Source: Balneola sp. EhC07 (GTDB taxonomy: Bacteria > Bacteroidota > Rhodothermia > Balneolales > Balneolaceae). Taken from it: DNA of 64,000 nt. Positions 1 to 64,000 of this stretch are shown here, piece after piece. The position numbers and the translations under genes were made by a program. The notes under the pieces are model-generated. The model was not told where the DNA came from. It did not search any database and saw only the letters and a program-made list of their open reading frames with translations. Position 1 is the stretch's first letter. Each line of letters begins with the position of its first letter. The stretch lies in assembly GCF_001650905.1 (NCBI RefSeq), contig NZ_LXYG01000001.1, positions 124,001 through 188,000 of the forward strand, given 5' to 3'.

Positions 1-350
1 TTGATCTGATGCGCCAACTCTGTGCCTTTCAAAAAATCTTCATGGAAATTGATTGAAAAGCCTTTTTGGTCATAAACTACACTTTCATCCCATTGCAGTA
101 TTTGCCTTGGAGCGATGAATATTAATGCGCCATTGGTGAAATCGTATTTTGTGCGACCATAATTTAAGTCACCCTTTATGATTTTCTTTAGGCTAATGGA
201 ATAGCAATCATTAGTAATAGGAGGTGAGCTCTCTTTAGGGCACGGTAAGAAACCATCTCCAATAGCAGAAAATACGCTCAACATCGGATGCTCGGGTCCC
301 GGAAGTTCCAGGTAATCTAAGTAAGCCGATAAAGTTTTAAAGTGCTGCAT
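1..350 (-). CDS. AraC-type transcriptional regulator, N-terminal part (runs off the window)
   Basis: The reading frame opens with an ATG at 350 (MQHFKTLSAYLDYLELPGPE) and continues without a stop to the window edge, so only about 116 residues are visible. The opening resembles the N-terminal ligand domain of AraC-family regulators common in Bacteroidota, with HPMLSVFSAIGDG and a cupin-like segment (GALIFIAPRQILQW). The C-terminal helix-turn-helix lies outside the window, so the DNA-binding part is not seen. It starts 9 bp after the SDR oxidoreductase on the same strand. The pair is probably cotranscribed, a common arrangement of AraC regulator and SDR target. Confidence 0.72.
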   Translation of the reverse strand, partial: MQHFKTLSAYLDYLELPGPEHPMLSVFSAIGDGFLPCPKESSPPITNDCYSISLKKIIKGDLNYGRTKYDFTNGALIFIAPRQILQWDESVVYDQKGFSINFHEDFLKGTELAHQI

Positions 351-359
351 ATCGCTAAT

Positions 360-1310
360 TTAAAAGTTCCATTTTAAGTTCGTTGCTTTTTCTGATACTT
401 CCCACAACTTTTCTGCAACAACTTTGTCTTTGGCATGTGCTTCCAGTTTATGTGCTCCAACAGGTCCTTTAAAGTTTTTAAATCTTGTAGGACCGTAGAA
501 TTCTTTTTGATCCAAGTCTTTTTCAGTAGCACACATTAACATTGGGTAAGCACCTTTTTCAGCTGATTGTGTCAATGGTGAAAATTTCATCAGGTTAAAG
601 ATCATGCGCATCATAAAACTACCACTGGTATCGATCAGGGAGGTTCTGGATGAACCAGGGTGACAAGCATATACTTTAACATCAGTGTTGCCTGTTTTTT
701 CCAATTTATCCTGTAATTCATAAACTGACATGATCTGTGCTAATTTGCTCTGGCTGTAAGCATCATTTGGAGTATAATCTTTATTCCAGTTCATATCGTC
801 AAATTTGATGGTTTTCAGTCCCATATTATAGCCCATACTGCCTACAGTTACGATACGTCCTTTGGATTCTTCAACCAGTGGAAAGAGCAGACCTTGTAGA
901 GTGAAATGACCGTAGTGGTTTACACCGAGCTGACTTTCAAATCCATCAACGGTAAGTTTCTGATTGGGAACCTGAGCAATAGCAGCGTTGCATATCAATG
1001 CGTCGATACGTATAACTTTCTCAAGTACCTTCGCTGCAGCTGCTTTTACAGAAGCTTGTTCTGCCAGATCCATTTGGATAAATGAGACATCTATTTGGCC
1101 GCCCAACTCTTTTTTAAAAGTGGCAATAACACTTTCTGATTTTTTGGGATTGCGGTTCAACATCACCACTTTTGCTCCCTTGGACAGAAGTATCCTTGCA
1201 GCTTCAAATCCCGTCCCGCTTGTAGTACCCGTTATAACGAATGTTTTACCTGTAAGAGATCCGATTCTATCGGGAGTCCAGCCTTGTTTGCCAAATTGAT
1301 TTGTCTTCAT
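360..1310 (-). CDS. Short-chain dehydrogenase/reductase (SDR)
   Basis: NAD(P)-dependent oxidoreductase of 316 residues with a Rossmann fold. The nucleotide-binding motif TGTTSGTGFEAAR lies near residues 27-39, an NAAIA motif follows the fourth strand, and the catalytic YxxxK is YSQSK. The enzyme is longer than classical SDRs (about 250) and resembles the retinol-dehydrogenase/WW-oxidoreductase-like or protochlorophyllide-reductase-like branch, which has a long C-terminal tail. No signal peptide is visible, so it is cytoplasmic. The substrate cannot be inferred. It lies immediately upstream of the AraC-type regulator on the same strand, which may control it. Confidence 0.88.
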   Translation of the reverse strand: MKTNQFGKQGWTPDRIGSLTGKTFVITGTTSGTGFEAARILLSKGAKVVMLNRNPKKSESVIATFKKELGGQIDVSFIQMDLAEQASVKAAAAKVLEKVIRIDALICNAAIAQVPNQKLTVDGFESQLGVNHYGHFTLQGLLFPLVEESKGRIVTVGSMGYNMGLKTIKFDDMNWNKDYTPNDAYSQSKLAQIMSVYELQDKLEKTGNTDVKVYACHPGSSRTSLIDTSGSFMMRMIFNLMKFSPLTQSAEKGAYPMLMCATEKDLDQKEFYGPTRFKNFKGPVGAHKLEAHAKDKVVAEKLWEVSEKATNLKWNF

Positions 1311-1454
1311 CTTAGTTTTGTTTGTTTCAAATGAACAAGACTAAGATCGACATACAACTACTTTAAAGCCTTATACACATTTTCGTATTGTGTATACTTT
1401 TTCGTTTGGTTTAATAAAATTACTGATTAGGTATCAATTATATTTGATCCAATT

Positions 1455-1889
1455 TTACTCTTCGTAAATATCGAATTTGGCTGAAAACGATTTCATTAAT
1501 TCCTCGTTAGAAAAATCATCCTGGGTCATTGTAGAAAGCTGTTCGAGGAAAACATCAAACTGACCATTTTTGAATATGGTAAGCATTTTACCGCCCTCGT
1601 TGCATTTAGCCTCGTGCCATACATTAGGATCAACGGTGATGGTATCGCCGGGTTTCAGCAGAATTGTTTCATCATCGAAAATCAATTCCATTTCACCTTC
1701 AAGCATGTAAAACACTTCTGTCATGACCTTGTGATGGTGTCTTTTTAAGTGGAATCCGGGTTTAAGAGTGTCTTCAATAAGGCACAATTCTCCATTAGTG
1801 TCTTTAGAAGAAACTTTGATAAAACAGTGATCCTGAGAATAATCGTAATTTTCTCCTTGACCGCTTGGTATATAGTGCTTTGACTCCAT
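1455..1889 (-). CDS. Cupin-domain protein
   Basis: A 144-residue single-domain cupin. The first cupin motif is visible as HLKRHHHKVMTEVFYMLEGE (about residues 48-67) and the second as PGDTITVDPNVWHEAKC, supplying the usual His/Glu metal ligands. There is no signal peptide. Such small cupins include isomerases, dioxygenases and sugar-binding proteins; the exact role is not recognisable. It stands alone between the SDR gene and the MORN-type gene on the same strand, with a 144-bp gap downstream. Confidence 0.8.
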   Translation of the reverse strand: MESKHYIPSGQGENYDYSQDHCFIKVSSKDTNGELCLIEDTLKPGFHLKRHHHKVMTEVFYMLEGEMELIFDDETILLKPGDTITVDPNVWHEAKCNEGGKMLTIFKNGQFDVFLEQLSTMTQDDFSNEELMKSFSAKFDIYEE

Positions 1890-1954
1890 GTTAGTCTACT
1901 TTAATTGAGTAAAATTTTTAGCGTATTTGGCGTTGATTCGTTTATAAATTACCA

Positions 1955-2350
1955 CTACTTGAAAGTTTGCGTTTTTAGGAGCTCGCCCGCTTCATTGTAT
2001 ACTTTCCAAGTCCCCTTCTTTTTACCGTGCTCAAAGCGACCTTCATCCCAGAGTTGTCCATTAGCATGGTATCGTTTCCATTCACCGTGTTTCTGTTCTT
2101 CATCGTCGAAGCCGCCCGTAGCTCGCGGTTCGCCATTTTTGAAGAACCATTTCCATTGACCAGCAATCTTTCCGTCTTTATAGCTGCCGGTTGACTGCAT
2201 TTGTCCATTATTTAGAAAGTATGTCCACTGTCCGGATTTCTTGCCGTTGTTGAATTCACCCTTACAAGAAATACTCCCGTTCTTAAAGTAAGTCTGAAAA
2301 GGGCCATTCTTAGGATTTCCGTTTTCATCTATTCCAGGGATGTCTTTCAT
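1955..2350 (-). CDS. MORN-repeat (YwqK-like) protein
   Basis: The 131-residue protein is built almost entirely of MORN-variant repeats of about 23 residues: NGPFQTYFKNGSISCKGEF, SGQWTYFLNNGQMQSTGSY, AGQWKWFFKNGEPRATGGF, HGEWKRYHANGQLWDEGRF and KGTWKVYNEAGELLKTQTF. This is the fold called YwqK-family antitoxin in automated annotation, but most such proteins are not shown to be antitoxins and no toxin partner lies next to it. It has no signal peptide. It sits next to the attC-like hairpin at 2384-2514, so it may have arrived as part of a mobile cassette. Confidence 0.75.
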   Translation of the reverse strand: MKDIPGIDENGNPKNGPFQTYFKNGSISCKGEFNNGKKSGQWTYFLNNGQMQSTGSYKDGKIAGQWKWFFKNGEPRATGGFDDEEQKHGEWKRYHANGQLWDEGRFEHGKKKGTWKVYNEAGELLKTQTFK

Positions 2351-2383
2351 TGAATTTTGTTCCTGGTTTGGTTAGTTGAGCCT

Positions 2384-2514
2384 GCCTAACGGTCTCGGCT
2401 ATGGGTAGTTACGTGGTTTAGCACTCAACTTTGCAAGTACACACCAAACTGAAAATTCGCGAGGATTTTCAGAAGTAGGCGAGAACAAGCAATTACTTAT
2501 AGCCAATGTTATGC
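2384..2514 (-). repeat. Integron attC-like recombination hairpin
   Basis: A 131-bp imperfect inverted repeat. On the minus strand the outer boxes are GCATAAC and GTTAGGC; the latter fits the attC R' consensus GTTRRRY. The inner stem pairs GGCTAT (2397-2402) with ATAGCC (2499-2504) and continues inward with wobble pairs. A nested hairpin (GAAAAT/ATTTTC, 2451-2470) lies in the loop. Box order, length and the two-part stem separated by short unpaired spacers match attC sites of gene cassettes. The site lies just downstream of the small exported cupin gene, as expected of a cassette. No integrase is seen. Alternatively it could be an unrelated Bacteroidota intergenic repeat. Confidence 0.55.
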
Positions 2515-2522
2515 GTTCGTTT

Positions 2523-2978
2523 TTATTGTTTCATTTCCACTCTAATCAGTCGAATTGTTATAGTGTCACTCAAATTTTCTACAGAATGAGGTGCTTCTGG
2601 TTTTTTATACATTGTCAAAGGGAAAGTAAGTGGTTCTGGTATTTTGCGAGAATCCATAATTACATTTCCTTCTCCATCACGGTCAATAAAATCTCCAGCT
2701 TCCATAATATAAAGTACACTCGGCCATTGATGATGATGAACAGCTTCTAATTCATTTGGCGCAATTGTTACTTCCAGAACTCTTACTTTGTCATTTTCCA
2801 ACAAAATTTTATGATTTTTCGGTGCAGAAACTACAGCATCTTGTTCTTTAGGCCAATCCGCTGGATTTCCTGTTTTGTATAAAAGTTTTTGTTCTTCATT
2901 TATTTGTCCGAGAACTGAAATAGTTGAAAATACTGTAAAGCAAATCACAGTAATTATAAATTTTGAAGTTGATTTCAT
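2523..2978 (-). CDS. Exported cupin-like protein
   Basis: A 151-residue protein with an N-terminal signal peptide (MKSTSKFIITVICFTVFSTISVLGQ) and a single compact domain after it. The segment VRVLEVTIAPNELEAVHHHQWPSVLYI carries the His cluster of a cupin metal site, and a later VENLSDTITIRLIRVEMK strand is typical of small periplasmic cupins. The reaction is not known. It is followed on its own strand by the attC-like hairpin, giving the one-gene-plus-attC layout of an integron cassette. Confidence 0.7.
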   Translation of the reverse strand: MKSTSKFIITVICFTVFSTISVLGQINEEQKLLYKTGNPADWPKEQDAVVSAPKNHKILLENDKVRVLEVTIAPNELEAVHHHQWPSVLYIMEAGDFIDRDGEGNVIMDSRKIPEPLTFPLTMYKKPEAPHSVENLSDTITIRLIRVEMKQ

Positions 2979-3251
2979 ATTTGGTCAGTTTTAGTTTTAA
3001 GTGCTTACTCTAATCGGTTTTCAGCATTCCCATTTGTCTTTGTTACAGTCGTTTGTATTATGACGTGCAACAACAGAGTAAAGTGAACTCTATTCACTTT
3101 ATCCCTATTTCATGTTTAAGTTTTATTCTGATCAGTTTAAACAATTTTAGTTAATTAGTGAAAATCCGATATCGAAGACTTAAACATATAATTCCAGTTT
3201 GCCTAAAGTATCAGCCTTATTATCTTACAGGAAATTGTAACAGCACAGGCA

Positions 3252-4457
3252 ATGTCAAACAGCTCCAAAGAAGTACACTTACATACCAAAGGAATTCTAC
3301 CGGTTCAAAAGTTAAAGATCCTTCGTGATCTCGAAATTCTTGATTCACATCCGGATTACCCGATCAACGATAATCAGTTTCAGCCTAACTCTTTAGATCT
3401 TCGTCTGGGCGAAGTAGCATACCGGGTTAGATGCAGCTTCCTGCCTGAAAATGAAACGGTAGAACAAAAGATCGAGAAACTGGAGCAATATTCATTTTCT
3501 ATCAAAGACGGAGCGGTGCTGGAAGAGAATTGCGTGTACATCATACCGTTGCTGGAACGATTGAATCTCCCGAAATCTCATTACTCCACTCAAAATGGAG
3601 TTTCTGATAATTCCGAAGAAGTAAAACTGTTCTCACCGGAAAATTTATCGGCGAAAGCGAATCCGAAAAGTTCTACCGGAAGACTGGATGTATTTACTCG
3701 TGTTATCACTGACTACTCGCACCGTTTCGAAGAAATTACTCCCGGCTATCAGGGACAATTATATCTGGAAGTAGTACCGAAATCGTTTTCCATAAAAGTG
3801 AGAACAGGTCAGCGTTTAAATCAGTTAAGAGTTCGTCATGGTTTCGAAGTGGTACCCGATCAGGATCTATTGAGAATTCATGCTTCAGATCCATTGTTGT
3901 TTGATGAAAACATCAAGCCGGTAAGTATGCAGCAGATCAAAGTGAACAAAGGATTGTTCATGAGTGTGCAACTGAAAGGCAAAAAAGGCGAGATCATTGG
4001 TTATAAAGCCAAGAAGCATAACAATTATATCGATCTGGAAAATATCGGTCATTATGATGTAGATGAATTCTGGGAGCCGATCTATGCTACTTCTGAATCG
4101 ACTTTTATTCTGGAGCCGGAAGCTTTCTATATTTTTGCATCCAAAGAACGTATTCGAGTTCCTGCTAAGTTGGCTTGTGAAATGATGGCTTATGATACAG
4201 GTTCAGGAGAACTCAGAACACATTACGCAGGATTTTTTGATTCCGGATTTGGCGGTTCTGTGGACGACAAAGGAGCCAGAGCCGTTTTGGAAGTTCGCTC
4301 TCATGATGTACCATTCATGATCGAAGACGGTCAGACCTTATTCAGTATGCAGTTTGAACCGAATACTGAACTACCTGAGTTCATTTATGGCGAAGAAATT
4401 GACAGTAATTACCAAGGACAAGGCTTAAAACTTGGTAAGCATTTTAAACAATTATGA
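3252..4457 (+). CDS. dcd: dCTP deaminase, two-domain form
   Basis: At 401 residues this matches the double-length DCD family (2'-deoxycytidine 5'-triphosphate deaminase), which makes dUTP from dCTP for thymidylate synthesis. The first half has the Dcd signature SLDLRLGE, NPKSSTGRLDVFTRVITDY and GYQGQLYLEVVPKSF; the second half repeats the fold with CEMMAYDTGSGELRTHYAG, FFDSGFGG and a closing GQTLFSMQFE. Ordinary Dcd is about 190 residues and trimeric, so this is an internal duplication/fusion known from Alphaproteobacteria and Bacteroidota. It is cytoplasmic. The stop codon overlaps the start of the next gene by 4 bp, indicating translational coupling. Confidence 0.88.
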   Translation: MSNSSKEVHLHTKGILPVQKLKILRDLEILDSHPDYPINDNQFQPNSLDLRLGEVAYRVRCSFLPENETVEQKIEKLEQYSFSIKDGAVLEENCVYIIPLLERLNLPKSHYSTQNGVSDNSEEVKLFSPENLSAKANPKSSTGRLDVFTRVITDYSHRFEEITPGYQGQLYLEVVPKSFSIKVRTGQRLNQLRVRHGFEVVPDQDLLRIHASDPLLFDENIKPVSMQQIKVNKGLFMSVQLKGKKGEIIGYKAKKHNNYIDLENIGHYDVDEFWEPIYATSESTFILEPEAFYIFASKERIRVPAKLACEMMAYDTGSGELRTHYAGFFDSGFGGSVDDKGARAVLEVRSHDVPFMIEDGQTLFSMQFEPNTELPEFIYGEEIDSNYQGQGLKLGKHFKQL

Positions 4458-4672
4458 GTGATTTCTTAGTAAATCGATGTATTTGTCATGAGCATACTTT
4501 TGAAGAGATCAAAGAATACGCCAAAGAGAAAGGTTATACAGATATAGAAGATCTTCAGATCGATAATTATTGTAGCAATGGTTGCCGAATTTGTGCTCCC
4601 TATGTGGAGATGGTTCTGGAAACGGGAGAGACCGCTTTTGAACCCGGCGCTTATTATAAGAGGAAGAAATAG
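4454..4672 (+). CDS. BFD-like [2Fe-2S] small protein
   Basis: A 72-residue protein with a cysteine pattern resembling bacterioferritin-associated ferredoxin-like [2Fe-2S] domains: CICHEHTF near the N-terminus and CSNGCRICAPYV near residue 40. Its ATG overlaps the dcd stop (ATGA), so the two are cotranscribed and probably coupled. Why a dCTP deaminase should travel with an iron-sulfur protein is not clear. No membrane segment or signal peptide is present. Confidence 0.7.
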   Translation: MSDFLVNRCICHEHTFEEIKEYAKEKGYTDIEDLQIDNYCSNGCRICAPYVEMVLETGETAFEPGAYYKRKK

Positions 4673-4767
4673 ATTTTAAGTGCTTGGATATATTTGCCTC
4701 TACAGACAGGGTCATCCTGAACTTGTTTCAGGATCTTATGGAACGGCTTGATTTTTCGATTCACCGA

Positions 4768-4971
4768 TTAATGTCTTAACGTCTCGTACCAATCTTCTAA
4801 TTTCGGATTGTATTGCCTTACAAGATTCCATTTCCATGAGCTATGCCAATTCATTAACAGTTTAGCGTGATAAATCAAGAAAAATTCGCCCTTAGTATTT
4901 AAGACGGATAAGAGAGCATGATCCGGATGCGTCTGCGAAGTAGGAATAATCCTTTCAGGTGAAGAGTGCAC
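4768..4971 (-). pseudogene. GIY-YIG endonuclease remnant (C-terminal end)
   Basis: The last 25 or so residues (SSWKWNLVRQYNPKLEDWYE) match the characteristic end of small Bacteroidota GIY-YIG proteins, where a conserved Trp/Lys-rich helix is followed by NP-x-W/L-x-DW. The catalytic front of the domain (GIY, YIG, Arg, Glu) is missing, and the upstream part of the frame does not resemble the family. I read it as a decayed gene whose 5' part was replaced by repeat sequence. A full-length relative lies at 28673-28987. The similarity is judged by eye and rests on a short segment. Confidence 0.45.
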
Positions 4972-5058
4972 AAATTGTCTCAGAATGAATGAAGACCTTT
5001 AGGATTATTCAGCGCAGGATCAGTGAACCCGTCTTAAATACTTCGGCTTGATCTTTTG

Positions 5059-5084
5059 CTACTTTTGTATCAAGACAAAAGTAG
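5059..5084. repeat. REP-like palindrome (CTACTTTTG ... CAAAAGTAG)
   Basis: Arms of 9 bp pair perfectly around an 8-base loop. Related palindromes with the same ACTTTTG/CAAAAGT core occur at 10879-10908 and 32729-32760, always between genes, so this is a dispersed intergenic repeat and not a gene-specific terminator. Confidence 0.65.
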
Positions 5085-5136
5085 GTAGCCTTGAGCTAAG
5101 TTAAGCCTTTTTATCTGGTCTCGATGCTATGCGTTG

Positions 5137-5325
5137 GAAACGGACCTCCCCGGCTACGAAACAGATTCTTTGGTTCTGAGTAGTTCGCCCCTCCTTGGAT
5201 AAGGAGGGGAATTCCCGAGTTGATTCTAATTCTTATCAACGAGTCCTCCTCCTGTTGTAGGAGGAGACAGAGGAGGTCTTTACTTAAGTATTGTGAGTAC
5301 ATTTACTTGCTATGTGTACTTTTGT
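5137..5325. repeat. Dispersed 189-bp intergenic repeat, copy A
   Basis: The segment from GAAACGGACCTCCC to TGTGTACTTTTGT recurs at 10703-10891 with the same length and about 14 mismatches by hand count. It contains two strong hairpins, CCCCTCCTT/AAGGAGGGG and CTCCTCCTG/AGGAGGAG. It has no coding potential of its own and looks like a non-autonomous palindromic element. Confidence 0.8.
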
Positions 5326-5376
5326 ACCGATACTGAGCTTCCTCAGCACAGGCTCCAGTACCAAAAGCTCCCGACA

Positions 5377-5524
5377 AGAATTATTGGCGCGAACTTCATT
5401 ACATCGACTAATCATTACAAAAGGTCTTCGTTCTAACTGAACACATTCACAAATCAGCCAGAATGTAATGATTGCTCCTGCGGAGCCGTCGATTCCATTA
5501 CGTTCTAGGCTCGCTAATAATTCT
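5377..5524. repeat. MITE-like element with imperfect inverted ends
   Basis: The left end reads AGAATTATTGGCGCGAAC and the right end, read on the opposite strand, AGAATTATTAGCGAGCC. Both are followed inward by a CATTAC/GTAATG-GAATCGAC-type segment. The 148-bp unit has no gene. No target-site duplication is obvious. Confidence 0.4.
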
Positions 5525-5746
5525 AAAGGTCGGTGTAGTTGGTGGCTTTTTTTGAAATCGTCAAAATTATAAACAAGACAATTTTTTTAAGTGAATTATC
5601 TAACATCTACAAGGATGACCCATAAAGCAATCTCATTTATTCCCGCAGATTACTTCGCTACTATTATGTTGTTTATATATTCAGTATCCTTTTTTGCTCG
5701 CAAATGTGAATAGTAAAATCAAATGTAGTAGCACAGGTAGAAACGC

Positions 5747-6448
5747 ATGAATTTCTTTTACGCTCCACCGGAAAACTGGAATGACGATCGAAGCGAAGTT
5801 GAGATAACAGATCAGGAAGCCATTCATATTTCGAAAGTGTTGCGAAATAGGATTGGAGATCAGGTTTTTGTGGTAGATGGGATTGGTAATCGATCAAAAT
5901 GTGAGATTATAGAGATATCGAAAAAGTCTGTTCGGCTCAAAGTTCTGGAAACTATTTCTCAAGAGGAGCCAACTACGAAAAAAGTCATGGCATTCGGGGC
6001 GATCAAAAAGAGAGATCGATTGGAATTCGCCATTGAAAAAGCAGTTGAACTGGATGCTTGGGAAATTTGTGTGTTCGATGCGGATCATTCGGAAAGATCC
6101 AGATTGAACGAAGAGAGACTACATACACAGATCGTAAGCGCATTCAAACAAAGCGGCAGATTCTATCTTCCTAAATTAGTGATCAAAAGATCGTTGGACG
6201 AAGTGGTAGAACAATACAAAGAACACTCTATCCTGATGGCTTATTTAGGAGAGGAAGAATCTGATCGTCCAAATCAGCTAACTGATTCCGGGAATTTACT
6301 ATTGGTTGGTCCCGAAGGTGGATTTTCAAAAAGAGAAGCTGATCTTGCTAAAAGTAAAGGAGCTCAGTTCGTTAATCTGGGAAAAAATCGCTTAAGAGCA
6401 GAAACAGCGGTAGTGGCTTTTCTTTCTCAATTCCTTTTTTCTAAATGA
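5747..6448 (+). CDS. rsmE: 16S rRNA (uracil-1498-N3)-methyltransferase RsmE
   Basis: RsmE methylates N3 of U1498 in 16S rRNA using SAM. The protein has the family's usual length (233 residues), an N-terminal PUA-like RNA-binding part (HISKVLRNRIGDQVFVVDG) and a C-terminal SPOUT knot with LLVGPEGGFSKREADLA and LGKNRLRAETAVVAFLSQ. It is cytoplasmic. Its 3' end overlaps the convergent gene by 8 bp. The ATG at 5747 begins MNFFYAPPENW, a natural start for this family. Confidence 0.93.
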   Translation: MNFFYAPPENWNDDRSEVEITDQEAIHISKVLRNRIGDQVFVVDGIGNRSKCEIIEISKKSVRLKVLETISQEEPTTKKVMAFGAIKKRDRLEFAIEKAVELDAWEICVFDADHSERSRLNEERLHTQIVSAFKQSGRFYLPKLVIKRSLDEVVEQYKEHSILMAYLGEEESDRPNQLTDSGNLLLVGPEGGFSKREADLAKSKGAQFVNLGKNRLRAETAVVAFLSQFLFSK

Positions 6449-6830
6449 AAGGCTGAACATCCGGCTCGATGAATAATTCCCGGGTATTTTCAGCAGCGAA
6501 AATGTCATAACTGTAATGAGAATTGATCAAAGTTTTCAGATCAGAAAGTAGTTGTGGATTTTTTTCGATGAATTCCTCGAAGCTACTCTCATCTTTCATA
6601 AAATGGTTTACAGCATAAACAGAAGCAGTGGTAATAGTCTCGTTGAATTTTTGATCATCTCCATGAAAAGAAGCAAATGCTGATATTTGCATACAACAAT
6701 TCTTAATAGCAGCTTCTAATCCATTTAAATTAATTTGAAGCCATGCTAATCTGATATGTGCTTTATGAGTAAAAAGCTCAGGATGTAATGAGAGATTCCT
6801 AAATTGGGTTAGAAAAGTTGGATCGGTCAT
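6441..6830 (-). CDS. Conserved-looking hypothetical protein
   Basis: A 129-residue soluble protein, probably mostly helical, that I do not recognise. It has a hydrophilic N-terminus, an FTHKAHIRLAWLQI segment and an SHYSYDIFAAENTRELFIEPD ending. There is no signal peptide and no membrane segment. It converges on rsmE with an 8-bp overlap. The two histidines of THKAHIRLAW and the terminal HYSYD could be functional, but this is speculation. Confidence 0.6.
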   Translation of the reverse strand: MTDPTFLTQFRNLSLHPELFTHKAHIRLAWLQINLNGLEAAIKNCCMQISAFASFHGDDQKFNETITTASVYAVNHFMKDESSFEEFIEKNPQLLSDLKTLINSHYSYDIFAAENTRELFIEPDVQPFI

Positions 6831-6871
6831 TGGTTCAAGACAAGTACTTCGAATGAAATAGGATTTTCGGG

Positions 6872-7366
6872 TTATTTCGTTTTCGTAATAGTACTATCAT
6901 TTACTGTCACACCTACAATCTGATATCCGTTTATCACATCTAAAAATTGATCTTCTCCCTTTACCCTGGCAGATTCAATAGCATGTAATTTGGTGTCACA
7001 GTCAGTGACTACTGTTGAAAATCTCATATCCAGAAAAACACTTTGGGAGTCATTCAAAACAAGTTCGTATCTGGGGCTATCCACAGTATCTACTCCTTCT
7101 TCAAAAAGAGCTACTAAATATTTATAAACCGGATCTTCTGAAAAAACAGATCCAACAGACCGACCATCAAGCAATAGGTTTATTTGCTGAGCATTGTAAG
7201 TTTGATTCTGGATTAAATTATTTTCATCATCATCGAGCAGCTCGAGAAATGAAACTTCAACGTTATTTTCGAAAACCAAACACTCATCTGTCTCCGGAAA
7301 ACAGGAAGGGAAAATAAATAACAATAAAATTAAAGGTAGAAATCTTACAAGTCTTTGAAACATCAT
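6872..7366 (-). CDS. Putative lipoprotein
   Basis: 164 residues with a lipoprotein signal (MMFQRLVRFLPLILLLFIFPSC), the lipobox cysteine being residue 22. The mature part is acidic and beta-rich with no recognised domain. It is probably anchored in the outer or inner membrane facing the periplasm. It lies 41 bp upstream of the hypothetical gene on the same strand, so the two may be cotranscribed. Confidence 0.62.
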   Translation of the reverse strand: MMFQRLVRFLPLILLLFIFPSCFPETDECLVFENNVEVSFLELLDDDENNLIQNQTYNAQQINLLLDGRSVGSVFSEDPVYKYLVALFEEGVDTVDSPRYELVLNDSQSVFLDMRFSTVVTDCDTKLHAIESARVKGEDQFLDVINGYQIVGVTVNDSTITKTK

Positions 7367-7513
7367 CTGGGTTTTTATAGCTGTTACATTAGAAGATATA
7401 AGCCAAAAGACGACTTATTTTGCATCCTTAAAACTTAAGCTTTATTTGTTTAAAATATCAGAACTAGTTCTGATAAAATTTATTTTGTACTAATATTGAA
7501 ATTGGAAATAAAA

Positions 7514-7543
7514 AAAGCCCTGTCTCAATAGAAACAGGGCTTG
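7514..7543 (-). terminator. Intrinsic terminator of the Na/Pi transporter gene
   Basis: AAGCCCTGT (7515-7523) pairs perfectly with ACAGGGCTT (7534-7542). Reading the minus strand, the stem is followed by a run of T residues, as needed for rho-independent termination of the gene ending at 7562. Confidence 0.85.
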
Positions 7544-7561
7544 GAATTACTTCTAAACTTC

Positions 7562-9271
7562 TTACTTATCTTCAGGATCTTTGTCTTTTTGTCCAGTAAC
7601 CGCTTCACTTACGTTGATGATGTGGTCACCAATTTTTTCGCAGGCAAAGAACAGATCTTTATATACTGAATCGCTGTTGATGTTATACATCTTAGTTTCG
7701 ATTCTCTTAGTATGCTTCTTCTGAAGAGCTTTCTTTTGCTTGTTGATCCTGTTCTCTTGTTCATAAGCAGGTTCTATAACAACTTTATCATATTCTTTAT
7801 TGAGGTTGGCTACCATTATCTCAAAAGCCTTATCGATCTCATCCAGAATACTAAGCACTCCGCCTTTTTGTTCACTGTTAAAGATAATATCACCTTCAAA
7901 GAACTTCTCAAGATCTCTGGACATCTGGAAAAAGATATCGCCAATGGTTTCCAAGTTATTGGAGATATTCAATAGGTGAGATACTTTTCTGGTAGATTCA
8001 TCACTAAGTGAACCTTCAGAAACTTTCATTAGATAGGTTGCCAATTCATCATCTATTCGATCGGTAATCTCTTCATACTTTTTGATCTTTTTAAGCAACT
8101 TCTTTTGACGCTTCGGTTTGTCTGTTTCAACAAGCTCACGTAAAAACTCTGACATTCTCGCTGTGATCTCACCAAACTTCGCAGTCTCTTTTGTAGCTTC
8201 TTCTAAAGAAAGCTCTGCCGTTTGCATCATGCCGGTACCGATATATTCCAAATGGAATTCCTCATCATCCTCACCTTTGGATGGAATCATTTTAATAACA
8301 GTTTTAGCAATGAAGCCTACAAAGCCAATTAGAAACAAGGTGTTCAAAATATTAAATACAGTATGGAAAATAGAAAGAGCAATCGGTATTGATTCAGGAT
8401 CATTAAAAGGCGATGCATCATAGTTCGATGTCATATAAGCATCAATAAAATCTAACATGAATGGCATCAGTAAGATGACCCAAATTACTCCGAAAATGTT
8501 GAATATGAAGTGTGCTGCCGCTGCTCTTTTTGCATGTATGTTTGCCACTAAGGCTGCAAGGTTAGCAGTAATCGTTGTACCGATGTTTTCACCAAGTACC
8601 ATAGCTGCTGCAAGATCAAATGGAATCCAGCCGTTATTAGCCATTACCAATGTTAAAGCCATTGCCGCACTTGAAGATTGTACAGTAACAGTTAGAATGG
8701 TTCCTATTCCTACAAATAATAAAGTTGATAAAAATCCGAGATCGGTATACTGGGCAAGAAATTCGAGGATCTCAGGATTTGCTTTAAGATCAGGTACGGA
8801 TTCTTTCAGGTAAGAAAGCCCGATAAATAAAAGAGCAAAACCAATTAATACTTCTGCCCAGGATTTGGTTTTACTTTTGCTCATAAAGAGAAGAGGGAAT
8901 CCAATTGCAATGATCGGTAATGCATAGGCAGAAATCTTAACTTTAAAACCAATGATGGAGATCAACCATGCCGTAATAGTTGTCCCAATGTTAGCTCCCA
9001 TTATCACACCAATAGATTCTACCAACGCAAGCAATCCGGCATTAACAAAACTAACTACCAATACTGTTGTTGCAGAAGAGGATTGAACTAAGGCGGTTAA
9101 TGCAAAACCGGTTAGAACACCTTTAAATCTGTTGGATGTCATTGAACGAAGAATTTGCCGCATTTTTGTACCGGCAACTTTTTGAATTCCTTCGCTCATC
9201 ACTTTCATTCCATAAATGAAAAAGCCAAGAGAACCCATCAGATTCAGAAACCCTAGAAAACCAAATTCCAT
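7562..9271 (-). CDS. Na+/phosphate symporter with PhoU-like tail
   Basis: A 569-residue inner-membrane protein of the NptA/PhoU-type Na/Pi cotransporter family. Two inverted transport repeats carry the signature QSSSAT (residues 63-68) and QSSSAA (198-203), each followed by GANIGTTITA / GENIGTTITA. The last 200 or so residues (from about 350) are charged, helical and PhoU-like, and probably gate transport or sense phosphate state. Divergently placed is a phosphate-type porin, and the shared promoter region has phased TTAAC repeats, so a Pho-regulon role is likely. A strong terminator follows. Confidence 0.9.
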   Translation of the reverse strand: MEFGFLGFLNLMGSLGFFIYGMKVMSEGIQKVAGTKMRQILRSMTSNRFKGVLTGFALTALVQSSSATTVLVVSFVNAGLLALVESIGVIMGANIGTTITAWLISIIGFKVKISAYALPIIAIGFPLLFMSKSKTKSWAEVLIGFALLFIGLSYLKESVPDLKANPEILEFLAQYTDLGFLSTLLFVGIGTILTVTVQSSSAAMALTLVMANNGWIPFDLAAAMVLGENIGTTITANLAALVANIHAKRAAAAHFIFNIFGVIWVILLMPFMLDFIDAYMTSNYDASPFNDPESIPIALSIFHTVFNILNTLFLIGFVGFIAKTVIKMIPSKGEDDEEFHLEYIGTGMMQTAELSLEEATKETAKFGEITARMSEFLRELVETDKPKRQKKLLKKIKKYEEITDRIDDELATYLMKVSEGSLSDESTRKVSHLLNISNNLETIGDIFFQMSRDLEKFFEGDIIFNSEQKGGVLSILDEIDKAFEIMVANLNKEYDKVVIEPAYEQENRINKQKKALQKKHTKRIETKMYNINSDSVYKDLFFACEKIGDHIINVSEAVTGQKDKDPEDK

Positions 9272-9330
9272 AGTTATTTAATATGGTTAAAATTGAGCAT
9301 CAAGTTAATCATTATAACCGAGGTTTTATG

Positions 9331-9384
9331 TTACCTCAATGTTAACTGTGTATTAATTTATAGTAACGTTATTTTAACTGTACA
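9331..9384. promoter_or_regulatory. Candidate Pho box (11-bp-phased TTAAC repeats)
   Basis: Between the divergent Na/Pi symporter and porin genes, TTAAC-like pentamers start at 9331 (TTACC), 9342 (TTAAC), 9353 (TTAAT), 9363 (GTAAC) and 9374 (TTAAC). The spacings are 11, 11, 10 and 11 bp. This tandem 11-bp register is how PhoB/PhoP response regulators bind; Bacillus PhoP uses TTAACA repeats and the cyanobacterial SphR sites are similar. The link to phosphate is supported by both flanking genes but has not been tested. Confidence 0.55.
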
Positions 9385-9436
9385 TGTTTAATGGCTACCT
9401 TCGGTGGAATATTTTTACAATCACTTTAATACTCAG

Positions 9437-10615
9437 ATGAATTTTTTTTCTAAGTTCCTGTTCTTATTGCTTGCTGCAATAGCAATTCCTCAAAATAGTA
9501 AAGCACAAAATGTAGAGGTTAAAACTCTTGGGAAGGGGATAGTTTTTGAACCTGAAGATAATTCTTACAGCGTGAAATTAGGGATGAGATTCCAAAGTTT
9601 ATATTTGGGAGATTGGAATCTGGAAGATGATGTATATTTTGATGAGGCGTTAGTACGCCGAGCCCGGCTAAAACTGGATGGACATATTTACTCCGAAAAA
9701 TTTACATACAAGGTGCAGCTGGGGTTTAGCAACAGAGACACAAGAAATTCAAGCTCAGGTGGGATAATTCAGAACAGCGGTACTTCAAATATTGTGTTGG
9801 ATGGTGTTATCAAATATAATCCTGTTTCAGATTTTGAGATATGGTTTGGGCAAACCGTTCTTCCGGGAAACAGAGAGCGTTTGATCTCTTCACAAAAAGT
9901 TCAGTTTGTGGACAGAAGTTTATTGAATTCGAGCTTTAATCTAGACAGAGATGTTGGAGTTCAAATCAGGAATACTTCAATGCTGGGTGAGATGGTGGTT
10001 AGAAAGATGGGAGCCATTTCAATCGGAGAGGGCAGAGACATCACTACAAAAAACCCAGGTGGATACAGTTATACCGGACGAGTTGAGTTTTTGCCATTTG
10101 GAAATTTTTCAGATAAAGGAGATTACACCGGTCCCGACCTTGCAAAAGAAAAGGAATTAAAATTGTCGGTTGGTTTAGCTTACGACTTTAATGACGGGGC
10201 AGTAAGAAGCAGAGGGCATACCGGAGGGTTTGTTTACACCAGTGGTGGAGACTTAGTGAAAAATGATCTGCACACATTTCTAGCAGATGCTATGTTGAAA
10301 TATCAGGGGATATCTGTACACGGAGAATTTGCAAATCGTGAAGCTGATAACGACAATGGGTTTGGAACCGGAACAGCGTATATGGGCTCATTAGGTTATG
10401 TTTTTGGTAAAGATTTCGGTATTTCGGGTCGATACGCAACACTTTCTAAAAGCGGAAATTTTTCTTCATTGACGGAACATTCAGAATATACCTTCGCGGT
10501 TTCTAAATATTTATCAGGACATAATCTTAAACTTCAGGCAAGTGCAGGTTTACTGGATTATGTTTCCAGAGATGACCTAATGAGGTTCCAGGTTCATATG
10601 GAGATCGCTTTTTAA
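9437..10615 (+). CDS. Phosphate-selective-type porin (OprO/OprP family)
   Basis: An outer-membrane barrel of 392 residues. The ATG at 9437 is preferred over an upstream in-frame GTG at 9404, because it directly begins a signal peptide (MNFFSKFLFLLLAAIAIPQN, cut after SKAQ). The mature protein is beta-rich with alternating aromatic and polar residues, DEALVRRARLKLDGHIYSEKF near the start, NLDRDVGVQIRN in the middle and a terminal aromatic (IAF) for BAM recognition, all features of OprO/P porins. It faces the Na/Pi symporter gene across a candidate Pho box, which supports phosphate uptake as the role. Confidence 0.8.
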   Translation: MNFFSKFLFLLLAAIAIPQNSKAQNVEVKTLGKGIVFEPEDNSYSVKLGMRFQSLYLGDWNLEDDVYFDEALVRRARLKLDGHIYSEKFTYKVQLGFSNRDTRNSSSGGIIQNSGTSNIVLDGVIKYNPVSDFEIWFGQTVLPGNRERLISSQKVQFVDRSLLNSSFNLDRDVGVQIRNTSMLGEMVVRKMGAISIGEGRDITTKNPGGYSYTGRVEFLPFGNFSDKGDYTGPDLAKEKELKLSVGLAYDFNDGAVRSRGHTGGFVYTSGGDLVKNDLHTFLADAMLKYQGISVHGEFANREADNDNGFGTGTAYMGSLGYVFGKDFGISGRYATLSKSGNFSSLTEHSEYTFAVSKYLSGHNLKLQASAGLLDYVSRDDLMRFQVHMEIAF

Positions 10616-10702
10616 AATATTGGATGTTTCAGGGCTGATACTCCTTTTTAAACACTTCGGTTTGATGATTTGATATGTTGCCTGTCCCTTTGCTCTGTAT
10701 TA

Positions 10703-10891
10703 GAAACGGACCTCCCCAATTCATAAACAAATTCTTTGGTTCAGAGTAGTTCGCCCCTCCTTGGATAAGGAGGGGAATTCCCGAGTTGATTCTAATTTTT
10801 ATCAACGAGTCCTCCTCCTGTTGCAGGAGGAGACAGAGGAGGTCTTTACTTAAGTATTGCGAATAAATTTACTTGATATGTGTACTTTTGT
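10703..10891. repeat. Dispersed 189-bp intergenic repeat, copy B
   Basis: Same length and orientation as the copy at 5137-5325, differing at about 14 positions by hand count, most of them clustered in the first 30 bp. The two internal hairpins are fully conserved, including the CCTTGGATAAGG and GTTGCAGG loops, which suggests that the structure is what is maintained. Confidence 0.8.
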
Positions 10892-10908
10892 CGGTACAAA
10901 AGTACACA
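10879..10908. repeat. REP-like palindrome (TGTGTACTTTTG ... CAAAAGTACACA)
   Basis: Perfect 12-bp arms around a 6-base loop; the left arm lies in the last 13 bp of repeat copy B. Its core is shared with palindromes at 5059 and 32729. It could also act as a transcription barrier between the converging porin and chrA genes. Confidence 0.7.
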
Positions 10909-11066
10909 GAGCCAAGGAATTGAATCCTGTAATCAGGCTTGACTTAATACCAAGGGCTAAGACAAGAATCTGAATCGGGATTAAAGGTTGAATCTTTAAA
11001 TAAACCCAGATCTCGGGCATACGCCGCGAGATGACGTCAAAGTATTATTAAATGCATTAGATAGTA

Positions 11067-12200
11067 CTAAACAAGCTTCAACAAGTAACCAAGCAAAGCC
11101 CCGCCGGCTACGATCCACATAGCATTTAGCTTTTTAGGACCAAAAGTAAAGAAAGCTCCGAGTAAACCAATCACTATTGCTCGCCAGTCGGTAAGTGTAT
11201 CTTGTCCCATTACAAACAATACTGCAACCATTACGGCAACAGCTGCCACATTTACTGAATCGAGAAAGAAACCAAGAGTTTTGGAATTTCTCATTTTTGG
11301 GATGAGTGGATTTAATATCCAGACAAAAAGAAAGGAAGGTAGAAAAATCCCAACGGAAGCTGCTATCGCTCCCTGCCAACCGGCCAGTTGATATCCGATA
11401 AAGGTAGCTGTGGAAAGAACCGGTCCGGGAGTAAATTGTCCAACAGCTATCGCGTCAATTAATTCAGGACGGGTCAACCATCCGCTCATAACCAGTTCAG
11501 CATCCAAATAAGCAAACAGAACATAACCACTTCCATAAAGAATGGATCCGACTTTTAAGAAACTCCAGAACACATTTACAGCTGTGATCTTTGATACTGT
11601 TGCAGATCCTGCCTGAAGAAAAAGAAAGGGAAGTATGGATTTTGGAGAAGCATCAAATTTCGATTTTGTAGTGAAATATAAAGTTCCAACTACTCCGGCG
11701 GTCAACAAGGCAATGATCTCATTCACACCTAATAAACTGGCAATTAAAACAATTGCTCCTAAAACTCCCAGCTCCCATCCCTTAAGAGCTTTTTTTCCAA
11801 GCTTTACAACAGCTGCTGCGATGATGGCTAGTACGGCAGGTTTAATTCCAAAAATGAACGGCTCAACTTCAGGAAGCTGACCATATTCCACATACAGAAA
11901 TCCAAGTATTCCTGTAATTACTACAGCAGGGAATATGAAACTTATTCCTGCAACAAATAAACCGGGAACGCCACCACGTTCATGACCGCAGTGCATTGTC
12001 ATTTCAGTAGAATTAGGCCCTGGAATGAGATTGGTGGCACCGATAAGATCAAGAAAATGCTGTTGTGACATCCACTTTCTCTTTTCGATGACTTCTTTTT
12101 CCATCATCGCGATATGTGCTGCGGGACCACCAAATGCAATGCAGCCTAGTTTGAAGAAGAGTTTTGCTATTTCAGAGAGAGTTCCTTTTTCCTGCGTCAT
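11067..12200 (-). CDS. chrA: Chromate efflux transporter ChrA
   Basis: A 377-residue inner-membrane protein of the long-chain CHR family. It contains two homologous CHR domains: the first with LGCIAFGGPAAHIAMMEKEV and GATNLIPGPNSTEM, the second with the matching AVGQFTPGPVLSTATFIGYQ. About ten hydrophobic segments are visible. Long-chain ChrA proteins export chromate, though many homologues have only been assigned by similarity. It stands alone, 50 bp after the lycopene cyclase region, without a chromate-linked regulator or reductase nearby. Confidence 0.9.
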   Translation of the reverse strand: MTQEKGTLSEIAKLFFKLGCIAFGGPAAHIAMMEKEVIEKRKWMSQQHFLDLIGATNLIPGPNSTEMTMHCGHERGGVPGLFVAGISFIFPAVVITGILGFLYVEYGQLPEVEPFIFGIKPAVLAIIAAAVVKLGKKALKGWELGVLGAIVLIASLLGVNEIIALLTAGVVGTLYFTTKSKFDASPKSILPFLFLQAGSATVSKITAVNVFWSFLKVGSILYGSGYVLFAYLDAELVMSGWLTRPELIDAIAVGQFTPGPVLSTATFIGYQLAGWQGAIAASVGIFLPSFLFVWILNPLIPKMRNSKTLGFFLDSVNVAAVAVMVAVLFVMGQDTLTDWRAIVIGLLGAFFTFGPKKLNAMWIVAGGALLGYLLKLV

Positions 12201-12250
12201 AAGTTAGTTTAATTTTTACTGCTTGTAATCGAAAATAAAACTTATTTCGT

Positions 12251-13408
12251 TCAATTGAGTTTAAACAAATTATTACCGATGGCTTTAAAGAAGGGCATAT
12301 ACGGAACGCTGCTCATGATTTTCAGATCCTGAACAAAGTTAGAGTCTTCAGAGAGAAAGCTGAGCACGGCATCAAATCTGTTTTTTTTGAAAAGATCACG
12401 GAAAATAGCCATGCTGTCTTCCGTGGAATTGGTTAAAATGTGAAGTAAAAGAAGATCGTAGTATCGATATCGAAACTTAGATTGAGGAGGAAGCAGAGGA
12501 TTTCCACCTGTAATTATAGAATCAGCGAGTTGTTTGGTGTATTCCTGAGTTCTCAGAAATGTATAGCCGGTACTTGGTTTAGTTAGACCTCCCATGGTCC
12601 CCAGATTGATGATGTTGTTCTCATATGTAGGTTGGTAGTCCAGATCCTGCATTGGAATTTCACCATATTCCGTTCTTTTTACTTCGTATTCTGATACATG
12701 GAGACCATATTTTTTGTCCATGTAATTCTGAATTTTTTCTTCATACACTTCTTTGTCCAAAGTGGAATTCGAAAAAACGGTAAATTCCAAAAGAGCCTTG
12801 TTATGGCTGAATGGTAGCACATACATGAAAGCAACGCCTTCTTTAAAAGCAGGATCAAAATCCATGAGAGTGAAAGTAGCAGGGTCAAAAACTGAATGTT
12901 CTGTATCAATTTCAAAGCCCAAAAAGTGTTGAATCAATGGATATTTGGGCTTCTGCCAGTTAGGCCTGAACACGCTTTGAAAAATATGATCGGCAATATA
13001 AGTATCACCGTTTTTTGTAAGCAATACCGCTTTACTTGAATTTGAAGAAACACTTAAAATATTTTCTTCGAGCAAAGTAAAATTAGATCGATTTCTAAGT
13101 TCGGTAAGCACCAACTCTTTAAAATCATTACTTCTTATTGCATGATAGGAGTAATCTTTCAGGTACAGGAAGGCATTCATATCCAGAGCAGAAAAGAAAG
13201 CTTTATTCCATGTTCTGTAGATGATTTCTTTAAAAGGAGGAATATCTTTTGTCCAGAAACACCAGGTCTTTTCATTGATTGGAGCGAAGGTGGAATCAAC
13301 GACCAAAACTTTTCCTTTATAGCCACCTTTTGCTAAATACCAAGCGAGACTCAAACCTGACATCCCCCCACCGGCGATTATAAGATCATATTTAGCGTCA
13401 ACTTTCAA
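12251..13408 (-). CDS. crtY: Lycopene beta-cyclase, CrtY type
   Basis: A 385-residue flavoprotein with an N-terminal Rossmann motif (DLIIAGGGMSGLSLAWYLAKGG) and family landmarks: NEKTWCFWT, QHFLGFEID, MDFDPA, FMYVLPFS and MGGLTKPSTGYTF. CrtY-type cyclases close the psi ends of lycopene to beta-rings, giving beta-carotene, so the cell probably makes carotenoids. No other carotenoid gene is in the window. Its start overlaps the end of the nitrilase gene by 11 bp, which suggests a common transcript. Confidence 0.87.
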   Translation of the reverse strand: MKVDAKYDLIIAGGGMSGLSLAWYLAKGGYKGKVLVVDSTFAPINEKTWCFWTKDIPPFKEIIYRTWNKAFFSALDMNAFLYLKDYSYHAIRSNDFKELVLTELRNRSNFTLLEENILSVSSNSSKAVLLTKNGDTYIADHIFQSVFRPNWQKPKYPLIQHFLGFEIDTEHSVFDPATFTLMDFDPAFKEGVAFMYVLPFSHNKALLEFTVFSNSTLDKEVYEEKIQNYMDKKYGLHVSEYEVKRTEYGEIPMQDLDYQPTYENNIINLGTMGGLTKPSTGYTFLRTQEYTKQLADSIITGGNPLLPPQSKFRYRYYDLLLLHILTNSTEDSMAIFRDLFKKNRFDAVLSFLSEDSNFVQDLKIMSSVPYMPFFKAIGNNLFKLN

Positions 13409-14411
13409 AATCGTCCCCGAACTTTACATTTTGTTGGTCTTTGGTATTTACATGAAGTTGGAAGACATCCGGTCTGGAGTAGTGTCCATTGGTATCGATA
13501 AACAGATTTCCCTCACTTAGAATAGAAAGATCCAGATCAGCATAAATGATCGTGTTTTCATTTTGAACAGGTTCGACTAAATATTCTGAATTGGGTTTGA
13601 TAACAGAACTTCCTCCACGTAATAATAAAGTATCATCATCTTCAGGAATAGATCGTATCATCTCCAAAGCTGCATTTTCTTTATCAGAAACCGAAATTAT
13701 TCCATCTAACATTTGCTGCTTGGTGAGTGTACATCCGGCAGCGATCACATAACATTGGCCTTCAAATGCATACTGTCTGCTTGCGATTTGATGCAGATCT
13801 TTTACCATCGGCCATTGTGCAATATGAATATCTTCTCCGCTTTGATGAACAGCAGCTCTGGCTAGCGGCATCCAGTGTTCCCAGCAAATAAGCCCGGTGA
13901 TCTTTGCTTCATGATGATCAATAGTGGGAAGTGTGCTTCCATCACCCATTCCCCAAACTAAGCGCTCTGTGTACGTTGGCATTAATTTTCGATGAAGATC
14001 AAAGGTTCCATCTGGTTTAAAATAAAAAATGGTATTGTATAACGTTCTTCCAACCCGCTCATTTGCTCCCATCACCAACAAACAATTATTTTTTACAGCA
14101 GAATCAGAAAGAACTTTAAAATATTCATCCTTAATTTCGATGGAATTTTCGAACAACAATCGGAACAGGGCTTTGGCTGAAGGATGATCCCAGATTCCCG
14201 CTTCGGGTGCATAATCTAACCAAACAGGATAACCAGGAAGCCATGTTTCAGGAAATACGATCATATGAACGTCTTTAGAAGCAGCTTCAAAAATATACTG
14301 AGTAGCCAGCTCAACACTTTTACTGAGATTTAAATATACAGGAGGGTGTTGAACAACGGCAATTTTATACGGATTATCCACGGTGAATAAATAAACATTA
14401 TAGAAGGACAT
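13398..14411 (-). CDS. Carbon-nitrogen hydrolase (nitrilase-like)
   Basis: The catalytic triad of the nitrilase superfamily is complete: Glu in FPETWLPGYP, Lys in HRKLMPTYTERL and Cys in GLICWEHWMPLAR. The CWEHWMPLAR block matches true nitrilase/cyanide-hydratase-type enzymes more than amidases. I place the start at ATG 14411 (MSFYNVYLFTVDNPYKIAVV), because a longer frame up to 14480 would overlap the divergent aldolase gene. A GTG at 14381 (VDNPYKIAVVQ) is an equally plausible start. It is cytoplasmic and probably cotranscribed with the downstream crtY, with which it overlaps; no functional link is obvious. Confidence 0.84.
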   Translation of the reverse strand: MSFYNVYLFTVDNPYKIAVVQHPPVYLNLSKSVELATQYIFEAASKDVHMIVFPETWLPGYPVWLDYAPEAGIWDHPSAKALFRLLFENSIEIKDEYFKVLSDSAVKNNCLLVMGANERVGRTLYNTIFYFKPDGTFDLHRKLMPTYTERLVWGMGDGSTLPTIDHHEAKITGLICWEHWMPLARAAVHQSGEDIHIAQWPMVKDLHQIASRQYAFEGQCYVIAAGCTLTKQQMLDGIISVSDKENAALEMIRSIPEDDDTLLLRGGSSVIKPNSEYLVEPVQNENTIIYADLDLSILSEGNLFIDTNGHYSRPDVFQLHVNTKDQQNVKFGDDFES

Positions 14412-14448
14412 CAAAGTATCCCAAGCAAACCAAAAAGTAAAAGAGAAA

Positions 14449-15468
14449 ATGATCGATTTACGAAGTGATACAGTTACCAAGCCAACTCCTGAGATGTTGG
14501 ATTTTATGACGAAGGCTGAAGTGGGGGATGACGTATTTGCGGAAGACCCAACAGTAACTGCATTTCAACAAAAAGTATCTGCAATGTTTGGGATGGAGGC
14601 CGGTTTATTTGTACCCAGTGGAACGATGAGTAATCAACTGGGGGTAAAAGTTTTAACTAATCCGGGTGATGAAATTCTGATCGATCAAAACGGACATATT
14701 TTCAATTATGAAACGGGAGGAGCCGGTTTTTTGTCCGGAGTCCAGATCAGTACTATTCAGGGCAAAAAAGGAAAGTTGAGCCCGGAGGATATTAAAAATT
14801 CTGTGCGTGGTGGCTTTGATTGGGAACCAAGAACTTCAGTGTTATGTCTGGAGAACACAACCAACAAGGGTGGAGGAGTTTGCTATTCAGAAGATGAATT
14901 AAGCTCCTTAAAATCATTTGCAGATCAGAACAATTTGAAGGTTCATTTGGATGGAGCCAGAATCTGGAATGCAATGGTTCATACAAGTATAGAACCAACT
15001 TTCTTTGGAGAGATCGCCGATACCATTTCCGTTTGTTTTAGTAAGGGATTAGGTGCTCCGGTGGGATCCATGCTTTTATCTTCCAAAGAAAATATTACTA
15101 AAGCCCGACGTTTTCGCAAAATGTGGGGAGGAGGTATGAGACAAGTTGGGTTGCTGGCCGCCGCTGCTGATTTTGCTTTAGATAATAATTTTTCAAAGTT
15201 GAAAAAAGATCATGAACGCGCTAAACAATTAGCTGAAGCTGTTGATGGTTGTTCGAAACTATCTATTGATCTGAACAGTGTTGAAACTAACATCGTGATC
15301 TTTGATGTCAGGAATGAATCAGCGGTGGAAGCTTTAGCTAAAATGGAAGAAAAAGGAGTTCGGATGGTTCCTTTTGGTCCAAATACGATCAGAGCTACTT
15401 TCCATTATCAGATCGGGGATGTTGAGTTACAGAAAGTAGTTGATTCAGTGAAAGAATTATTTGACTAA
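14449..15468 (+). CDS. ltaE: Low-specificity L-threonine aldolase
   Basis: A 339-residue PLP enzyme of the beta-eliminating lyase/threonine aldolase family, splitting L-threonine or allo-threonine to glycine and acetaldehyde. It begins with the hallmark MIDLRSDTVTKPTPEM and has EVGDDVFAEDPTV, LFVPSGTMSNQL, HLDGARIWNA and the PLP lysine K199 in CFSKGLGAPVGSML. Length is normal. It stands alone, divergent from the nitrilase gene with only about 37 bp between start codons. Confidence 0.9.
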   Translation: MIDLRSDTVTKPTPEMLDFMTKAEVGDDVFAEDPTVTAFQQKVSAMFGMEAGLFVPSGTMSNQLGVKVLTNPGDEILIDQNGHIFNYETGGAGFLSGVQISTIQGKKGKLSPEDIKNSVRGGFDWEPRTSVLCLENTTNKGGGVCYSEDELSSLKSFADQNNLKVHLDGARIWNAMVHTSIEPTFFGEIADTISVCFSKGLGAPVGSMLLSSKENITKARRFRKMWGGGMRQVGLLAAAADFALDNNFSKLKKDHERAKQLAEAVDGCSKLSIDLNSVETNIVIFDVRNESAVEALAKMEEKGVRMVPFGPNTIRATFHYQIGDVELQKVVDSVKELFD

Positions 15469-15481
15469 TTGCCTTTCTAAA

Positions 15482-15607
15482 TTATTTAGGAGGCAGGAAA
15501 CCACTAGTCCCTTTTTTCTTTTCTGCTTTTGCAGCTCTTTTCTCTTTTAGGGTTTTTGCCGGGGCGGTTTTACCTGAATTTTTCTTTATCGATTTTCCTT
15601 TTGACAT
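15482..15607 (-). CDS. Small lysine-rich protein, 41 residues
   Basis: A short frame with its own ribosome-binding site (GGAG about 10 nt before the ATG at 15607) encodes MSKGKSIKKNSGKTAPAKTL followed by a charged helix and the ending GTSGFLPPK. It is strongly basic, with lysine in about one third of positions and alanine/proline spacing reminiscent of nucleic-acid-binding tails. Small lysine-rich proteins of this type occur in Bacteroidota; I know of no assigned function. It lies 118 bp downstream of dgcA on the same strand and could be the last gene of that transcript. Confidence 0.6.
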   Translation of the reverse strand: MSKGKSIKKNSGKTAPAKTLKEKRAAKAEKKKGTSGFLPPK

Positions 15608-15725
15608 ATCTGACTCCAATAGTTTAGAAGCGTATTTCTAAAAGAATTTCTTTTAGCTATGATGCTTCATATCAATGTAGCACATAAAAGCTCATAACCT
15701 ACTATTTACTTTATGATGGTAAGAA

Positions 15726-16778
15726 CTAAAGTCCCAAACCAACTTTGTCATTGGGGTAGAGATAGCCTTTTTCTAATCTGAATAATCCTTTGAAAGGATC
15801 TTTTTCAAAATCGAGATGACTGTCAAGGTCGGCAAATTCAACATTAGGTCGGCTGAGAGCGAAATGTAATCCCATTGATATTCCTAAACTGCATTCATCC
15901 AAACAACCAACCATAACTTCGTTTCCTGCAGCTTTTGCTACCGAGTTGATATGCATTCCTTCCAGAATTCCTCCGATCTTCATCAATTTAATATTGATCA
16001 TATCAGAAGAATTATTCTTAGTTAATCGATGGATATCATCCAATGTTTTAAGACTTTCATCAGCCATTACAGGATGAGTAATTTTCGAGATAAGAGGTTC
16101 CAGTAAATGCTCATCATCAACACTGAGTGGTTGTTCAAAAATTTGGATTCCGATCTCTTTAGTGGCTTTTGAAAATTCAATACTTTGTTCTACAGAATAT
16201 CCCTGATTACCATCAAAACGGAGGATCACTTTTGGATATTTATCCCTGATCAATTTCATTTTTTTGATATCCTCTTCTACATCTAGACCACCTTTTACCT
16301 TCAGAATAAAAAAGCCATCCTCAACAAATTGATCAGCTTTCTTAAGAGTTTCGTCAACAGGTAAAATGCCAATTGTTATACTGGTGGGAATGGAAGATCT
16401 GTATCCACCCAGAAGCTGATACAAAGGTACATCAGCTTTTTTTGCCATCAGATCGAAAAGCGATGCGTCCACCATTGCTAAAGCAGAAGATCTCACTTTT
16501 CCGGTTGCTCTCAAATCATCTAAAATTCGGGCATAATGAAATGGATTCACACCTTTTAAAGCAGGAATAATTGTTTCATTTAAACTCTGCTCCAAATACT
16601 CCGGAGATTCTTTAGTTATTGCAGGATCAGGAGCAGCGCATCCAAATCCTGTGTAGCCGGAATCGGTTTCAAGTCTTAATACATAATTGGTTGCGTCAGA
16701 AATTGTTTCGTAAGCAATGGTATAGGGTTCGGTTAATTCCAGATCAAACCGTTCAAATGAAATCTGAGTGATCTTCAT
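15726..16778 (-). CDS. dgcA: Enolase-superfamily racemase, DgcA / dipeptide epimerase type
   Basis: A 350-residue mandelate-racemase/muconate-lactonizing enzyme. Catalytic residues are visible: KVK in FILKVKGGLD, metal ligands D in LRFDGNQG, E in IFEQPL and D in MADES, and the second base lysine in INIKLMKIGG. By sequence alone it could be an L-Ala-D/L-Glu epimerase. Because it is coupled (1-nt stop/start overlap, TAATG) to a DUF1611 protein, N-acetyl-D-glutamate racemase DgcA of the D-glutamate catabolic pair DgcN-DgcA is the better reading. It is cytoplasmic. Confidence 0.82.
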   Translation of the reverse strand: MKITQISFERFDLELTEPYTIAYETISDATNYVLRLETDSGYTGFGCAAPDPAITKESPEYLEQSLNETIIPALKGVNPFHYARILDDLRATGKVRSSALAMVDASLFDLMAKKADVPLYQLLGGYRSSIPTSITIGILPVDETLKKADQFVEDGFFILKVKGGLDVEEDIKKMKLIRDKYPKVILRFDGNQGYSVEQSIEFSKATKEIGIQIFEQPLSVDDEHLLEPLISKITHPVMADESLKTLDDIHRLTKNNSSDMINIKLMKIGGILEGMHINSVAKAAGNEVMVGCLDECSLGISMGLHFALSRPNVEFADLDSHLDFEKDPFKGLFRLEKGYLYPNDKVGLGL

Positions 16779-17860
16779 TATTTGCGAACTTTCTGTTTTA
16801 GCAATTTGATCAAATCATTCGCACCATGAGCAAGCACATCAAAACAAGGAAGACCGGTTTCTGCTGTGATTTTTTTGCAAGCAGGTTCAATCTCTTCCGG
16901 TTTAAGTCCTTCGTGATTTAATGTTACTGCAATCACTTCTTTTCCTGAAATTACTTTAATAGCATTTATTTGTTCATGTAGTGGATGAAGTTTATAACCC
17001 GGAAATCCGTCATATTCCAAACGAGTAGGAGCATGTTGCAAAATCACAAAATCAGGTCTACCCGCCGCAAGGATCTCAAATCCACCGGGATAAGCCGGAT
17101 TCATTAAGCTTCCCTGACCTTCAATAATTACCACATCCGGATCAGCTTCTTTCCAGGCACTTACAACAGCATGCTCAATCTCACCGGATACAAAGTCGTT
17201 AATGCAGCTATCCATGATCATAGAATATTTGGCACCTTGCATCCAGCCTGTTTGTCCTGTACCGATCATTTCTGCTTTATATCCTTCTTTTTGGAAACCA
17301 TGCACTACTAACCAGGCTGTTGTGCGCTTTCCAATGGCAGAATCAGAACCTAAAACAGCTAGTTTTAAGCAATCTACTTTTTCAATTTCACCGGTAAAGA
17401 AATGCAATTTATCGCGATCGGGAGTTTTTCGTACGTCTCTGATCCTGCAATTATGTTTCTCTGCCAGTTTTACTAATTCTTTATCATTGGTTAGGAAATC
17501 GTGTAGTCCTGAATCAACATTTAGTCCCGCTTCCAAAGCAGCAGCAATTTCCTGTTTCGCTGACTGTGGAAGTCGCCCCCCATCCGGAGCAAGACCAACC
17601 ACAAAATTCTTAACAGCAACACCATCTTTGCTCAATTCGGAATAAGCAGTATCAAAATCTTTGAAGATTTTGATCCCATTTGGCTTATTATCCAATACTT
17701 CTCCGGCATCTTTTCCAGCATACCTCTCATCAATAATTCCAACAACATTGTACCGCTCGGTAAACCGAACTAGTCCATGCGAAGTTTTTCCTTCAGGAGT
17801 ATTGAACATACCCTGACAGTAAACAATTGCGGTTCCGTCTATAGATTCTTTGTGTTGCAT
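16778..17860 (-). CDS. dgcN: DUF1611 protein, D-glutamate N-acetyltransferase DgcN type
   Basis: A 360-residue protein of the DUF1611 family. It contains a P-loop-like LGSDSAIGKRTTAWLV, a GTGQTGWMQGAKYSMIMDS motif and a VVIIEGQGSLMNPAYPGG strand in the second half. In marine bacteria the DUF1611 protein DgcN has been reported to acetylate D-glutamate, and the partner DgcA racemises the product, so that D-Glu can enter L-Glu metabolism. The tight coupling to the racemase here supports that assignment. It begins 92 bp after the threonine-synthase-like gene on the same strand. Confidence 0.8.
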   Translation of the reverse strand: MQHKESIDGTAIVYCQGMFNTPEGKTSHGLVRFTERYNVVGIIDERYAGKDAGEVLDNKPNGIKIFKDFDTAYSELSKDGVAVKNFVVGLAPDGGRLPQSAKQEIAAALEAGLNVDSGLHDFLTNDKELVKLAEKHNCRIRDVRKTPDRDKLHFFTGEIEKVDCLKLAVLGSDSAIGKRTTAWLVVHGFQKEGYKAEMIGTGQTGWMQGAKYSMIMDSCINDFVSGEIEHAVVSAWKEADPDVVIIEGQGSLMNPAYPGGFEILAAGRPDFVILQHAPTRLEYDGFPGYKLHPLHEQINAIKVISGKEVIAVTLNHEGLKPEEIEPACKKITAETGLPCFDVLAHGANDLIKLLKQKVRK

Positions 17861-17952
17861 TGTAGTTGGATTATGAAGTGAAGATAATTCTTCAAAACTG
17901 AAGTTAGTTCTTTTTCAGATCATGTAAATGATTATGAAAGAGGGATTTGAAA

Positions 17953-19014
17953 TTAATTTTTTGCCGTGAGTACAGCTACATATCGGTCTGATTCAAGTGG
18001 CTCAGTTTCATTCAAATTAAGCAAACCGATTAAACCTGCCGTTGATGCCGGGAGTATATTTTTTCCTTCATGCTGTTTCAGATAGGTGCTCATCTTTTTC
18101 ATGTTCTTATCGCTGATGTTGTATGCATATCCATCCGTTTCAATGATAGCAGAAAGGGCTTCATCACCGTCAAAACTATGCCAGTTAATAAGAGGTTCAT
18201 TCACAAATGTTTCTCTGATCTTTTTAGGATCTAGATCTTCGCACTCTGTTAGATTTTTCTTAAAAGAATGAACGATTGGATTTTTTAAAGTAGATGAAGC
18301 CGCTAAAAACCGGGGAATTCGGGATGTTTTTCCTCTTTTATAAAGAGACACAAACCCACGGTGTATCCCGGCAAGTAAAGTTCCATTGGATACGGGCACG
18401 GCGCAGATCTTAGGAGCGTCCCGAAGCTGATCATATATTTCAAATGCAATTTGTGAATAGGCGATGATCTGCAGACTTTTATTTTGCCCGCCGGGATTGG
18501 CATCATAACTATCTTGCTCAACAGCCAATTCACTGCTCTTTATAACAGTGTCTTCATAGCTGCCGGGCAATCTGAATATATTTGAACCTAAGGATTCCAT
18601 TTCTACTATTCGATCGGTGTGATATCCATCCGGTATGTAGATATTGCATTTTAATCCGGCGAGATTAGCAGCCAAGGCCACAGAGGCTCCGTAATTCCCA
18701 CAAGTCGCTAATGTGATAGTATCGAATCCTCGTCTTAACGCATCATAAACCTGAGCAAATCCAATACGGTCTTTTTGAGTTCCGGTGGGATTGTCACCTT
18801 CAAACTTTAAAAATAATTGCCTGAAGTCATGATCGCGTTCAATATTTCTGGATCTGCTTAAACTTGTATCACCAACTTCCAGATTTATAATGTCTTCAAA
18901 AGCGATCAGACGTTCTGCAAGCGAGTTTTGTTTGTCACGAACTATTTCACTTAAAATCCGTGCCTCTTTTGAGACTTTGTTCTCAGAAATATTTGATAGA
19001 TCGCGAAGATTCAT
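17953..19014 (-). CDS. Threonine-synthase-like PLP enzyme
   Basis: A 353-residue fold-type II PLP protein. The PLP lysine lies in FEGDNPTGTQKDRIGFAQ, the phosphate/asparagine loop in LATCGNYGASVALAANLAG, and a PVSNGTLLAGIHRG glycine loop follows. The pattern is nearest to short threonine synthases, though substitution of NPTGS(F/Q)KDRG by NPTGTQKDRIG and its position upstream of dgcN leave room for another amino-acid lyase or desulfurase. Cytoplasmic. It heads the block that continues into dgcN-dgcA. Confidence 0.75.
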   Translation of the reverse strand: MNLRDLSNISENKVSKEARILSEIVRDKQNSLAERLIAFEDIINLEVGDTSLSRSRNIERDHDFRQLFLKFEGDNPTGTQKDRIGFAQVYDALRRGFDTITLATCGNYGASVALAANLAGLKCNIYIPDGYHTDRIVEMESLGSNIFRLPGSYEDTVIKSSELAVEQDSYDANPGGQNKSLQIIAYSQIAFEIYDQLRDAPKICAVPVSNGTLLAGIHRGFVSLYKRGKTSRIPRFLAASSTLKNPIVHSFKKNLTECEDLDPKKIRETFVNEPLINWHSFDGDEALSAIIETDGYAYNISDKNMKKMSTYLKQHEGKNILPASTAGLIGLLNLNETEPLESDRYVAVLTAKN

Positions 19015-19152
19015 GAATTGAATTAAGTAGTATTAAATGAGCAGAATTTTAATAGTACTTACTTTTACGCTGATAGCAAAGTATTAAGAAAGAGAGTCTA
19101 ATGACGAATGGGTGTTGGATGTTCAATTCTCAAAGTTCTATCTTCTTAGTCT

Positions 19153-19422
19153 ATGAGAAAACTTACAAAGTCCGAAAAAACGGTAATGGAGCGTCTGATC
19201 TTTCCTGAGTCATTTGATGTGATCATGGAAGAGACAAATATGCAGTTTGGTGAACTGCGTGATGACCTGATGAATTTGGTGAATCATCGTTTTGTGGAGG
19301 TTGTTAATTTTGATAATGATAAAGACAGTAAAATGGCTTTTTATGATAGCGATAATATCAAGGATTTCTCATTCCGAGCTACAAAAACAGGACTTAAAAG
19401 TTTAAATAAAGCAACTATATGA
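19153..19422 (+). CDS. Small hypothetical protein before the biotin carrier gene
   Basis: An 89-residue soluble protein with the look of a winged-helix fold: two helices (EKTVMERLIFPESFDVIMEE and ELRDDLMNLVNHRFVEVV), then a beta-hairpin (MAFYDSDNIKDFSFRAT) and a short C-terminal helix (TKTGLKSLNKA). I do not recognise the family. Its stop overlaps the start of the next gene by 4 bp, so it is translationally coupled to the biotin carrier protein and upstream of murA. A regulatory or scaffold role for that operon is possible but not shown. Confidence 0.65.
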   Translation: MRKLTKSEKTVMERLIFPESFDVIMEETNMQFGELRDDLMNLVNHRFVEVVNFDNDKDSKMAFYDSDNIKDFSFRATKTGLKSLNKATI

Positions 19423-19925
19423 AATTTGAAGCGCGCGTTTCCGAAGAACCCATTGAAGTAGATATTTCTGAAAAAGAAAACTCTTTTAAGTCCGGCGATC
19501 TGGAAGGGGAGTACGAATTTATTTCCCAAAACGGAAGATATCTCTTGAGAATCGGAACAAAACTCTACAAAATTGATAATGTAAGTTATGATGGTTCTGA
19601 TATAGAGTTTTCAGTTAACGGAGACTGGTTCAAAGTTTCTGTTAAAGACGAACAGGAATTGCTACTTGACAGACTCGGATTTAAAACCGGAAATGCTGTT
19701 GCTGAAGGGTCCCTGAAATCTCCGATGCCTGGTAAGATCCTTGATATTCTGGTTTCTGAAGGAGACGAAGTTACGAAAGGACAACCTGTGGTGATTCTGG
19801 AAGCCATGAAAATGGAAAACGAATTGAAAGCTGCTATCGACGGAACCATTGCATCAATTTCAGTAGAAGTTGGTCAGTCATTGGAAAAAAATTCACCCAT
19901 TTTGGAGATCGAAAACATTGGATAA
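19419..19925 (+). CDS. Biotin carboxyl carrier protein of an acyl-CoA carboxylase
   Basis: A 168-residue biotinyl protein. The C-terminal half has the classic lipoyl/biotinyl fold with SPMPGKILDILVSEGDEV, then the biotinylation site EAMKMEN (K131), then GQSLEKNSPILEIE. The first 95 residues form a separate beta-rich region that resembles the carrier-linking part of propionyl/acetyl-CoA carboxylase biotin subunits. No carboxylase or carboxyltransferase gene lies nearby, so it must assemble with subunits made elsewhere. Its end overlaps the murA start. Confidence 0.85.
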   Translation: MKFEARVSEEPIEVDISEKENSFKSGDLEGEYEFISQNGRYLLRIGTKLYKIDNVSYDGSDIEFSVNGDWFKVSVKDEQELLLDRLGFKTGNAVAEGSLKSPMPGKILDILVSEGDEVTKGQPVVILEAMKMENELKAAIDGTIASISVEVGQSLEKNSPILEIENIG

Positions 19926-21183
19926 ATTTATTATAGAAGGCGGAACCCCCTTAAATGGAACAATCAACATAAGTGGTTCAAAAAATGCGGCACTTCCTAT
20001 TATTGCAGCTTCGCTTTTAGGAGATTCAGAAACTACGATCACTAATATTCCTCGTTTACAGGACATTTATACTTTCAACAATGTACTGCGAGTTGTTGGT
20101 GCAAAAGTCGACTTTCAGGATAAAAAGAATACACTGATCATTGATCCTACGAACGTTTCACACTTAGAAGCGCCATATGACCTTGTGAGAAAAATGCGAG
20201 CTTCTTTTTATATGCTTGGAGCTTTAGTTGGTAAACACGGCTACGCAAAAGTTTCTCTTCCCGGCGGATGTGCGTGGGGACCCAGACCGGTTGATCTCCA
20301 TCTTAAAGGGATGGAAGCCATGGGAATTGATATCGACCTGGACAAAGGATATGTAATTGCAAAGGCTGATAAGAATTTAAAGAAATCCAGTTTTAAGCTG
20401 GAACCAAGTAGTGTTGGCGCAACAGTGAACTTGCTTCTTGCATCTGTTTTAAGAACGGAAGAATTCACCATCGAAAATGCTGCGATGGAGCCGGATGTAG
20501 TTCAACTATGTAATGTTCTAGTGAAAATGGGCGCTGACATTTCCGGAATCGGTACCGATAGAATTACGGTTCGTGGAGTTGAGTCTTTAAGTGGAGTTGA
20601 GATCGCAAACGATCCGGATAGAATTGAAGTAGGAACGTTTATGATAGCCGGAGTTCTTCATCCTGATTCTGAGCTTACGCTTGAAGGGTGTAATGTGGAT
20701 CATTTAGGAAATCTCCCGGAATTGCTTTCTAAAACCGGCGCTAAAGTTGAAGTGGATGGGTCTACTATAAAAGTGAAAGCTCCTAAAGAACTGGAAGCTG
20801 TTTCTGTTGCCACCGAAGTGTATCCGGGTTTTCCTACTGATATGCAAGCACAATGGGCAACTATGATGACACAAGCGAACGGAGTTTCAACGGTAACTGA
20901 TACGGTTTACTACGATAGATTCAGTTATGTACCCGAGCTTACACGATTAGGCGCTGACATGAGATTGGAAAAGAACACAGTCACGATCTTCGGCAAAACA
21001 GACTTTGAAGGCGCTTCCGTTATGAGTACAGATCTACGGGCAAGTGTAAGCTTAGTACTTGCAGCGATGGTTGCTGAAAATGAAACTGAGGTTCTGCGAG
21101 TGTACCACTTAGACAGAGGCTATGAAAATCTGGAACATAAACTGAATGCGGTAGGGGCGAAGATCAAGAGAGTGGATGAGTAG
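19918..21183 (+). CDS. murA: UDP-N-acetylglucosamine 1-carboxyvinyltransferase MurA
   Basis: MurA transfers enolpyruvate from PEP to UDP-GlcNAc, the first committed step of peptidoglycan synthesis. The catalytic cysteine is C118 in LPGGCAWGPRPVDLH, and K22 lies in SGSKNAALP. The closing YHLDRGYENLEHKL is typical of the family. I choose the TTG at 19918 as start (reading MDKFIIEGG): a GGAG ribosome-binding site sits 10 nt upstream and the protein then has the usual 421-residue length. An in-frame ATG at 19870 would add an unrelated extension within the carrier gene. Confidence 0.93.
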   Translation: MDKFIIEGGTPLNGTINISGSKNAALPIIAASLLGDSETTITNIPRLQDIYTFNNVLRVVGAKVDFQDKKNTLIIDPTNVSHLEAPYDLVRKMRASFYMLGALVGKHGYAKVSLPGGCAWGPRPVDLHLKGMEAMGIDIDLDKGYVIAKADKNLKKSSFKLEPSSVGATVNLLLASVLRTEEFTIENAAMEPDVVQLCNVLVKMGADISGIGTDRITVRGVESLSGVEIANDPDRIEVGTFMIAGVLHPDSELTLEGCNVDHLGNLPELLSKTGAKVEVDGSTIKVKAPKELEAVSVATEVYPGFPTDMQAQWATMMTQANGVSTVTDTVYYDRFSYVPELTRLGADMRLEKNTVTIFGKTDFEGASVMSTDLRASVSLVLAAMVAENETEVLRVYHLDRGYENLEHKLNAVGAKIKRVDE

Positions 21184-21332
21184 TTTTTTTATGAAGTGAG
21201 AAGTTAAAAGTGAAAGGTGAGAAGTGAGAAGAAAGAGCGCTTAAACCAAACTTGAGACACTAAAATTAAATCCCGAAACATTTTCATTGATCGTTGGTTC
21301 AAGGTGTTGAATCACAAACAATTAAAAGATCA

Positions 21333-21908
21333 ATGAAAAAACTAATACTACTTACAGCATTTATATTTACTGCATTTTTAACTACTGATTCTGTGAAAGC
21401 ACAGGATGGGTTCTTTTCGAACGCAAGAACACTTGAAAAAGGAGTTGGATCTGTAGCCTTACAACCGGTTTTTCTAACCAATCAGGATGATTTCATGTTC
21501 ATCATTAGAGGTGGATATGGACTTACCAACTCAGTAACAGGTCATTTAAAACTTGGACTGTTTGAAGACGAAACTTTTTTTGGTGGTCATTTTGAAACAG
21601 CATTGAATAACAGCGCAGAAAGCAACATCGACGTAGCTGCACTGGTTGGTGTACATTCTTACGGCGATCTGGGACTGAAACTTGGTCTGAATCTAAGTAC
21701 GGATCTGGATGCAGTAAGCATTTATTCAGGAATTAACTACCAACCTCTGTTTATTGAGAGCAATACTAATCATGCTATTTTAGTACCGATTGGATTTGAC
21801 GTTCACTTAAACGAAGGTTTTGACATCATGTTGGAAGGTAATATTCCTGCTAATGATGATGCCAGATATCTTGAAGCGATCACTTTTGGAACCAGATTTT
21901 ACTTCTGA
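21333..21908 (+). CDS. Outer-membrane-type beta-barrel protein
   Basis: A 191-residue exported protein. The ATG at 21333 opens a clear signal peptide (MKKLILLTAFIFTAFLTTDS, ending VKAQ), so the longer frame from 21294 is not used. The mature part alternates short hydrophobic strands and turns (FMFIIRGGYGLTNSVTGHLK, HFETALNNSAESNIDVAALVG) and ends in TRFYF, an outer-membrane sorting signal. I recognise no function. It converges on hisA with a shared terminator hairpin. Confidence 0.7.
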   Translation: MKKLILLTAFIFTAFLTTDSVKAQDGFFSNARTLEKGVGSVALQPVFLTNQDDFMFIIRGGYGLTNSVTGHLKLGLFEDETFFGGHFETALNNSAESNIDVAALVGVHSYGDLGLKLGLNLSTDLDAVSIYSGINYQPLFIESNTNHAILVPIGFDVHLNEGFDIMLEGNIPANDDARYLEAITFGTRFYF

Positions 21909-21932
21909 AATAAAGAAAGAGTCTGAATTTAA

Positions 21933-21958
21933 AGCCTGTACATTTAGTTGTGCAGGCT
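21933..21958. terminator. Bidirectional terminator between barrel gene and hisA
   Basis: AGCCTGTACA pairs with TGTGCAGGCT (one wobble) around a 6-base loop, with A-rich sequence on one side and TTTTC on the other, so it can stop transcripts from both directions. The loop region contains the hisA stop codon, so the stem overlaps the end of hisA. Confidence 0.72.
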
Positions 21959-22660
21959 TTTCATTTGCTCTAAAGTTATATGATGCTCATAAAAAGCCTT
22001 TCCAACAACCACAGCATCAATATCAGCTTCATCGAGTAAAATCAGATCTTCCTGATCAGAAACTCCACCGGAAGCAATTAACTTAATTTCCGGGAATGCT
22101 TTCTTTAAAGATATATACAATTCTGTATTTGGCCCTGATAAGGTTCCATCTTTAGAAATATCTGTACAAAGTACTTCCTGAAGTCCCTCATCAATCATTC
22201 TTTCCAAAAAGTGAAAAGTATCTTCTTCAGCAGTTTCCAGCCAACCTGAATAAGCAATTTTTCCGTCTTTAAGATCCATTCCCAGAATCATTTGGTCCTG
22301 GTATTTTTTAAGTGCTGCAATCCAGTCAGCCTCATTTTTGATTGCCATAGAACTGCAAATTACTTTTGATAGTCCTGCATCCAGAAGGAATTCAACATCG
22401 GCTAATTTTCGTATTCCTCCACCTGTTTGAACTGAGATGCCCAGATCAGAAATAATATTTTTTATGTGAGGCAGGTTTACAAATTTACCTTCTTTGGCTC
22501 CGTTAAGATCCACAATGTGTATATGATCAAAACCGGCTTCTTTAAATTGAGTAGCAATATTTAAAGGTTCTTTGTCATATATAGTAGCTTCTTCGTATTT
22601 GCCTTTGTGAAGACGGACAACTTGTCCATTCAGCAAGTCGATTGCCGGAATTACTTTCAT
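21944..22660 (-). CDS. hisA: Phosphoribosylformimino-AICAR-phosphate isomerase HisA
   Basis: A 238-residue TIM barrel that isomerises ProFAR to PRFAR in histidine synthesis. Hallmarks are MKVIPAIDLLNGQVVRL, IVDLNGAKEG, VQTGGGIRKLADV, CTDISKDGTLSGPN and IASGGVSDQEDL. It is the last gene of the cluster; hisF and hisIE, which often follow hisA in Bacteroidota, are absent here. It starts 17 bp after hisH. Cytoplasmic. Confidence 0.95.
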   Translation of the reverse strand: MKVIPAIDLLNGQVVRLHKGKYEEATIYDKEPLNIATQFKEAGFDHIHIVDLNGAKEGKFVNLPHIKNIISDLGISVQTGGGIRKLADVEFLLDAGLSKVICSSMAIKNEADWIAALKKYQDQMILGMDLKDGKIAYSGWLETAEEDTFHFLERMIDEGLQEVLCTDISKDGTLSGPNTELYISLKKAFPEIKLIASGGVSDQEDLILLDEADIDAVVVGKAFYEHHITLEQMKSLHN

Positions 22661-22677
22661 TCAATTCTAATGTGTAG

Positions 22678-23280
22678 TTACTTTTTCTGTGAATAAACCA
22701 GATCTAAAAAATTCTGTAGAACTTTAGATCCAACGGAGCCTGATTTCTCGGGATGAAACTGTACTCCCATAAAATTGTCTTTTGCCACAACTGCTGAAAA
22801 CGGAGTGATGTAATTACCTTCGGCGATGGTGTATTCAGAAACGGGGGCATAAAAACTGTGCACGAAATATAAATGCTTCTTGTCTTCTAATCCGTGTATA
22901 AGATGGTGTTCTTTTAATTTTTTGATAGTATTCCATCCCATATGAGGAACTTTATCAATTTCTGAATCGAATTTTTTAAGATATCCGGGAATAATTCCAA
23001 GCCCTTTTGTATCACCCTCAGTAGAGCCTTCATACATTAATTGCATCCCCACACAGATTCCCAAAACGGGTTTTCTTGTGGTTTTGAGCCATTCATCAAT
23101 TCCAAGTTCTTTCAGAGAATCCATCGCAGTTTTAGCATGCCCCACACCCGGAAAAATGACAGCTTTAGCACTTTCAAGTTCCTGGGCTGACTGAGCAAAA
23201 TAATAATGAGCTCCCAGCCTGTCTAAGGCATTAGAAACGGAAGCGATGTTGCCTGCTTTGTACTTGATGATAGCGATCAT
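22678..23280 (-). CDS. hisH: Imidazole glycerol phosphate synthase, glutaminase subunit HisH
   Basis: A 200-residue class I glutamine amidotransferase. The nucleophile is C76 in LGICVGMQLMYEGSTEG, and the His-Glu pair is in GVQFHPEKSG. HisH supplies ammonia to the synthase subunit HisF, whose gene is not in this window, so the two-subunit enzyme is encoded at split loci. It begins 3 bp after hisB. Confidence 0.95.
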   Translation of the reverse strand: MIAIIKYKAGNIASVSNALDRLGAHYYFAQSAQELESAKAVIFPGVGHAKTAMDSLKELGIDEWLKTTRKPVLGICVGMQLMYEGSTEGDTKGLGIIPGYLKKFDSEIDKVPHMGWNTIKKLKEHHLIHGLEDKKHLYFVHSFYAPVSEYTIAEGNYITPFSAVVAKDNFMGVQFHPEKSGSVGSKVLQNFLDLVYSQKK

Positions 23281-23283
23281 AAA

Positions 23284-24171
23284 TTAAAGAGAACCTTTAG
23301 AGCTCGGTATTTGGTTTTTAATTCGCCCGTTTTGTTCAACAGCCGCCTTCAAAGTTCGGGCAAAACCTTTAAAACAAGCTTCAATTTTGTGGTGATCATT
23401 GTCACCGGTACAACTAACATGAAGAGTTGCTTTCAAGTTCATTGCCAAGCTATAAAAAAAGTGCTCTAACATTTCGGTTGGGAAATCTCCAACATATTCA
23501 CGCTTCACCGGTACATCAAAAACCAAATAAGGTCTGCCCGAAAGATCGATCGCTACCGTAGCTTGAGCTTCATCCATAGCCAATACAAAACCGTAACGTT
23601 CTATTCCCTTTTTATCTCCTAGAGCCTGAGTAATTGCATCACCAAGAGCAATGGCGACATCTTCTATAGTGTGATGTTCATCAATTTCCAGGTCGCCCTT
23701 ACAGTAAATATCCAGATCTACAAGTCCATGACGTGCAATCTGTTCCAGCATGTGATCGAAAAATTTTAGCCCGGTATCAATGTTTGACTTTCCGGTGCCG
23801 TCCAGATTCAGGTCCACCTTTATTTTAGTCTCTTTTGTTTCTCTTTTGATGGATGCCGTTCTATTCGGAGATAAAAGTGCTGATACAATTTGTTGCCAAT
23901 CTGATGAGCTTTTTACTTCTGTGTTTGCCTCATCTCTTAAAACTAATTCGGAGTCTTTAACCCCAATAGAATAATCAGTTTTTTCGATTTCAGAAAAACC
24001 AATTCCTTCCTGATCTAACAAATTTTTTTGATCTTCTGTGATCGCTGCTCCAGAAACTGAGATCGAGAACCCTGCATCAACCAAGCTCTTTAATGAAGAA
24101 ATAGCTTGCTCACGGAAAAGGAATTGATTGTCAACAGGCAAAAGCGTATTACTTTCTATGGATACATTCAT
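23284..24171 (-). CDS. hisB: Imidazoleglycerol-phosphate dehydratase HisB with degenerate N-terminal phosphatase-like domain
   Basis: Residues from about 103 onward are a complete IGP dehydratase (RETKETKIKVDL, FFDHMLEQIARHG, DEHHTIEDVAIALGDA, GDFPTEMLEHFF, NDHHKIEACFKGFARTLK, final SSKGSL). The first 100 residues align roughly with pieces of the HAD histidinol-phosphatase half of bifunctional HisB: LKSLVDAGFSISVSG, DYSIGVKDSELVL, and DWQQIVSALL just before the dehydratase. The catalytic DxDGT motif and the zinc-binding loop are missing and the domain is about 65 residues shorter. Dehydratase activity is expected; phosphatase activity is not. Confidence 0.9.
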   Translation of the reverse strand: MNVSIESNTLLPVDNQFLFREQAISSLKSLVDAGFSISVSGAAITEDQKNLLDQEGIGFSEIEKTDYSIGVKDSELVLRDEANTEVKSSSDWQQIVSALLSPNRTASIKRETKETKIKVDLNLDGTGKSNIDTGLKFFDHMLEQIARHGLVDLDIYCKGDLEIDEHHTIEDVAIALGDAITQALGDKKGIERYGFVLAMDEAQATVAIDLSGRPYLVFDVPVKREYVGDFPTEMLEHFFYSLAMNLKATLHVSCTGDNDHHKIEACFKGFARTLKAAVEQNGRIKNQIPSSKGSL

Positions 24172-24250
24172 ATTAAATGTTACTTAAATGTGAAGTTTAA
24201 AAGTGGGTGTTTGGCTAAAATCATATAACTACTAACTAAAATGTGGAACA

Positions 24251-24658
24251 ATGAATTCAAAATTTAACATTTTGTTTTGGGTACTCAGGGTCGTAGCAGC
24301 AGGAATTTTACTGCAAACGTTGTTTTTTAAATTTACCGGTGCTCCCGAAAGCATATACATTTTTGAAACGGTTGGTTTGGAGCCATTTGGCAGGTATGCT
24401 TCAGGAATCACTGAATTATTCGCTGCAATTTTTCTTCTGATACCAAGATTCAACTGGCTAGGGGCTCTACTTTCACTTGGAGTTATGAGCGGTGCAATAG
24501 TAAGCCATTTAACAGTTTTGGGAATCGAAGTTAAAGGCGACGGCGGATTGCTTTTTGCATTAGCAATTGTGGTTTTTATCTGCTCTGCAGTTCTTTTATA
24601 CTTCGAAAAAGAAAAAATACCCGTCATTGGAGAAAAGTTTAAGAGTTCAGAATCTTAG
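24251..24658 (+). CDS. DoxX-like membrane protein inside the his cluster
   Basis: A 135-residue protein with four hydrophobic segments (ILFWVLRVVAAGILLQTLFF, YASGITELFAAIFLLIP, WLGALLSLGVMSGAIVSHLT, LLFALAIVVFICSAVLLYF). The length and the FKFTGAPES and LEPFGRYASGITEL segments fit the DoxX/DoxX-like family, often linked to oxidative stress but without a settled function. It lies on the opposite strand between hisC and hisB, and its 3' end overlaps the 3' end of hisC by 20 bp. Any hisC readthrough transcript would be antisense to it. Confidence 0.72.
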   Translation: MNSKFNILFWVLRVVAAGILLQTLFFKFTGAPESIYIFETVGLEPFGRYASGITELFAAIFLLIPRFNWLGALLSLGVMSGAIVSHLTVLGIEVKGDGGLLFALAIVVFICSAVLLYFEKEKIPVIGEKFKSSES

Positions 24659-25700
24659 TTAAAGCTTCTAAAAACTGATCATTTTCCTCGGCTGTACCAA
24701 TAGTCATCCTAAGGCAGTTTTCACAATGAGGCTCATTACCTCTGTAACGAACTATTACCCCGGAATCAGCTAACTTTTTGTATACATTCAGTGCATCATC
24801 AACTCTGAATAATAGAAAATTCGCGTCAGATGGAAATACTTTTTCTACTTGAGCCAGATTTTCTAAATCAGCAACAATCCGTTTCTTTTCTGAATTAATG
24901 GACTTGATGTTTTTTTGAACCGATCCCAAATTTTCAAACCCATTCAAAGCAGCTTGAGATGTAAGTTTATTTACATTGTATGGTGCTTTAACCTTCATCA
25001 TATAATTGATGATATCCGGGTTAGCGATTGCAATACCCAAACGTATCCCTGCCAACCCAAAAGCTTTTGAAAGTGTTTGAAGAACCACAAGGTTCGGGTA
25101 GTTTTTTACTTCTTCAGCGAAACCGGCTTGCTCAGAAAAATCGATATAAGCTTCATCTACTACTACGAGTCCATCAAAATTTTCCAAAAGATAGATTATA
25201 TCCTTGCGGTCCATATCGTTGGCAGTAGGATTATTAGGCGAGCAGACAAAGATCAGCTTGGTAAAATCCGTAACTCTGTTCAGAATGCGTTCAGTCTGAA
25301 GTTGGAAATCCGGAGTCAACAGCACTTCATCAACCTTAATATTGTTGATATTCGCGGATACTTTATACATTCCATACGTCGGAGGATTGGTAATGACTTT
25401 ATCTTTACCCGGACTGCAGAAAATTCTGAATAACAGATCTATGGCTTCATCACTTCCGACACCAACAAAGACATTCTTTGAATCTACTTTTCTGTAGTCA
25501 GCTATTTCAGACCGTAATTTTTCCTGATAGGGCATAGGATAGCGATTCAGTTCCAGATCATTTTCTATGGGTGATCCAAAACTGTTTTCATTGGCATCCA
25601 GAAGTATTCCTGAATCATAATCATCCCTTGCAGAACGATAGGGTTTTAAGTCCCGGATATTTTCCCGGACTATTTTTTCAAGGTTGAATTTTTTATTCAT
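24639..25700 (-). CDS. hisC: Histidinol-phosphate aminotransferase HisC
   Basis: A 353-residue class I/II aminotransferase using PLP. Landmarks: LDANENSFGSP, GVGSDEAIDLLFR, PPTYGMYKVSA, CSPNNPTAND, DEAYIDFSE, the PLP lysine K212 in LQTLSKAFGLAGIRLG, and the C-terminal RYRGNEPHCENCLRMTIGT. It converts imidazole-acetol phosphate to histidinol phosphate. It is 126 bp downstream of hisD, the gap holding a REP-like palindrome, and tail-to-tail with the DoxX-like gene. Confidence 0.94.
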   Translation of the reverse strand: MNKKFNLEKIVRENIRDLKPYRSARDDYDSGILLDANENSFGSPIENDLELNRYPMPYQEKLRSEIADYRKVDSKNVFVGVGSDEAIDLLFRIFCSPGKDKVITNPPTYGMYKVSANINNIKVDEVLLTPDFQLQTERILNRVTDFTKLIFVCSPNNPTANDMDRKDIIYLLENFDGLVVVDEAYIDFSEQAGFAEEVKNYPNLVVLQTLSKAFGLAGIRLGIAIANPDIINYMMKVKAPYNVNKLTSQAALNGFENLGSVQKNIKSINSEKKRIVADLENLAQVEKVFPSDANFLLFRVDDALNVYKKLADSGVIVRYRGNEPHCENCLRMTIGTAEENDQFLEALTKILNS

Positions 25701-25732
25701 TTAACTGATTCCAAATAAGTTATCGTCATCCC

Positions 25733-25750
25733 GTCCGCCAGCTGGCGGAC
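25733..25750. repeat. Perfect 18-bp palindrome (REP-like) between hisD and hisC
   Basis: GTCCGCCAGCTGGCGGAC is a perfect palindrome inside a longer unit that begins TCGTCATCCC and ends GAGATGACAA, a layout shared by many Bacteroidota intergenic repeats. It lies within the his cluster transcript and could stabilise or attenuate the downstream part. Confidence 0.65.
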
Positions 25751-25826
25751 AGGAAGACCTATGCTTTGATAAAAAAAGGAGTTTTTCAGAGGTCTCTCAT
25801 TCATTCGAGATGACAAAGAAAAAGCA

Positions 25827-27137
25827 TCATTCATCAGTATCCCCCAAAGTTTTCAACCGAATACTCACCGCATTTTTATGAGCATGTAGTTCTTCAACTT
25901 CCGCAAGAGTTTCAACGGTTTTACCGATGTTTCTCAAGCCTTCTTCCGTTAAAGTTTGCATGGTTATGGATTTTTGATAAGAACTCAGATTTACTCCACT
26001 ATACATTTTTGCATATCCATAAGTCGGTAAAGTATGGTTGGTTCCTGAGGCATAATCTCCAACGCTTTCGGGAGTCAAATTTCCTAAGAAAACCGATCCT
26101 GCGTTGATGATCTCATCTTTGTAGTCTTCAGAATTTTCAACATTCAGGATCAAGTGTTCCGGCGCGTATTCATTGGAAAATGAAATGGCTTGTTCAATGT
26201 TATCAACTTCTATTACAAAACTTTGGTTAAGAGCTTGCTTAGCAATTTCTTTTCTTGGAAGTTCATTCAGCTGAGATTCTAATTCTGAATTGAAAGAGTT
26301 CATATCGAAGTCAGGAGTAGAAACCAACACTACTTGACTGTCTTTTCCATGTTCGGCTTGAGAAAGAAGATCCGCAGCTACAAATGCTGGGTTAGCTTGC
26401 TTGTCTGCAATCACCAACACTTCTGAAGGTCCCGCAGGCATATCAATGCTAATTTGGGCATCGCTGTTTTGAAGGATCATTTTTGCAGCAGTCACAAATT
26501 GATTTCCGGGACCGAGAATTTTATCCACTTTTGGTACAGATTCCGTTCCCAATGCCAAAGCTGCAACCGCCTGAGCTCCACCTGCTTTAAGGATATAATT
26601 GACCTTAGCTTTTTGAGCGATATAAATGATCTCAGGTGCAATATTTCCGTCTTTTTGAGGAGGAGTAGCCAATACAACCTGTTCACATCCGGCGATCATA
26701 GCAGGAATTGCCAACATCATTGCAGAGGAAGGCAAAACTGCAGTTCCACCCGGAACATATAATCCAACTCGTTGGATCGCTTTGGTTACTCTCGAACATT
26801 TTACACCCGGCATGGTTTCCACATCCAGTTTCATTGTTCGTTGAGCACGGTGAAATCTGAAAATATTATCAAATGCAGTATCAATAGCTTTTTTTACTTC
26901 TTCATCCATATCAACTTCGATCTTATTCGGATCAAATACCGGGTTATCGATATCAACTCCATCAAACTCTTTCGTGTAAGTTTTTAAAGCAGAATCGCCA
27001 TCTGTTTCGATGCGATCAATAATCGGCTGAACTATACCAAATATAGATTTGAAATCGATCTTTGGACGTTCGGTCAGTTTACTGATCTCGTCATTTGCAA
27101 GATTTTTATACTGATATGTTTTCATTTTAATGCTCAA
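25827..27137 (-). CDS. hisD: Histidinol dehydrogenase HisD
   Basis: A 436-residue NAD-dependent enzyme oxidising histidinol to histidine. Motifs: RVGLYVPGGTAVLPSSAMMLAIP, CEQVVLATPP, AGGAQAVAALALGTES, GPGNQFVTAAK, DMPAGPSEVLVIAD, LLSQAEHGKDSQ and APEHLIL, together with GDYASGTNHTLPT near the end. The ATG at 27125 (MKTYQYKNL) could be the true start instead of 27137. It starts 31 bp after hisG. Confidence 0.95.
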   Translation of the reverse strand: MSIKMKTYQYKNLANDEISKLTERPKIDFKSIFGIVQPIIDRIETDGDSALKTYTKEFDGVDIDNPVFDPNKIEVDMDEEVKKAIDTAFDNIFRFHRAQRTMKLDVETMPGVKCSRVTKAIQRVGLYVPGGTAVLPSSAMMLAIPAMIAGCEQVVLATPPQKDGNIAPEIIYIAQKAKVNYILKAGGAQAVAALALGTESVPKVDKILGPGNQFVTAAKMILQNSDAQISIDMPAGPSEVLVIADKQANPAFVAADLLSQAEHGKDSQVVLVSTPDFDMNSFNSELESQLNELPRKEIAKQALNQSFVIEVDNIEQAISFSNEYAPEHLILNVENSEDYKDEIINAGSVFLGNLTPESVGDYASGTNHTLPTYGYAKMYSGVNLSSYQKSITMQTLTEEGLRNIGKTVETLAEVEELHAHKNAVSIRLKTLGDTDE

Positions 27138-27168
27138 TGGTTATTAGATATTGAGTTTTGGAATTCGT

Positions 27169-28050
27169 TTATAGGATCATGCTTTCAATTGGCAACATCA
27201 CAATATCAGTAGCACCAACTTCTTTTAATTCTTCCATTACCGTCCAGAATTTTGTGATCGGAATCACGGTGTGAATGGCAACCATATCACTTTCAGCTAA
27301 AGGCACAATGGTCGGACTTTTCATAGAAGGAATAATTGCTTTCACTTTTTCGATGGAAGCGGTAGGGGCGTTCATCATAATGTAACGACTCTTTTTTGCT
27401 TGCTGATAACCATCGATTCTGACTAAAAACTTCTCGATCAGTTCTTTCTTTCCTTCCGAAAGTTCCTGATTTGTTTGAATCAATTCTGTTTCAGATTCCA
27501 TAATGGTAATCAATTCTTCCAGGCCGTTTGCACGAAGTGTTCCGCCTGTTGATACCAAGTCAGCAATAGCATCGGCAACACCTAATTGAGGAGTAATTTC
27601 TACTGCACCGGATATTTCAACCAGTTTTACGTTGATATTCTGCTCTTCAAAATATTTTTGAGTGATAAAAGGATAGCTGGTGGCTATGGTTTTTCCTTCA
27701 AAATCGGAGGCTGATTTAAGTGGTCCATTTTTTGGAGCAGCAATAGATAATCTGCAACGTCCGTAATTCAATCCTCTCAGAACGGTTACATCCGAATTTT
27801 TCTCGGCACGTTCATTGGCACCCACAAAACCAAGATCACAAATCCCATCCTGTACATATTCGGGAATATCATCATCACGAAGGAGCAGGAGCTCAACATC
27901 GAAATTGCGGGTTTTAACCATCAGGTTTCGTTTATAGTTGTCAAACTCCACGCCGATGCCTTGTAACAAGCTCACGGTTTTATCAGTTAGCCGGCCACTT
28001 TTTTGAATAGCAATGCGTAGAGAAGTCGAAGAATCTTTCGATCGGGTCAT
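27169..28050 (-). CDS. hisG: ATP phosphoribosyltransferase HisG, long form
   Basis: A 293-residue HisG of the long, HisZ-independent form. The catalytic part has RIAIQKSGRLTDKT, DLGFVGANERAEK and DLVSTGGTLRANGLEEL. The C-terminal 75 or so residues (SRYIMMNAPTASIEKVKAIIP and following) form the ACT-like regulatory domain that binds histidine, so feedback inhibition is expected. It is the first gene of the cluster and is preceded 64 bp upstream by a His-rich leader peptide. Confidence 0.95.
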   Translation of the reverse strand: MTRSKDSSTSLRIAIQKSGRLTDKTVSLLQGIGVEFDNYKRNLMVKTRNFDVELLLLRDDDIPEYVQDGICDLGFVGANERAEKNSDVTVLRGLNYGRCRLSIAAPKNGPLKSASDFEGKTIATSYPFITQKYFEEQNINVKLVEISGAVEITPQLGVADAIADLVSTGGTLRANGLEELITIMESETELIQTNQELSEGKKELIEKFLVRIDGYQQAKKSRYIMMNAPTASIEKVKAIIPSMKSPTIVPLAESDMVAIHTVIPITKFWTVMEELKEVGATDIVMLPIESMIL

Positions 28051-28114
28051 AAGTCAGTAAAATTGTAATTGTAGTAGTAAGAATTAAGAAAAATATGTGA
28101 AAAACAGACGCTAT

Positions 28115-28192
28115 TTACGCGTGATGATGTCCTTGATGAAGATGATGGACACCATGATGGAGGTGGGTAGTATGTAGATTTTTTCTGTTCAC
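28115..28192 (-). CDS. hisL: His-operon leader peptide (10 His in 25 residues)
   Basis: A GTG-started 25-codon frame encodes MNRKNLHTTHLHHGVHHLHQ followed by GHHHA and a TAA. Ten of 25 residues are histidine. An in-frame TGA lies 4 codons upstream, so no longer start exists. It ends 64 bp before hisG and is read in the same direction, exactly the design of amino-acid-operon leaders: ribosome stalling on His codons when charged tRNA-His is scarce alters leader RNA folding. A full terminator/antiterminator pair is not clear by eye. Confidence 0.72.
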   Translation of the reverse strand: MNRKNLHTTHLHHGVHHLHQGHHHA

Positions 28193-28196
28193 GGCT

Positions 28197-28227
28197 CAAA
28201 GATAGTGATAAGTTGGTTATGGACAAA
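28197..28227 (-). promoter_or_regulatory. Candidate Bacteroidota-type promoter of the his leader
   Basis: On the minus strand TTTG (28227-28224) is followed after 19 bp by TATCTTTG (28204-28197), matching the Bacteroidota sigma consensus TTTG-N19-TAnnTTTG. Transcription would begin close to the GTG of the leader peptide, so the leader mRNA would be almost leaderless. This is a pattern match only. Confidence 0.5.
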
Positions 28228-28358
28228 TAGCGATTCTTAAAAAATCGATAAAATCATAAAACCCGTTTTCAAATATTAGAGTTTCCTTAAATTGGAAATG
28301 ATTTTGAAGCCCTTTAACGATATCTTTAACTTCTGTTAAAAATAATATAATAGATTAC

Positions 28359-28604
28359 ATGAAAACGATTGCTCAACTAACATACATTCCACTGGAAACA
28401 CATAACCCAAGAGAGAAAGTACAGGATCTTCTAGAGCATCTTGCTCAATTTGATGTTCAGATCGAAGTGGGGTATTTGGCAACAACTATAATCGGACATC
28501 CAGATGTCGTTTTTGAAGCTATTCAGGAACTGTACAAGATCATGGCTGTAGAGTCTTCTAAGTTCAGATTTCATGTTGAATTGCTAAGTCCGGAAGCCGG
28601 TTAA
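28359..28604 (+). CDS. Thiamine-binding (DUF77/YkoF-like) small protein
   Basis: An 81-residue ferredoxin-like alpha/beta protein. The order strand (KTIAQLTYIPLE), helix (REKVQDLLEHLAQF), strand (VQIEVGYLATTIIG), helix (DVVFEAIQELYKIM) and strand (FRFHVELLSP) fits the DUF77 thiamine-binding family, whose members bind thiamine or related ligands in the cytoplasm. No thiamine gene lies nearby and no riboswitch is seen upstream. The call rests on fold order and spacing. Confidence 0.52.
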   Translation: MKTIAQLTYIPLETHNPREKVQDLLEHLAQFDVQIEVGYLATTIIGHPDVVFEAIQELYKIMAVESSKFRFHVELLSPEAG

Positions 28605-28672
28605 AAAATAATTTAAAAAATTTTGTAAGGAATCAGTTTGAAACTGTCTTACTTGCAAAACGGATAAATTGT

Positions 28673-28987
28673 ATGAGACCAAAATATTATATTTACATAG
28701 TTAGTAATCGTTCAAAAATGATCTATATCGGGTTAACCAACGACCTGAAGAATATTCTTAAAAAGCACCGCTCTCTCAGAATGAACTGTACCAAAGGAAA
28801 TTTTGGATTGAATAAACTGGTACATGTAGAAGAATATTACGATATCGATCAGGCCATAAAACGGGAAGAAGAATTGAAAAAAGCTCCACGATCATTTAAA
28901 TCCAAGTTGCTTTCTTACTCCAATCCTTCCTGGGAGTGCGTTCAAAGCTACTGGATGGAGAACATGGAAAGGGCGATCGCTAAATAA
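28673..28987 (+). CDS. GIY-YIG endonuclease-like protein
   Basis: A 104-residue single-domain protein. The GIY strand appears as YYIYIVSNR, the YIG strand as MIYIGLTNDL, a conserved basic residue follows in LKKHRS, and the glutamate lies in KREEELKK. The closing SYSNPSWECVQ matches the NP-x-W tail of UvrC-like GIY-YIG proteins of Bacteroidota. Such small proteins are of unknown biological role; nuclease activity is often assumed. A decayed relative is at 4768-4971. It is 69 bp after the previous gene on the same strand. Confidence 0.8.
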   Translation: MRPKYYIYIVSNRSKMIYIGLTNDLKNILKKHRSLRMNCTKGNFGLNKLVHVEEYYDIDQAIKREEELKKAPRSFKSKLLSYSNPSWECVQSYWMENMERAIAK

Positions 28988-29071
28988 TCAGTAAGTTTAA
29001 TAATACGCTTTAGTACCTCATTCCTTCTTTGTATCTTTACAGGCTTATAAAGAGACGGACTAAAAGCTTAT

Positions 29072-30874
29072 ATGAACAACATTCGTAATTTTTGCATAAT
29101 TGCTCACATCGATCACGGGAAATCTACACTCGCTGATCGCCTTTTGCAATCTACAGGTACAATCAGTGAAAGAGAAATGCAGGAGCAGGTTCTGGACGAT
29201 ATGGATCTGGAACGAGAGCGTGGTATTACGATCAAAAGCCACGCCATTAAAATAGATTATAAGCGTCCAAACGGTGAGCAATACAGTTTTAACCTCATTG
29301 ATACACCAGGTCACGTTGACTTTGCATATGAAGTTTCCCGCGCACTAAAAGCTTGTGAAGGAGCTATTCTAGTTGTGGATGCCGCTCAGGGAATTGAAGC
29401 TCAAACCATATCGAATTTATATCAGGCGATAGATCAGAATCTGGAAATTATTCCTGTACTCAATAAAATTGACTTGCCGGGCGCTGATCCGGAGGGCATC
29501 GGACAGCAGGTTATCGATCTCATCGGTTGTGACCGAGAAGAAATTTTGCACGTTTCCGGAAAAACAGGCGAAGGTGTTCCCGCTTTACTTGAGGCTATTG
29601 TGGAAAGAGTTCCGGGTCCAAAAAGAGACGACGACAAACCGTTAAGAGCACTGATCTTCGATTCAGTCTTTAATACCTACAGAGGTTCTGTGGCTTATGT
29701 TCGTGTAATGGAAGGAACTTTGAAAAAAGGTCAGGCTTTCAAATTCATGGCGAACAAGGAAGAATATAATGCAGAGGACATTGGATATCTGAGAATGAAA
29801 TATGAGCCTGCTAAAGAACTTAAAGCAGGTGAAGTTGGCTATGTGATCGGAAGTGTGAAATCTTTGCAGGATGTAAGAGTAGGTGATACGATCACTACTG
29901 TTAATAATCCTGCTACGGAAGCAATTCCGGGATATCAGGAATCAAAGCCAATGGTTTTCTCTGGAATTTATCCTACACAAGCAGAAGATTTTGAAGATCT
30001 GCGTTCAGCGCTGGAAAAACTACAGTTGAACGATGCGTCTCTATCTTACGAACCTGAAACATCCAAGGCGTTAGGTTTTGGTTTCAGAGCGGGATTTCTT
30101 GGATTGCTCCATATGGAAATTGTTCAGGAGCGACTGGATCGTGAGTTCAATATTGATATTATCACAACGGTTCCAAACGTTCAGTATGAAGTTAAGCTGG
30201 AAGAGGGCAAATCTATTCAGGTGGACAACCCGAGTCAAATGCCCGAAGTTGCTGACATTGATGCTATTTTTGAGCCGTATATAAAGGCAAGCATAATAAC
30301 CCCTGCGGATTACATCGGTCCGATCATGAAATTATGCCAGGAAAGAAGAGGTATTTACGTAAATCAGATATTCATGCAAAATAATCGGGTCGAAATTACG
30401 TATGAGATTCCGATGGCTGAAGTTGTTTTTGATTTCTACGATAAATTGAAATCAGGAACCCGTGGTTACGCCTCATTGGATTACGAATTCATCGAATACA
30501 GAAAAGGAGATCTGGTTCGATTAGATATTCTGTTGAATGGGGAACAGGTGGATGCACTTTCGAGTATTACCCACCGCGACAAAGCATATTATCAAGGACG
30601 ACGTGTTTGCGCAAAGTTGAAGGAACTAATTCCAAGACAGCAATATGAAGTAGCGGTTCAGGCAGCAATTGGTAGTAGAATTATTGCAAGAGATTCTGTG
30701 AGAGCATTGCGTAAAGATGTGACGGCAAAATGTTATGGTGGAGATATTTCACGTAAAAGAAAACTTCTTGAAAAACAGAAAGAAGGTAAAAAGAGAATGA
30801 AACAGGTAGGATCAGTAGAAATTCCTCAAGAGGCATTTTTAGCAGTTCTATCAATGGATGAGGACGACAGATAA
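29072..30874 (+). CDS. lepA: Elongation factor 4 (LepA)
   Basis: A 600-residue translational GTPase with normal length. G1 is [14 protein letters not shown]2 lies in the RERGITIKS block, G3 is DTPGHVDF and G4 is NKIDLPGAD. The unique LepA C-terminal domain is present ([20 protein letters not shown]). LepA acts on elongating or initiating ribosomes, particularly under ionic or cold stress. Its stop is directly followed by the ATG of the next gene (TAAATG), and lepB comes after that, the well-known lepA-lepB pairing. Confidence 0.96.
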
Positions 30875-31474
30875 ATGAGAGACTTTAAGAAAGTAATACT
30901 TTCAATTTTTGTAATCGGAATTTTTCTAAGCAGTTCAGCAATGGCTCAATTTGAAGAACCGGAAATAATGAAAGTAGAGAATGAAGACGTTGCTGATTAC
31001 GAGGCAAAGATCAGAAGCTTCAATTTAACAGGGCAAGGTTTGTACGGACAAACTACTATCGATGGAATGTCTTCACTTGAAATACGAGCTTTACTGCAGG
31101 GTGCATTTGGTGATCCTACTAAAAATCTGGAAAGTCTGACTAAAGAAAAGAATTTCAGATTGGCTAAAGCCATTCAATTTGAATACTGGTTTTTTGTGGA
31201 CGATCCAATTGCAGATGAACCTGTGCCTTTACTGGTGCTTGATTTTACAGGTCCTTTTGGAAACGGCGTAACTTTTGGAGCGGCGAGTAAGTATGTGGAC
31301 TTGATGCCACAAATAATGAGAACTTTTGAGAAAGCACTATTGGAAGCAGAGCCCGCTGAATTTTCAGACTATTACTTCGAAGAACAACGAATGAAATGGT
31401 ATCTGATAGAAAGCGATGGAAAAAACCATGAGGTTAAACCAATTAAACAACCTTCTCACATCAAACTTAATTAA
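30875..31474 (+). CDS. Exported protein of unknown function between lepA and lepB
   Basis: A 199-residue protein with a signal peptide (MRDFKKVILSIFVIGIFLSS, cleavage near AMA-QF). The mature part has a predicted globular alpha/beta domain with SLEIRALLQGAFGDP, FEYWFFVDDP and LLVLDFTGPFGNGVTFG. I do not recognise it. Its immediate position between lepA and signal peptidase suggests that it is a resident of this operon in related genomes. It is secreted to the periplasm. Confidence 0.75.
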   Translation: MRDFKKVILSIFVIGIFLSSSAMAQFEEPEIMKVENEDVADYEAKIRSFNLTGQGLYGQTTIDGMSSLEIRALLQGAFGDPTKNLESLTKEKNFRLAKAIQFEYWFFVDDPIADEPVPLLVLDFTGPFGNGVTFGAASKYVDLMPQIMRTFEKALLEAEPAEFSDYYFEEQRMKWYLIESDGKNHEVKPIKQPSHIKLN

Positions 31475-31483
31475 ACGAATACA

Positions 31484-32617
31484 TTGGAAGACAAAAAAAC
31501 TGATGAGCAGGAAAAAAGCTCATTTTGGCAAAGAAGGAAGGAAAGATTAGAAGAAGATAAAAAGGCAAAGTCCTGGTTAAGGGAATGGGTTGATGCATTG
31601 GTATTTGCCTTTTTTGCAGCGGCTATTCTTAGGGCTTTGATATTCGGATCTTATAAAATTCCAACTCCATCTATGGAGCAAAATCTGATGGTTGGGGATT
31701 TTCTGATCGTTTCAAATCTTACTTATGGACCAAGAACTCCGATGGGTGTATGTGTTCCGTTTACTCAATGGTGCTTACCCGGAGTTAAACTTCCGTCAAC
31801 TCGTATTCCGGGATTCCGTGATGTGGAAAGAAATGATATCATCGTATTTAATGTACCTCATGAGATCAAACCGATTTCCCAGAAGACCAATTATATAAAA
31901 CGAGCTGTTGCTGTGGCAGGGGATACATTGGAGATTCGGGACAAAGTGGTCTATATCAACGGGCAAAAAGAAGAAGACCATGAAGGTTTACAGCGCCATT
32001 ATTTTTTGAAAATGAACGACAGAGTTCGTTTAAGTGAAGCAAAAATGAAATCAGTGGGAGCCGGCGCACTTCAAAATGTTCCAGCAGGAAATGACCTTTT
32101 TATTGATTATATCGGTGATGATACTTATCGGGTTAATTTGACCAAAGAAGCTGTTGAAGAAATCCAAAACTGGCCGGAACTGGATTCATTATGGCTGAGC
32201 ATGACACCCGAAGGTGAAACAGACCGTGGCTATGCTTCCACTAGATCAACTTACGATTTTGCCAAAGCTTTCAGAAGTCAGGATAATTTTCCGCCCGTTG
32301 TAATTCCGTTCGAAGGTCAGCAAATTGAGTTAAACAATCAGAACTGGTTTATCTATAAAGATCTTATCGAACGATATGAAAGTAATCGTCTTGAGCGCAG
32401 AGATGGAAAGATCTTTATAAACGGGGAAGAGACTAATACTTATACCGTACAACAAAATTATTACTTTGCGATGGGAGATAATCGTGATAACAGTGAAGAC
32501 AGTCGTTTTTGGGGCTTTATTCCTAAAGATCACATCATTGGTAAAGGCTTCATCGTTTGGTATTCCCATGATAAAGGCGTTCCAAGGTTCAATCGCATTC
32601 TGAAATTGATAGAGTAA
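31484..32617 (+). CDS. lepB: Signal peptidase I (LepB)
   Basis: A 377-residue inner-membrane serine protease that removes signal peptides. The catalytic Ser is S63 in IPTPSMEQNL and the general base is K139 in NYIKRAVAVAGD. The C-terminal MGDNRDNSEDSRFWGFI box is intact, and one membrane segment lies at about residues 37-55. The start is the TTG at 31484, giving MEDKKTDEQEK. It is longer than E. coli LepB (324) owing to an insert of about 100 residues between the Lys and the C-terminal box. Cotranscribed after lepA. Confidence 0.92.
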   Translation: MEDKKTDEQEKSSFWQRRKERLEEDKKAKSWLREWVDALVFAFFAAAILRALIFGSYKIPTPSMEQNLMVGDFLIVSNLTYGPRTPMGVCVPFTQWCLPGVKLPSTRIPGFRDVERNDIIVFNVPHEIKPISQKTNYIKRAVAVAGDTLEIRDKVVYINGQKEEDHEGLQRHYFLKMNDRVRLSEAKMKSVGAGALQNVPAGNDLFIDYIGDDTYRVNLTKEAVEEIQNWPELDSLWLSMTPEGETDRGYASTRSTYDFAKAFRSQDNFPPVVIPFEGQQIELNNQNWFIYKDLIERYESNRLERRDGKIFINGEETNTYTVQQNYYFAMGDNRDNSEDSRFWGFIPKDHIIGKGFIVWYSHDKGVPRFNRILKLIE

Positions 32618-33007
32618 GTAGCGATGTCATTCTGAGCATACCTGCGAAGAATCTTCACGACTGGTTAACTACAGGTAATAAATTACTTTGTTCTTTTTTC
32701 GGTGAGAAAAGTCTTTGATGTGCAATGCTTGTTACTTTTGCCTTGATGCAAAAGTAACAAAAGATCAATAAGATTCTAAACTCCTCCCATCAAAAATCAA
32801 TCATCAGCGTTGATGGATATCTATCCTGATGGTTCGTCAGACAAAGAATCTTAGAGTTTTGACTTATTCCTTTAAACACAATCTGTTGTAACCCTCCACC
32901 TGTTTCAAAATTTTTGTGAGCTCATTTCTCTAAAAAGTTGAATTTTCCCATTTGCCTCCCTCACCAAACCTTATCATATTCTTCGATCAATTAACTATAT
33001 CTAAACG
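32618..33007. other. Intergenic region with REP-like hairpin
   Basis: No gene is evident in these 390 bases between lepB and the M24 peptidase. Besides the palindrome at 32729-32760, there is a GTCATTCTGAGC-CTGCGAAGAATCTT segment, a sequence type found as an intergenic repeat in many Bacteroidota. The last 100 bp are AT-rich and probably hold the peptidase promoter. Confidence 0.65.
32729..32760. repeat. REP-like palindrome (TTGTTACTTTTGC ... GCAAAAGTAACAA)
   Basis: Perfect 13-bp arms around a 6-base loop, the longest of three relatives (others at 5059 and 10879). The common core ACTTTTG/CAAAAGT with compensating changes outside the core points to a mobile or structurally selected repeat. 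Confidence 0.75.
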
Positions 33008-34360
33008 ATGAAAAAACTCGGATTTCTATTCCTTATTCTCCTATTCCTAATTCCTAATTCATTTGCTCAAAACGGATATCCGGAAATTCTTTCCATGAAA
33101 GAAAGAGCGGAAGTAATTGATGGTCTACTTGAGGATAAGATACAAACCGTGCTTCCCGATCTGATGAGAAGAACAGGAATTGACATGTGGGTGGTGGTTT
33201 CCAGAGAATACAATGAAGATCCTGTGATTGAAACACTACTTCCGGCTACCTGGTTGGCTGCAAGACGCAGAACCATCTTGGTGATGTACGATCAGGGAGA
33301 GGGCAAAGGTGTAGAAACACTGGCTGTTGCTAGATATGATGTTGGAACTACTTTCAAAAAAGCCTGGGATAAAGAAAAAGAACCGGACCAGTGGAAAAGA
33401 CTGAAGGAGATCATAGAAGAAAGAAACCCAAAAAAGATCGGAGTTAATCAAAGTGATGATTGGGGTTTGGCGGATGGAATAGTTGCAACTGATCTTCAGG
33501 AAATGAAATCTGCAATCGGAAAAAAATACTCAGAACGAATTGTTTCTGCAGAGAAACTGGCGGTTGGTTGGTTAGAAACACGATCAGCAAAGGAAATGAC
33601 GATCTATCCTCAAATCGTACGAATTGCACATAAAATTATAGAACAAGGGTTTTCAGATGAAGTCATTCAACCAGGAGTTACAACAACCAACGATATAGTT
33701 TGGTGGTTTAGAGAAAAAATAAGAGAACTGAAATTGATTACCTGGTTTCACCCGAGTGTTTCTATCCAAAGAGCAGATCCGGAATCGTTTGATCACCTCA
33801 GATCTTTTTCCAGCCGACCTGATAACAATGTGATCATGCCCGGAGACTTGCTCCATGTAGATTTTGGAATAACGTATCTGCGCTTAAATACAGATACTCA
33901 ACAACATGCGTATATCCTTCGACCCGGAGAAACGGAAGTGCCTGAATATTTAAATAAAGCTTTTGATAACGGAAACCGACTTCAGGATATCTTTACCAAT
34001 AACTTCAAAGAAGGCAGAACCGGAAATGAAGTTTTAAAAATGTCCAGAGAGCAGGCTATTGCTGAAGGTATCAAGCCAAGTATCTATACACACCCGATTG
34101 GTTATCATGGTCATGCTGCAGGAACAACTTTAGGAATGTGGGATTCTCAGGGCGGAGTACCGGGAAGTGGAGATTATCCTTTGCATTTAAATACAGCCTA
34201 TTCCATAGAATTAAATGCCGCCACGTTTATTGAAGAATGGGGAAAGGAGATCCGGATCATGTTGGAAGAAGATGCTTTCTTTGACGAAACCGGTGTTTGG
34301 TATATTGATGGGAGACAGAAAGAAATTATGATGATTCCGAGAATTCCGGCAAAGCAGTAA
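33008..34360 (+). CDS. Exported M24-family metallopeptidase (Xaa-Pro aminopeptidase-like)
   Basis: A 450-residue protein with a signal peptide (MKKLGFLFLILLFLIPNSFA), so it acts in the periplasm or outside. The C-terminal creatinase/pita-bread domain contains the metal-ligand pattern: D in LLHVDFGITYL and D in LNTDTQQH, H in HPIGYHGH, E in SIELNAAT and E in IMLEEDAFF. The N-terminal half is a creatinase-like domain (RRRTILVMYD). Substrate specificity is unknown. It ends 13 bp before the first acyl-CoA ligase, which may share its transcript. Confidence 0.85.
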   Translation: MKKLGFLFLILLFLIPNSFAQNGYPEILSMKERAEVIDGLLEDKIQTVLPDLMRRTGIDMWVVVSREYNEDPVIETLLPATWLAARRRTILVMYDQGEGKGVETLAVARYDVGTTFKKAWDKEKEPDQWKRLKEIIEERNPKKIGVNQSDDWGLADGIVATDLQEMKSAIGKKYSERIVSAEKLAVGWLETRSAKEMTIYPQIVRIAHKIIEQGFSDEVIQPGVTTTNDIVWWFREKIRELKLITWFHPSVSIQRADPESFDHLRSFSSRPDNNVIMPGDLLHVDFGITYLRLNTDTQQHAYILRPGETEVPEYLNKAFDNGNRLQDIFTNNFKEGRTGNEVLKMSREQAIAEGIKPSIYTHPIGYHGHAAGTTLGMWDSQGGVPGSGDYPLHLNTAYSIELNAATFIEEWGKEIRIMLEEDAFFDETGVWYIDGRQKEIMMIPRIPAKQ

Positions 34361-34373
34361 AAATTTCAGAAGA

Positions 34374-36026
34374 ATGAATTTCGAAAATCTTGAAGCTAAA
34401 ATTCAACATGCACGATCACTTTCCGAACTTGTGCCTGATCTTGGGATTGATATTGTACAGCTTCTAAAGAAAGGAATCGGAAATACGGATATCTTTTTGA
34501 TCTACCGGGATAAAGAAGGAAATAAAACTCAACTTAGCTACAGAGAGTTTTATGATTCTGTGTTAGATACCGCGAGATTTTTCCAATCAGAAGATTTACA
34601 AGTTGGGGATAAGATCGCCACTATTTCTCACAATCACTGGCACACGGTTGTGCAGTATTTTGCAGCTTGGTTCTGTGGATTGGTTGTTGTACCTGTAAAT
34701 CTCAGTGAAGATGATCAGCGCATTGAATACATTCTTAAGAATGCCGGAGTAAAGATGGCTTTGGTTCGGGATGAATATGTTTCCCGGGTAAAAGAAATTG
34801 TAGAATCCTCTTCTGAATTATCTGGAATAAAATTGGTTGAGTGCGGGAAAAACACAGACTCATTTTCATCCAAAACCGGAACCCTCAAAGAACCGGAATT
34901 TGATTCTGAAACGGATGCGTTGATCGTATTTACATCCGGAACTACGGGTAATCCCAAAGGAGTGGTTTTAAGTCAACGTAATTTACTGGAAGATGCCCGC
35001 TCAATCAGTGATTGGCACAATATTACTTCTGATACAAGAATGATGTGTGTGCTTCCCATTCATCATGTAAACGGGACTGTGGTAACTTTAATAACTCCTT
35101 TTCTGGTTGGAGGTTCGGTAGTTTTAAATGAAAAATTTCAGATCCATCAATTCTTCCCTGTCATCGAAGAAGAAGATGTGGAGATCGTGAGTGTTGTTCC
35201 AACTTTGCTTCAATATTTGACCAGTTTTTATGAAGATAAAGAATCACCTGAGCTCAAAAATTTCAGTCACATTATTTGTGGAGCCGGACCACTTACCGTA
35301 AATGTTGCTAAGAACTTTGAAGCTAAATTTGGTAAGAGAATTATTCACGGATACGGACTTTCAGAAACCACGTGTTACTCGTGTTATTTACCCCTTGATA
35401 TCAGCAATGAAGAACATCAAAAATGGATGAAGGATTTCGGTTATCCCAGTATTGGCGTTGCTATTCCTGCTAATGAAATGGCGATCCATGATGAAAACGG
35501 AAATGCTTTAGAAGAAGGAGAGAGAGGCGAGATCGTAATTCGGGGAGTGAATGTGATGAAAGGTTATTTCAATAATCCGGAAGCAAACGAGAAAGCTTTC
35601 ACAAATGGCTGGTTCAGAAGTGGGGATGAAGGCTTCTATCAGAATGATGAAGAAGGAAATGCTTACTATTTCATAACCGGAAGGATCAAAGAATTGATCA
35701 TCAGAGGAGGAATTAATTTTGCTCCCTTAGAAATTGATGAAGTCATTAATAAAGCTCCGGGCGTAAAGGCAGGAATTGCCGTGGGTTTCGAAAATGATTG
35801 GTACGGAGAAGAAGTCGGAGCTTATATCGAACTGGAGGAAGGAGCTGAAGAAAACGAAGAAGCGATTTTAGCTTATTGTAAAAAGCATCTTCCACATGCA
35901 AAAACTCCAAAAGTGATCGTTTTTGGAAATGAGATACCGGTAACCTCAACAGGGAAATATCAACGCAGGAAAGTGGCGCATCTTTTTTCTGAATGGAAGG
36001 AAGTTCAATTCAGGAAAGGAGTTTAA
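34374..36026 (+). CDS. AMP-dependent acyl-CoA ligase
   Basis: A 550-residue ANL-superfamily enzyme activating a fatty or related acid to its CoA ester. P-loop-like motif FTSGTTGNPKGVVLS (A3), HGYGLSETTCYSC (A5), WFRSGDEGFY (A7) and GRIKELIIRGGINFAP (A8) are visible, and the catalytic lysine is near the end in TSTGKYQRRKV. It lies at the left edge of a fatty-acid degradation block. The exact chain length or acid is not known. Confidence 0.88.
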   Translation: MNFENLEAKIQHARSLSELVPDLGIDIVQLLKKGIGNTDIFLIYRDKEGNKTQLSYREFYDSVLDTARFFQSEDLQVGDKIATISHNHWHTVVQYFAAWFCGLVVVPVNLSEDDQRIEYILKNAGVKMALVRDEYVSRVKEIVESSSELSGIKLVECGKNTDSFSSKTGTLKEPEFDSETDALIVFTSGTTGNPKGVVLSQRNLLEDARSISDWHNITSDTRMMCVLPIHHVNGTVVTLITPFLVGGSVVLNEKFQIHQFFPVIEEEDVEIVSVVPTLLQYLTSFYEDKESPELKNFSHIICGAGPLTVNVAKNFEAKFGKRIIHGYGLSETTCYSCYLPLDISNEEHQKWMKDFGYPSIGVAIPANEMAIHDENGNALEEGERGEIVIRGVNVMKGYFNNPEANEKAFTNGWFRSGDEGFYQNDEEGNAYYFITGRIKELIIRGGINFAPLEIDEVINKAPGVKAGIAVGFENDWYGEEVGAYIELEEGAEENEEAILAYCKKHLPHAKTPKVIVFGNEIPVTSTGKYQRRKVAHLFSEWKEVQFRKGV

Positions 36027-36128
36027 ATTACGAATAGGTTTAATTCTTAATCCTAATTCTCATATTTACTTATTCCTAATTTTCCCAAACTAGGAGGGGC
36101 CTTTGCCCTATTGGATTATAAAAAAACT

Positions 36129-36560
36129 CTACTTCCTATTAACAACCGCCAGCGTACACCGGCTTACACAAACTAACTTTCCGTTTTCATCTTCAATTTT
36201 GGTTTCCCAAATGTGAATGCGTGATCCTTTTTTTATGGGAGTTGCCGTTCCCCGAACCATTCCTCCTTCTTGCACTGATCGTATATGATTTGCATTTATT
36301 TCCACACCAACAGCTGTTTTATCATTTCCATCCAGAGAAAACCAAGCACCTAGTGAAGCGAGGGTTTCAGCAAGTACTACTGATGCTCCTCCGTGTAATA
36401 ACCGAAATGGTTGAACGGTATTCTTATTCACCGGCATGGTAGCTATAATTTTATCTTTACTGATGTATTCGAGCTCAATTCCAAGTGCATGTCCCATGTG
36501 AGGAGTACTCGATTTGAAGTAAAAATCTGCCTTTTCTTTTAAAGAATCTTCAATAAACAT
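36129..36560 (-). CDS. Hotdog-fold thioesterase (PaaI family)
   Basis: A 143-residue hotdog protein. Family marks are HMGHALGIELEYI, QPFRLLHGGASVVLAET (with the HGG loop holding the active site region), GVEINANHIRSVQEG and IWETKIEDENGKLVCVSRCTLAV. These enzymes hydrolyse acyl-CoA or hydroxyphenylacetyl-CoA thioesters and rescue CoA. It is transcribed opposite to the fatty-acid genes on both sides, which fits a house-keeping role in acyl-CoA balance. Cytoplasmic. Confidence 0.85.
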   Translation of the reverse strand: MFIEDSLKEKADFYFKSSTPHMGHALGIELEYISKDKIIATMPVNKNTVQPFRLLHGGASVVLAETLASLGAWFSLDGNDKTAVGVEINANHIRSVQEGGMVRGTATPIKKGSRIHIWETKIEDENGKLVCVSRCTLAVVNRK

Positions 36561-36673
36561 AAATTAATGTTTGATTAACAGTGTTAAGTTAGTGAAATTG
36601 AGCAAAGAAAGCGCTTTTAAATGTAAGTGGAAAGTGTTACTTACCAAAGAGTTATTAACCAGCTTTTTATTTT

Positions 36674-38461
36674 ATGAAATATGATCCGGAAATAGTCCCG
36701 AATATCATTGAAACGGGCATTAGTAAAAACACTACTGGAATTTTTTCAGCAGTGAAGCGTAATGGTGAATGGTTAGAAACCACCATTGAAGAGTTTAAAG
36801 AAAAAACAAGGAATTTAGCCCTTGGATTATATGAACTCGGTGTTCGTAAAGGAGACCGGGTTTCCATTCATTCAGAAAACAGTACTGAATGGTTAATATG
36901 CGATCAGGCTGTGATTTCTTTAGGAGCTATAAATGTTGCTGTGTATACCACTCAGCCTTCTGATCAGATCAAATATATATTGGAGAACTCTGAAGCAAAG
37001 GTACACATAGTTTCAAACGACGATCTGTTTGCTGAAACAAAACCTCTGATGAAGGAGATCACAACAGTTGAGGCTATTATTTCGATTCAGCCTTCGAAGC
37101 ACAAAAAACTAAAAGGCTTTGAAGAAGTCATGGAAATGGGAGCAGCATTACATGAGAAAGAGCCTGAGCTTTTGGAGAAACTTAAATCTGAAATTGAACC
37201 GGATGATCTTGCAAATATAAATTACACTTCAGGGACCACAGGTGTTCCAAAAGGGGTAATGCTATCTCATAACAATCTGGCTTCCAATGTGTTGGCATCT
37301 AATGAACGCATGGCTTACAGCGCAGATGATGCAAAAGATCCGAAGATACTTTCCTATTTACCGCTGGCACATATGTTAGAGCGGATAGCATCATATATTT
37401 ATATCTACACCGGTGTTCCCGTTTATTACATTGAAGATGTAAATGAGATCAAAACTGATTTCATCACAATTAAACCGATCTATTTTTCAACCGTTCCGAG
37501 GTTGTTAGAAAAAATAATGGCGGGTTTAAAAGTAAGAGGACAAGAGTTATCCGGACTTAAAAAGAGATTATACTACTGGGCAATAGATCTGGCAGAAAAT
37601 TATGATCCGGAAGACCCACCTTCAGGTCTGGAAAAAATGAAATTCAAAGTCGCTGATAAAGCGGTGTATTCTAAGATCAGAGATGGCCTTGGTGGGAATT
37701 TGGTTGGCATGATGGTTGGAGGCGCTGCACTGGCTCCGCCTGTGATGAGGTTTTTTAATGGAATTGGATATAAATGTGGACAAGGTTATGGGTTAACAGA
37801 AACATCACCTGTTGCCACAGGAAGTTTGCCTGACTGGATCAGAATTGGTTCTGCAGGAAAACCAATTACAGATGTTGAGATCAAGATCGCAGAAGACGGT
37901 GAGATTTTAATTAAAGGTCCGAATATCATGCAAGGCTATTACAAGATGCCGGAACAAACCAAAGAGGTTTTTACTGAGGACGGTTGGTTCTGCACGGGAG
38001 ATATTGGGCATTTGGATGAAGACAATTGGTTGTTTATCACAGACCGAAAGAAATCCATGTTCAAACTTTCTACCGGTAAATATGTAGCGCCTCAACCAAT
38101 AGAGAATGCGTTGGTTAACAATGGTTTCATTGATCAGGCAATGGTTGTTGGTGCAGAAGAGAAGTTTTGCGCTGCTATTATTATTCCTGACTGGAAGAAT
38201 ATGGAGAAGCGATTCGAGCGTTTTGGATATATACTTCCAGGCGAGAATAAAATTGAAAGCGAACATGTGCGAAATAGAATCCAAAAGGAAGTGGATAAAG
38301 TGAATAAGAAACTTCCGCATTGGGAAAAAATCAAGAAATTCGTTCTGCTGGAAGAACCGTTTACCATCGAAAAAGGAGAGCTCACAGCCAAAATGAGTAT
38401 CAAGAGAGCCGGGGTAATGAAAAATCATAAAGAATTAATAGAAAGTATTTATCAAGACTAA
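36674..38461 (+). CDS. Long-chain fatty-acid-CoA ligase
   Basis: A 595-residue ANL enzyme of the long-chain FadD/AMP-forming type. Key motifs: YTSGTTGVPKGVMLS, PLAHMLERIASYI, a long-chain-type linker after LKKRLYYWAIDLAEN, YGLTETSPVATG, WFCTGDIGHLDEDNWLFITDRKKSMFKLSTGKYVAPQ. It converts fatty acids to acyl-CoA for beta-oxidation and is the first gene of the fadN-fadA-reductase run (4-bp to 30-bp gaps). Confidence 0.9.
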   Translation: MKYDPEIVPNIIETGISKNTTGIFSAVKRNGEWLETTIEEFKEKTRNLALGLYELGVRKGDRVSIHSENSTEWLICDQAVISLGAINVAVYTTQPSDQIKYILENSEAKVHIVSNDDLFAETKPLMKEITTVEAIISIQPSKHKKLKGFEEVMEMGAALHEKEPELLEKLKSEIEPDDLANINYTSGTTGVPKGVMLSHNNLASNVLASNERMAYSADDAKDPKILSYLPLAHMLERIASYIYIYTGVPVYYIEDVNEIKTDFITIKPIYFSTVPRLLEKIMAGLKVRGQELSGLKKRLYYWAIDLAENYDPEDPPSGLEKMKFKVADKAVYSKIRDGLGGNLVGMMVGGAALAPPVMRFFNGIGYKCGQGYGLTETSPVATGSLPDWIRIGSAGKPITDVEIKIAEDGEILIKGPNIMQGYYKMPEQTKEVFTEDGWFCTGDIGHLDEDNWLFITDRKKSMFKLSTGKYVAPQPIENALVNNGFIDQAMVVGAEEKFCAAIIIPDWKNMEKRFERFGYILPGENKIESEHVRNRIQKEVDKVNKKLPHWEKIKKFVLLEEPFTIEKGELTAKMSIKRAGVMKNHKELIESIYQD

Positions 38462-38464
38462 ATT

Positions 38465-40822
38465 ATGAGTAAAGGACAACGAAGAATCAGAAAAGTAGCG
38501 GTATTGGGTTCCGGAGTTATGGGAAGTCAAATTGCTGCTCATTGTATCAATGCAGGACTTGAAGTTGTTTTATTGGATTTAAAAAGTGACGATCCCAAAC
38601 GTCCCAATAAAACTGCTGAGGAAAGCATCAAAAATATCCTGAAGATGAAACCGGCTCCTTTTGGGTTACCGGAGTTTGCTGATCGGATCAAACTGGGAAA
38701 TTTCGAAGACGACTTTGACCTGCTTAAAGATGCTGACTGGATCTGTGAGGTGATCATCGAAAGAATGGATATCAAAAAAGATATGATGTCCAGGATTGAG
38801 AAAGTTCGTAAGTCTGATACCATTGTTAGTTCAAATACTTCCGGTTTGCCGATTACAGAAATCGGAGAAGATTGTGGGAAGGATTTCAAAGAACACTTTT
38901 TAGGAACTCACTTCTTCAATCCTCCAAGATATATGAAGTTGCTGGAGATCATTCCAACAAAGCATACTTCTAAAGAAATTGCATGTTTTATGCATGGATT
39001 TTGTGAACGGGTTCTGGGTAAAGGCGTGGTGCTTTGTAAAGATACCCCGAACTTTATCGCAAACAGAGTTGGAATTTTTTCGATCGGAAGTATGATGCCG
39101 TATTTTTTTAACGGCGATTTCAGAGCTGAGGAAATTGATCTGTTATCCGGAACACTGACCGGGTATTCGAAGGCCGCAACATTCCGAACCGGAGACATGG
39201 CGGGTTTGGATGTTACTTTGCACGTGGCGAATAATATCATTCCATCAATTCCGGACGATGAGAAAAAGGAAGTATTCGATCTTCCTGAGCAATTCAAAAA
39301 AATGGTGGAATCCGGAAAGATCGGGAATAAAGCAGGAAAGGGATTCTATTCTAAAGTTCGGGAAAATGGAAAAACTGAATACAAAGTGATCAATCCGGAA
39401 ACACTGGAATATGAGTCACAGCAAGAACTTGAAGATCCGGTTCTGGATGAAGCAAAAAAGATCAAAGACACCAAAGAACGATTAAAGTTCTTGGCTTTTC
39501 ATGATAGTAAAATCGGAAAATTTATTTGGGAAACTCAGCGAGAAGTGTTGTTGTACGCTGCAAATCGAGTACCCGAAATATCAGATAATCCTCAGGATGT
39601 AGACAGAGCAATGAAATGGGGATTTAATTGGGAATTAGGTCCGTTCGAACGATGGGATGCTCTGGGGATGGATAAAGTGATTGAAAGAATTAAAGAGGAA
39701 GGAATTCCTGTACCTGCAATTATCACAGAGATGAAAGAAGCCGGATTTACATCTTTCTATAAAAACGGAAAAGTATATAATCCTGTTTCTAAATCCATGA
39801 AGGAAGAAAATCCATCAGCATCCGGTGAAATCAAAGTTGCTGAGCTTAAGAAAATGGATTCAGCAGTGATGGAGAACGATTCAGCTGCTCTCTATGATTT
39901 GGGTGATGGTGTTGCACTATTTGAGTTCAGGACCAGAAATGCTACACTCGGATTTGAGTTGGTTCAATCTCTGGAGAAGTCGTTGGATATAGTTGCCAAA
40001 GATTTTGAAGCTATGGTAATCGGACATGATGGCGACAACTTTGCGTTCGGTGCGAATCTTATGGAAGCAATGCAGGCTAATGAATCCGGAGATTGGGATA
40101 AAGTAGTTAAAGCGGTAACAAATTTTCAAAGAACAGCGGTTGCTTTACGATATGCGCCATTTCCCGTTGTAGTGGCTCCATTTGGAAGAACATTAGGTGG
40201 CGGAACAGAGTTTTGTCTGTATTCAGATAAGATCGTAGCTCATCACGAATTGTATATGGGATTGGTGGAAGTAGGTGTTGGACTGATCCCCGCAGGAGGA
40301 GGAACCACCGAACTTCTGAAAAGAGGAATGAATAAACTGGAAGAAGATGCAGATCCGCTTCCATTTATACGTGAAGCTTTCAAAACTATGGGAATGGCCA
40401 AAGTGTCCGATAGTGCACACAAAGCCCGTGAACTTGGATTTTTGAAGGAATCAGATGCTATTGTAATGAATAGAGACCTTCAGTTATCAGTTGCAAAAGA
40501 AGAAGCGCTGTCAATGGTAAAAGCGGGATATCAGCCTCCGGCTAAAACAGATATCAAAGTTCTTGGCGATACCGCACTATCTGCCATGAAGTTGATGCTC
40601 TACGTAATGCATGAATCTAAATTCATCACTGATTATGATAAAGTGGTAGTTGAAAGATTGGCGTTCGTACTTGCCGGTGGAGATCTGAGTGAAGCTCAGA
40701 AAGTCCCTGAAGATTACTTGTTAAAGTTAGAAAGAGAAGCAATTCTGGATTGCCTTAAAGACGACCGAACACTTGCCAGAATGGAGCATATGTTAAAAAC
40801 GGGGAAACCGCTTCGCAATTAA
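38465..40822 (+). CDS. fadN: 3-hydroxyacyl-CoA dehydrogenase/enoyl-CoA hydratase FadN
   Basis: A 785-residue bifunctional beta-oxidation enzyme. The N-terminal half is 3-hydroxyacyl-CoA dehydrogenase (Rossmann motif VLGSGVMGSQIAAHCINAG, SSNTSGLPITE, HFFNPPRYMKLLEIIP). The C-terminal part is the hydratase (FGANLMEAMQ, APFGRTLGGGTEFCL, MGLVEVGVGLIPAGGGTTE). The domain order (dehydrogenase first) and the ending MLKTGKPLRN follow FadN of Bacillus rather than proteobacterial FadB. Length agrees (about 789 in Bacillus). It is followed at once by fadA, as in the Bacillus operon. Confidence 0.9.
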   Translation: MSKGQRRIRKVAVLGSGVMGSQIAAHCINAGLEVVLLDLKSDDPKRPNKTAEESIKNILKMKPAPFGLPEFADRIKLGNFEDDFDLLKDADWICEVIIERMDIKKDMMSRIEKVRKSDTIVSSNTSGLPITEIGEDCGKDFKEHFLGTHFFNPPRYMKLLEIIPTKHTSKEIACFMHGFCERVLGKGVVLCKDTPNFIANRVGIFSIGSMMPYFFNGDFRAEEIDLLSGTLTGYSKAATFRTGDMAGLDVTLHVANNIIPSIPDDEKKEVFDLPEQFKKMVESGKIGNKAGKGFYSKVRENGKTEYKVINPETLEYESQQELEDPVLDEAKKIKDTKERLKFLAFHDSKIGKFIWETQREVLLYAANRVPEISDNPQDVDRAMKWGFNWELGPFERWDALGMDKVIERIKEEGIPVPAIITEMKEAGFTSFYKNGKVYNPVSKSMKEENPSASGEIKVAELKKMDSAVMENDSAALYDLGDGVALFEFRTRNATLGFELVQSLEKSLDIVAKDFEAMVIGHDGDNFAFGANLMEAMQANESGDWDKVVKAVTNFQRTAVALRYAPFPVVVAPFGRTLGGGTEFCLYSDKIVAHHELYMGLVEVGVGLIPAGGGTTELLKRGMNKLEEDADPLPFIREAFKTMGMAKVSDSAHKARELGFLKESDAIVMNRDLQLSVAKEEALSMVKAGYQPPAKTDIKVLGDTALSAMKLMLYVMHESKFITDYDKVVVERLAFVLAGGDLSEAQKVPEDYLLKLEREAILDCLKDDRTLARMEHMLKTGKPLRN

Positions 40823-40852
40823 GAATTAAAAATTTTAGAATTAAGAATTATT

Positions 40853-42040
40853 ATGTCTATAAAAGAAGCATACATAGTTGCAGCAACACGAACAGCTTGT
40901 GGTAAAGCTAACAAAGGATCGCTTCGGTTTACGAGACCGGATTCTATGGGTGGCGCTGTTATCAAAGAACTTTTAAAACGAACTCCGGAAGTCAGTCCTG
41001 AAATGGTAGAAGATGTGATCATGGGATGTGCATTTCCGGAAGCATCACAAGGTCTGAATGTAGCGAAACAAATCGCGGCGCTAGGTGGACTTCCTGATAA
41101 AGTGCCGGGCGTGACGGTAAACAGATTTTGTTCATCAGGATTACAAACTATTGCGATGGCAGCAGAAAGAATTATGGTTGGCGCTGCTGATGTAATTGTA
41201 GCAGGAGGAGTTGAATCCATGTCTTTGGTTCCAATGGGGGGAATGTCTGTTCAGCCAAATCCTGAATTGGTGGATAATAAACCTGAGCTATATATCAGTA
41301 TGGGATTGACTGCAGAAAATGTTGCTGATAAATACGGTGTAAGTCGTGAAGATCAGGACGCTTTTGCTTATCAAAGTCACCAAAGAGCAATTGCTGCCTG
41401 GGAAAATGGAAAGTTTGATTCCCAGATAACTCCGATCGAAGTAGTAGAGAAGAAAATCAGTGCTGATGGCGAGATCATCGAAGAGAAATTCACTTTCCGA
41501 AAAGATGAAGGTCCCAGAGCAGATACAAGTAAAGAAGTTCTGGCAAAATTAAGGGCAGTATTTAAAGCAGATGGTTCTGTTACCGCCGGAAATTCATCCC
41601 AAATGAACGATGCAGCAGCAGGAGTGATCGTAATGAGTGGTGAAAAAGTAAAAGAACTGGGACTTACTCCAATAGCCCGATATGTTGGATTTTCTGTAGC
41701 GGGTGTTGCACCGGAATTGATGGGAATTGGTCCGGTAGAAGCTATTCCGAAAGTGCTAAAACAAACAGGACTTAAATTAAGTGATATCGATCTCATAGAA
41801 TTGAACGAAGCATTTGCGGCACAATCATTGGCGGTGATACGCGAACTCGGCATTGATCAGGATATCACTAATGTAAATGGGGGAGCAATTGCAATGGGCC
41901 ACCCGTTAGGTTGTACAGGGGCTAAACTTACCGCTCAGATCCTTCACGAAATGCAATCCAGAAAATCAAAATACGGAATGGTAACCATGTGTATTGGTGG
42001 GGGAATGGGTGCCGCAGGAATATTTGAAAATCTTAGCTAA
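40853..42040 (+). CDS. fadA: Acetyl-CoA C-acyltransferase (3-ketoacyl-CoA thiolase)
   Basis: A 395-residue thiolase. The nucleophilic cysteine is C93 in [12 protein letters not shown], with [30 protein letters not shown] (histidine) and the second catalytic cysteine in [12 protein letters not shown]. It splits 3-ketoacyl-CoA into acetyl-CoA and a chain shorter by two carbons. Coming 30 bp after fadN, it very likely pairs with it functionally. The gap is an AT-rich inverted sequence (AATTTTAGAATTAAG). Confidence 0.93.
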
Positions 42041-42064
42041 TCTAGAAAAATTAAAGGAACAAAC

Positions 42065-42919
42065 ATGTTTACTAAAGACACTCTTTCAGGAAAAACAATT
42101 TTAATCACAGGAGGGGGAAGCGGACTTGGATTAGCTATGGCAAAAGGTTTTGCTGAAAGTGGAGCAAATATTGCGATCTGTGGAAGAACAGAGGAAAAGC
42201 TTCAAAAAGCTACTAAAGAGATTGAAGAAGCCGGAGAGTCTACAAAAGCAGGATATTATATTTGTGATGTGAGGGACCACACCGCTGTTACAGAAATGAT
42301 CTCAAAAATTGTCGAAGATTTCGGTTCGATGGAAGGATTGGTAAACAATGCAGCCGGGAATTTTTTATCTGCTTCTGAAGATCTTACTCCCGGTGGATTT
42401 AAAGCTATTGTCGATATCGTACTTCATGGAAGTTTTAATTGCACACATGCTTTTGGAAACTACTTGATCGACAATGAGAAAGAAGGTTCGATTCTGAATA
42501 TAGTTACTACTTATGCGGAGAGTACCGGATGTGCTTTTGTGCTGCCGTCAGCTTGTAGTAAAGCGGGAGTTCTGGCAATGACTAGATCATTAGCATTTGA
42601 ATGGGCAGAATATGGAATCAGGGTAAATGCGATTGCTCCCGGACCGTTTCCTACTAAAGGAGCTTGGTCACGTTTAGTTCCTGATAAACTGATCGAGAAA
42701 AAGTTTATCAACAAGATACCTATGAAGCGATACGGTGAACATAAAGAACTAGCAAATCTTGCAACTTTCTTGATGTCAGACATGGCTTTGTATATGACAG
42801 GAGAGAGCGTAGTAATTGACGGTGGAGAAAGATTGCAAGCCGGACAGTTCAACTTTATTAATGATTTGATGTCCAGGAAAAAACTCAAAAAGGCGTTTAA
42901 AGCTATGAAGCCTAAATAA
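42065..42919 (+). CDS. 2,4-dienoyl-CoA reductase (SDR, DECR type)
   Basis: A 284-residue NADPH-dependent SDR. The P-loop-like GGGSGLGLAMAKGFAESG opens the Rossmann fold. The active-site block TYAESTGCAFVLPSACSKAGVLAM and the loop APGPFPTKGAWSRL match mitochondrial/peroxisomal 2,4-dienoyl-CoA reductase, in which Tyr and Lys are spaced wider than in ordinary SDRs. It reduces 2,4-dienoyl-CoA formed when unsaturated fatty acids are oxidised. Its place after fadN-fadA supports this. Bacteria more often use the flavin enzyme FadH for the step. Confidence 0.86.
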   Translation: MFTKDTLSGKTILITGGGSGLGLAMAKGFAESGANIAICGRTEEKLQKATKEIEEAGESTKAGYYICDVRDHTAVTEMISKIVEDFGSMEGLVNNAAGNFLSASEDLTPGGFKAIVDIVLHGSFNCTHAFGNYLIDNEKEGSILNIVTTYAESTGCAFVLPSACSKAGVLAMTRSLAFEWAEYGIRVNAIAPGPFPTKGAWSRLVPDKLIEKKFINKIPMKRYGEHKELANLATFLMSDMALYMTGESVVIDGGERLQAGQFNFINDLMSRKKLKKAFKAMKPK

Positions 42920-42923
42920 AAGT

Positions 42924-43319
42924 TTAATAAATTGAATCTATTTTTTCTTCCAGAGATGCAATCTTTGTTTCAAGCTGCTTAATGATGATTTCATTATTAC
43001 TGAGTCTTTTAAAATTGCCATCTATTTTAGTTTCTAACCAGATTCTTTCTCCTTTATCGTACTTAATTCTGGTTAATACATCTGCTGAATTATGAGCAAA
43101 TAATGTCCAAATTCCATGATTAAGAAGTTGCTTGTCTACTAATAAGTATTCGCCACTTTGAATTACATTTCCATTTGAAGCTTTTACTTCAACACTATAA
43201 ATACTTTCTGTTATTTTAGTAAAGGTCTTTTCAGGTTCTTGATCTAAAGACACACTTTGACCGTTTATTCCCATTGTAAATAAAAATACAAGTGCCGATA
43301 GAAGAATTGATTTTTTCAT
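42924..43319 (-). CDS. Exported protein of unknown function
   Basis: A 131-residue protein with a signal peptide (MKKSILLSALVFLFTMGING). The mature part has a short beta region (YSVEVKASNGNVIQSGEYLLVDKQ, TRIKYDKGERIWLETKI) and a coiled-coil C-terminus (NNEIIIKQLETKIASLEEKI). It is not recognised. The 3' end converges on the reductase gene with only a 4-bp gap. Confidence 0.62.
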   Translation of the reverse strand: MKKSILLSALVFLFTMGINGQSVSLDQEPEKTFTKITESIYSVEVKASNGNVIQSGEYLLVDKQLLNHGIWTLFAHNSADVLTRIKYDKGERIWLETKIDGNFKRLSNNEIIIKQLETKIASLEEKIDSIY

Positions 43320-43441
43320 GATAATAGCCTCTGAGTTGTTTCTAGAGCTATGTTATCAAATTGTTAACACAAAGTAAAGGATTTCTTAACATTAAGTTAA
43401 TATTGGAAAATTGAGAATACTTGTTAATAAATTTGAAGTTA

Positions 43442-44296
43442 TTAAGAAAACAAACCTAGCCGTTGATCTACTTTTTGAATTTGTTTAGCTAATTGAATAG
43501 CGTCGTAACTTGAATATGGCGTTTCTGAATTCATTTGAACAGATTTCAGAAACAGAAGAGCTGCTTTTTCGGCAGCCTGCGCAGGATCAAAAGTTTGTTT
43601 TCCGAAGAAGAGATGTCCGCCATCATTTAGTCGCCCTGTTCGGATTGCCTGTGTAGGAACATTACAATCCAAAACTTCTGTTTTACTGATAGCCAATCTT
43701 TGATGTTGGTTTTCCTGCGAAGAAACATATACGATGATAGAAGCGGTACTTCCATTATCAAAACGAATAAATAGGTGAGTTGAAATAGGATTTTTGGGAT
43801 CTAACCAGCTGGCCTGTGCCTCAATATGATGAATGCCACTGTCTATCCACTTTATACACAATCCTAGTTCATCGATCCAAATATTCCTAAATTCATTTAC
43901 CGGATCTACTAAAGTGGAGCGAGTTATATATCTGTTAATATGCAAAAAATGAGGGCGGTGAATTTCATCCATCATCCATTGGGTTGCCGGAGCCAGTGAA
44001 GGCCAGTGAGAGAACTGAATTTTAACTCCGGATTCTTTAGCTGCCCGATGTATTTTTTCAAGTTTTGGAATATCGGTTGGCTGTTTTGAGATCAAAAAGC
44101 AGCTATATCCGTTCTGAACTGTTTCGAGAAGAGTATCCAGATTCGATTCAGAATTATCAAGAATAAGACAGGCATCGACCGAGCCAAGATCAGACACAGT
44201 GGGGACGAGATTTACCTCGCTTACAATTCCGTGTGGTCTTAAATGTTTTTCCCAGGCTACGGTTCTGGTAGCATCGCCAACAATTCCAACTTTCAT
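43442..44296 (-). CDS. Gfo/Idh/MocA-like oxidoreductase
   Basis: A 284-residue protein beginning with a Rossmann-like strand (MKVGIVGDATRTVAWEKHL). It has the family's two-domain shape: a nucleotide-binding half and a C-terminal beta-sheet half (IRFDNGSTASIIVYVSSQ, PFSSYDAI-type ending as TPYSSYDAIQLAK). The classical EKP motif is not clear; SKQPTDIPKLEK may be its counterpart. The active substrate, if any, is unknown. It is downstream of the stand-alone PspC-type gene on the same strand but separated by a terminator. Confidence 0.65.
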   Translation of the reverse strand: MKVGIVGDATRTVAWEKHLRPHGIVSEVNLVPTVSDLGSVDACLILDNSESNLDTLLETVQNGYSCFLISKQPTDIPKLEKIHRAAKESGVKIQFSHWPSLAPATQWMMDEIHRPHFLHINRYITRSTLVDPVNEFRNIWIDELGLCIKWIDSGIHHIEAQASWLDPKNPISTHLFIRFDNGSTASIIVYVSSQENQHQRLAISKTEVLDCNVPTQAIRTGRLNDGGHLFFGKQTFDPAQAAEKAALLFLKSVQMNSETPYSSYDAIQLAKQIQKVDQRLGLFS

Positions 44297-44353
44297 ATTA
44301 CCTTAGATAGTTTAAGTTGGCATAAGATGCTAATGCAAAACTAATTAAACAAG

Positions 44354-44386
44354 AAAAGGCTCTTATGATTATCACAAGAACCTTTT
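44354..44386 (-). terminator. Intrinsic terminator after the PspC-domain gene
   Basis: AAAAGGCTCTT and AAGAACCTTTT form a near-perfect stem (one mismatch) with an additional TGAT/ATCA inner helix. A short run of T residues follows on the minus strand (TTGTTT). It fits the end of the small gene ending at 44407. Confidence 0.65.
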
Positions 44387-44406
44387 ACAATAATAAAAAC
44401 TAAGGA

Positions 44407-44586
44407 TCAATCCGGCATTACGATGGCTAAGATAAAATAAGCGAAGATGGCGAATCCGTAGCTGAAAGCTAAAACTACAAATAAGATTCGTACAATAGTT
44501 GGATCCCATCCAAGATATTCTGCAAGACCGGAACAAACGCCGGCCAGCATTTTATCACTTCTGGATTTCCTTAATTTTGCTGGCAT
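44407..44586 (-). CDS. PspC-domain small membrane protein
   Basis: A 59-residue PspC domain protein. The ATG at 44586 (MPAKLRKSRSDKMLAGVCSG) is taken; a longer frame from 44595 adds three residues. The sequence KMLAGVCSGLAEYLGWDPTIVRILFVVLAF is diagnostic, followed by one transmembrane helix. PspC-type proteins are linked to envelope stress. It is the only psp gene here. Confidence 0.85.
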   Translation of the reverse strand: MPAKLRKSRSDKMLAGVCSGLAEYLGWDPTIVRILFVVLAFSYGFAIFAYFILAIVMPD

Positions 44587-44693
44587 AACATACAAATTTG
44601 GTTATAATCAAAGTATAGTTACGCAAGCAAATTAAAGAAGTTTCAAAAAGTTGAAATTAATTTCAGAGATTATTCCTTTTATATATGGGAGTA

Positions 44694-46511
44694 TTATTTT
44701 TGATTTTCTATACTATGAGATGAAACATCAACCTTTTCTTTTTTAAACTCAGAGTTACTTAGCTTAAACAAAATTGGTAAACTCATTTGGACTTCAACAT
44801 TTCTACCGCGTTGAATGCCCGGTTTAAATTTAGCCTGGCTAACTACTCGTAAAGCCTCTTCATCGCAACCGCCACCGATACCGCGAATTACTTTAGGGTT
44901 TTTTACATTTCCATTTTTATCAACTATGAACTGTACGGTTACACGTCCCTCTATGCCGGCTCTTTTAGCTACGGCTGGATATTCGACTTTACTTTGTAAG
45001 CCTACCTGACCGCCAACGAGTTCCGGCATATTCTCAACAACTATAAATACTTCTTGGTCAACCGGATTATTCTTCTCTGGAGGTGAAGGAATATTTACAG
45101 GAGTAAGATTTTCAAGAAATTCAGCATCTTGGATTCTAGAGTAAGTCATAGTTCCCAGTACATTATGGTCCCATTTTTTATTCGGGAAATGTCTAATCCA
45201 AATATTAACATCATCACCCGAAAAAATTGAACTCTCGGAAGTTAAAACTAGATCGAGTTGATTTACTTTTGCTGAAAACCTATTACCTTCAATTTTTCCG
45301 GTTAAAGAAGCTCCATCAAACTGAGTAGCTGAGATGATGAAGGTTCCGTAATTAGCAGGAGCTATCATTAGCCCATCAAGACCGGGGAATTTTTGAGTTC
45401 TAACTGATTTGAATACTTCATTCCCATTTATTTCTACAGTTGCTTTACTAAATACGAACTCTGAAGACATAATCTCTTCATCTGATAATGTTTCCGGTCC
45501 TCTAAGATCAGAGCAGGCAATAGGAGCTATTACCATCAGGGTTATAGATAACAGCAGAAAGAGACTTCGTTTATAAGATGTTTTATGCATTTTATGATGT
45601 TTCATAGTTTCGATTCTTTGTTTTAAAGTTGATTGCTTAACAGCCATGTTTACAGCAAAGCTTCCATATCCTTTATTAAGAGGAATAAGCTCCAATAACA
45701 TGTTGGCATATTTTTTTGGATGGATATCAGAAGTGTTCAGAACTTCCTGATCGCAAGAGATCTCACGATATATTTCAATTTCATTTGTGCCGATTTTCAC
45801 CAGAGGATGAAACCAGAACAAAGACTGAATTACAGACAAAGCCAGTTGTAATAGATAATCACCTCTTCGTATATGTACCAGTTCATGTTGAATGGCCATA
45901 TCCAGCTTAGTGGAGTCATTCTTTATTCTTTCAGGAAGAACAATGATGGGATTTTTCCAGCCAAAAGTGAATGGAACTAAAGGATGGTCGTGAAAAGCTA
46001 CGGAAACGGAACCATCCTTTATTCCATTACTGAATTTAGTATTCGTTAAAGGTTCTGTTGTCAGATCAGAATGTAATTTCTTAAGCTGAACATAACTGTA
46101 GATCAATCTTATGAGCATAAAAGCAGCTATGATCAGAAATAATGCAGAGATCATACCAACCAAAAAATTAGCTTCCGTCCATGGAATTGAAAACGCAGCT
46201 TCGTTAGAGTTTCCGGAGGCAGTATAGATCACAGGTAACGGGTTTTCTACAACAAAAACGGAAGTAGACAGATTTGAAGAAGAGTAAAGGCTAGAAAAAG
46301 CTTGCAGTATAATTGCAGAGATCAAACCCATGGGTAATGCTAATAATGTAGCAACCCGTATATGATATTGGTATAGTGGATTGATGGATTTTTTCATTCT
46401 AAGAATAAAGAAAACAAGAGTAGCTACACACGTCCAGATCAGTAGTGGAAACCAGATAATGTCGGCAGAAGAGGCGCCCAGTTGTTGAATGAAATCAAAG
46501 AAACTCTTCAT
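44694..46511 (-). CDS. BlaR1-like M56 metallopeptidase with TonB-type C-terminus
   Basis: A 605-residue inner-membrane protein. Four transmembrane segments lie in the first half, and the zinc peptidase motif HELVH is at residues 209-213. A middle periplasmic part has no clear family. The last 100 residues form a TonB C-terminal domain (VEYPAVAKRAGIEGRVTVQFIVDKNGNVKNP). Paired with a BlaI repressor (4-bp overlap), it probably senses an envelope signal and releases repression by proteolysis. This M56-TonB fusion is common in Bacteroidota. It need not concern beta-lactams. Confidence 0.87.
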   Translation of the reverse strand: MKSFFDFIQQLGASSADIIWFPLLIWTCVATLVFFILRMKKSINPLYQYHIRVATLLALPMGLISAIILQAFSSLYSSSNLSTSVFVVENPLPVIYTASGNSNEAAFSIPWTEANFLVGMISALFLIIAAFMLIRLIYSYVQLKKLHSDLTTEPLTNTKFSNGIKDGSVSVAFHDHPLVPFTFGWKNPIIVLPERIKNDSTKLDMAIQHELVHIRRGDYLLQLALSVIQSLFWFHPLVKIGTNEIEIYREISCDQEVLNTSDIHPKKYANMLLELIPLNKGYGSFAVNMAVKQSTLKQRIETMKHHKMHKTSYKRSLFLLLSITLMVIAPIACSDLRGPETLSDEEIMSSEFVFSKATVEINGNEVFKSVRTQKFPGLDGLMIAPANYGTFIISATQFDGASLTGKIEGNRFSAKVNQLDLVLTSESSIFSGDDVNIWIRHFPNKKWDHNVLGTMTYSRIQDAEFLENLTPVNIPSPPEKNNPVDQEVFIVVENMPELVGGQVGLQSKVEYPAVAKRAGIEGRVTVQFIVDKNGNVKNPKVIRGIGGGCDEEALRVVSQAKFKPGIQRGRNVEVQMSLPILFKLSNSEFKKEKVDVSSHSIENQK

Positions 46512-46891
46512 TGTTCATCCTCCATATTATCAATCATATTTCTGATAGCTTTAAGCTCATCTTCGGATAGATTTTCACCCTTCACTAATGTTTGAACAAG
46601 GGCAGAAGGGGAGCCTTTAAAAACCTTGTTGATCAAATTAGAGATAAGGCTGGACTGGACATTTTCAGGCTCAATAGCAGCGCTGTATACATAGGTTACG
46701 CCTTGTTTTCGATATTTAAGAAAACCTTTGTCGTTAAGGTTTTTCATAATGGTCATAACAGTAGTGTAGGCGATCTTTCTTTTTTTCAGGATAAGTTCCT
46801 GTACTTCAGCTACAGTTGCTTCGCCCAGTTCCCATACATGATGAAGGATTTCCATTTCACTTTCGCCAAGTGGCGTTAGAGATTTTTTCAT
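46508..46891 (-). CDS. BlaI/MecI-family transcriptional repressor
   Basis: A 127-residue winged-helix repressor. LTPLGESEMEILHHVWELGEATVAEVQELI is the BlaI start; KRKIAYTTVMTIMKNLNDKGFL is the recognition helix region. A C-terminal leucine-rich dimer part (LISNLINKVFKGSP, SEDELKAIRNMIDNM) follows. It would be cleaved on a signal from the M56 protein encoded just downstream. The candidate operator lies in its own promoter (46929-46941), so it is probably autoregulated. Confidence 0.9.
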   Translation of the reverse strand: MKKSLTPLGESEMEILHHVWELGEATVAEVQELILKKRKIAYTTVMTIMKNLNDKGFLKYRKQGVTYVYSAAIEPENVQSSLISNLINKVFKGSPSALVQTLVKGENLSEDELKAIRNMIDNMEDEQ

Positions 46892-46920
46892 ATTTCTATT
46901 GTTAGTTAAATACTCCTACT

Positions 46921-46948
46921 AATATAATAGTATTTAATACTAAGTCAA
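46921..46948 (-). promoter_or_regulatory. Candidate BlaI promoter with operator in the spacer
   Basis: On the minus strand TTGACT (46948-46943) and TATATT (46926-46921) are 16 bp apart. The 13-bp palindrome AGTATTAAATACT (46941-46929) fills the spacer. BlaI/MecI repressors bind short palindromes of the TACA/TGTA kind, so this could be the operator; the half-site ATACT differs from TGTA. A second AGTATT copy lies at 46950. Confidence 0.5.
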
Positions 46949-47025
46949 TAGTATTTCAAAATAAATCAGAGAAATGAAAAAGGCAGATGGTTAAATCTAC
47001 CTTTGAAAATTAAGAAAAAGTGGTT

Positions 47026-48126
47026 TTAAACGGCGGGAGCCCATTCAAATTTAGGATCTCCAAACTTCTTTAAAGTACGGTAGTGTGATGCAACCGCTTC
47101 ACTGAATGTATCATGACAGTTGTAGGGAATGCCAAATTCATTAGCTACTTCTTCAACAATGGGACTTATTTTTGGATAGTGAATACTGCATACTTTTGGG
47201 AAAAGATGGTGTTCAATTTGATAATTCAGTCCTCCTATATACCAAGACAACACTTTATTCTTACGAGCAAAGTTATTCGTAGTGAACATTTCATGAATCG
47301 CCCAGTGGTTATCGATCATGTTTTGTTCATCAGGAATAGGATGCGTTGTTTCTTCAACTACGTGAGCCAATTGAAAGATAATTCCAAGGATCAATCCGGC
47401 TGTTAGATGGACAGATAAAAATCCGATAAGCAATTGCCACCAGGTAATATCAAGGATCAATAATGGAAGCACAATAGCATAACCATAATACACCAGTTTG
47501 GTTAAAATTAAAGTAACCCATTCTTTTACCGGATGATTTTTGTTTTCATAAGGTCCCAATTCCGGTTTAAAGAAATACCAGTAATCTTTAACGAATACCC
47601 AAAAAATGGTTGCAAAACTGTAGGCAGGAAATGCTAAATATTGTTGAAAACGATGTACGGGCTTATGTTCAGAATGTGGTGATAATCGAATGAATTCTGC
47701 TACTTCAAGATCTTCATCATGTCCATGTATATTGGTATAGGTGTGATGAATAATATTATGTGTGATCTTCCAGATGTACCCGTTTGCACCAACAAAATCG
47801 AAAGAGAGACCAATCAGATAATTAATTGTATTGTTAGAAGAATAAGCACCATGGAGAGCATCATGAGATACTGAGAACCCAATTCCGGCCATTCCAATAC
47901 CCATTGTAATACAGAAAAACCACATCAATGGAAGAGAAAACCCGCCGGAAATAATAAGAGCGTAAGATCCGAAGTAAATACCTAAAATTATTATGGTTTT
48001 AATAACCATAGAAGTATTAGCGTTCTTAGAGAGATTCTTCTCTTCAAAGTATCTATTTACCCTTGCCTTTACTGTTTTACTGAATTCCCGATCAATTTTA
48101 TTGTTAAAAGTTACCTTATCAGCCAT
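47026..48126 (-). CDS. Membrane fatty-acid desaturase
   Basis: A 366-residue di-iron membrane desaturase. Three histidine boxes are visible: HDALH (with GAYSSN), HNIIHHTYTNIHGHDEDLE and QIEHHLFPKVCSIHYPKI. The QIEHH box is typical of front-end (delta-5/6-like) acyl-lipid or acyl-CoA desaturases. No cytochrome b5 domain is present, so an external electron donor is needed. Four or more hydrophobic segments surround the boxes. It stands alone and would introduce double bonds into membrane lipids. Confidence 0.9.
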   Translation of the reverse strand: MADKVTFNNKIDREFSKTVKARVNRYFEEKNLSKNANTSMVIKTIIILGIYFGSYALIISGGFSLPLMWFFCITMGIGMAGIGFSVSHDALHGAYSSNNTINYLIGLSFDFVGANGYIWKITHNIIHHTYTNIHGHDEDLEVAEFIRLSPHSEHKPVHRFQQYLAFPAYSFATIFWVFVKDYWYFFKPELGPYENKNHPVKEWVTLILTKLVYYGYAIVLPLLILDITWWQLLIGFLSVHLTAGLILGIIFQLAHVVEETTHPIPDEQNMIDNHWAIHEMFTTNNFARKNKVLSWYIGGLNYQIEHHLFPKVCSIHYPKISPIVEEVANEFGIPYNCHDTFSEAVASHYRTLKKFGDPKFEWAPAV

Positions 48127-48292
48127 TACGTAGATTTTATTTACGAAGTAATTTTGAAAACATTTTAATTCCCATCAAGTGCCATGTAATTTAATTCATT
48201 TTTAGGAATAAATATGAAAAGAAGAGCAGAAAGAATTTTCACTTCAAAATTATATAAAAATTATATATTTACGAGGAACTTAACTTTGAAAT

Positions 48293-48943
48293 ATGAAAAG
48301 AGAATACAAAATATTAATTGGAGGAGTTTTTTTTACAGGACTTCTTTTCCTGATTCCATCCTTGATGGGGTATATTTGGGCGGGATTATTTCTGTCACTT
48401 TTTGGATCAGTTATATACCTGATAGTTCTGTACAGATATGGTAAGAAGAACTTTATAAACACTGATTCAGGAAAGGTAACACTTATTTTTTTAGCTCTAT
48501 TAATTGTTAATTCTTTAGCCATCTTCACCTTTGATTATTACAGAGCAGATACTCAAAGAGAATTGCTTAGAGAAATTCGAATTACCATTGACAGCTCAAT
48601 TATAGAAACAGAGATCAGAGCAGAGCTTTTAGAGGTTTACAGGGCGTATCTGTTATCAAATGAAAAAGGAGATGATGTATCGGTTATTGAAGTTGCTACT
48701 GATTTTTTTGGTGAGCGACTTAAAGATGATCAGAGATTTCAGGTAAAAACAGCTGAACTGGAAAAGGAATTGAACTTTGTTTATTACACAGATCCCGGAT
48801 CTGATAGCTTTGCGATATTTTCAACAGCACCTCTTTCTCAAAGTTGGGATGATGATTTTGAAAATTGGAATGGTTCTGTTGGGCTTCTTCAAACAAAAAC
48901 GACATTAACAAAGGAGGGAGTTACCCATGAAAGACAAAACTAA
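48293..48943 (+). CDS. Membrane protein of unknown function (first of a pair)
   Basis: A 216-residue protein with three hydrophobic helices in the first 80 residues (ILIGGVFFTGLLFLIPSLMG, IWAGLFLSLFGSVIYLIVLY, KVTLIFLALLIVNSLAIFTF) and a C-terminal soluble domain (RITIDSSIIETEIRAELLEVY, FVYYTDPGSDSFAIFSTAP). I recognise no family. Its end overlaps the start of the next gene by 17 bp and the two probably act together. Confidence 0.65.
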   Translation: MKREYKILIGGVFFTGLLFLIPSLMGYIWAGLFLSLFGSVIYLIVLYRYGKKNFINTDSGKVTLIFLALLIVNSLAIFTFDYYRADTQRELLREIRITIDSSIIETEIRAELLEVYRAYLLSNEKGDDVSVIEVATDFFGERLKDDQRFQVKTAELEKELNFVYYTDPGSDSFAIFSTAPLSQSWDDDFENWNGSVGLLQTKTTLTKEGVTHERQN

Positions 48944-49643
48944 TAAATGGCTACCCTGGTTATCATCCGTGTTAATAGGCATTATAATTTCCTATGCATT
49001 AATTACTATTACTGATTCGTATTCAATGTCAAAATATCCGGATGTATTTTTGCCAAGTACGGTCCCGTCTACTCAAGTGAATGGAATTTCTGTGATAGAA
49101 TCCATTAACGAGTTTTCGGGAGATGAAACCACTTCTGCCTTCTACAAAGGAGCAAGAGCAGGAATAACAATAAGCTTAATACTTATTTTTGTTGTTATCC
49201 CTTTTTTGTTTGTAAAAGGGACTATCCAATCCGAAAAAAGAGAAAATCCAACAGCACTTTGGTATACCGGGAGTGCTTTAATGCTTATAATTGTTGTTAT
49301 GCCTATGATTGCAGGAGCGTCTAAGATACATTGGTTTCAAAATGTAGACAAAAGCTCACAGATGAGCAGAACTCATGATGTAATGCGGATGGAGCTTACC
49401 GATGTTTCATTTATAATAGCGGAAGAAATCTTAGAGTTTGATGACATCTCGGTTTTAGCTGAATTTAATGCTGAGAATATTACAGAAATTATAAATTCAG
49501 AATTTCATTACTTGTTGGTTACAAACCCGGATGATTCTTCCGCTACCATTACCATTTCTTCAGATAAGGTTAATAATTTCACTGCGACTACAATTATCCG
49601 GCCATACTCAGACCAAATTTTTAAATACCAAAGAACATATTAA
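48927..49643 (+). CDS. Membrane protein of unknown function (second of a pair)
   Basis: A 238-residue protein with three hydrophobic helices (WLSSVLIGIIISYALITIT, GITISLILIFVVIPFLFVKG, SALMLIIVVMPMIAGAS) and an extracytoplasmic-looking segment between the first and second. The C-terminal soluble part is beta-rich (HYLLVTNPDDSSATITISSDK). It is unrelated at sequence level to its partner but has the same plan of membrane anchor plus soluble tail. No function can be assigned. Confidence 0.65.
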   Translation: MKDKTNKWLPWLSSVLIGIIISYALITITDSYSMSKYPDVFLPSTVPSTQVNGISVIESINEFSGDETTSAFYKGARAGITISLILIFVVIPFLFVKGTIQSEKRENPTALWYTGSALMLIIVVMPMIAGASKIHWFQNVDKSSQMSRTHDVMRMELTDVSFIIAEEILEFDDISVLAEFNAENITEIINSEFHYLLVTNPDDSSATITISSDKVNNFTATTIIRPYSDQIFKYQRTY

Positions 49644-49696
49644 GAAGATGGAATTTCGAACATAAGCAATTGGTTTAACCAAAAGATCAAATGCTT

Positions 49697-51175
49697 ATGA
49701 AAAATATCAACAGTTACCGAAAGTTTTCCAGAAACAACAATGAACCAAACGAGAACGGCGATTATGTTCTTTATTGGATGCAGATCAATCGAAGATTCCA
49801 GTATAACTACGCTCTTGAATATGCCATAGGTTGGGCAAATAAATTAGGGAAACCACTGCTTATCTACGAAGGCCTTTCAATTGAATACCCATGGGCGTGT
49901 GATCGATTCCACGCATTTATCATGCAAGGAATGAAAGAGAATCTGGACTTTGCTGAATCCAACGATCTGAATTATTTCAGTTTTGTGGAACCGGAGATCG
50001 GAGCAGGTAAAGGACTGTTCTATCGATTAGCTGAAAATGCATGTAATGTTATTTCGGATGAATATCCTGTCTTCATCATAAAAAAACACAACGAACGGGT
50101 AGCAGATAAAATTGATGTTCCATATACCACAATTGATTCAAATGGTATCATTCCACTTGGGGTAACTGATAAAGATCCGTACTCAGCATATCTGTTCAGA
50201 AAGATCATGCAAAAACATTTCAAGGAAGGATTCACAAATCCACCCAAGAAAGATCCAATCGAAGAGTTAGAGAACAGAGATAAGATCGAATTACCCAAAG
50301 ATTTTCTGAATGATTATCCAAAAGCAGATAAGATGCTGGAAAACATAGAAGAAACTATATCCGGGTTAGATATTGATCATGAAGTGGGAGTTATCGAAAT
50401 GACCGGAACCCGACAAGCAGCATTGGGAAAACTGGGACATTTTATTGGGCATAGTTTGCTGGAATACGACGAGAAAAGAAATCACCCCGACAAAAAGAAA
50501 ACGAGTGGATTAAGTCCCTGGTTACATTTCGGAAAGATCAGTGAATATGAGATCGTTAAAGCTGCTCTTGATCATCAGCCCGAAGGGTGGACTCTTGAAG
50601 ATCTTACACCAAACGGAGGTAAGAATAGTGGCTTTTTTAACGGGGACGGAAATATAGAAAGCTTTCTCGACGAAGTGATCACCTGGCGGGAAGTTGGATT
50701 TCATTATGCACATCATGTAAATAATTACGATGAATTTGAGTCTCTGCCAAACTGGGCAAAAACAACCATGGAAGAACACAAAAATGACGTTAGGGAATAT
50801 GTGTACACTTTGGAAGAATTTGAACAATCCAAAACACATGACGAAATTTGGAATGCCGCACAAACCCAGTTGAGAGAGGAGGGAATCATTCATAATTACT
50901 TACGAATGTTGTGGGGAAAAAAGATCATAGAGTGGACTCCCGATCACCGAACCGCATTAGAATACATGATAGAACTGAATAACAAATATGCGATCGATGG
51001 GAGGGACCCAAACAGCTACTCCGGAATATTCTGGTGCTTTGGTCGATTTGACCGGGCGTGGCAGGAAAGAGAGATCTTTGGCAAGCTTCGCTATATGACC
51101 AGTGACAGCACCAGAAAAAAAGTCAAACTGGATCAGTATCTTGCGAAGTACGGAAACCAAAAATCACTTTTATAG
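49697..51175 (+). CDS. Class II DNA photolyase
   Basis: A 492-residue FAD-dependent enzyme that repairs cyclobutane pyrimidine dimers in light. Class II marks are SGLSPWLHFGKIS, EVITWREVGFHYAHHV, MLWGKKIIEWTPDH and DGRDPNSYSGIFWCFGRFDRAW. The N-terminal photolyase domain lacks a classical antenna pattern that I can name. The ATG at 49697 (MKNINSYRKF) is taken over 49691. A light-exposed life style is suggested, which fits the carotenoid gene. Confidence 0.88.
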   Translation: MKNINSYRKFSRNNNEPNENGDYVLYWMQINRRFQYNYALEYAIGWANKLGKPLLIYEGLSIEYPWACDRFHAFIMQGMKENLDFAESNDLNYFSFVEPEIGAGKGLFYRLAENACNVISDEYPVFIIKKHNERVADKIDVPYTTIDSNGIIPLGVTDKDPYSAYLFRKIMQKHFKEGFTNPPKKDPIEELENRDKIELPKDFLNDYPKADKMLENIEETISGLDIDHEVGVIEMTGTRQAALGKLGHFIGHSLLEYDEKRNHPDKKKTSGLSPWLHFGKISEYEIVKAALDHQPEGWTLEDLTPNGGKNSGFFNGDGNIESFLDEVITWREVGFHYAHHVNNYDEFESLPNWAKTTMEEHKNDVREYVYTLEEFEQSKTHDEIWNAAQTQLREEGIIHNYLRMLWGKKIIEWTPDHRTALEYMIELNNKYAIDGRDPNSYSGIFWCFGRFDRAWQEREIFGKLRYMTSDSTRKKVKLDQYLAKYGNQKSLL

Positions 51176-51258
51176 TTAGGATTGAGATTTGTCATTTGTA
51201 CAGTGTGATTTTTGCCCTGCAATAACATATATTGCACATGTTCAACCAATCCAACAAA

Positions 51259-52626
51259 ATGGATCTATTTCAAGATAAAAATGCATCTTCATTTCAAGTA
51301 AACGATTCAGGAAATAGTTATTCCGATGAACCACTAGCAACCCGAATGCGTCCACAGTCGTTAGAAGAGTTTGCAGGTCAGGAACATTTGGTAGGTGAAG
51401 GAAAGATGCTTCAAAGAATGATCGAAAGTGGGATCATTGGATCATTGATCTTTTATGGTCCGCCTAGTTCCGGAAAAACTACCTTAGCGCATGTCATTTC
51501 AAAAGAGATCAAAGCCAGTTTTAAAGTCATCAACGCTGTTCTGGATGGTATAAAAGAGCTCCGAGCTGTAGTAGAGCAAGCGGAAAAACTAAAAAAGTTG
51601 AATGGACGAAAAACCATTCTTTTTGTAGATGAGATCCATCGTTGGAATAAAGCTCAGCAAGATGCATTACTTCCTCATCTGGAATCAGGGATCATTACGT
51701 TGGTAGGAGCTACAACAGAAAATCCATTTTACTCATTAGTTAATCCATTGCTTTCGCGATGTCAGTTGTTCGAGTTGTTTCCTTTAACGGTTCCTGATGT
51801 AAGAAGAATGTTGGACAGAGCTCTTGCAGACGAAGAAAGAGGTTTAGGAGATAAAGACATACAAGCAGATAAAGAAGCATTAGATCATTTAGCTGATTAT
51901 GCCGGAGGAGATGTTCGAAATGCATTGAATGCACTGGAAGTAGCGGTTTTATCAAGTAAGAAAAATGAGCAGGGTGAAATCCATATCACCAAAGAGATCG
52001 CCGAAGAAAGTATACAAAGAAGAAATGTTCGTTATGATAGAACAGGAGACGAGCACTACCATTATGCTTCAGCTTTTATAAAATCTTTAAGAGGTTCGGA
52101 TACTGACGCAGCGCTATATTGGATGAATGCCATGTTGGAAGGAGGGGATGATCCTAATTTCCTTTTCAGGAGATTACTCATATTCGCCAGTGAAGATGTG
52201 GGAATGGCTGAACCAAATGCGATTACAATCGTTAATTCCTGTCAGGAGGCATTTATGAAAACAGGGATGCCGGAAGGAATGTATTTTTTATCCCATGCTT
52301 GTACGTACTTAAGTATTTGCCCGAAAAGTAACAGTACCAAAGGTATTTTTGAAGCTAGTAAAGAAGTACGGGAAAAGGGAGTGGGAGCTGTTCCTCCTTA
52401 TTTAAAAGACAGAACCGCTAATCGACTTTCATCTACATACCTAGATACAGAAAATGCTTCAAAAGATTATAAATATCCTCACAGCTTTGAAGGAAATTGG
52501 GTTGATCAGGAATATCTTCCTGAGATACTGAATGGGAAAAAGTTTTATGAACCAGGAAAAGAAGGGAGAGAAGGTTTGCTGATAAAGAGATTAAATGAGA
52601 TTAAAAAAAGGTCTCAATCTTCTTGA
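51259..52626 (+). CDS. rarA: Replication-associated recombination ATPase RarA (MgsA)
   Basis: A AAA+ ATPase of the clamp-loader-like RarA/WRNIP1 family, acting at stalled replication forks. PLATRMRPQSLEEFAGQEHLV opens the core, Walker A is FYGPPSSGKTTLAH, Walker B is ILFVDEIHRWNK, and the C-terminal oligomerisation domain has RGSDTDAALYWMNAMLEGG and FASEDVGMAEPNA. I use ATG 51259 (MDLFQDKNASS, 455 residues); an ATG at 51238 would add seven residues. The 3' end overlaps a convergent kinase gene by 13 bp. Confidence 0.92.
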   Translation: MDLFQDKNASSFQVNDSGNSYSDEPLATRMRPQSLEEFAGQEHLVGEGKMLQRMIESGIIGSLIFYGPPSSGKTTLAHVISKEIKASFKVINAVLDGIKELRAVVEQAEKLKKLNGRKTILFVDEIHRWNKAQQDALLPHLESGIITLVGATTENPFYSLVNPLLSRCQLFELFPLTVPDVRRMLDRALADEERGLGDKDIQADKEALDHLADYAGGDVRNALNALEVAVLSSKKNEQGEIHITKEIAEESIQRRNVRYDRTGDEHYHYASAFIKSLRGSDTDAALYWMNAMLEGGDDPNFLFRRLLIFASEDVGMAEPNAITIVNSCQEAFMKTGMPEGMYFLSHACTYLSICPKSNSTKGIFEASKEVREKGVGAVPPYLKDRTANRLSSTYLDTENASKDYKYPHSFEGNWVDQEYLPEILNGKKFYEPGKEGREGLLIKRLNEIKKRSQSS

Positions 52627-53897
52627 ACTGAGTTTAAATTGGGAAGTGAAAAGTAAAAAATGCTCCCCTGACCGGGTTTGCTGTCTGCCCAAATTTTGCC
52701 ATTATGCCGAACGATCATTTCTTTACAGAGACTTAAGCCAATTCCTGTTCCGTGTTCATCATCAGTTCCTTCTGTGCTGATATAAGTATCCGTTTTAAAT
52801 ATCTTAGGGATCAAATCGCTCTTAATACCAATACCTGAATCGGATATGGATACAACAGCTTCGTCTCTGTTCTTTTCAGCTGAAATTTTAATTATTCCAT
52901 CATGAGGAGTGAATTTAAGAGCGTTAGAAATCAGATTCCTTAGAACCGTTTTAAGTCCGTTCGGATCTGCACTAATTTTGATATTAGTATTGTCTTTCAG
53001 GATCGTAATATTCTTTCTCTGCTGATGGTCTTGTAGTAAAGCAATAGTTTCATCCAGACATTCATCCAAGTTATTAATAGTATGTTTCATTTCCAGCTCA
53101 CCAGTTTGGCTTGCAGCCCAGTCGAGTAGGTTTGTAAAGAGCGTGCTGGTTCTTTTAGTTGTATCAGCGATCATCTTACTATATTCAATTACTTCATCCT
53201 TTTTTCCTTTTTGGGCATTTTTTTTGATCATTTCACTAAGGCCTGAAATGCCCATAAAAGGAGATTGTAGATCATGAGCCAGAACGGAGAAGAGTTTGTC
53301 TTTAGTTTTCACAAGTGAACTTAGTTCTTCCTTTTTATTAACTAACTCAGTGTTATTCTCACGTAGTTTGGTAATTAGTTTTTCTGTTCTTAGGGCAGCT
53401 TCTTCAAGCATTCGAAGTAAAAACAAAATTATGTAGAGGTATCCGATAAGAACCAAAAAAATTGTAGCTGAGGAGTTCACTAAAAAAGGATTTTTACTGA
53501 CTAATAATATTACTCCAAACTGTATGAGGTACAATACTGCACTTATAATGAACATGTTCTTATGAATTGTTAATCCCAAAAGAGGCATTATTACCCAAAA
53601 GAAAAGTGTGTTCCTGATGTAGAATGAAGAAAAATCAGGTTCAGCTATTTGAAAGAAAGGAGCTACCAAAAGATTTACTAACAAAATAAGTGCAAACAGA
53701 GAAAGGCTGAGTTCGATTTTTGGCTTTTTTACTAAATGAAAAATTAAAGCCAGAGAAGTAAAAAAACTGCAGGCAATATTCATAAGTGCAAGCTCATACG
53801 AAACGGGAAATAATAACGCGTCAGTTATATATCCTATTAAACCAATGAGCCCAATAACAGAAACTATCCTAGGATCTTTTATTGAAAGTTTAGCCAT
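52614..53897 (-). CDS. Membrane sensor histidine kinase
   Basis: A 427-residue kinase. Six hydrophobic segments fill the first 165 residues with short loops, a sensing domain without a large periplasmic part. A coiled coil leads to the HisKA helix with H208 in SVLAHDLQSPFMGI. The ATPase domain has the N box (NLISNALKFTP), G1 (DSGIGIKS), and G2 (GTGIGLSLC). No cognate response regulator is next to it. An orphan kinase is therefore likely, possibly working with regulators further right. Confidence 0.88.
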   Translation of the reverse strand: MAKLSIKDPRIVSVIGLIGLIGYITDALLFPVSYELALMNIACSFFTSLALIFHLVKKPKIELSLSLFALILLVNLLVAPFFQIAEPDFSSFYIRNTLFFWVIMPLLGLTIHKNMFIISAVLYLIQFGVILLVSKNPFLVNSSATIFLVLIGYLYIILFLLRMLEEAALRTEKLITKLRENNTELVNKKEELSSLVKTKDKLFSVLAHDLQSPFMGISGLSEMIKKNAQKGKKDEVIEYSKMIADTTKRTSTLFTNLLDWAASQTGELEMKHTINNLDECLDETIALLQDHQQRKNITILKDNTNIKISADPNGLKTVLRNLISNALKFTPHDGIIKISAEKNRDEAVVSISDSGIGIKSDLIPKIFKTDTYISTEGTDDEHGTGIGLSLCKEMIVRHNGKIWADSKPGQGSIFYFSLPNLNSVQED

Positions 53898-54076
53898 TAT
53901 CAGATTGCCTTAAGAAAGGCTTTAAGTATGTGTAATGTTTTGAAACCTATTTATTCTATACGATTATCGTAATTTCTTTAATAAATTAAAAACTTAGTCG
54001 GGCAAATTAACAAACACTTCAAACAAATGAATGATTTGACAGGAATATTGTTACTTATGAAAAACTCAATAACTGA

Positions 54077-54616
54077 ATGAATTTAAAAATAATCAGCAGT
54101 ACAGATCGCCCTAACTCATGGGCACTAAAAGTATCCCAATATGTGTCGGGGCTTTACAAAACTAAAGATATAGAAGCTCAAGTAATAAGCTTGGAGGATT
54201 TTCCATTAGTTGATGTGATAGGTGGTAAATATGGAAAAGAAATTCCGTCCATAAAAAAATTCAGAGACCCTATTTTGAATGCTGATGCGCTCATATTTGT
54301 GATTCCGGAATACAATGGGGGATTTCCGGGAATTCTCAAAATGTTTATCGATTACCTCCCGTTTCCGGGGGCATTTGAAAAGATGCCAATGGCATTTATA
54401 GGCGAAGCTTCAGGAGCATTCGGAGCATTGAGGTCTGTTGAACAATTTCAAATGATAGCTAATTACAGAAATGCACTTCAATTTCCAGAAAGAGTATTTA
54501 TACCCAGAGTATCAAAAGAATTTGATCCGGAAACAGGCTTAAAAGATGATTTCAAGCAAAAACTTTTAGATTCTCAGGTTGAGAACTTTATTAAGTTTGT
54601 TCGTGATAACTCTTAA
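54077..54616 (+). CDS. NADPH-dependent FMN reductase
   Basis: A 179-residue flavodoxin-fold protein. The FMN-phosphate loop is STDRPNSWALKVSQYV near the N-terminus, and VIPEYNGGFPGILKMFIDYL is the central signature of the FMN_red family. Such enzymes reduce FMN, quinones or azo compounds. It ends with a 4-bp overlap on the convergent response regulator. Confidence 0.87.
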   Translation: MNLKIISSTDRPNSWALKVSQYVSGLYKTKDIEAQVISLEDFPLVDVIGGKYGKEIPSIKKFRDPILNADALIFVIPEYNGGFPGILKMFIDYLPFPGAFEKMPMAFIGEASGAFGALRSVEQFQMIANYRNALQFPERVFIPRVSKEFDPETGLKDDFKQKLLDSQVENFIKFVRDNS

Positions 54617-55317
54617 TTCGACTTTAGCATATATCCGACTCCGTGCAGCGTAATTAAGTAGCGTGGATCATCGGGATGAACTTCGATTTTAGCTCTTAAT
54701 TTTGAAATATGAACATCTACAGTTCTGGTATTTGTGCTGTATTCATATCTCCATACTTTTTCGAGTAGCTCATCTCTGGAAACCGGGTTGTTAGCATGAG
54801 AAAGTAAATATCTTATCAATTCAACCTCACGGGCTGTAAGTTCTACAACCTTATCTCCGGGATGGATTGCTTCGCTTTCCGCCAGATCCAGTTTAACTTC
54901 ACCTAATTGAAGAATATCAACTTCACCTGCATTCGAATATGTGCCGGCTCTTCTTAAGCGTGCTTTAATTCTTGCAAGAAGTTCTTTAACCCCAAAAGGC
55001 TTAGTAAGATAGTCATCAGCTCCAAGCTCAAGTCCTTTAACCTTATCGGTTTCCTGATCTTTAGCAGTAAGCATAATAATCGGAAATGTGTACTTAAGTT
55101 CACGTACATCTTTACAAATATCATATCCGCTTTTCCCGGGTAACATAATATCGAGAATCATTAAGTCAGGGTTATGCTCCTTGACCATTTCAACCGCACT
55201 TTCTCCATCTTCACTTACAAATACGGTAAATCCTTCACCCTCTAGTGTATCTTGAAGTGTAAAAATTAGACTGGGTTCATCCTCTACTATCAGGATTTTA
55301 GAACTCTTCTCTGCCAT
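54613..55317 (-). CDS. OmpR-family response regulator
   Basis: A 234-residue two-domain regulator. The receiver has acidic pocket residues in VEDE, the phosphorylation site D56 in LMILDIMLPGKSG, and the switch lysine in YLTKPFGVKEL. The C-terminal winged helix has VELTAREVELIRYLL and NTRTVDVHISKLRAKI, typical of OmpR/PhoB. It lies 55 bp after the kinase gene and forms a two-component pair with it. Its DNA target is unknown; the Pho box at 9331 makes a PhoB role conceivable but unproven. Confidence 0.9.
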   Translation of the reverse strand: MAEKSSKILIVEDEPSLIFTLQDTLEGEGFTVFVSEDGESAVEMVKEHNPDLMILDIMLPGKSGYDICKDVRELKYTFPIIMLTAKDQETDKVKGLELGADDYLTKPFGVKELLARIKARLRRAGTYSNAGEVDILQLGEVKLDLAESEAIHPGDKVVELTAREVELIRYLLSHANNPVSRDELLEKVWRYEYSTNTRTVDVHISKLRAKIEVHPDDPRYLITLHGVGYMLKSN

Positions 55318-55372
55318 ATCTTCTTAGTTTGAGATTGTAAAATTGGATAATACTACTTTTTTTTGAGTAGTT

Positions 55373-57028
55373 TTAAATTTCTTGAGTATTAAGTTTTGGA
55401 AAAGAGAGCACAAAAGTTGTTCCTACACCATATTCACTTTCTACATGAATATCACCTCCATTCAACAGAACAAGGTTTCTTACAATACTCAATCCTAATC
55501 CATGACCTTTTGTTTTAGCAACCAGAGTTTCTTCTACTCTGTAAAATTTCTTAAATATGTTTTTCAGTTCGTTTTTGCGGATACCAACACCGTGATCCCG
55601 AATAGAGAGTTTGATCTGAGATTCATCTTCAAATAATTTTATAGCGATCTTTTTTGTTTCAAAGCTATACTTAATAGCATTTTCAAAAAGATTACTTAAG
55701 ATGGTTTCAATACTATCTATATCTACTAAAACATTAAAATCAGTTTCCTGTTCGGAGTTGTAATCTAGTTCAAATCCTTTTTCTAATATGAACTCCTCAT
55801 TCTCAGCCAAATAATTGTCGATCAATACTTTAAGATCTTGATGAGTTTTATTTATGAGAGTTTGGCCTGCATCATATTTAGCTACGTCCAGAAGTTTTTC
55901 GATCATTTTTCTCAGACGAATAGATTCATCGTAAATATGAGCTCCATACTTTTTAAGACGTTCGGGTTCAGTGACTCTTCCATCAGAAATGTTTTCCCCG
56001 GCTGCCTGCATAACAGCTAAAGGAGTTTTAAGCTCATGGGTAACATTAGCCAGAAAACCTGCTTGCCTCATTGAAAGCTCTCGTTCTTTTTGAGCAGTGT
56101 AGAACATGAACAGTAAAGAGCCTACTAAGAATAGAACAGCAAAACCAAGAACTATAATATTTTTTCTAAAGGTATCCTGATAAGCAGAGGTGATCGGTGG
56201 ATTCAGGAAAGCTACTTTTATGATCCAGTCACCGAAGAATCTTGGAAAACGTACTCGGTTATCTACCAGATCAACACTAAAATCTACAGACGAGTTATTG
56301 GAAGCTAAGACAATATCTCTGCGATGATCATGTAGCCATACAATGGTTCCATCATTCTCGATTCCACCAAAGTATTCATAAATGAGTGGTGCGATGAGCT
56401 TATTTACAATTGCTTCCTGATCCAAAATAAAAGTAAAATACCCAATTACCCTGTTCTCGGTTAAGTTGATCAATCCAATATTCATGCTACGATGGGCGTC
56501 AAACTCTATCATGGAACGCCATCTGAGATCGAAATTATTGATCTGAATTCGAGTAGCAGAGCGTATAAGACCAACCCCGTCGCAAACCAAACTGCTATAA
56601 TCACCGGTTGTTTCCATTTTCATATCACTTTGATTGAAGTAATAAATGGAGGTGCCGGTTTCACAAGGATCTTTAGAAGCAGGGGTATAATAAATAGAAG
56701 AAGTGTAGGGATTATCGGCCAGATCAATAAAGATCTTTTCTAATGTTTTTGAAATTTCCCCGTTATTTTCCAAAGATGCTTCAGTTTGATCATCTATATT
56801 CAGGGGTTTTGTAAAGGGATCATAAATTTTACTTTGAACAAGAGCAGTTAATTCTTCGGCTTTCTTAAGCTGACGTTCGCTCTCACTCTCAGTTACTCTT
56901 TCCCGGATGTCATAAAGGCTAAAAACATTCATCCCGGTGAGTGCAATAATAGCAAACAGGCCTACCATCAGGAGTATCCAGCGCAATAGGCGATTGCGAC
57001 CAATTTTTTTGGCTGTATTAATGTTCAT
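55373..57028 (-). CDS. Sensor histidine kinase (partner of the OmpR-type regulator)
   Basis: A 551-residue kinase with a transmembrane helix at about residues 17-39 and another at about 289-311 enclosing a 250-residue periplasmic sensor domain. H331 lies in FLANVTHELKTPLAVM. The ATPase part has LFENAIKYS, DHGVGIRK and GHGLGLSIV. The extracytoplasmic sensor has no recognised fold. It is adjacent to and transcribed with the OmpR-family regulator. Confidence 0.9.
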   Translation of the reverse strand: MNINTAKKIGRNRLLRWILLMVGLFAIIALTGMNVFSLYDIRERVTESESERQLKKAEELTALVQSKIYDPFTKPLNIDDQTEASLENNGEISKTLEKIFIDLADNPYTSSIYYTPASKDPCETGTSIYYFNQSDMKMETTGDYSSLVCDGVGLIRSATRIQINNFDLRWRSMIEFDAHRSMNIGLINLTENRVIGYFTFILDQEAIVNKLIAPLIYEYFGGIENDGTIVWLHDHRRDIVLASNNSSVDFSVDLVDNRVRFPRFFGDWIIKVAFLNPPITSAYQDTFRKNIIVLGFAVLFLVGSLLFMFYTAQKERELSMRQAGFLANVTHELKTPLAVMQAAGENISDGRVTEPERLKKYGAHIYDESIRLRKMIEKLLDVAKYDAGQTLINKTHQDLKVLIDNYLAENEEFILEKGFELDYNSEQETDFNVLVDIDSIETILSNLFENAIKYSFETKKIAIKLFEDESQIKLSIRDHGVGIRKNELKNIFKKFYRVEETLVAKTKGHGLGLSIVRNLVLLNGGDIHVESEYGVGTTFVLSFPKLNTQEI

Positions 57029-57109
57029 GTATATAAAATAGGAGAATCTTTGATCCCATCCATTTTAATGGTGGTAAAAAAAGATGAAGAAAGAAATTGA
57101 AGTGATGTT

Positions 57110-57487
57110 CTAAAGCTTTTCGAAGTTTTTAACTAAAGATTCCTTCAAAACATCAAATTCGATAGGTTTAACTAAATAATCCAGATAATTGGTTTCTTTT
57201 GCTCTTTCCACATGATAAGGATCTGAATTACCTGTAATGTAAATTACAGGTACATCTGAGAATTTTCTGATCTCGAGCATGGCGTCAATACCATCCATTT
57301 CTCCTTCAAGAGAGATATCCATTAGGATCAAATCGGGTTTTATACGTTTTGCAATTTCTATAGCAGTTTTCCCGTATACAAGTTCGCCCTCAGCCCCGTA
57401 GCCCAGTTTTTCTAAATAGCTTTCGTAAAGCAGATTAAGGATGAGATCGTCTTCAACGATCATAACCGTTTTCTGTTTCTTGTCCAT
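57110..57487 (-). CDS. Single-domain response regulator
   Basis: A 125-residue receiver domain with no output domain. Acidic pocket VEDD, phosphorylation site D57 in LILMDISLEGEMDGIDAM, and switch lysine in YLVKPIEFDVL are present. The SLEGEMDGIDAM stretch is typical of CheY-like regulators paired with HisKA_2/HWE-type kinases. The divergent gene encodes exactly such a kinase, so the two probably form a phosphorelay. Confidence 0.88.
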   Translation of the reverse strand: MDKKQKTVMIVEDDLILNLLYESYLEKLGYGAEGELVYGKTAIEIAKRIKPDLILMDISLEGEMDGIDAMLEIRKFSDVPVIYITGNSDPYHVERAKETNYLDYLVKPIEFDVLKESLVKNFEKL

Positions 57488-57711
57488 AAAATTAGCTCTT
57501 CTTAAATCAGCTTATATAATAAGAGGTTTAATGGATAAAGAAAATTCTTATTACTAAAGATTTTTAGATTATAATAATTACAAAAAACCTATTTGTTAGT
57601 TCTATTTATGGTTAAAACTAAATAAGTTGCCTCATTTAAGTTATAATAGTATTCTGTTTTGATTTCTAGTAATGTTTTGGGCGGTATTAGGGTACAGTGA
57701 TTATTTAAAGT

Positions 57712-59493
57712 ATGAAGGACATCAAAAGTTTGTATAAAAAAAGATACATCAGCAAGCTGAATGTTGATATGAAAGTGGTGAGTATTTTACTGGTATTTAT
57801 TGTACTGGTGATATCTCTTCTTATTTCTATTGTTGTATCTACAAACTCATTATCAGCATTACGAGGGTTTGCATCTTTCCAAACTAACTGGACTACTGCG
57901 CGGAAAGACGTAACCTTCAATTTGGTAAACTACCTTCGCACTCAGGATCAGAGTTATAAAACCAAAGTAGAAAGTTCTGTATTTCTTATTAAAGAAATGG
58001 AGCAGATCAGGATCGAACTGAAGGATGATAATACTGACAGAGAGTTGGTAAGAGCATTGCTGGAAAAAACGCATTCAGTACCGGCTGACATAGGAAAAAT
58101 GATAACCACATTCGAAAATTTTCACGAATTCAGTGAATTCAAAGAAACAGTTGCGTTATGGATCGAATCTGATTCATTGATCTTTGAATTGGAAGGCATT
58201 TCAAACAGAGCTGAGAAGCTGATCAATGAGAATAGCTTCACGGAATCAGAACAGGAAAAACTGATATCAAGAGTTATAGAACTGGATGATGAACTAACAG
58301 TAATGCAGTTTAAATTATCCATATCTCTGGCGAGAGGAACAGAGCTGTTAAACTTGGTAATTATATGTGTAATTATTTCTCTGGTTGTAATAAGTATAAT
58401 AGTTGGGAGCATACTCTCATTGAGATTCTTAAAAAGCATTAGAAAATGGAGTGAAGAAATAGAGCTTAGTGAGCAAAAGTACCGGTCTCTGTTCGATCAA
58501 AACCCAAATGCAGTTTTTTCAGTCTCGCCTGTAGGAAAATTGATCAATGCCAATAAAGTACTTGAGCAACTGATAGGTTACTCAGCTGATGAAATGAAAA
58601 ATTCAACTTTTCAAAGATTTGTGGATGAGACTCAGGTAGAAAGAGTAAGAAAGCATTTTCTGTTGGCTTTAAAGGGAAGATCTCAGACTTATGAAACACA
58701 AATTTTAAAAGAAGACGGAAGTTATATTTCCGCTGAAGTTACCAACCTTCCTATTATTGTGGATGGAGAGATTACCGGTATTTATGGTGTGATTAATGAT
58801 ATAACGCACAGAAAAGAAGCTGAGCAGAAAATTAAAGATCAGCTGGTAGAAAAAACATATCTATTATCAGAAGTGCATGATCGGGTAAAAAATAATTTAG
58901 CTTTGGTTTCCACCTTAGTTCAGTTGCAACAGAATGAGATTGAGAAAGAGAACAGGGGAGAAAGTTTTGTAAATACTGTATCCAGGATACGTTCCATGGC
59001 ATTAGTGCATGAGCGTTTATATCAAAACGAAACGTTCTCCAGCATTAGAATGGATGAATACATAAACGATCTTATTGAGAATATTCAACTCAAAGGATAT
59101 CAAAAAATTAAAAAACCGAGGCTGGAGCTGGAAGCAAGTCCGGTTAGTCTAAGTATTGAACAGGCTATCCCAACGGGATTACTTTTAAACGAAGTGTTGG
59201 TAAATGCTTTTAAGTATGGCTCTGATGCTTTAGATCCGGTGATCAAGGTAAATATGTTTTCTGTTGATGGAGAAGTGACGATCAAAGTTGAGGATAATGG
59301 TCCGGGGCTTCCCAAAAACTTTGAACTGGAAAAACCGGAAACATTGGGCTTCCGATTGGTTTCGGTGTTGTTAAAACAGTTAAAAGCCAGTTTTGTCATT
59401 AACAATGATAATGGAGCATCTTTTACGTTCAGATATAAGATCGAAAAGCCGGTGACATCAAAGAGAGCAATGAAGCGTCGACTTGTGAATTAG
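57712..59493 (+). CDS. PAS sensor kinase, HisKA_2 type
   Basis: A 593-residue kinase. Transmembrane helices at about 21-43 and 213-238 enclose a helical extracytoplasmic region of CHASE3-like size. A PAS domain occupies about residues 248-370 (EQKYRSLFDQNPNAVFSVSP). The histidine box has H389 in LLSEVHDRVKNNLALVSTLVQ, characteristic of HisKA_2, and the ATPase ends with DNGPGLPKNFELEKPETLGF. It is divergent from the single-domain receiver and lacks its own regulator domain. Confidence 0.88.
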   Translation: MKDIKSLYKKRYISKLNVDMKVVSILLVFIVLVISLLISIVVSTNSLSALRGFASFQTNWTTARKDVTFNLVNYLRTQDQSYKTKVESSVFLIKEMEQIRIELKDDNTDRELVRALLEKTHSVPADIGKMITTFENFHEFSEFKETVALWIESDSLIFELEGISNRAEKLINENSFTESEQEKLISRVIELDDELTVMQFKLSISLARGTELLNLVIICVIISLVVISIIVGSILSLRFLKSIRKWSEEIELSEQKYRSLFDQNPNAVFSVSPVGKLINANKVLEQLIGYSADEMKNSTFQRFVDETQVERVRKHFLLALKGRSQTYETQILKEDGSYISAEVTNLPIIVDGEITGIYGVINDITHRKEAEQKIKDQLVEKTYLLSEVHDRVKNNLALVSTLVQLQQNEIEKENRGESFVNTVSRIRSMALVHERLYQNETFSSIRMDEYINDLIENIQLKGYQKIKKPRLELEASPVSLSIEQAIPTGLLLNEVLVNAFKYGSDALDPVIKVNMFSVDGEVTIKVEDNGPGLPKNFELEKPETLGFRLVSVLLKQLKASFVINNDNGASFTFRYKIEKPVTSKRAMKRRLVN

Positions 59494-59648
59494 ATTTAGA
59501 ATGGGACTTACAGACTATCTTTGCTGTTGCTTTTAAGTTGTGAACTTGAAAGAGTAAAGAGCTTTATTAAAAAATAAATGGAAAAAATTATTTTGACTTA
59601 CCTAAATAAATTAAAGCGAAACAAGATTGAAATTGGATTATTTTTAAT

Positions 59649-59675
59649 CTCGTTCCGTAGCTCTGCTGCGGAATG
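59649..59675 (+). repeat. Left 27-bp REP-type inverted repeat of the RAYT unit
   Basis: CTCGTTCCGTAGCTCTGCTG and the following CGGAATG are exactly the reverse complement of 60308-60334. The sequence has its own imperfect hairpin (TCCGTAGC/GCTGCGGA). A second hairpin, GGGAGC-TCG-GCTCCC, follows at 59681-59695. REP sequences of this kind are the substrates of REP-associated tyrosine transposases. Confidence 0.78.
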
Positions 59676-59711
59676 CTAATGGGAGCTCGGCTCCCCATTA
59701 CCCCCATTACT

Positions 59712-60242
59712 TTATCTATCAAACACTCGAATAGGAACAAGCCCATCTAATCCTTCATAATTACGTGCAGAAGAATATCTCCATTCAATCTCTCTGTTCA
59801 CAAAACCAGCTTTCACAGGGTTAAAATGGATATAAGATATTTTCTGAATCATCATTTCAGTAGTTCTAATTTGTTTAGGATGAAAGCTTTCCTGCCAGAC
59901 TTTATACTCTGAGTTTTCTTTATTAACCCCATTTTTAAGTCTTTTTAAATAGTATGTTCTATTCGTCTCTGTCAGGTAATCAATAATAGTTCTTGCAGTA
60001 TATGATTTGAATTTACGGAGTTTATCAGAAAGGTTATTTCCTGCCATTATACAATGAAGGTGATCGTGCATAAACACATAGGCATATAGTGTTATTAATC
60101 TTTCTTCCTGCAAAAATCGCAAGGAATTAAGAACTATTTTAGCTACTTCTTGATCTGCAAATAATGAAAGCTGATCATTAAATGTGCTTGTTATGAAGTA
60201 TGGATAATGCTCTTCGTAGATTTTGTATCTGCTTCTTCCCAT
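59712..60242 (-). CDS. REP-associated tyrosine transposase (RAYT, Y1 transposase-like)
   Basis: A 176-residue IS200-like protein. The HUH motif is H-L-H in FMHDHLHCIMAG (residues about 61-63 after the chosen start), and SYIHFNPVKAGFV is the conserved C-terminal RAYT block. Starting at ATG 60242 (MGRSRYKIYEEHYPYFIT) gives the family beginning; an ATG at 60257 adds five residues. It is bracketed by perfect 27-bp inverted REP sequences. RAYTs spread or maintain REP elements and are usually single-copy, domesticated genes. Confidence 0.88.
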   Translation of the reverse strand: MGRSRYKIYEEHYPYFITSTFNDQLSLFADQEVAKIVLNSLRFLQEERLITLYAYVFMHDHLHCIMAGNNLSDKLRKFKSYTARTIIDYLTETNRTYYLKRLKNGVNKENSEYKVWQESFHPKQIRTTEMMIQKISYIHFNPVKAGFVNREIEWRYSSARNYEGLDGLVPIRVFDR

Positions 60243-60307
60243 GTAGGGTAATACCATTTTAGAAGTAATTCCTTACAAAATATTTTTGAAGCAGAGCTTC
60301 TGGTGGT

Positions 60308-60334
60308 CATTCCGCAGCAGAGCTACGGAACGAG
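60308..60334 (-). repeat. Right 27-bp REP-type inverted repeat of the RAYT unit
   Basis: Exact inverted copy of the repeat at 59649-59675, located 66 bp upstream of the transposase gene. Between it and the gene a smaller hairpin (GAAGC-AGA-GCTTC) occurs at about 60290. The symmetrical placement defines a REP-RAYT-REP unit of about 690 bp. Confidence 0.78.
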
Positions 60335-60389
60335 GAAAAGTTCTGTGTCCCTATGTTGTCCCCAGAATGGTAAGCATTGACAATCATGT

Positions 60390-60435
60390 GAAAACAAAAA
60401 ACCCCTGTAACTCTATAAATATATGAGCTACAAGG
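60390..60435 (-). terminator. Displaced tRNA-type terminator
   Basis: On the minus strand CCUUGUAGCUC pairs with GAGUUACAGGG (two wobbles) and is followed by GTTTTTTGTTTTC. It follows directly after the duplicated tRNA-Leu 3' end at 60440-60455, reproducing the tRNA-then-terminator order seen at the intact tRNA. It looks like the original terminator of the tRNA gene, separated from it by insertion of the island. Confidence 0.62.
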
Positions 60436-60439
60436 CTTT

Positions 60440-60455
60440 AAAGTACCCGAGGCCG
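60440..60455 (-). other. Duplicated tRNA-Leu 3' end (att-like direct repeat, left)
   Basis: AAAGTACCCGAGGCCG is identical to 62293-62308, which covers the last 12 bases of tRNA-Leu plus four flanking bases. The rest of the tRNA is missing here, so this is a 3' fragment as left by site-specific integration into the tRNA 3' end. The repeats are 1,853 bp apart and flank the toxin-antitoxin-chaperone genes. Confidence 0.7.
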
Positions 60456-60563
60456 TAATACTGGAGTCTAAAATAGACGAAATTACATTTCAAATAGCAA
60501 AAAGGTGTGCCTATTGTAATTAATATTGCGAAATCAATATTATTTTTTACTATTTAAGATATC

Positions 60564-60586
60564 AACATCGACCAATATGGAGACCA
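60564..60586. repeat. 23-bp direct repeat, left copy
   Basis: AACATCGACCAATATGGAGACC with a final A matches 62216-62238 at 21 of 23 positions. The two copies lie inside the tRNA-derived repeats and outside the three-gene operon, so they mark a second boundary about 1.65 kb apart, perhaps recombinase arm sites. Confidence 0.6.
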
Positions 60587-60741
60587 GATTATCGCTCTTT
60601 TTGGCTTAAAAATATTTGGCAGATAATGGAATTTTAGCTATTGATTAAAATCAATAATTTCTGTTGTTTAATTCCGTAGTTATTAACTGGTATAAATTGT
60701 TTTACAAAAAATATTTTTTAATAGTTTAGATATATCTTAAC

Positions 60742-61167
60742 TTGATAGAACTGGAAAAACAAGGTAAAAAACACTTAGTCGTAAGTGTAAACAAAAATTT
60801 AGGTAACAAGATGAGTTACTCGGATTTTTGTGCAGATGAAAATTATGTTAAGTCTAGTGATATAATTATAAGTAAAATTGACTCCTTAGCTGATAATGGG
60901 TACGAAGTTGTTAGAAGACAGAAATGTTATTCAGTGGCTCAGGGTCATACAAACTTGTTGTACATAAAAGAAGGTTCAAAAGTTATAAGAATACCATTCA
61001 CAATTGAGGAAATTTGTGATCATTCAGTTATAATTTTAACTCATGTTTTTGTTAAAGATAAAAAGAATAAAGAAAACCTTGAGTTCAAATCAGCTGATAA
61101 AATTATTACGAACACTTTAAAATGGATCAGTGAAAATGAAAAAAAGTTTCAGAAACTTATTAAGTAG
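60742..61167 (+). CDS. HigB/Gp49-like toxin of a TAC module (putative)
   Basis: A 141-residue soluble protein. The start is taken as the TTG at 60742, the first usable codon after an in-frame TAG at 60727; an internal ATG at 60811 is possible. The C-terminal half, with KVIRIPFTIEE, SVIILTHVFVKDKKNKENLE and FKSADKIITNTLKWI, resembles the final strand and helix of RelE/HigB (Gp49-like) toxins, which usually show a hydrophobic strand, a V/G-F-x-K-K turn and a charged helix. The N-terminal half is longer than in HigB. It overlaps the antitoxin gene by 32 bp. An mRNA-cleaving role is inferred from context. Confidence 0.6.
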   Translation: MIELEKQGKKHLVVSVNKNLGNKMSYSDFCADENYVKSSDIIISKIDSLADNGYEVVRRQKCYSVAQGHTNLLYIKEGSKVIRIPFTIEEICDHSVIILTHVFVKDKKNKENLEFKSADKIITNTLKWISENEKKFQKLIK

Positions 61168-61594
61168 TTATCCAGAAAGTAAAAGAGATAGATTCTCTAA
61201 ACGATTAACTAAATTTGATTTTAGAGCTAGCCTGTTTCTGGAAGAATTTTCTGCATCAATATTAAAACAACTCAAAGACAATAATGGAAAAAAGAAAGAT
61301 ATTGCAGAAAAATTAGACATTTCTAAATCAGCCGTTACGCAACTATTAGACCCAAAAACTAATATTTCAATATTGAAAATATTTGAACTAGCAAATGCGG
61401 TTGGAATGACACCTGATTTTTTGGAATTGATTGACGTGTCTGATTGTTTAGAAGAGGGTGTTGAGGTTGAGAATGAATCGCGTATTGACACTTCAAATAA
61501 TTATTTTATGACTCTACATAAAAATACGAATTCAAGCACTACTGAAATTAGTAGTAAGGACTCAGATGAATTTGTTCTAGCATTGGTTCAATGA
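61136..61594 (+). CDS. XRE-family antitoxin (HigA-like) with C-terminal tail
   Basis: A 152-residue protein with a helix-turn-helix at residues 52-97 (KKKDIAEKLDISKSAVTQLL and NISILKIFELANAVGMTPDF), the HigA/XRE type. Residues 101-152 form an extra, acidic and Ser/Thr-rich tail (ESRIDTSNNYFMTLHKNTNS) ending in FVLALVQ. In chaperone-controlled TA systems, such a tail (ChAD) makes the antitoxin depend on the SecB-like chaperone. ATG 61136 is used; a GTG at 61130 is in frame. Both ends overlap neighbours (32 bp and 4 bp), indicating coupled translation. Confidence 0.78.
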   Translation: MKKSFRNLLSSYPESKRDRFSKRLTKFDFRASLFLEEFSASILKQLKDNNGKKKDIAEKLDISKSAVTQLLDPKTNISILKIFELANAVGMTPDFLELIDVSDCLEEGVEVENESRIDTSNNYFMTLHKNTNSSTTEISSKDSDEFVLALVQ

Positions 61595-62040
61595 AAAAGA
61601 ATATTCAATACCGTTATACAAATATTTTTTTAGTGAGTTCAAATATTATCGAGCCCCGAGTTAGTGACATTAATGAGGCTATTGGAGGACAACCTATTAA
61701 AATACAGACTGAAACATCTTATGATAAAGATACAAATGAATGTTTTTTGGATATAAGAGTAATGTTGCAATCTAAATTAACGAATGAAGAGCTTATCGAT
61801 GTAAGGTTGAGAAGTTCTTTTATAATAAAAGGAATTGAAGCGGAAGACATCGATAAGGAAGAAAATATAGGGATATTGGAAACACTAGTTTCTTTATCAT
61901 ATTCAAGTACAAGAGGTTATTTAGCATCACTACTTACAAACTATCGATATAAAGATAAAGTTTTCCTTCCCGTAGTTCCTCCTAAAAAGTTAATCGAAAA
62001 AAAAGCTAAAGAGAATAAAGACGTTGAAAAGAAATCTTGA
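61591..62040 (+). CDS. SecB-like chaperone of a TAC module
   Basis: A 149-residue protein that follows the SecB plan: N-terminal strand (YTNIFLVSSNIIEPR), central strands (PIKIQTETSYDK, CFLDIRVMLQSKLTNEELIDV, FIIKGIEAEDI), then the helix SLSYSSTRGYLASLLTN and the SecB-specific Pro-rich end LPVVPPKKLI, which parallels E. coli LAPVNFDALF. The tail is lysine-rich. A true housekeeping SecB would not be expected beside a HigA-like gene; here a 4-bp overlap joins them, as in Rv1955-1957 of Mycobacterium. The chaperone would protect the antitoxin. Confidence 0.78.
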   Translation: MKKNIQYRYTNIFLVSSNIIEPRVSDINEAIGGQPIKIQTETSYDKDTNECFLDIRVMLQSKLTNEELIDVRLRSSFIIKGIEAEDIDKEENIGILETLVSLSYSSTRGYLASLLTNYRYKDKVFLPVVPPKKLIEKKAKENKDVEKKS

Positions 62041-62215
62041 TTTAGTATAGACAGACAATTGTGTCATTTCTTTATTAAGTATGTCTATAATTACTACAGC
62101 ATTTTAAAAAGCTGGAATAAATTATCTTTTGTGCTCAAAAAAAGAGGAATTCATTTTATTGAGTAGTAATCTTCAAGCTAAATAAATTTAAAAGAGGCTA
62201 CAAAGTGTAGACTCG

Positions 62216-62238
62216 AACATCGACCAATACCGAGACCA
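62216..62238. repeat. 23-bp direct repeat, right copy
   Basis: AACATCGACCAATACCGAGACC plus A, two mismatches to 60564-60586. It lies directly beyond the tRNA terminator, at the island's inner edge. Confidence 0.6.
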
Positions 62239-62292
62239 AAACAAAAATAGCCTCTTGTAAGTTGTTATAAAAAATATACTTACAAAAGGCTA
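62234..62292 (-). terminator. Terminator of tRNA-Leu
   Basis: TAGCCTCTTGTAAG (62248-62261) pairs with CTTACAAAAGGCTA (62279-62292) with one mismatch over 14 bp. The minus strand continues with TATTTTTGTTTTGG. It begins immediately after the tRNA 3' flank, so it terminates the tRNA transcript. Confidence 0.8.
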
Positions 62293-62308
62293 AAAGTACC
62301 CGAGGCCG
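62293..62308 (-). other. tRNA-Leu 3' end att-like direct repeat, right
   Basis: Intact copy of the 16-bp sequence also found at 60440-60455. It covers the end of the T-stem and acceptor stem, the usual crossover region of tyrosine-recombinase elements that use tRNA genes. Confidence 0.7.
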
Positions 62309-62383
62309 GACTCGAACCGGCACTCCAATTTAATTAGAATTGGATTTTAAGTCCAACGTGTCTACCAATTCCACCACTCGGGC
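62297..62383 (-). tRNA. tRNA-Leu (anticodon TAA)
   Basis: An 87-nt type II tRNA. The acceptor stem GCCCGAG/CTCGGGT pairs perfectly in RNA terms; the D-arm has TGGTGGAATTGGTAGACA; the anticodon stem-loop TTGGA-CTTAAAA-TCCAA gives anticodon TAA; a long variable arm (TTCTAATTAAATTGGAGT region) follows; and the T-arm is CCGG-TTCGAGT-CCGG. CCA is not encoded (the discriminator A is followed by CTT). Its last 12 bases form part of the duplicated att-like repeat. Confidence 0.93.
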
Positions 62384-62553
62384 TTGGTTTGTTCTTCCAA
62401 ATTGATTGTCAGTAGTTAAAAACACTAACCATTCGGAAGGCGCAAAATATACAACTTAATATGGGACTACTTCAATATTGTTTTCAATAAATTTCGAATT
62501 ATTTCTGGTATCTGTTTTGTACATTCCTGAAAACAAAAAAAGATTCTATAGAC

Positions 62554-63117
62554 ATGATGAAGAAGATATTTCCCATTCTGCTTAGTGTAGTGTTAATTAA
62601 TACAGCTTCGGCACAAATAGAAGTCGGCGCTTCTTTTGAGCTTAGAGATGAAGAACCACAAAGCGGGTTTGGAGTGCGTATTCAATCCGGGTTTTTGAAT
62701 TCGATACCGGTGGTGAATTTTGGGCTTCGAGCACATTTTAGTTATTTCAGTGAAACCAATACCGTCGATGAAACAACTTTCTCTTATGACAAAAGTATCG
62801 AGAACTATGATTTTGGATTAGCTGCATATGCGGGAGTAACCCTGGGTTTATTGGAGCCATATATTGGCGCAGGGTTGGGCTCAGAAACGGTAGATCTAAG
62901 CGCAGAGGATTTTTCAAATCCACCACCACCAAATCAACAACCAAGTGAAGAAGAGGAATCTAATATCTATTGGAATACATTTGCAGGAGCAAAAGTAACT
63001 GTTATTCCATTGGTTAAACCTTTTGTTGAATATAGATTCTCAAGCCGGAATCTTGAAGTTCCCGATCTCAATGATAAAACAGGCAGAATTATTTTTGGGG
63101 TTGTACTTAGTTTTTAA
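62554..63117 (+). CDS. Outer-membrane beta-barrel protein
   Basis: A 187-residue exported protein. The signal peptide is MMKKIFPILLSVVLINTASA, then a small eight-stranded-type barrel (FGLRAHFSYFSETNTVDETT, YDFGLAAYAGVTLGLLEPYI, KPFVEYRFSSRNLEV) ends with FGVVLSF, an outer-membrane sorting end. A Pro/Glu-rich loop (PPPPNQQPSEEEESN) is probably exposed. Function unknown. A clear terminator follows. Confidence 0.75.
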   Translation: MMKKIFPILLSVVLINTASAQIEVGASFELRDEEPQSGFGVRIQSGFLNSIPVVNFGLRAHFSYFSETNTVDETTFSYDKSIENYDFGLAAYAGVTLGLLEPYIGAGLGSETVDLSAEDFSNPPPPNQQPSEEEESNIYWNTFAGAKVTVIPLVKPFVEYRFSSRNLEVPDLNDKTGRIIFGVVLSF

Positions 63118-63135
63118 ATTTAGTTAACTACAAAC

Positions 63136-63168
63136 AGCGGTTTTGTTCACACTCAACCGCTTTTTTTA
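63136..63168 (+). terminator. Intrinsic terminator after the barrel gene
   Basis: AGCGGTT (63136-63142) pairs with AACCGCT (63155-63161) around a 12-base loop and is followed by a run of seven T residues. Confidence 0.85.
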
Positions 63169-63236
63169 TACGTTTTATATTCAACTTTCTTAGTAGGATG
63201 AAACCTTACATAAAGGGCAATTGTTCGCGTTAAATA

Positions 63237-64000
63237 ATGAGTGATTTAAAAGAAATAGCACGTACGGATTTAGAAAGTCTCAAGCTTAAGAAAGCTCAGA
63301 AACAAGATCTGAAGCAGCTCCTGGAAGAATGTCGGGAGTTTATTGGTGAAATAAATGAGGAACAGGTAGAAAAAGCTTTCAAGCTATGCTACTTGTCACA
63401 TGATGGAATGGTCAGGGCTTCCGGAGAACCGTATTATTACCACCCCGTTGAAGTAGCTAAAATTGTAGCCAGAGAGATCAACATTGATGAGATCTCTGTG
63501 ATAGCTGCTCTATTACACGACACCGTTGAAGACACTTCTGTTACTCTTGAGGATATAGAATATTGGTTTGGCAAAGAAGTAGCTGTGATCATTAACGGAG
63601 TTACGAAAATAGAAGGTGTCTTTAAAAGCAGAGACAGCAAGCAAGCTGAAACGTTTATGAAGCTGCTCCTCTCAATGGCTGAGGATATCCGGGTTGTATT
63701 AATAAAGTTTGCGGATCGTCTTCATAACATGAGAACCATTCATCATCTGAAAAGAGAAAAACAAATGAAGATCGCTAACGAGACAATGGATCTGTATGCT
63801 CCACTTGCTCATCGTTTTGGATTGTTCAAGATCAAAAATGAATTAGAGGACCTCTGTTTTAAAACGCTGGATCCTACATCCTTCAAATTTGTTGCAAGAA
63901 AGCTTAAAGAAAAGAAGGAATCGAGAGAAAAGTTCATCAAACAATTTATGACTCCTGTTGAAAAGCAGCTAAAGGAGTTGAAGTTAAATTTTGAGATAAA
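63237..64000 (+). CDS. Bifunctional (p)ppGpp synthetase/hydrolase, RelA/SpoT family (3' end outside window)
   Basis: The frame starts with ATG 63237 (MSDLKEIARTDLESLKLKK) and stays open to the window end, so about 254 residues are visible. The HD hydrolase domain is clear: YYYHPVEVAKIVAREI, then AALLHDTVEDTSVTLEDI and KFADRLHNMRTIHHL. This is the alarmone hydrolase region of Rel/SpoT proteins; the synthetase, TGS and ACT domains should follow outside. It controls the stringent response. Confidence 0.92.
   Translation, partial: MSDLKEIARTDLESLKLKKAQKQDLKQLLEECREFIGEINEEQVEKAFKLCYLSHDGMVRASGEPYYYHPVEVAKIVAREINIDEISVIAALLHDTVEDTSVTLEDIEYWFGKEVAVIINGVTKIEGVFKSRDSKQAETFMKLLLSMAEDIRVVLIKFADRLHNMRTIHHLKREKQMKIANETMDLYAPLAHRFGLFKIKNELEDLCFKTLDPTSFKFVARKLKEKKESREKFIKQFMTPVEKQLKELKLNFEI

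Follow-up and report, generated by a model that had tools for sequence, protein, structure and literature searches.

A putative toxin-antitoxin-chaperone operon as the very probable sole cargo of a small tRNA-Leu element without an integrase in Balneola sp. EhC07

Within the 64,000-nucleotide stretch of the Balneola sp. EhC07 genome analysed here (the window), three overlapping genes at 60440-62308 lie between the copies of a 16-bp tRNA-Leu duplication and of an inner 23-bp repeat, and the locus raises the question of what these genes encode and by what means they came to this tRNA gene. An earlier note had proposed a toxin-antitoxin-chaperone (TAC) operon in a minimal tRNA-Leu island, and the layout it described was recovered in full: the open reading frame (ORF) calls gave overlaps of 32 bp between genes 1 and 2 and of 4 bp between genes 2 and 3, both sets of repeats were present, and the ORF list contained no recombinase between them. 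Sigma-70-like sites were no commoner in the region than in shuffled sequence, and no promoter is claimed. We consider it very probable that a 1.85-kb integrated element carries a TAC operon and no other cargo, and that the operon acts by the mechanism proposed below. The features of the locus are collected in Table 1.

Table 1. Features of the TAC element and its tRNA-Leu site, in window coordinates
Feature	Position	Strand	Remark
tRNA-Leu (UAA), integration target	62296-62383	-	ARAGORN; only tRNA in the window
att core, proximal (tRNA 3' end)	62293-62308	.	exact 16-bp repeat AAAGTACCCGAGGCCG
att core, distal	60440-60455	.	exact 16-bp repeat AAAGTACCCGAGGCCG
23-bp inner repeat, proximal; putative arm-type integrase site	62216-62238	+	54 bp from core
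23-bp inner repeat, distal; putative arm-type site	60564-60586	+	108 bp from core
Terminator-like hairpin from the element, behind the tRNA gene	62240-62296	-	-20 kcal/mol, z -6.65
Second tRNA-terminator-like hairpin, outside distal core	60385-60442	-	-18.7 kcal/mol, z -6.02
Other arm-like site GTCCCTATGTTGTCCC, outside distal core	60347-60362	+	exact-copy search
Gene 1, putative Gp49/HigB-type toxin, 141 aa	60742-61167	+	TTG start; 118 aa if begun at the ATG at 60811
Gene 2, putative HTH (XRE-type) antitoxin with C-terminal tail, 152 aa	61136-61594	+	
Gene 3, predicted SecB-like TAC chaperone, 149 aa	61591-62040	+	
Tract near-identical with sister species G007	60751-62163	.	2 mismatches in 1,413 bp

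The same tRNA-Leu site was compared in seven congeners (G001-G007), and only one of the seven, G007, was occupied by the element. The tRNA-Leu of G002 and G004 was followed by its own terminator with no TAC, G003, G005 and G006 were also devoid of a TAC, and G001 carried a different island remnant at this position. This absence from six congeners ruled out the reading of the block as ancestral chromosome; judged from the same comparison, the block is an inserted element, as had been proposed. The 16-bp repeat pair was not a chance occurrence, as two copies with up to two mismatches were found in none of 100 dinucleotide shuffles of the window. Thus both a tRNA 3' duplication and empty sites in relatives, as expected of a tRNA-targeting element, were found, while an integrase of its own was not.

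The two copies of the inner 23-bp repeat were 91% identical, and the proximal one contained two GACCA half-sites 12 bp apart. Exact copies of the 18-base core of this repeat occurred only at this tRNA-Leu site, in three of about 60 related genomes (two copies in the window's genome, two in G007 and one in G001, the last beside an integrase-like fragment), with no control matches. A sequence similar to the hairpin behind the tRNA gene was also present in G001, where it adjoined the same tRNA. These ends could be compared with those of a complete element, L120, in the sister Balneola species G004, which targets a tRNA-Phe and whose arms are 28-bp direct repeats, each with two GGGAC half-sites. 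Common to both elements are the duplication of a tRNA 3' end as core, the terminator, paired arms that lie as direct repeats within the two ends and the same asymmetry, the arm-core distances being approximately 76 bp (proximal) and 117 bp (distal) in L120 as against 54 and 108 bp in the window. In contrast, L120 is about 5 kb in length, has a duplicated core of 48 bp as compared with just 16 bp, differs in arm sequence, and carries other cargo together with a tyrosine integrase with an Arm-DNA-bind_3 domain, the gene for which lies at the distal arm. Because the order, orientation and asymmetry of arms and cores agree with those of L120, the window element looks like an L120-type element lacking its integrase. 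Combining a TAC as sole cargo with integration-type recombination sites within approximately 1.85-1.9 kb, it is unusually minimal in its packaging.

Outside the distal core, the second hairpin was read as the displaced earlier end, and the sole other exact copy of the arm-like site GTCCCTATGTTGTCCC among eight Balneola genomes was found in G007 (contig C18), beside a partial tRNA-Leu. Together, this site and the second hairpin suggest that an older element previously occupied the same tRNA-Leu. The partial tRNA-Leu in G007, with its terminator and arm-like site (L054:8350-8500), lies inside a stretch of about 40 kb bounded by a tRNA-Phe and by a tRNA-Phe 3' duplicate beside an integrase (L109), apparently a case of nested elements.

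Several further observations were made in the vicinity. An IS200-like transposase gene (Y1_Tnp, E 2e-4) at 59640-60340 of the window is flanked by short TTCCGTAGCTCTGCTGCGGAA-type palindromic repeats, of which many scattered copies were found in the Balneola genomes searched, and it looks like a REP-associated transposase. A 95% identical transposase block in G001 (L048:3629-4316) adjoins, and apparently truncates, the integrase-like fragment by the tRNA-Leu, and its position relative to the tRNA differs from that in the window. G001 also encodes a 1078-aa repeat protein between the tRNA-Leu and an outer membrane protein gene (L048:5604-8840); a gap of similar size was seen in G002 and G004 (L047, L049), and the repeat protein was absent from this position in the window's genome and in G007.

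Comparison with G007 was used to follow the recent history of the element. The flanks of the two species were 89-95% identical over most of their length, with 97% in the first gene to the right, and the three genes lay within the near-identical tract of Table 1. The element's own ends were approximately 2-8% diverged, more than the genes, the right end (62164-62295, including the arm) showing 11 mismatches, or about 8%. Since the ends are more diverged than the genes, the exchanged tract lies within the element, and recent recombination between the species probably exchanged the gene block; transfer of the whole element is not thereby proven. The element is in this respect a mosaic, with near-identical TAC genes beside a more diverged right end.

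The earlier note had further suggested that the element may spread through a recombinase supplied in trans. The recombination anatomy is present as described, but no integrase locus read in the genome carries the arm motif. Eight PF00589 matches were obtained in the window's genome, the surroundings of six of mobile type were read, and none of these was accompanied by the arm CGACCAATANNGNGACCA; a locus in this genome (G000:C16, L111:5110-10490) holds two integrase copies, one truncated, with a tRNA-Phe 3' fragment and a GGGACAC-type arm. No helper with the motif was found in about 60 related genomes. The motif was matched 44 times in IMG/VR; these matches mostly fell within ORFs, no tRNA lay near any of them, and they were put down to chance. 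The only candidate relative of the missing integrase is the broken integrase-like fragment in G001, called by motif only (H-x-x-R ... W, followed nine residues later by Y), for which Pfam gave no match, PHROGs and phages gave none that was credible, and neither 127 genomes of the order nor 394 of the phylum contained a relative. Mobilisation in trans is thus plausible but unproven.

We lean towards a remnant over mobility by a borrowed integrase, and give about even chances to the reading that a larger, integrase-bearing tRNA-Leu island lost its integrase by deletion, that the TAC was retained by addiction and that no site-specific movement now takes place, the identity with G007 being due to ordinary homologous recombination or gene conversion. 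Such a history is consistent with the failure to find a cognate integrase in the genome, with the occurrence in G001 of the same arm and terminator by the tRNA together with a broken integrase-like fragment, and with a high-identity tract that ends inside the element, resembling recombination across the genes and not transfer of the whole. However, two species each retain an intact pair of arms and an intact pair of cores at the correct spacing, and the integrase region would have to have decayed neatly, so that nothing of it is left between arm and toxin.

A true non-autonomous satellite, which has kept its cores and arms and relies for movement on the integrases of co-resident or incoming elements, is a less likely reading, to which we would give somewhat under one chance in three. 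The order, orientation and asymmetric spacing shared with L120, the presence of the arm motif beside the island remnant in G001, and the occurrence of the element in G007 with its absence from six congeners all argue for it; the lack of a helper with this arm in about 60 related genomes or in IMG/VR argues against it, as does the observation of no second integration site. More doubtful still is the wider proposal of a class of minimal TAC satellites of less than 2 kb, made up of core sites, paired arms and a TAC operon, which would borrow integrases, persist by chaperone-controlled addiction and, where they are integrated, also protect against phage with the same module. The remnant and satellite readings differ on mobility only, and the identity of the operon as a TAC is common to both.

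As a single sequence, gene 3 gave nothing credible against Pfam, NCBIfam, PHROGs and PDB, and no match to the Pfam SecB family (PF02556) at E values up to 10; some TAC chaperones are known to be missing from PF02556 (PMC4257090). It did match the PADLOC model PDC-M64C (E 3e-7), a model also matched by all 18 of the SecB-like proteins scanned, and the only PDB matches of a profile built from 18 gene 3 relatives were SecB (E 0.18). The AlphaFold2 model of gene 3 (pLDDT 76.8) showed a four-stranded sheet and a long helix. In Foldseek, SecB or Rv1957 filled the first 19 rows (probability 1.00, with E from 4e-5 to 6e-4), and VIA gave Z 11.6 to SecB and 9.0 to the M. tuberculosis TAC chaperone (5mtw), with unrelated rows at 5.5. 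Gene 3 is thus predicted to have the SecB fold, a four-stranded antiparallel sheet with a long helix, and its description as SecB-like was borne out by the structural model.

Gene 1 probably starts at the TTG at 60742 and not at the ATG at 60811, because its homologues align from that residue: those at L037/L070 and L057/L071 start MIEL or MLEL (MIELYYSG, MLELYTYD) and align with the TTG-initiated MIELEKQG. The divergence of the toxin described earlier was confirmed, as gene 1 reached no Pfam family and single-sequence searches assigned it to none. The L037 homologue scored 14.7 bits against Pfam Gp49, below the cut-off of 23.9, and gene 1 is accordingly not filed as a member of this family and is a distant relative only. 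A profile of four close homologues was then compared with Gp49 proteins from the same bacterial order, and aligned over 104 columns (E 5.5e-5, probability 66), the four other profiles tried giving 0.1-0.5%. In this alignment K76, R83 and F103-x-K105 of gene 1 coincide with the basic and aromatic positions of Gp49 toxins; in the TAC toxin of M. tuberculosis the residues used are R68, R77 and F93-x-K95 (PMC9098466). The structural model of gene 1 was weak (pLDDT 58.5) and Foldseek gave nothing below E 0.05. With VIA the top match of this low-confidence model was M. tuberculosis HigB1 (7awk; Z 8.4, rmsd 4.0, 113 residues), and almost all of the rows shown belonged to the RelE/HigB superfamily, a fold assignment that the profile comparison backs. 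We therefore read gene 1 as a distant RelE/HigB superfamily member and a divergent, presumably toxic protein of Gp49/HigB type. A DUF4268 or restriction-nuclease identity was considered and placed below Gp49.

The HTH_3 match of gene 2 covered residues 45-96 of 152 at E 1.2e-4, just under Pfam's cut-off, and left a C-terminal tail of some 55 aa. The chaperone-addiction (ChAD) tails of known TACs have no significant sequence similarity to each other (PMC5105189), so the function of this tail is not readable from its sequence; by analogy, it is compatible with a ChAD region.

Relatives of gene 3 were found in 12 of 394 genomes of the phylum and 13 of 129 genomes of the order, and nearly all of the loci inspected had the order toxin, HTH protein, SecB-like protein; the exceptions were L038, which ends at a contig edge, and L068, in which the toxin frame is short and probably broken. 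The toxins beside these relatives were PDC-M64-like, HigB-like by eye (L040, L064, L069) or of the window type (L037, L057, L058). This variety agrees with the account that SecB genes joined different TA families several times and carry signatures of horizontal transfer (PMC4257090). Three loci, including the copy in the sister species, were obtained from a scan of 84,980 species, which reaches close relatives only, and neither gene 1 nor gene 3 had a relative in IMG/VR, phages or plasmids. Weak single matches to Flavi_DEAD, AimR, Na(+)-NQR and a capsid were attributed to chance and set aside. A type II TA pair and a SecB-like chaperone gene are thus found in one operon, as seen from the overlaps, the predicted SecB fold and the gene order of related loci. 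The order and identity first proposed therefore stood, and a TAC of a known kind with a rare or divergent toxin lineage is well supported.

To the computed operon layout, SecB fold, Gp49 profile homology, insertion polymorphism and arm/core anatomy we add a mechanism for toxicity, chaperone dependence, trigger and movement that we infer with the help of TACs in other species (PMC5105189, PMC9098466, PMC11618068, PMC11980606). The gene 1 toxin would most likely act as a ribosome-dependent mRNase and halt translation, while gene 2, as a HigA-like antitoxin, would bind the toxin and probably repress the operon. The C-terminal tail of gene 2 would prevent it from folding stably alone, and gene 3, as a dedicated SecB-like chaperone, would bind this tail and keep the antitoxin folded. 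Diversion of the chaperone, by new phage structural proteins as in characterised TACs or by export stress, would lead to degradation of the antitoxin, and the freed toxin would stop growth in a response of the abortive-infection type, which would also make the element hard to lose. In CmdTAC, a phage structural protein titrates the chaperone and the toxin is released (PMC11618068), and the same type of trigger was reported for HigBAC (PMC11980606); a phage defence role for the window operon is proposed by analogy. Entry at the tRNA-Leu 3' end would have been by site-specific recombination through a tyrosine integrase not encoded on the element. That gene 1 is some other effector, such as a nuclease, and not a translation-dependent mRNase is improbable: TACs with different toxins are known, CmdTAC shows that an ADP-ribosyltransferase can be a TAC toxin (PMC11618068) and the top Pfam match of the L037 homologue is DUF4268 (E 3e-4), followed by Gp49 (E 0.03), but the long Gp49 profile alignment with its agreeing basic residues and the predominance of RelE/HigB in the structural comparison argue against it.

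The locus would extend TACs to a toxin lineage unrecognised by Pfam and PADLOC, and it provides an example in which a TAC is all that is carried by an element whose integrase-type ends are intact. To our knowledge there has been little experimental work on TACs in the host's bacterial lineage. If mobilisation in trans is true, it would explain how TACs are scattered across lineages without transfer genes (horizontal transfer signatures: PMC4257090), and would provide a very small system in which to ask whether defence and self-maintenance are the same thing.

Among known systems, gene order and chaperone family tie the window operon to the catalogued PADLOC candidate system PDC-M64, with which it has in common the order toxin, HTH protein, chaperone. 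Component C was matched (E 3e-7) and component B weakly (E 0.012), the antitoxin being common at HTH level only. In contrast, the toxin was unmatched by the PDC-M64 toxin models, and the gene 1 profile did not align with their profiles (0.3%), indicating a distinct toxin lineage; the window operon is therefore not a full PDC-M64 system, such as that matched at L043. With the E. coli anti-phage TACs HigBAC and CmdTAC it shares the three-gene logic, and its chaperone weakly matches PD-T4-9_C (E 0.023); CmdT, however, is an ADP-ribosyltransferase, whereas the window toxin is predicted to be of Gp49 type. A further likeness in plan is to the M. tuberculosis TAC, HigB1-HigA1-SecB(TA) (Rv1955-Rv1956-Rv1957), which has the same gene order, an HTH antitoxin with a C-terminal tail, a Gp49-type toxin with a long C-terminal helix (7awk, the best VIA match) and a SecB-fold chaperone (5mtw). 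Identity between the two is very low, at approximately 9-13% in structural alignments, the tail is different, and, in contrast to the M. tuberculosis system, that of the window rides on a minimal element at a tRNA site.
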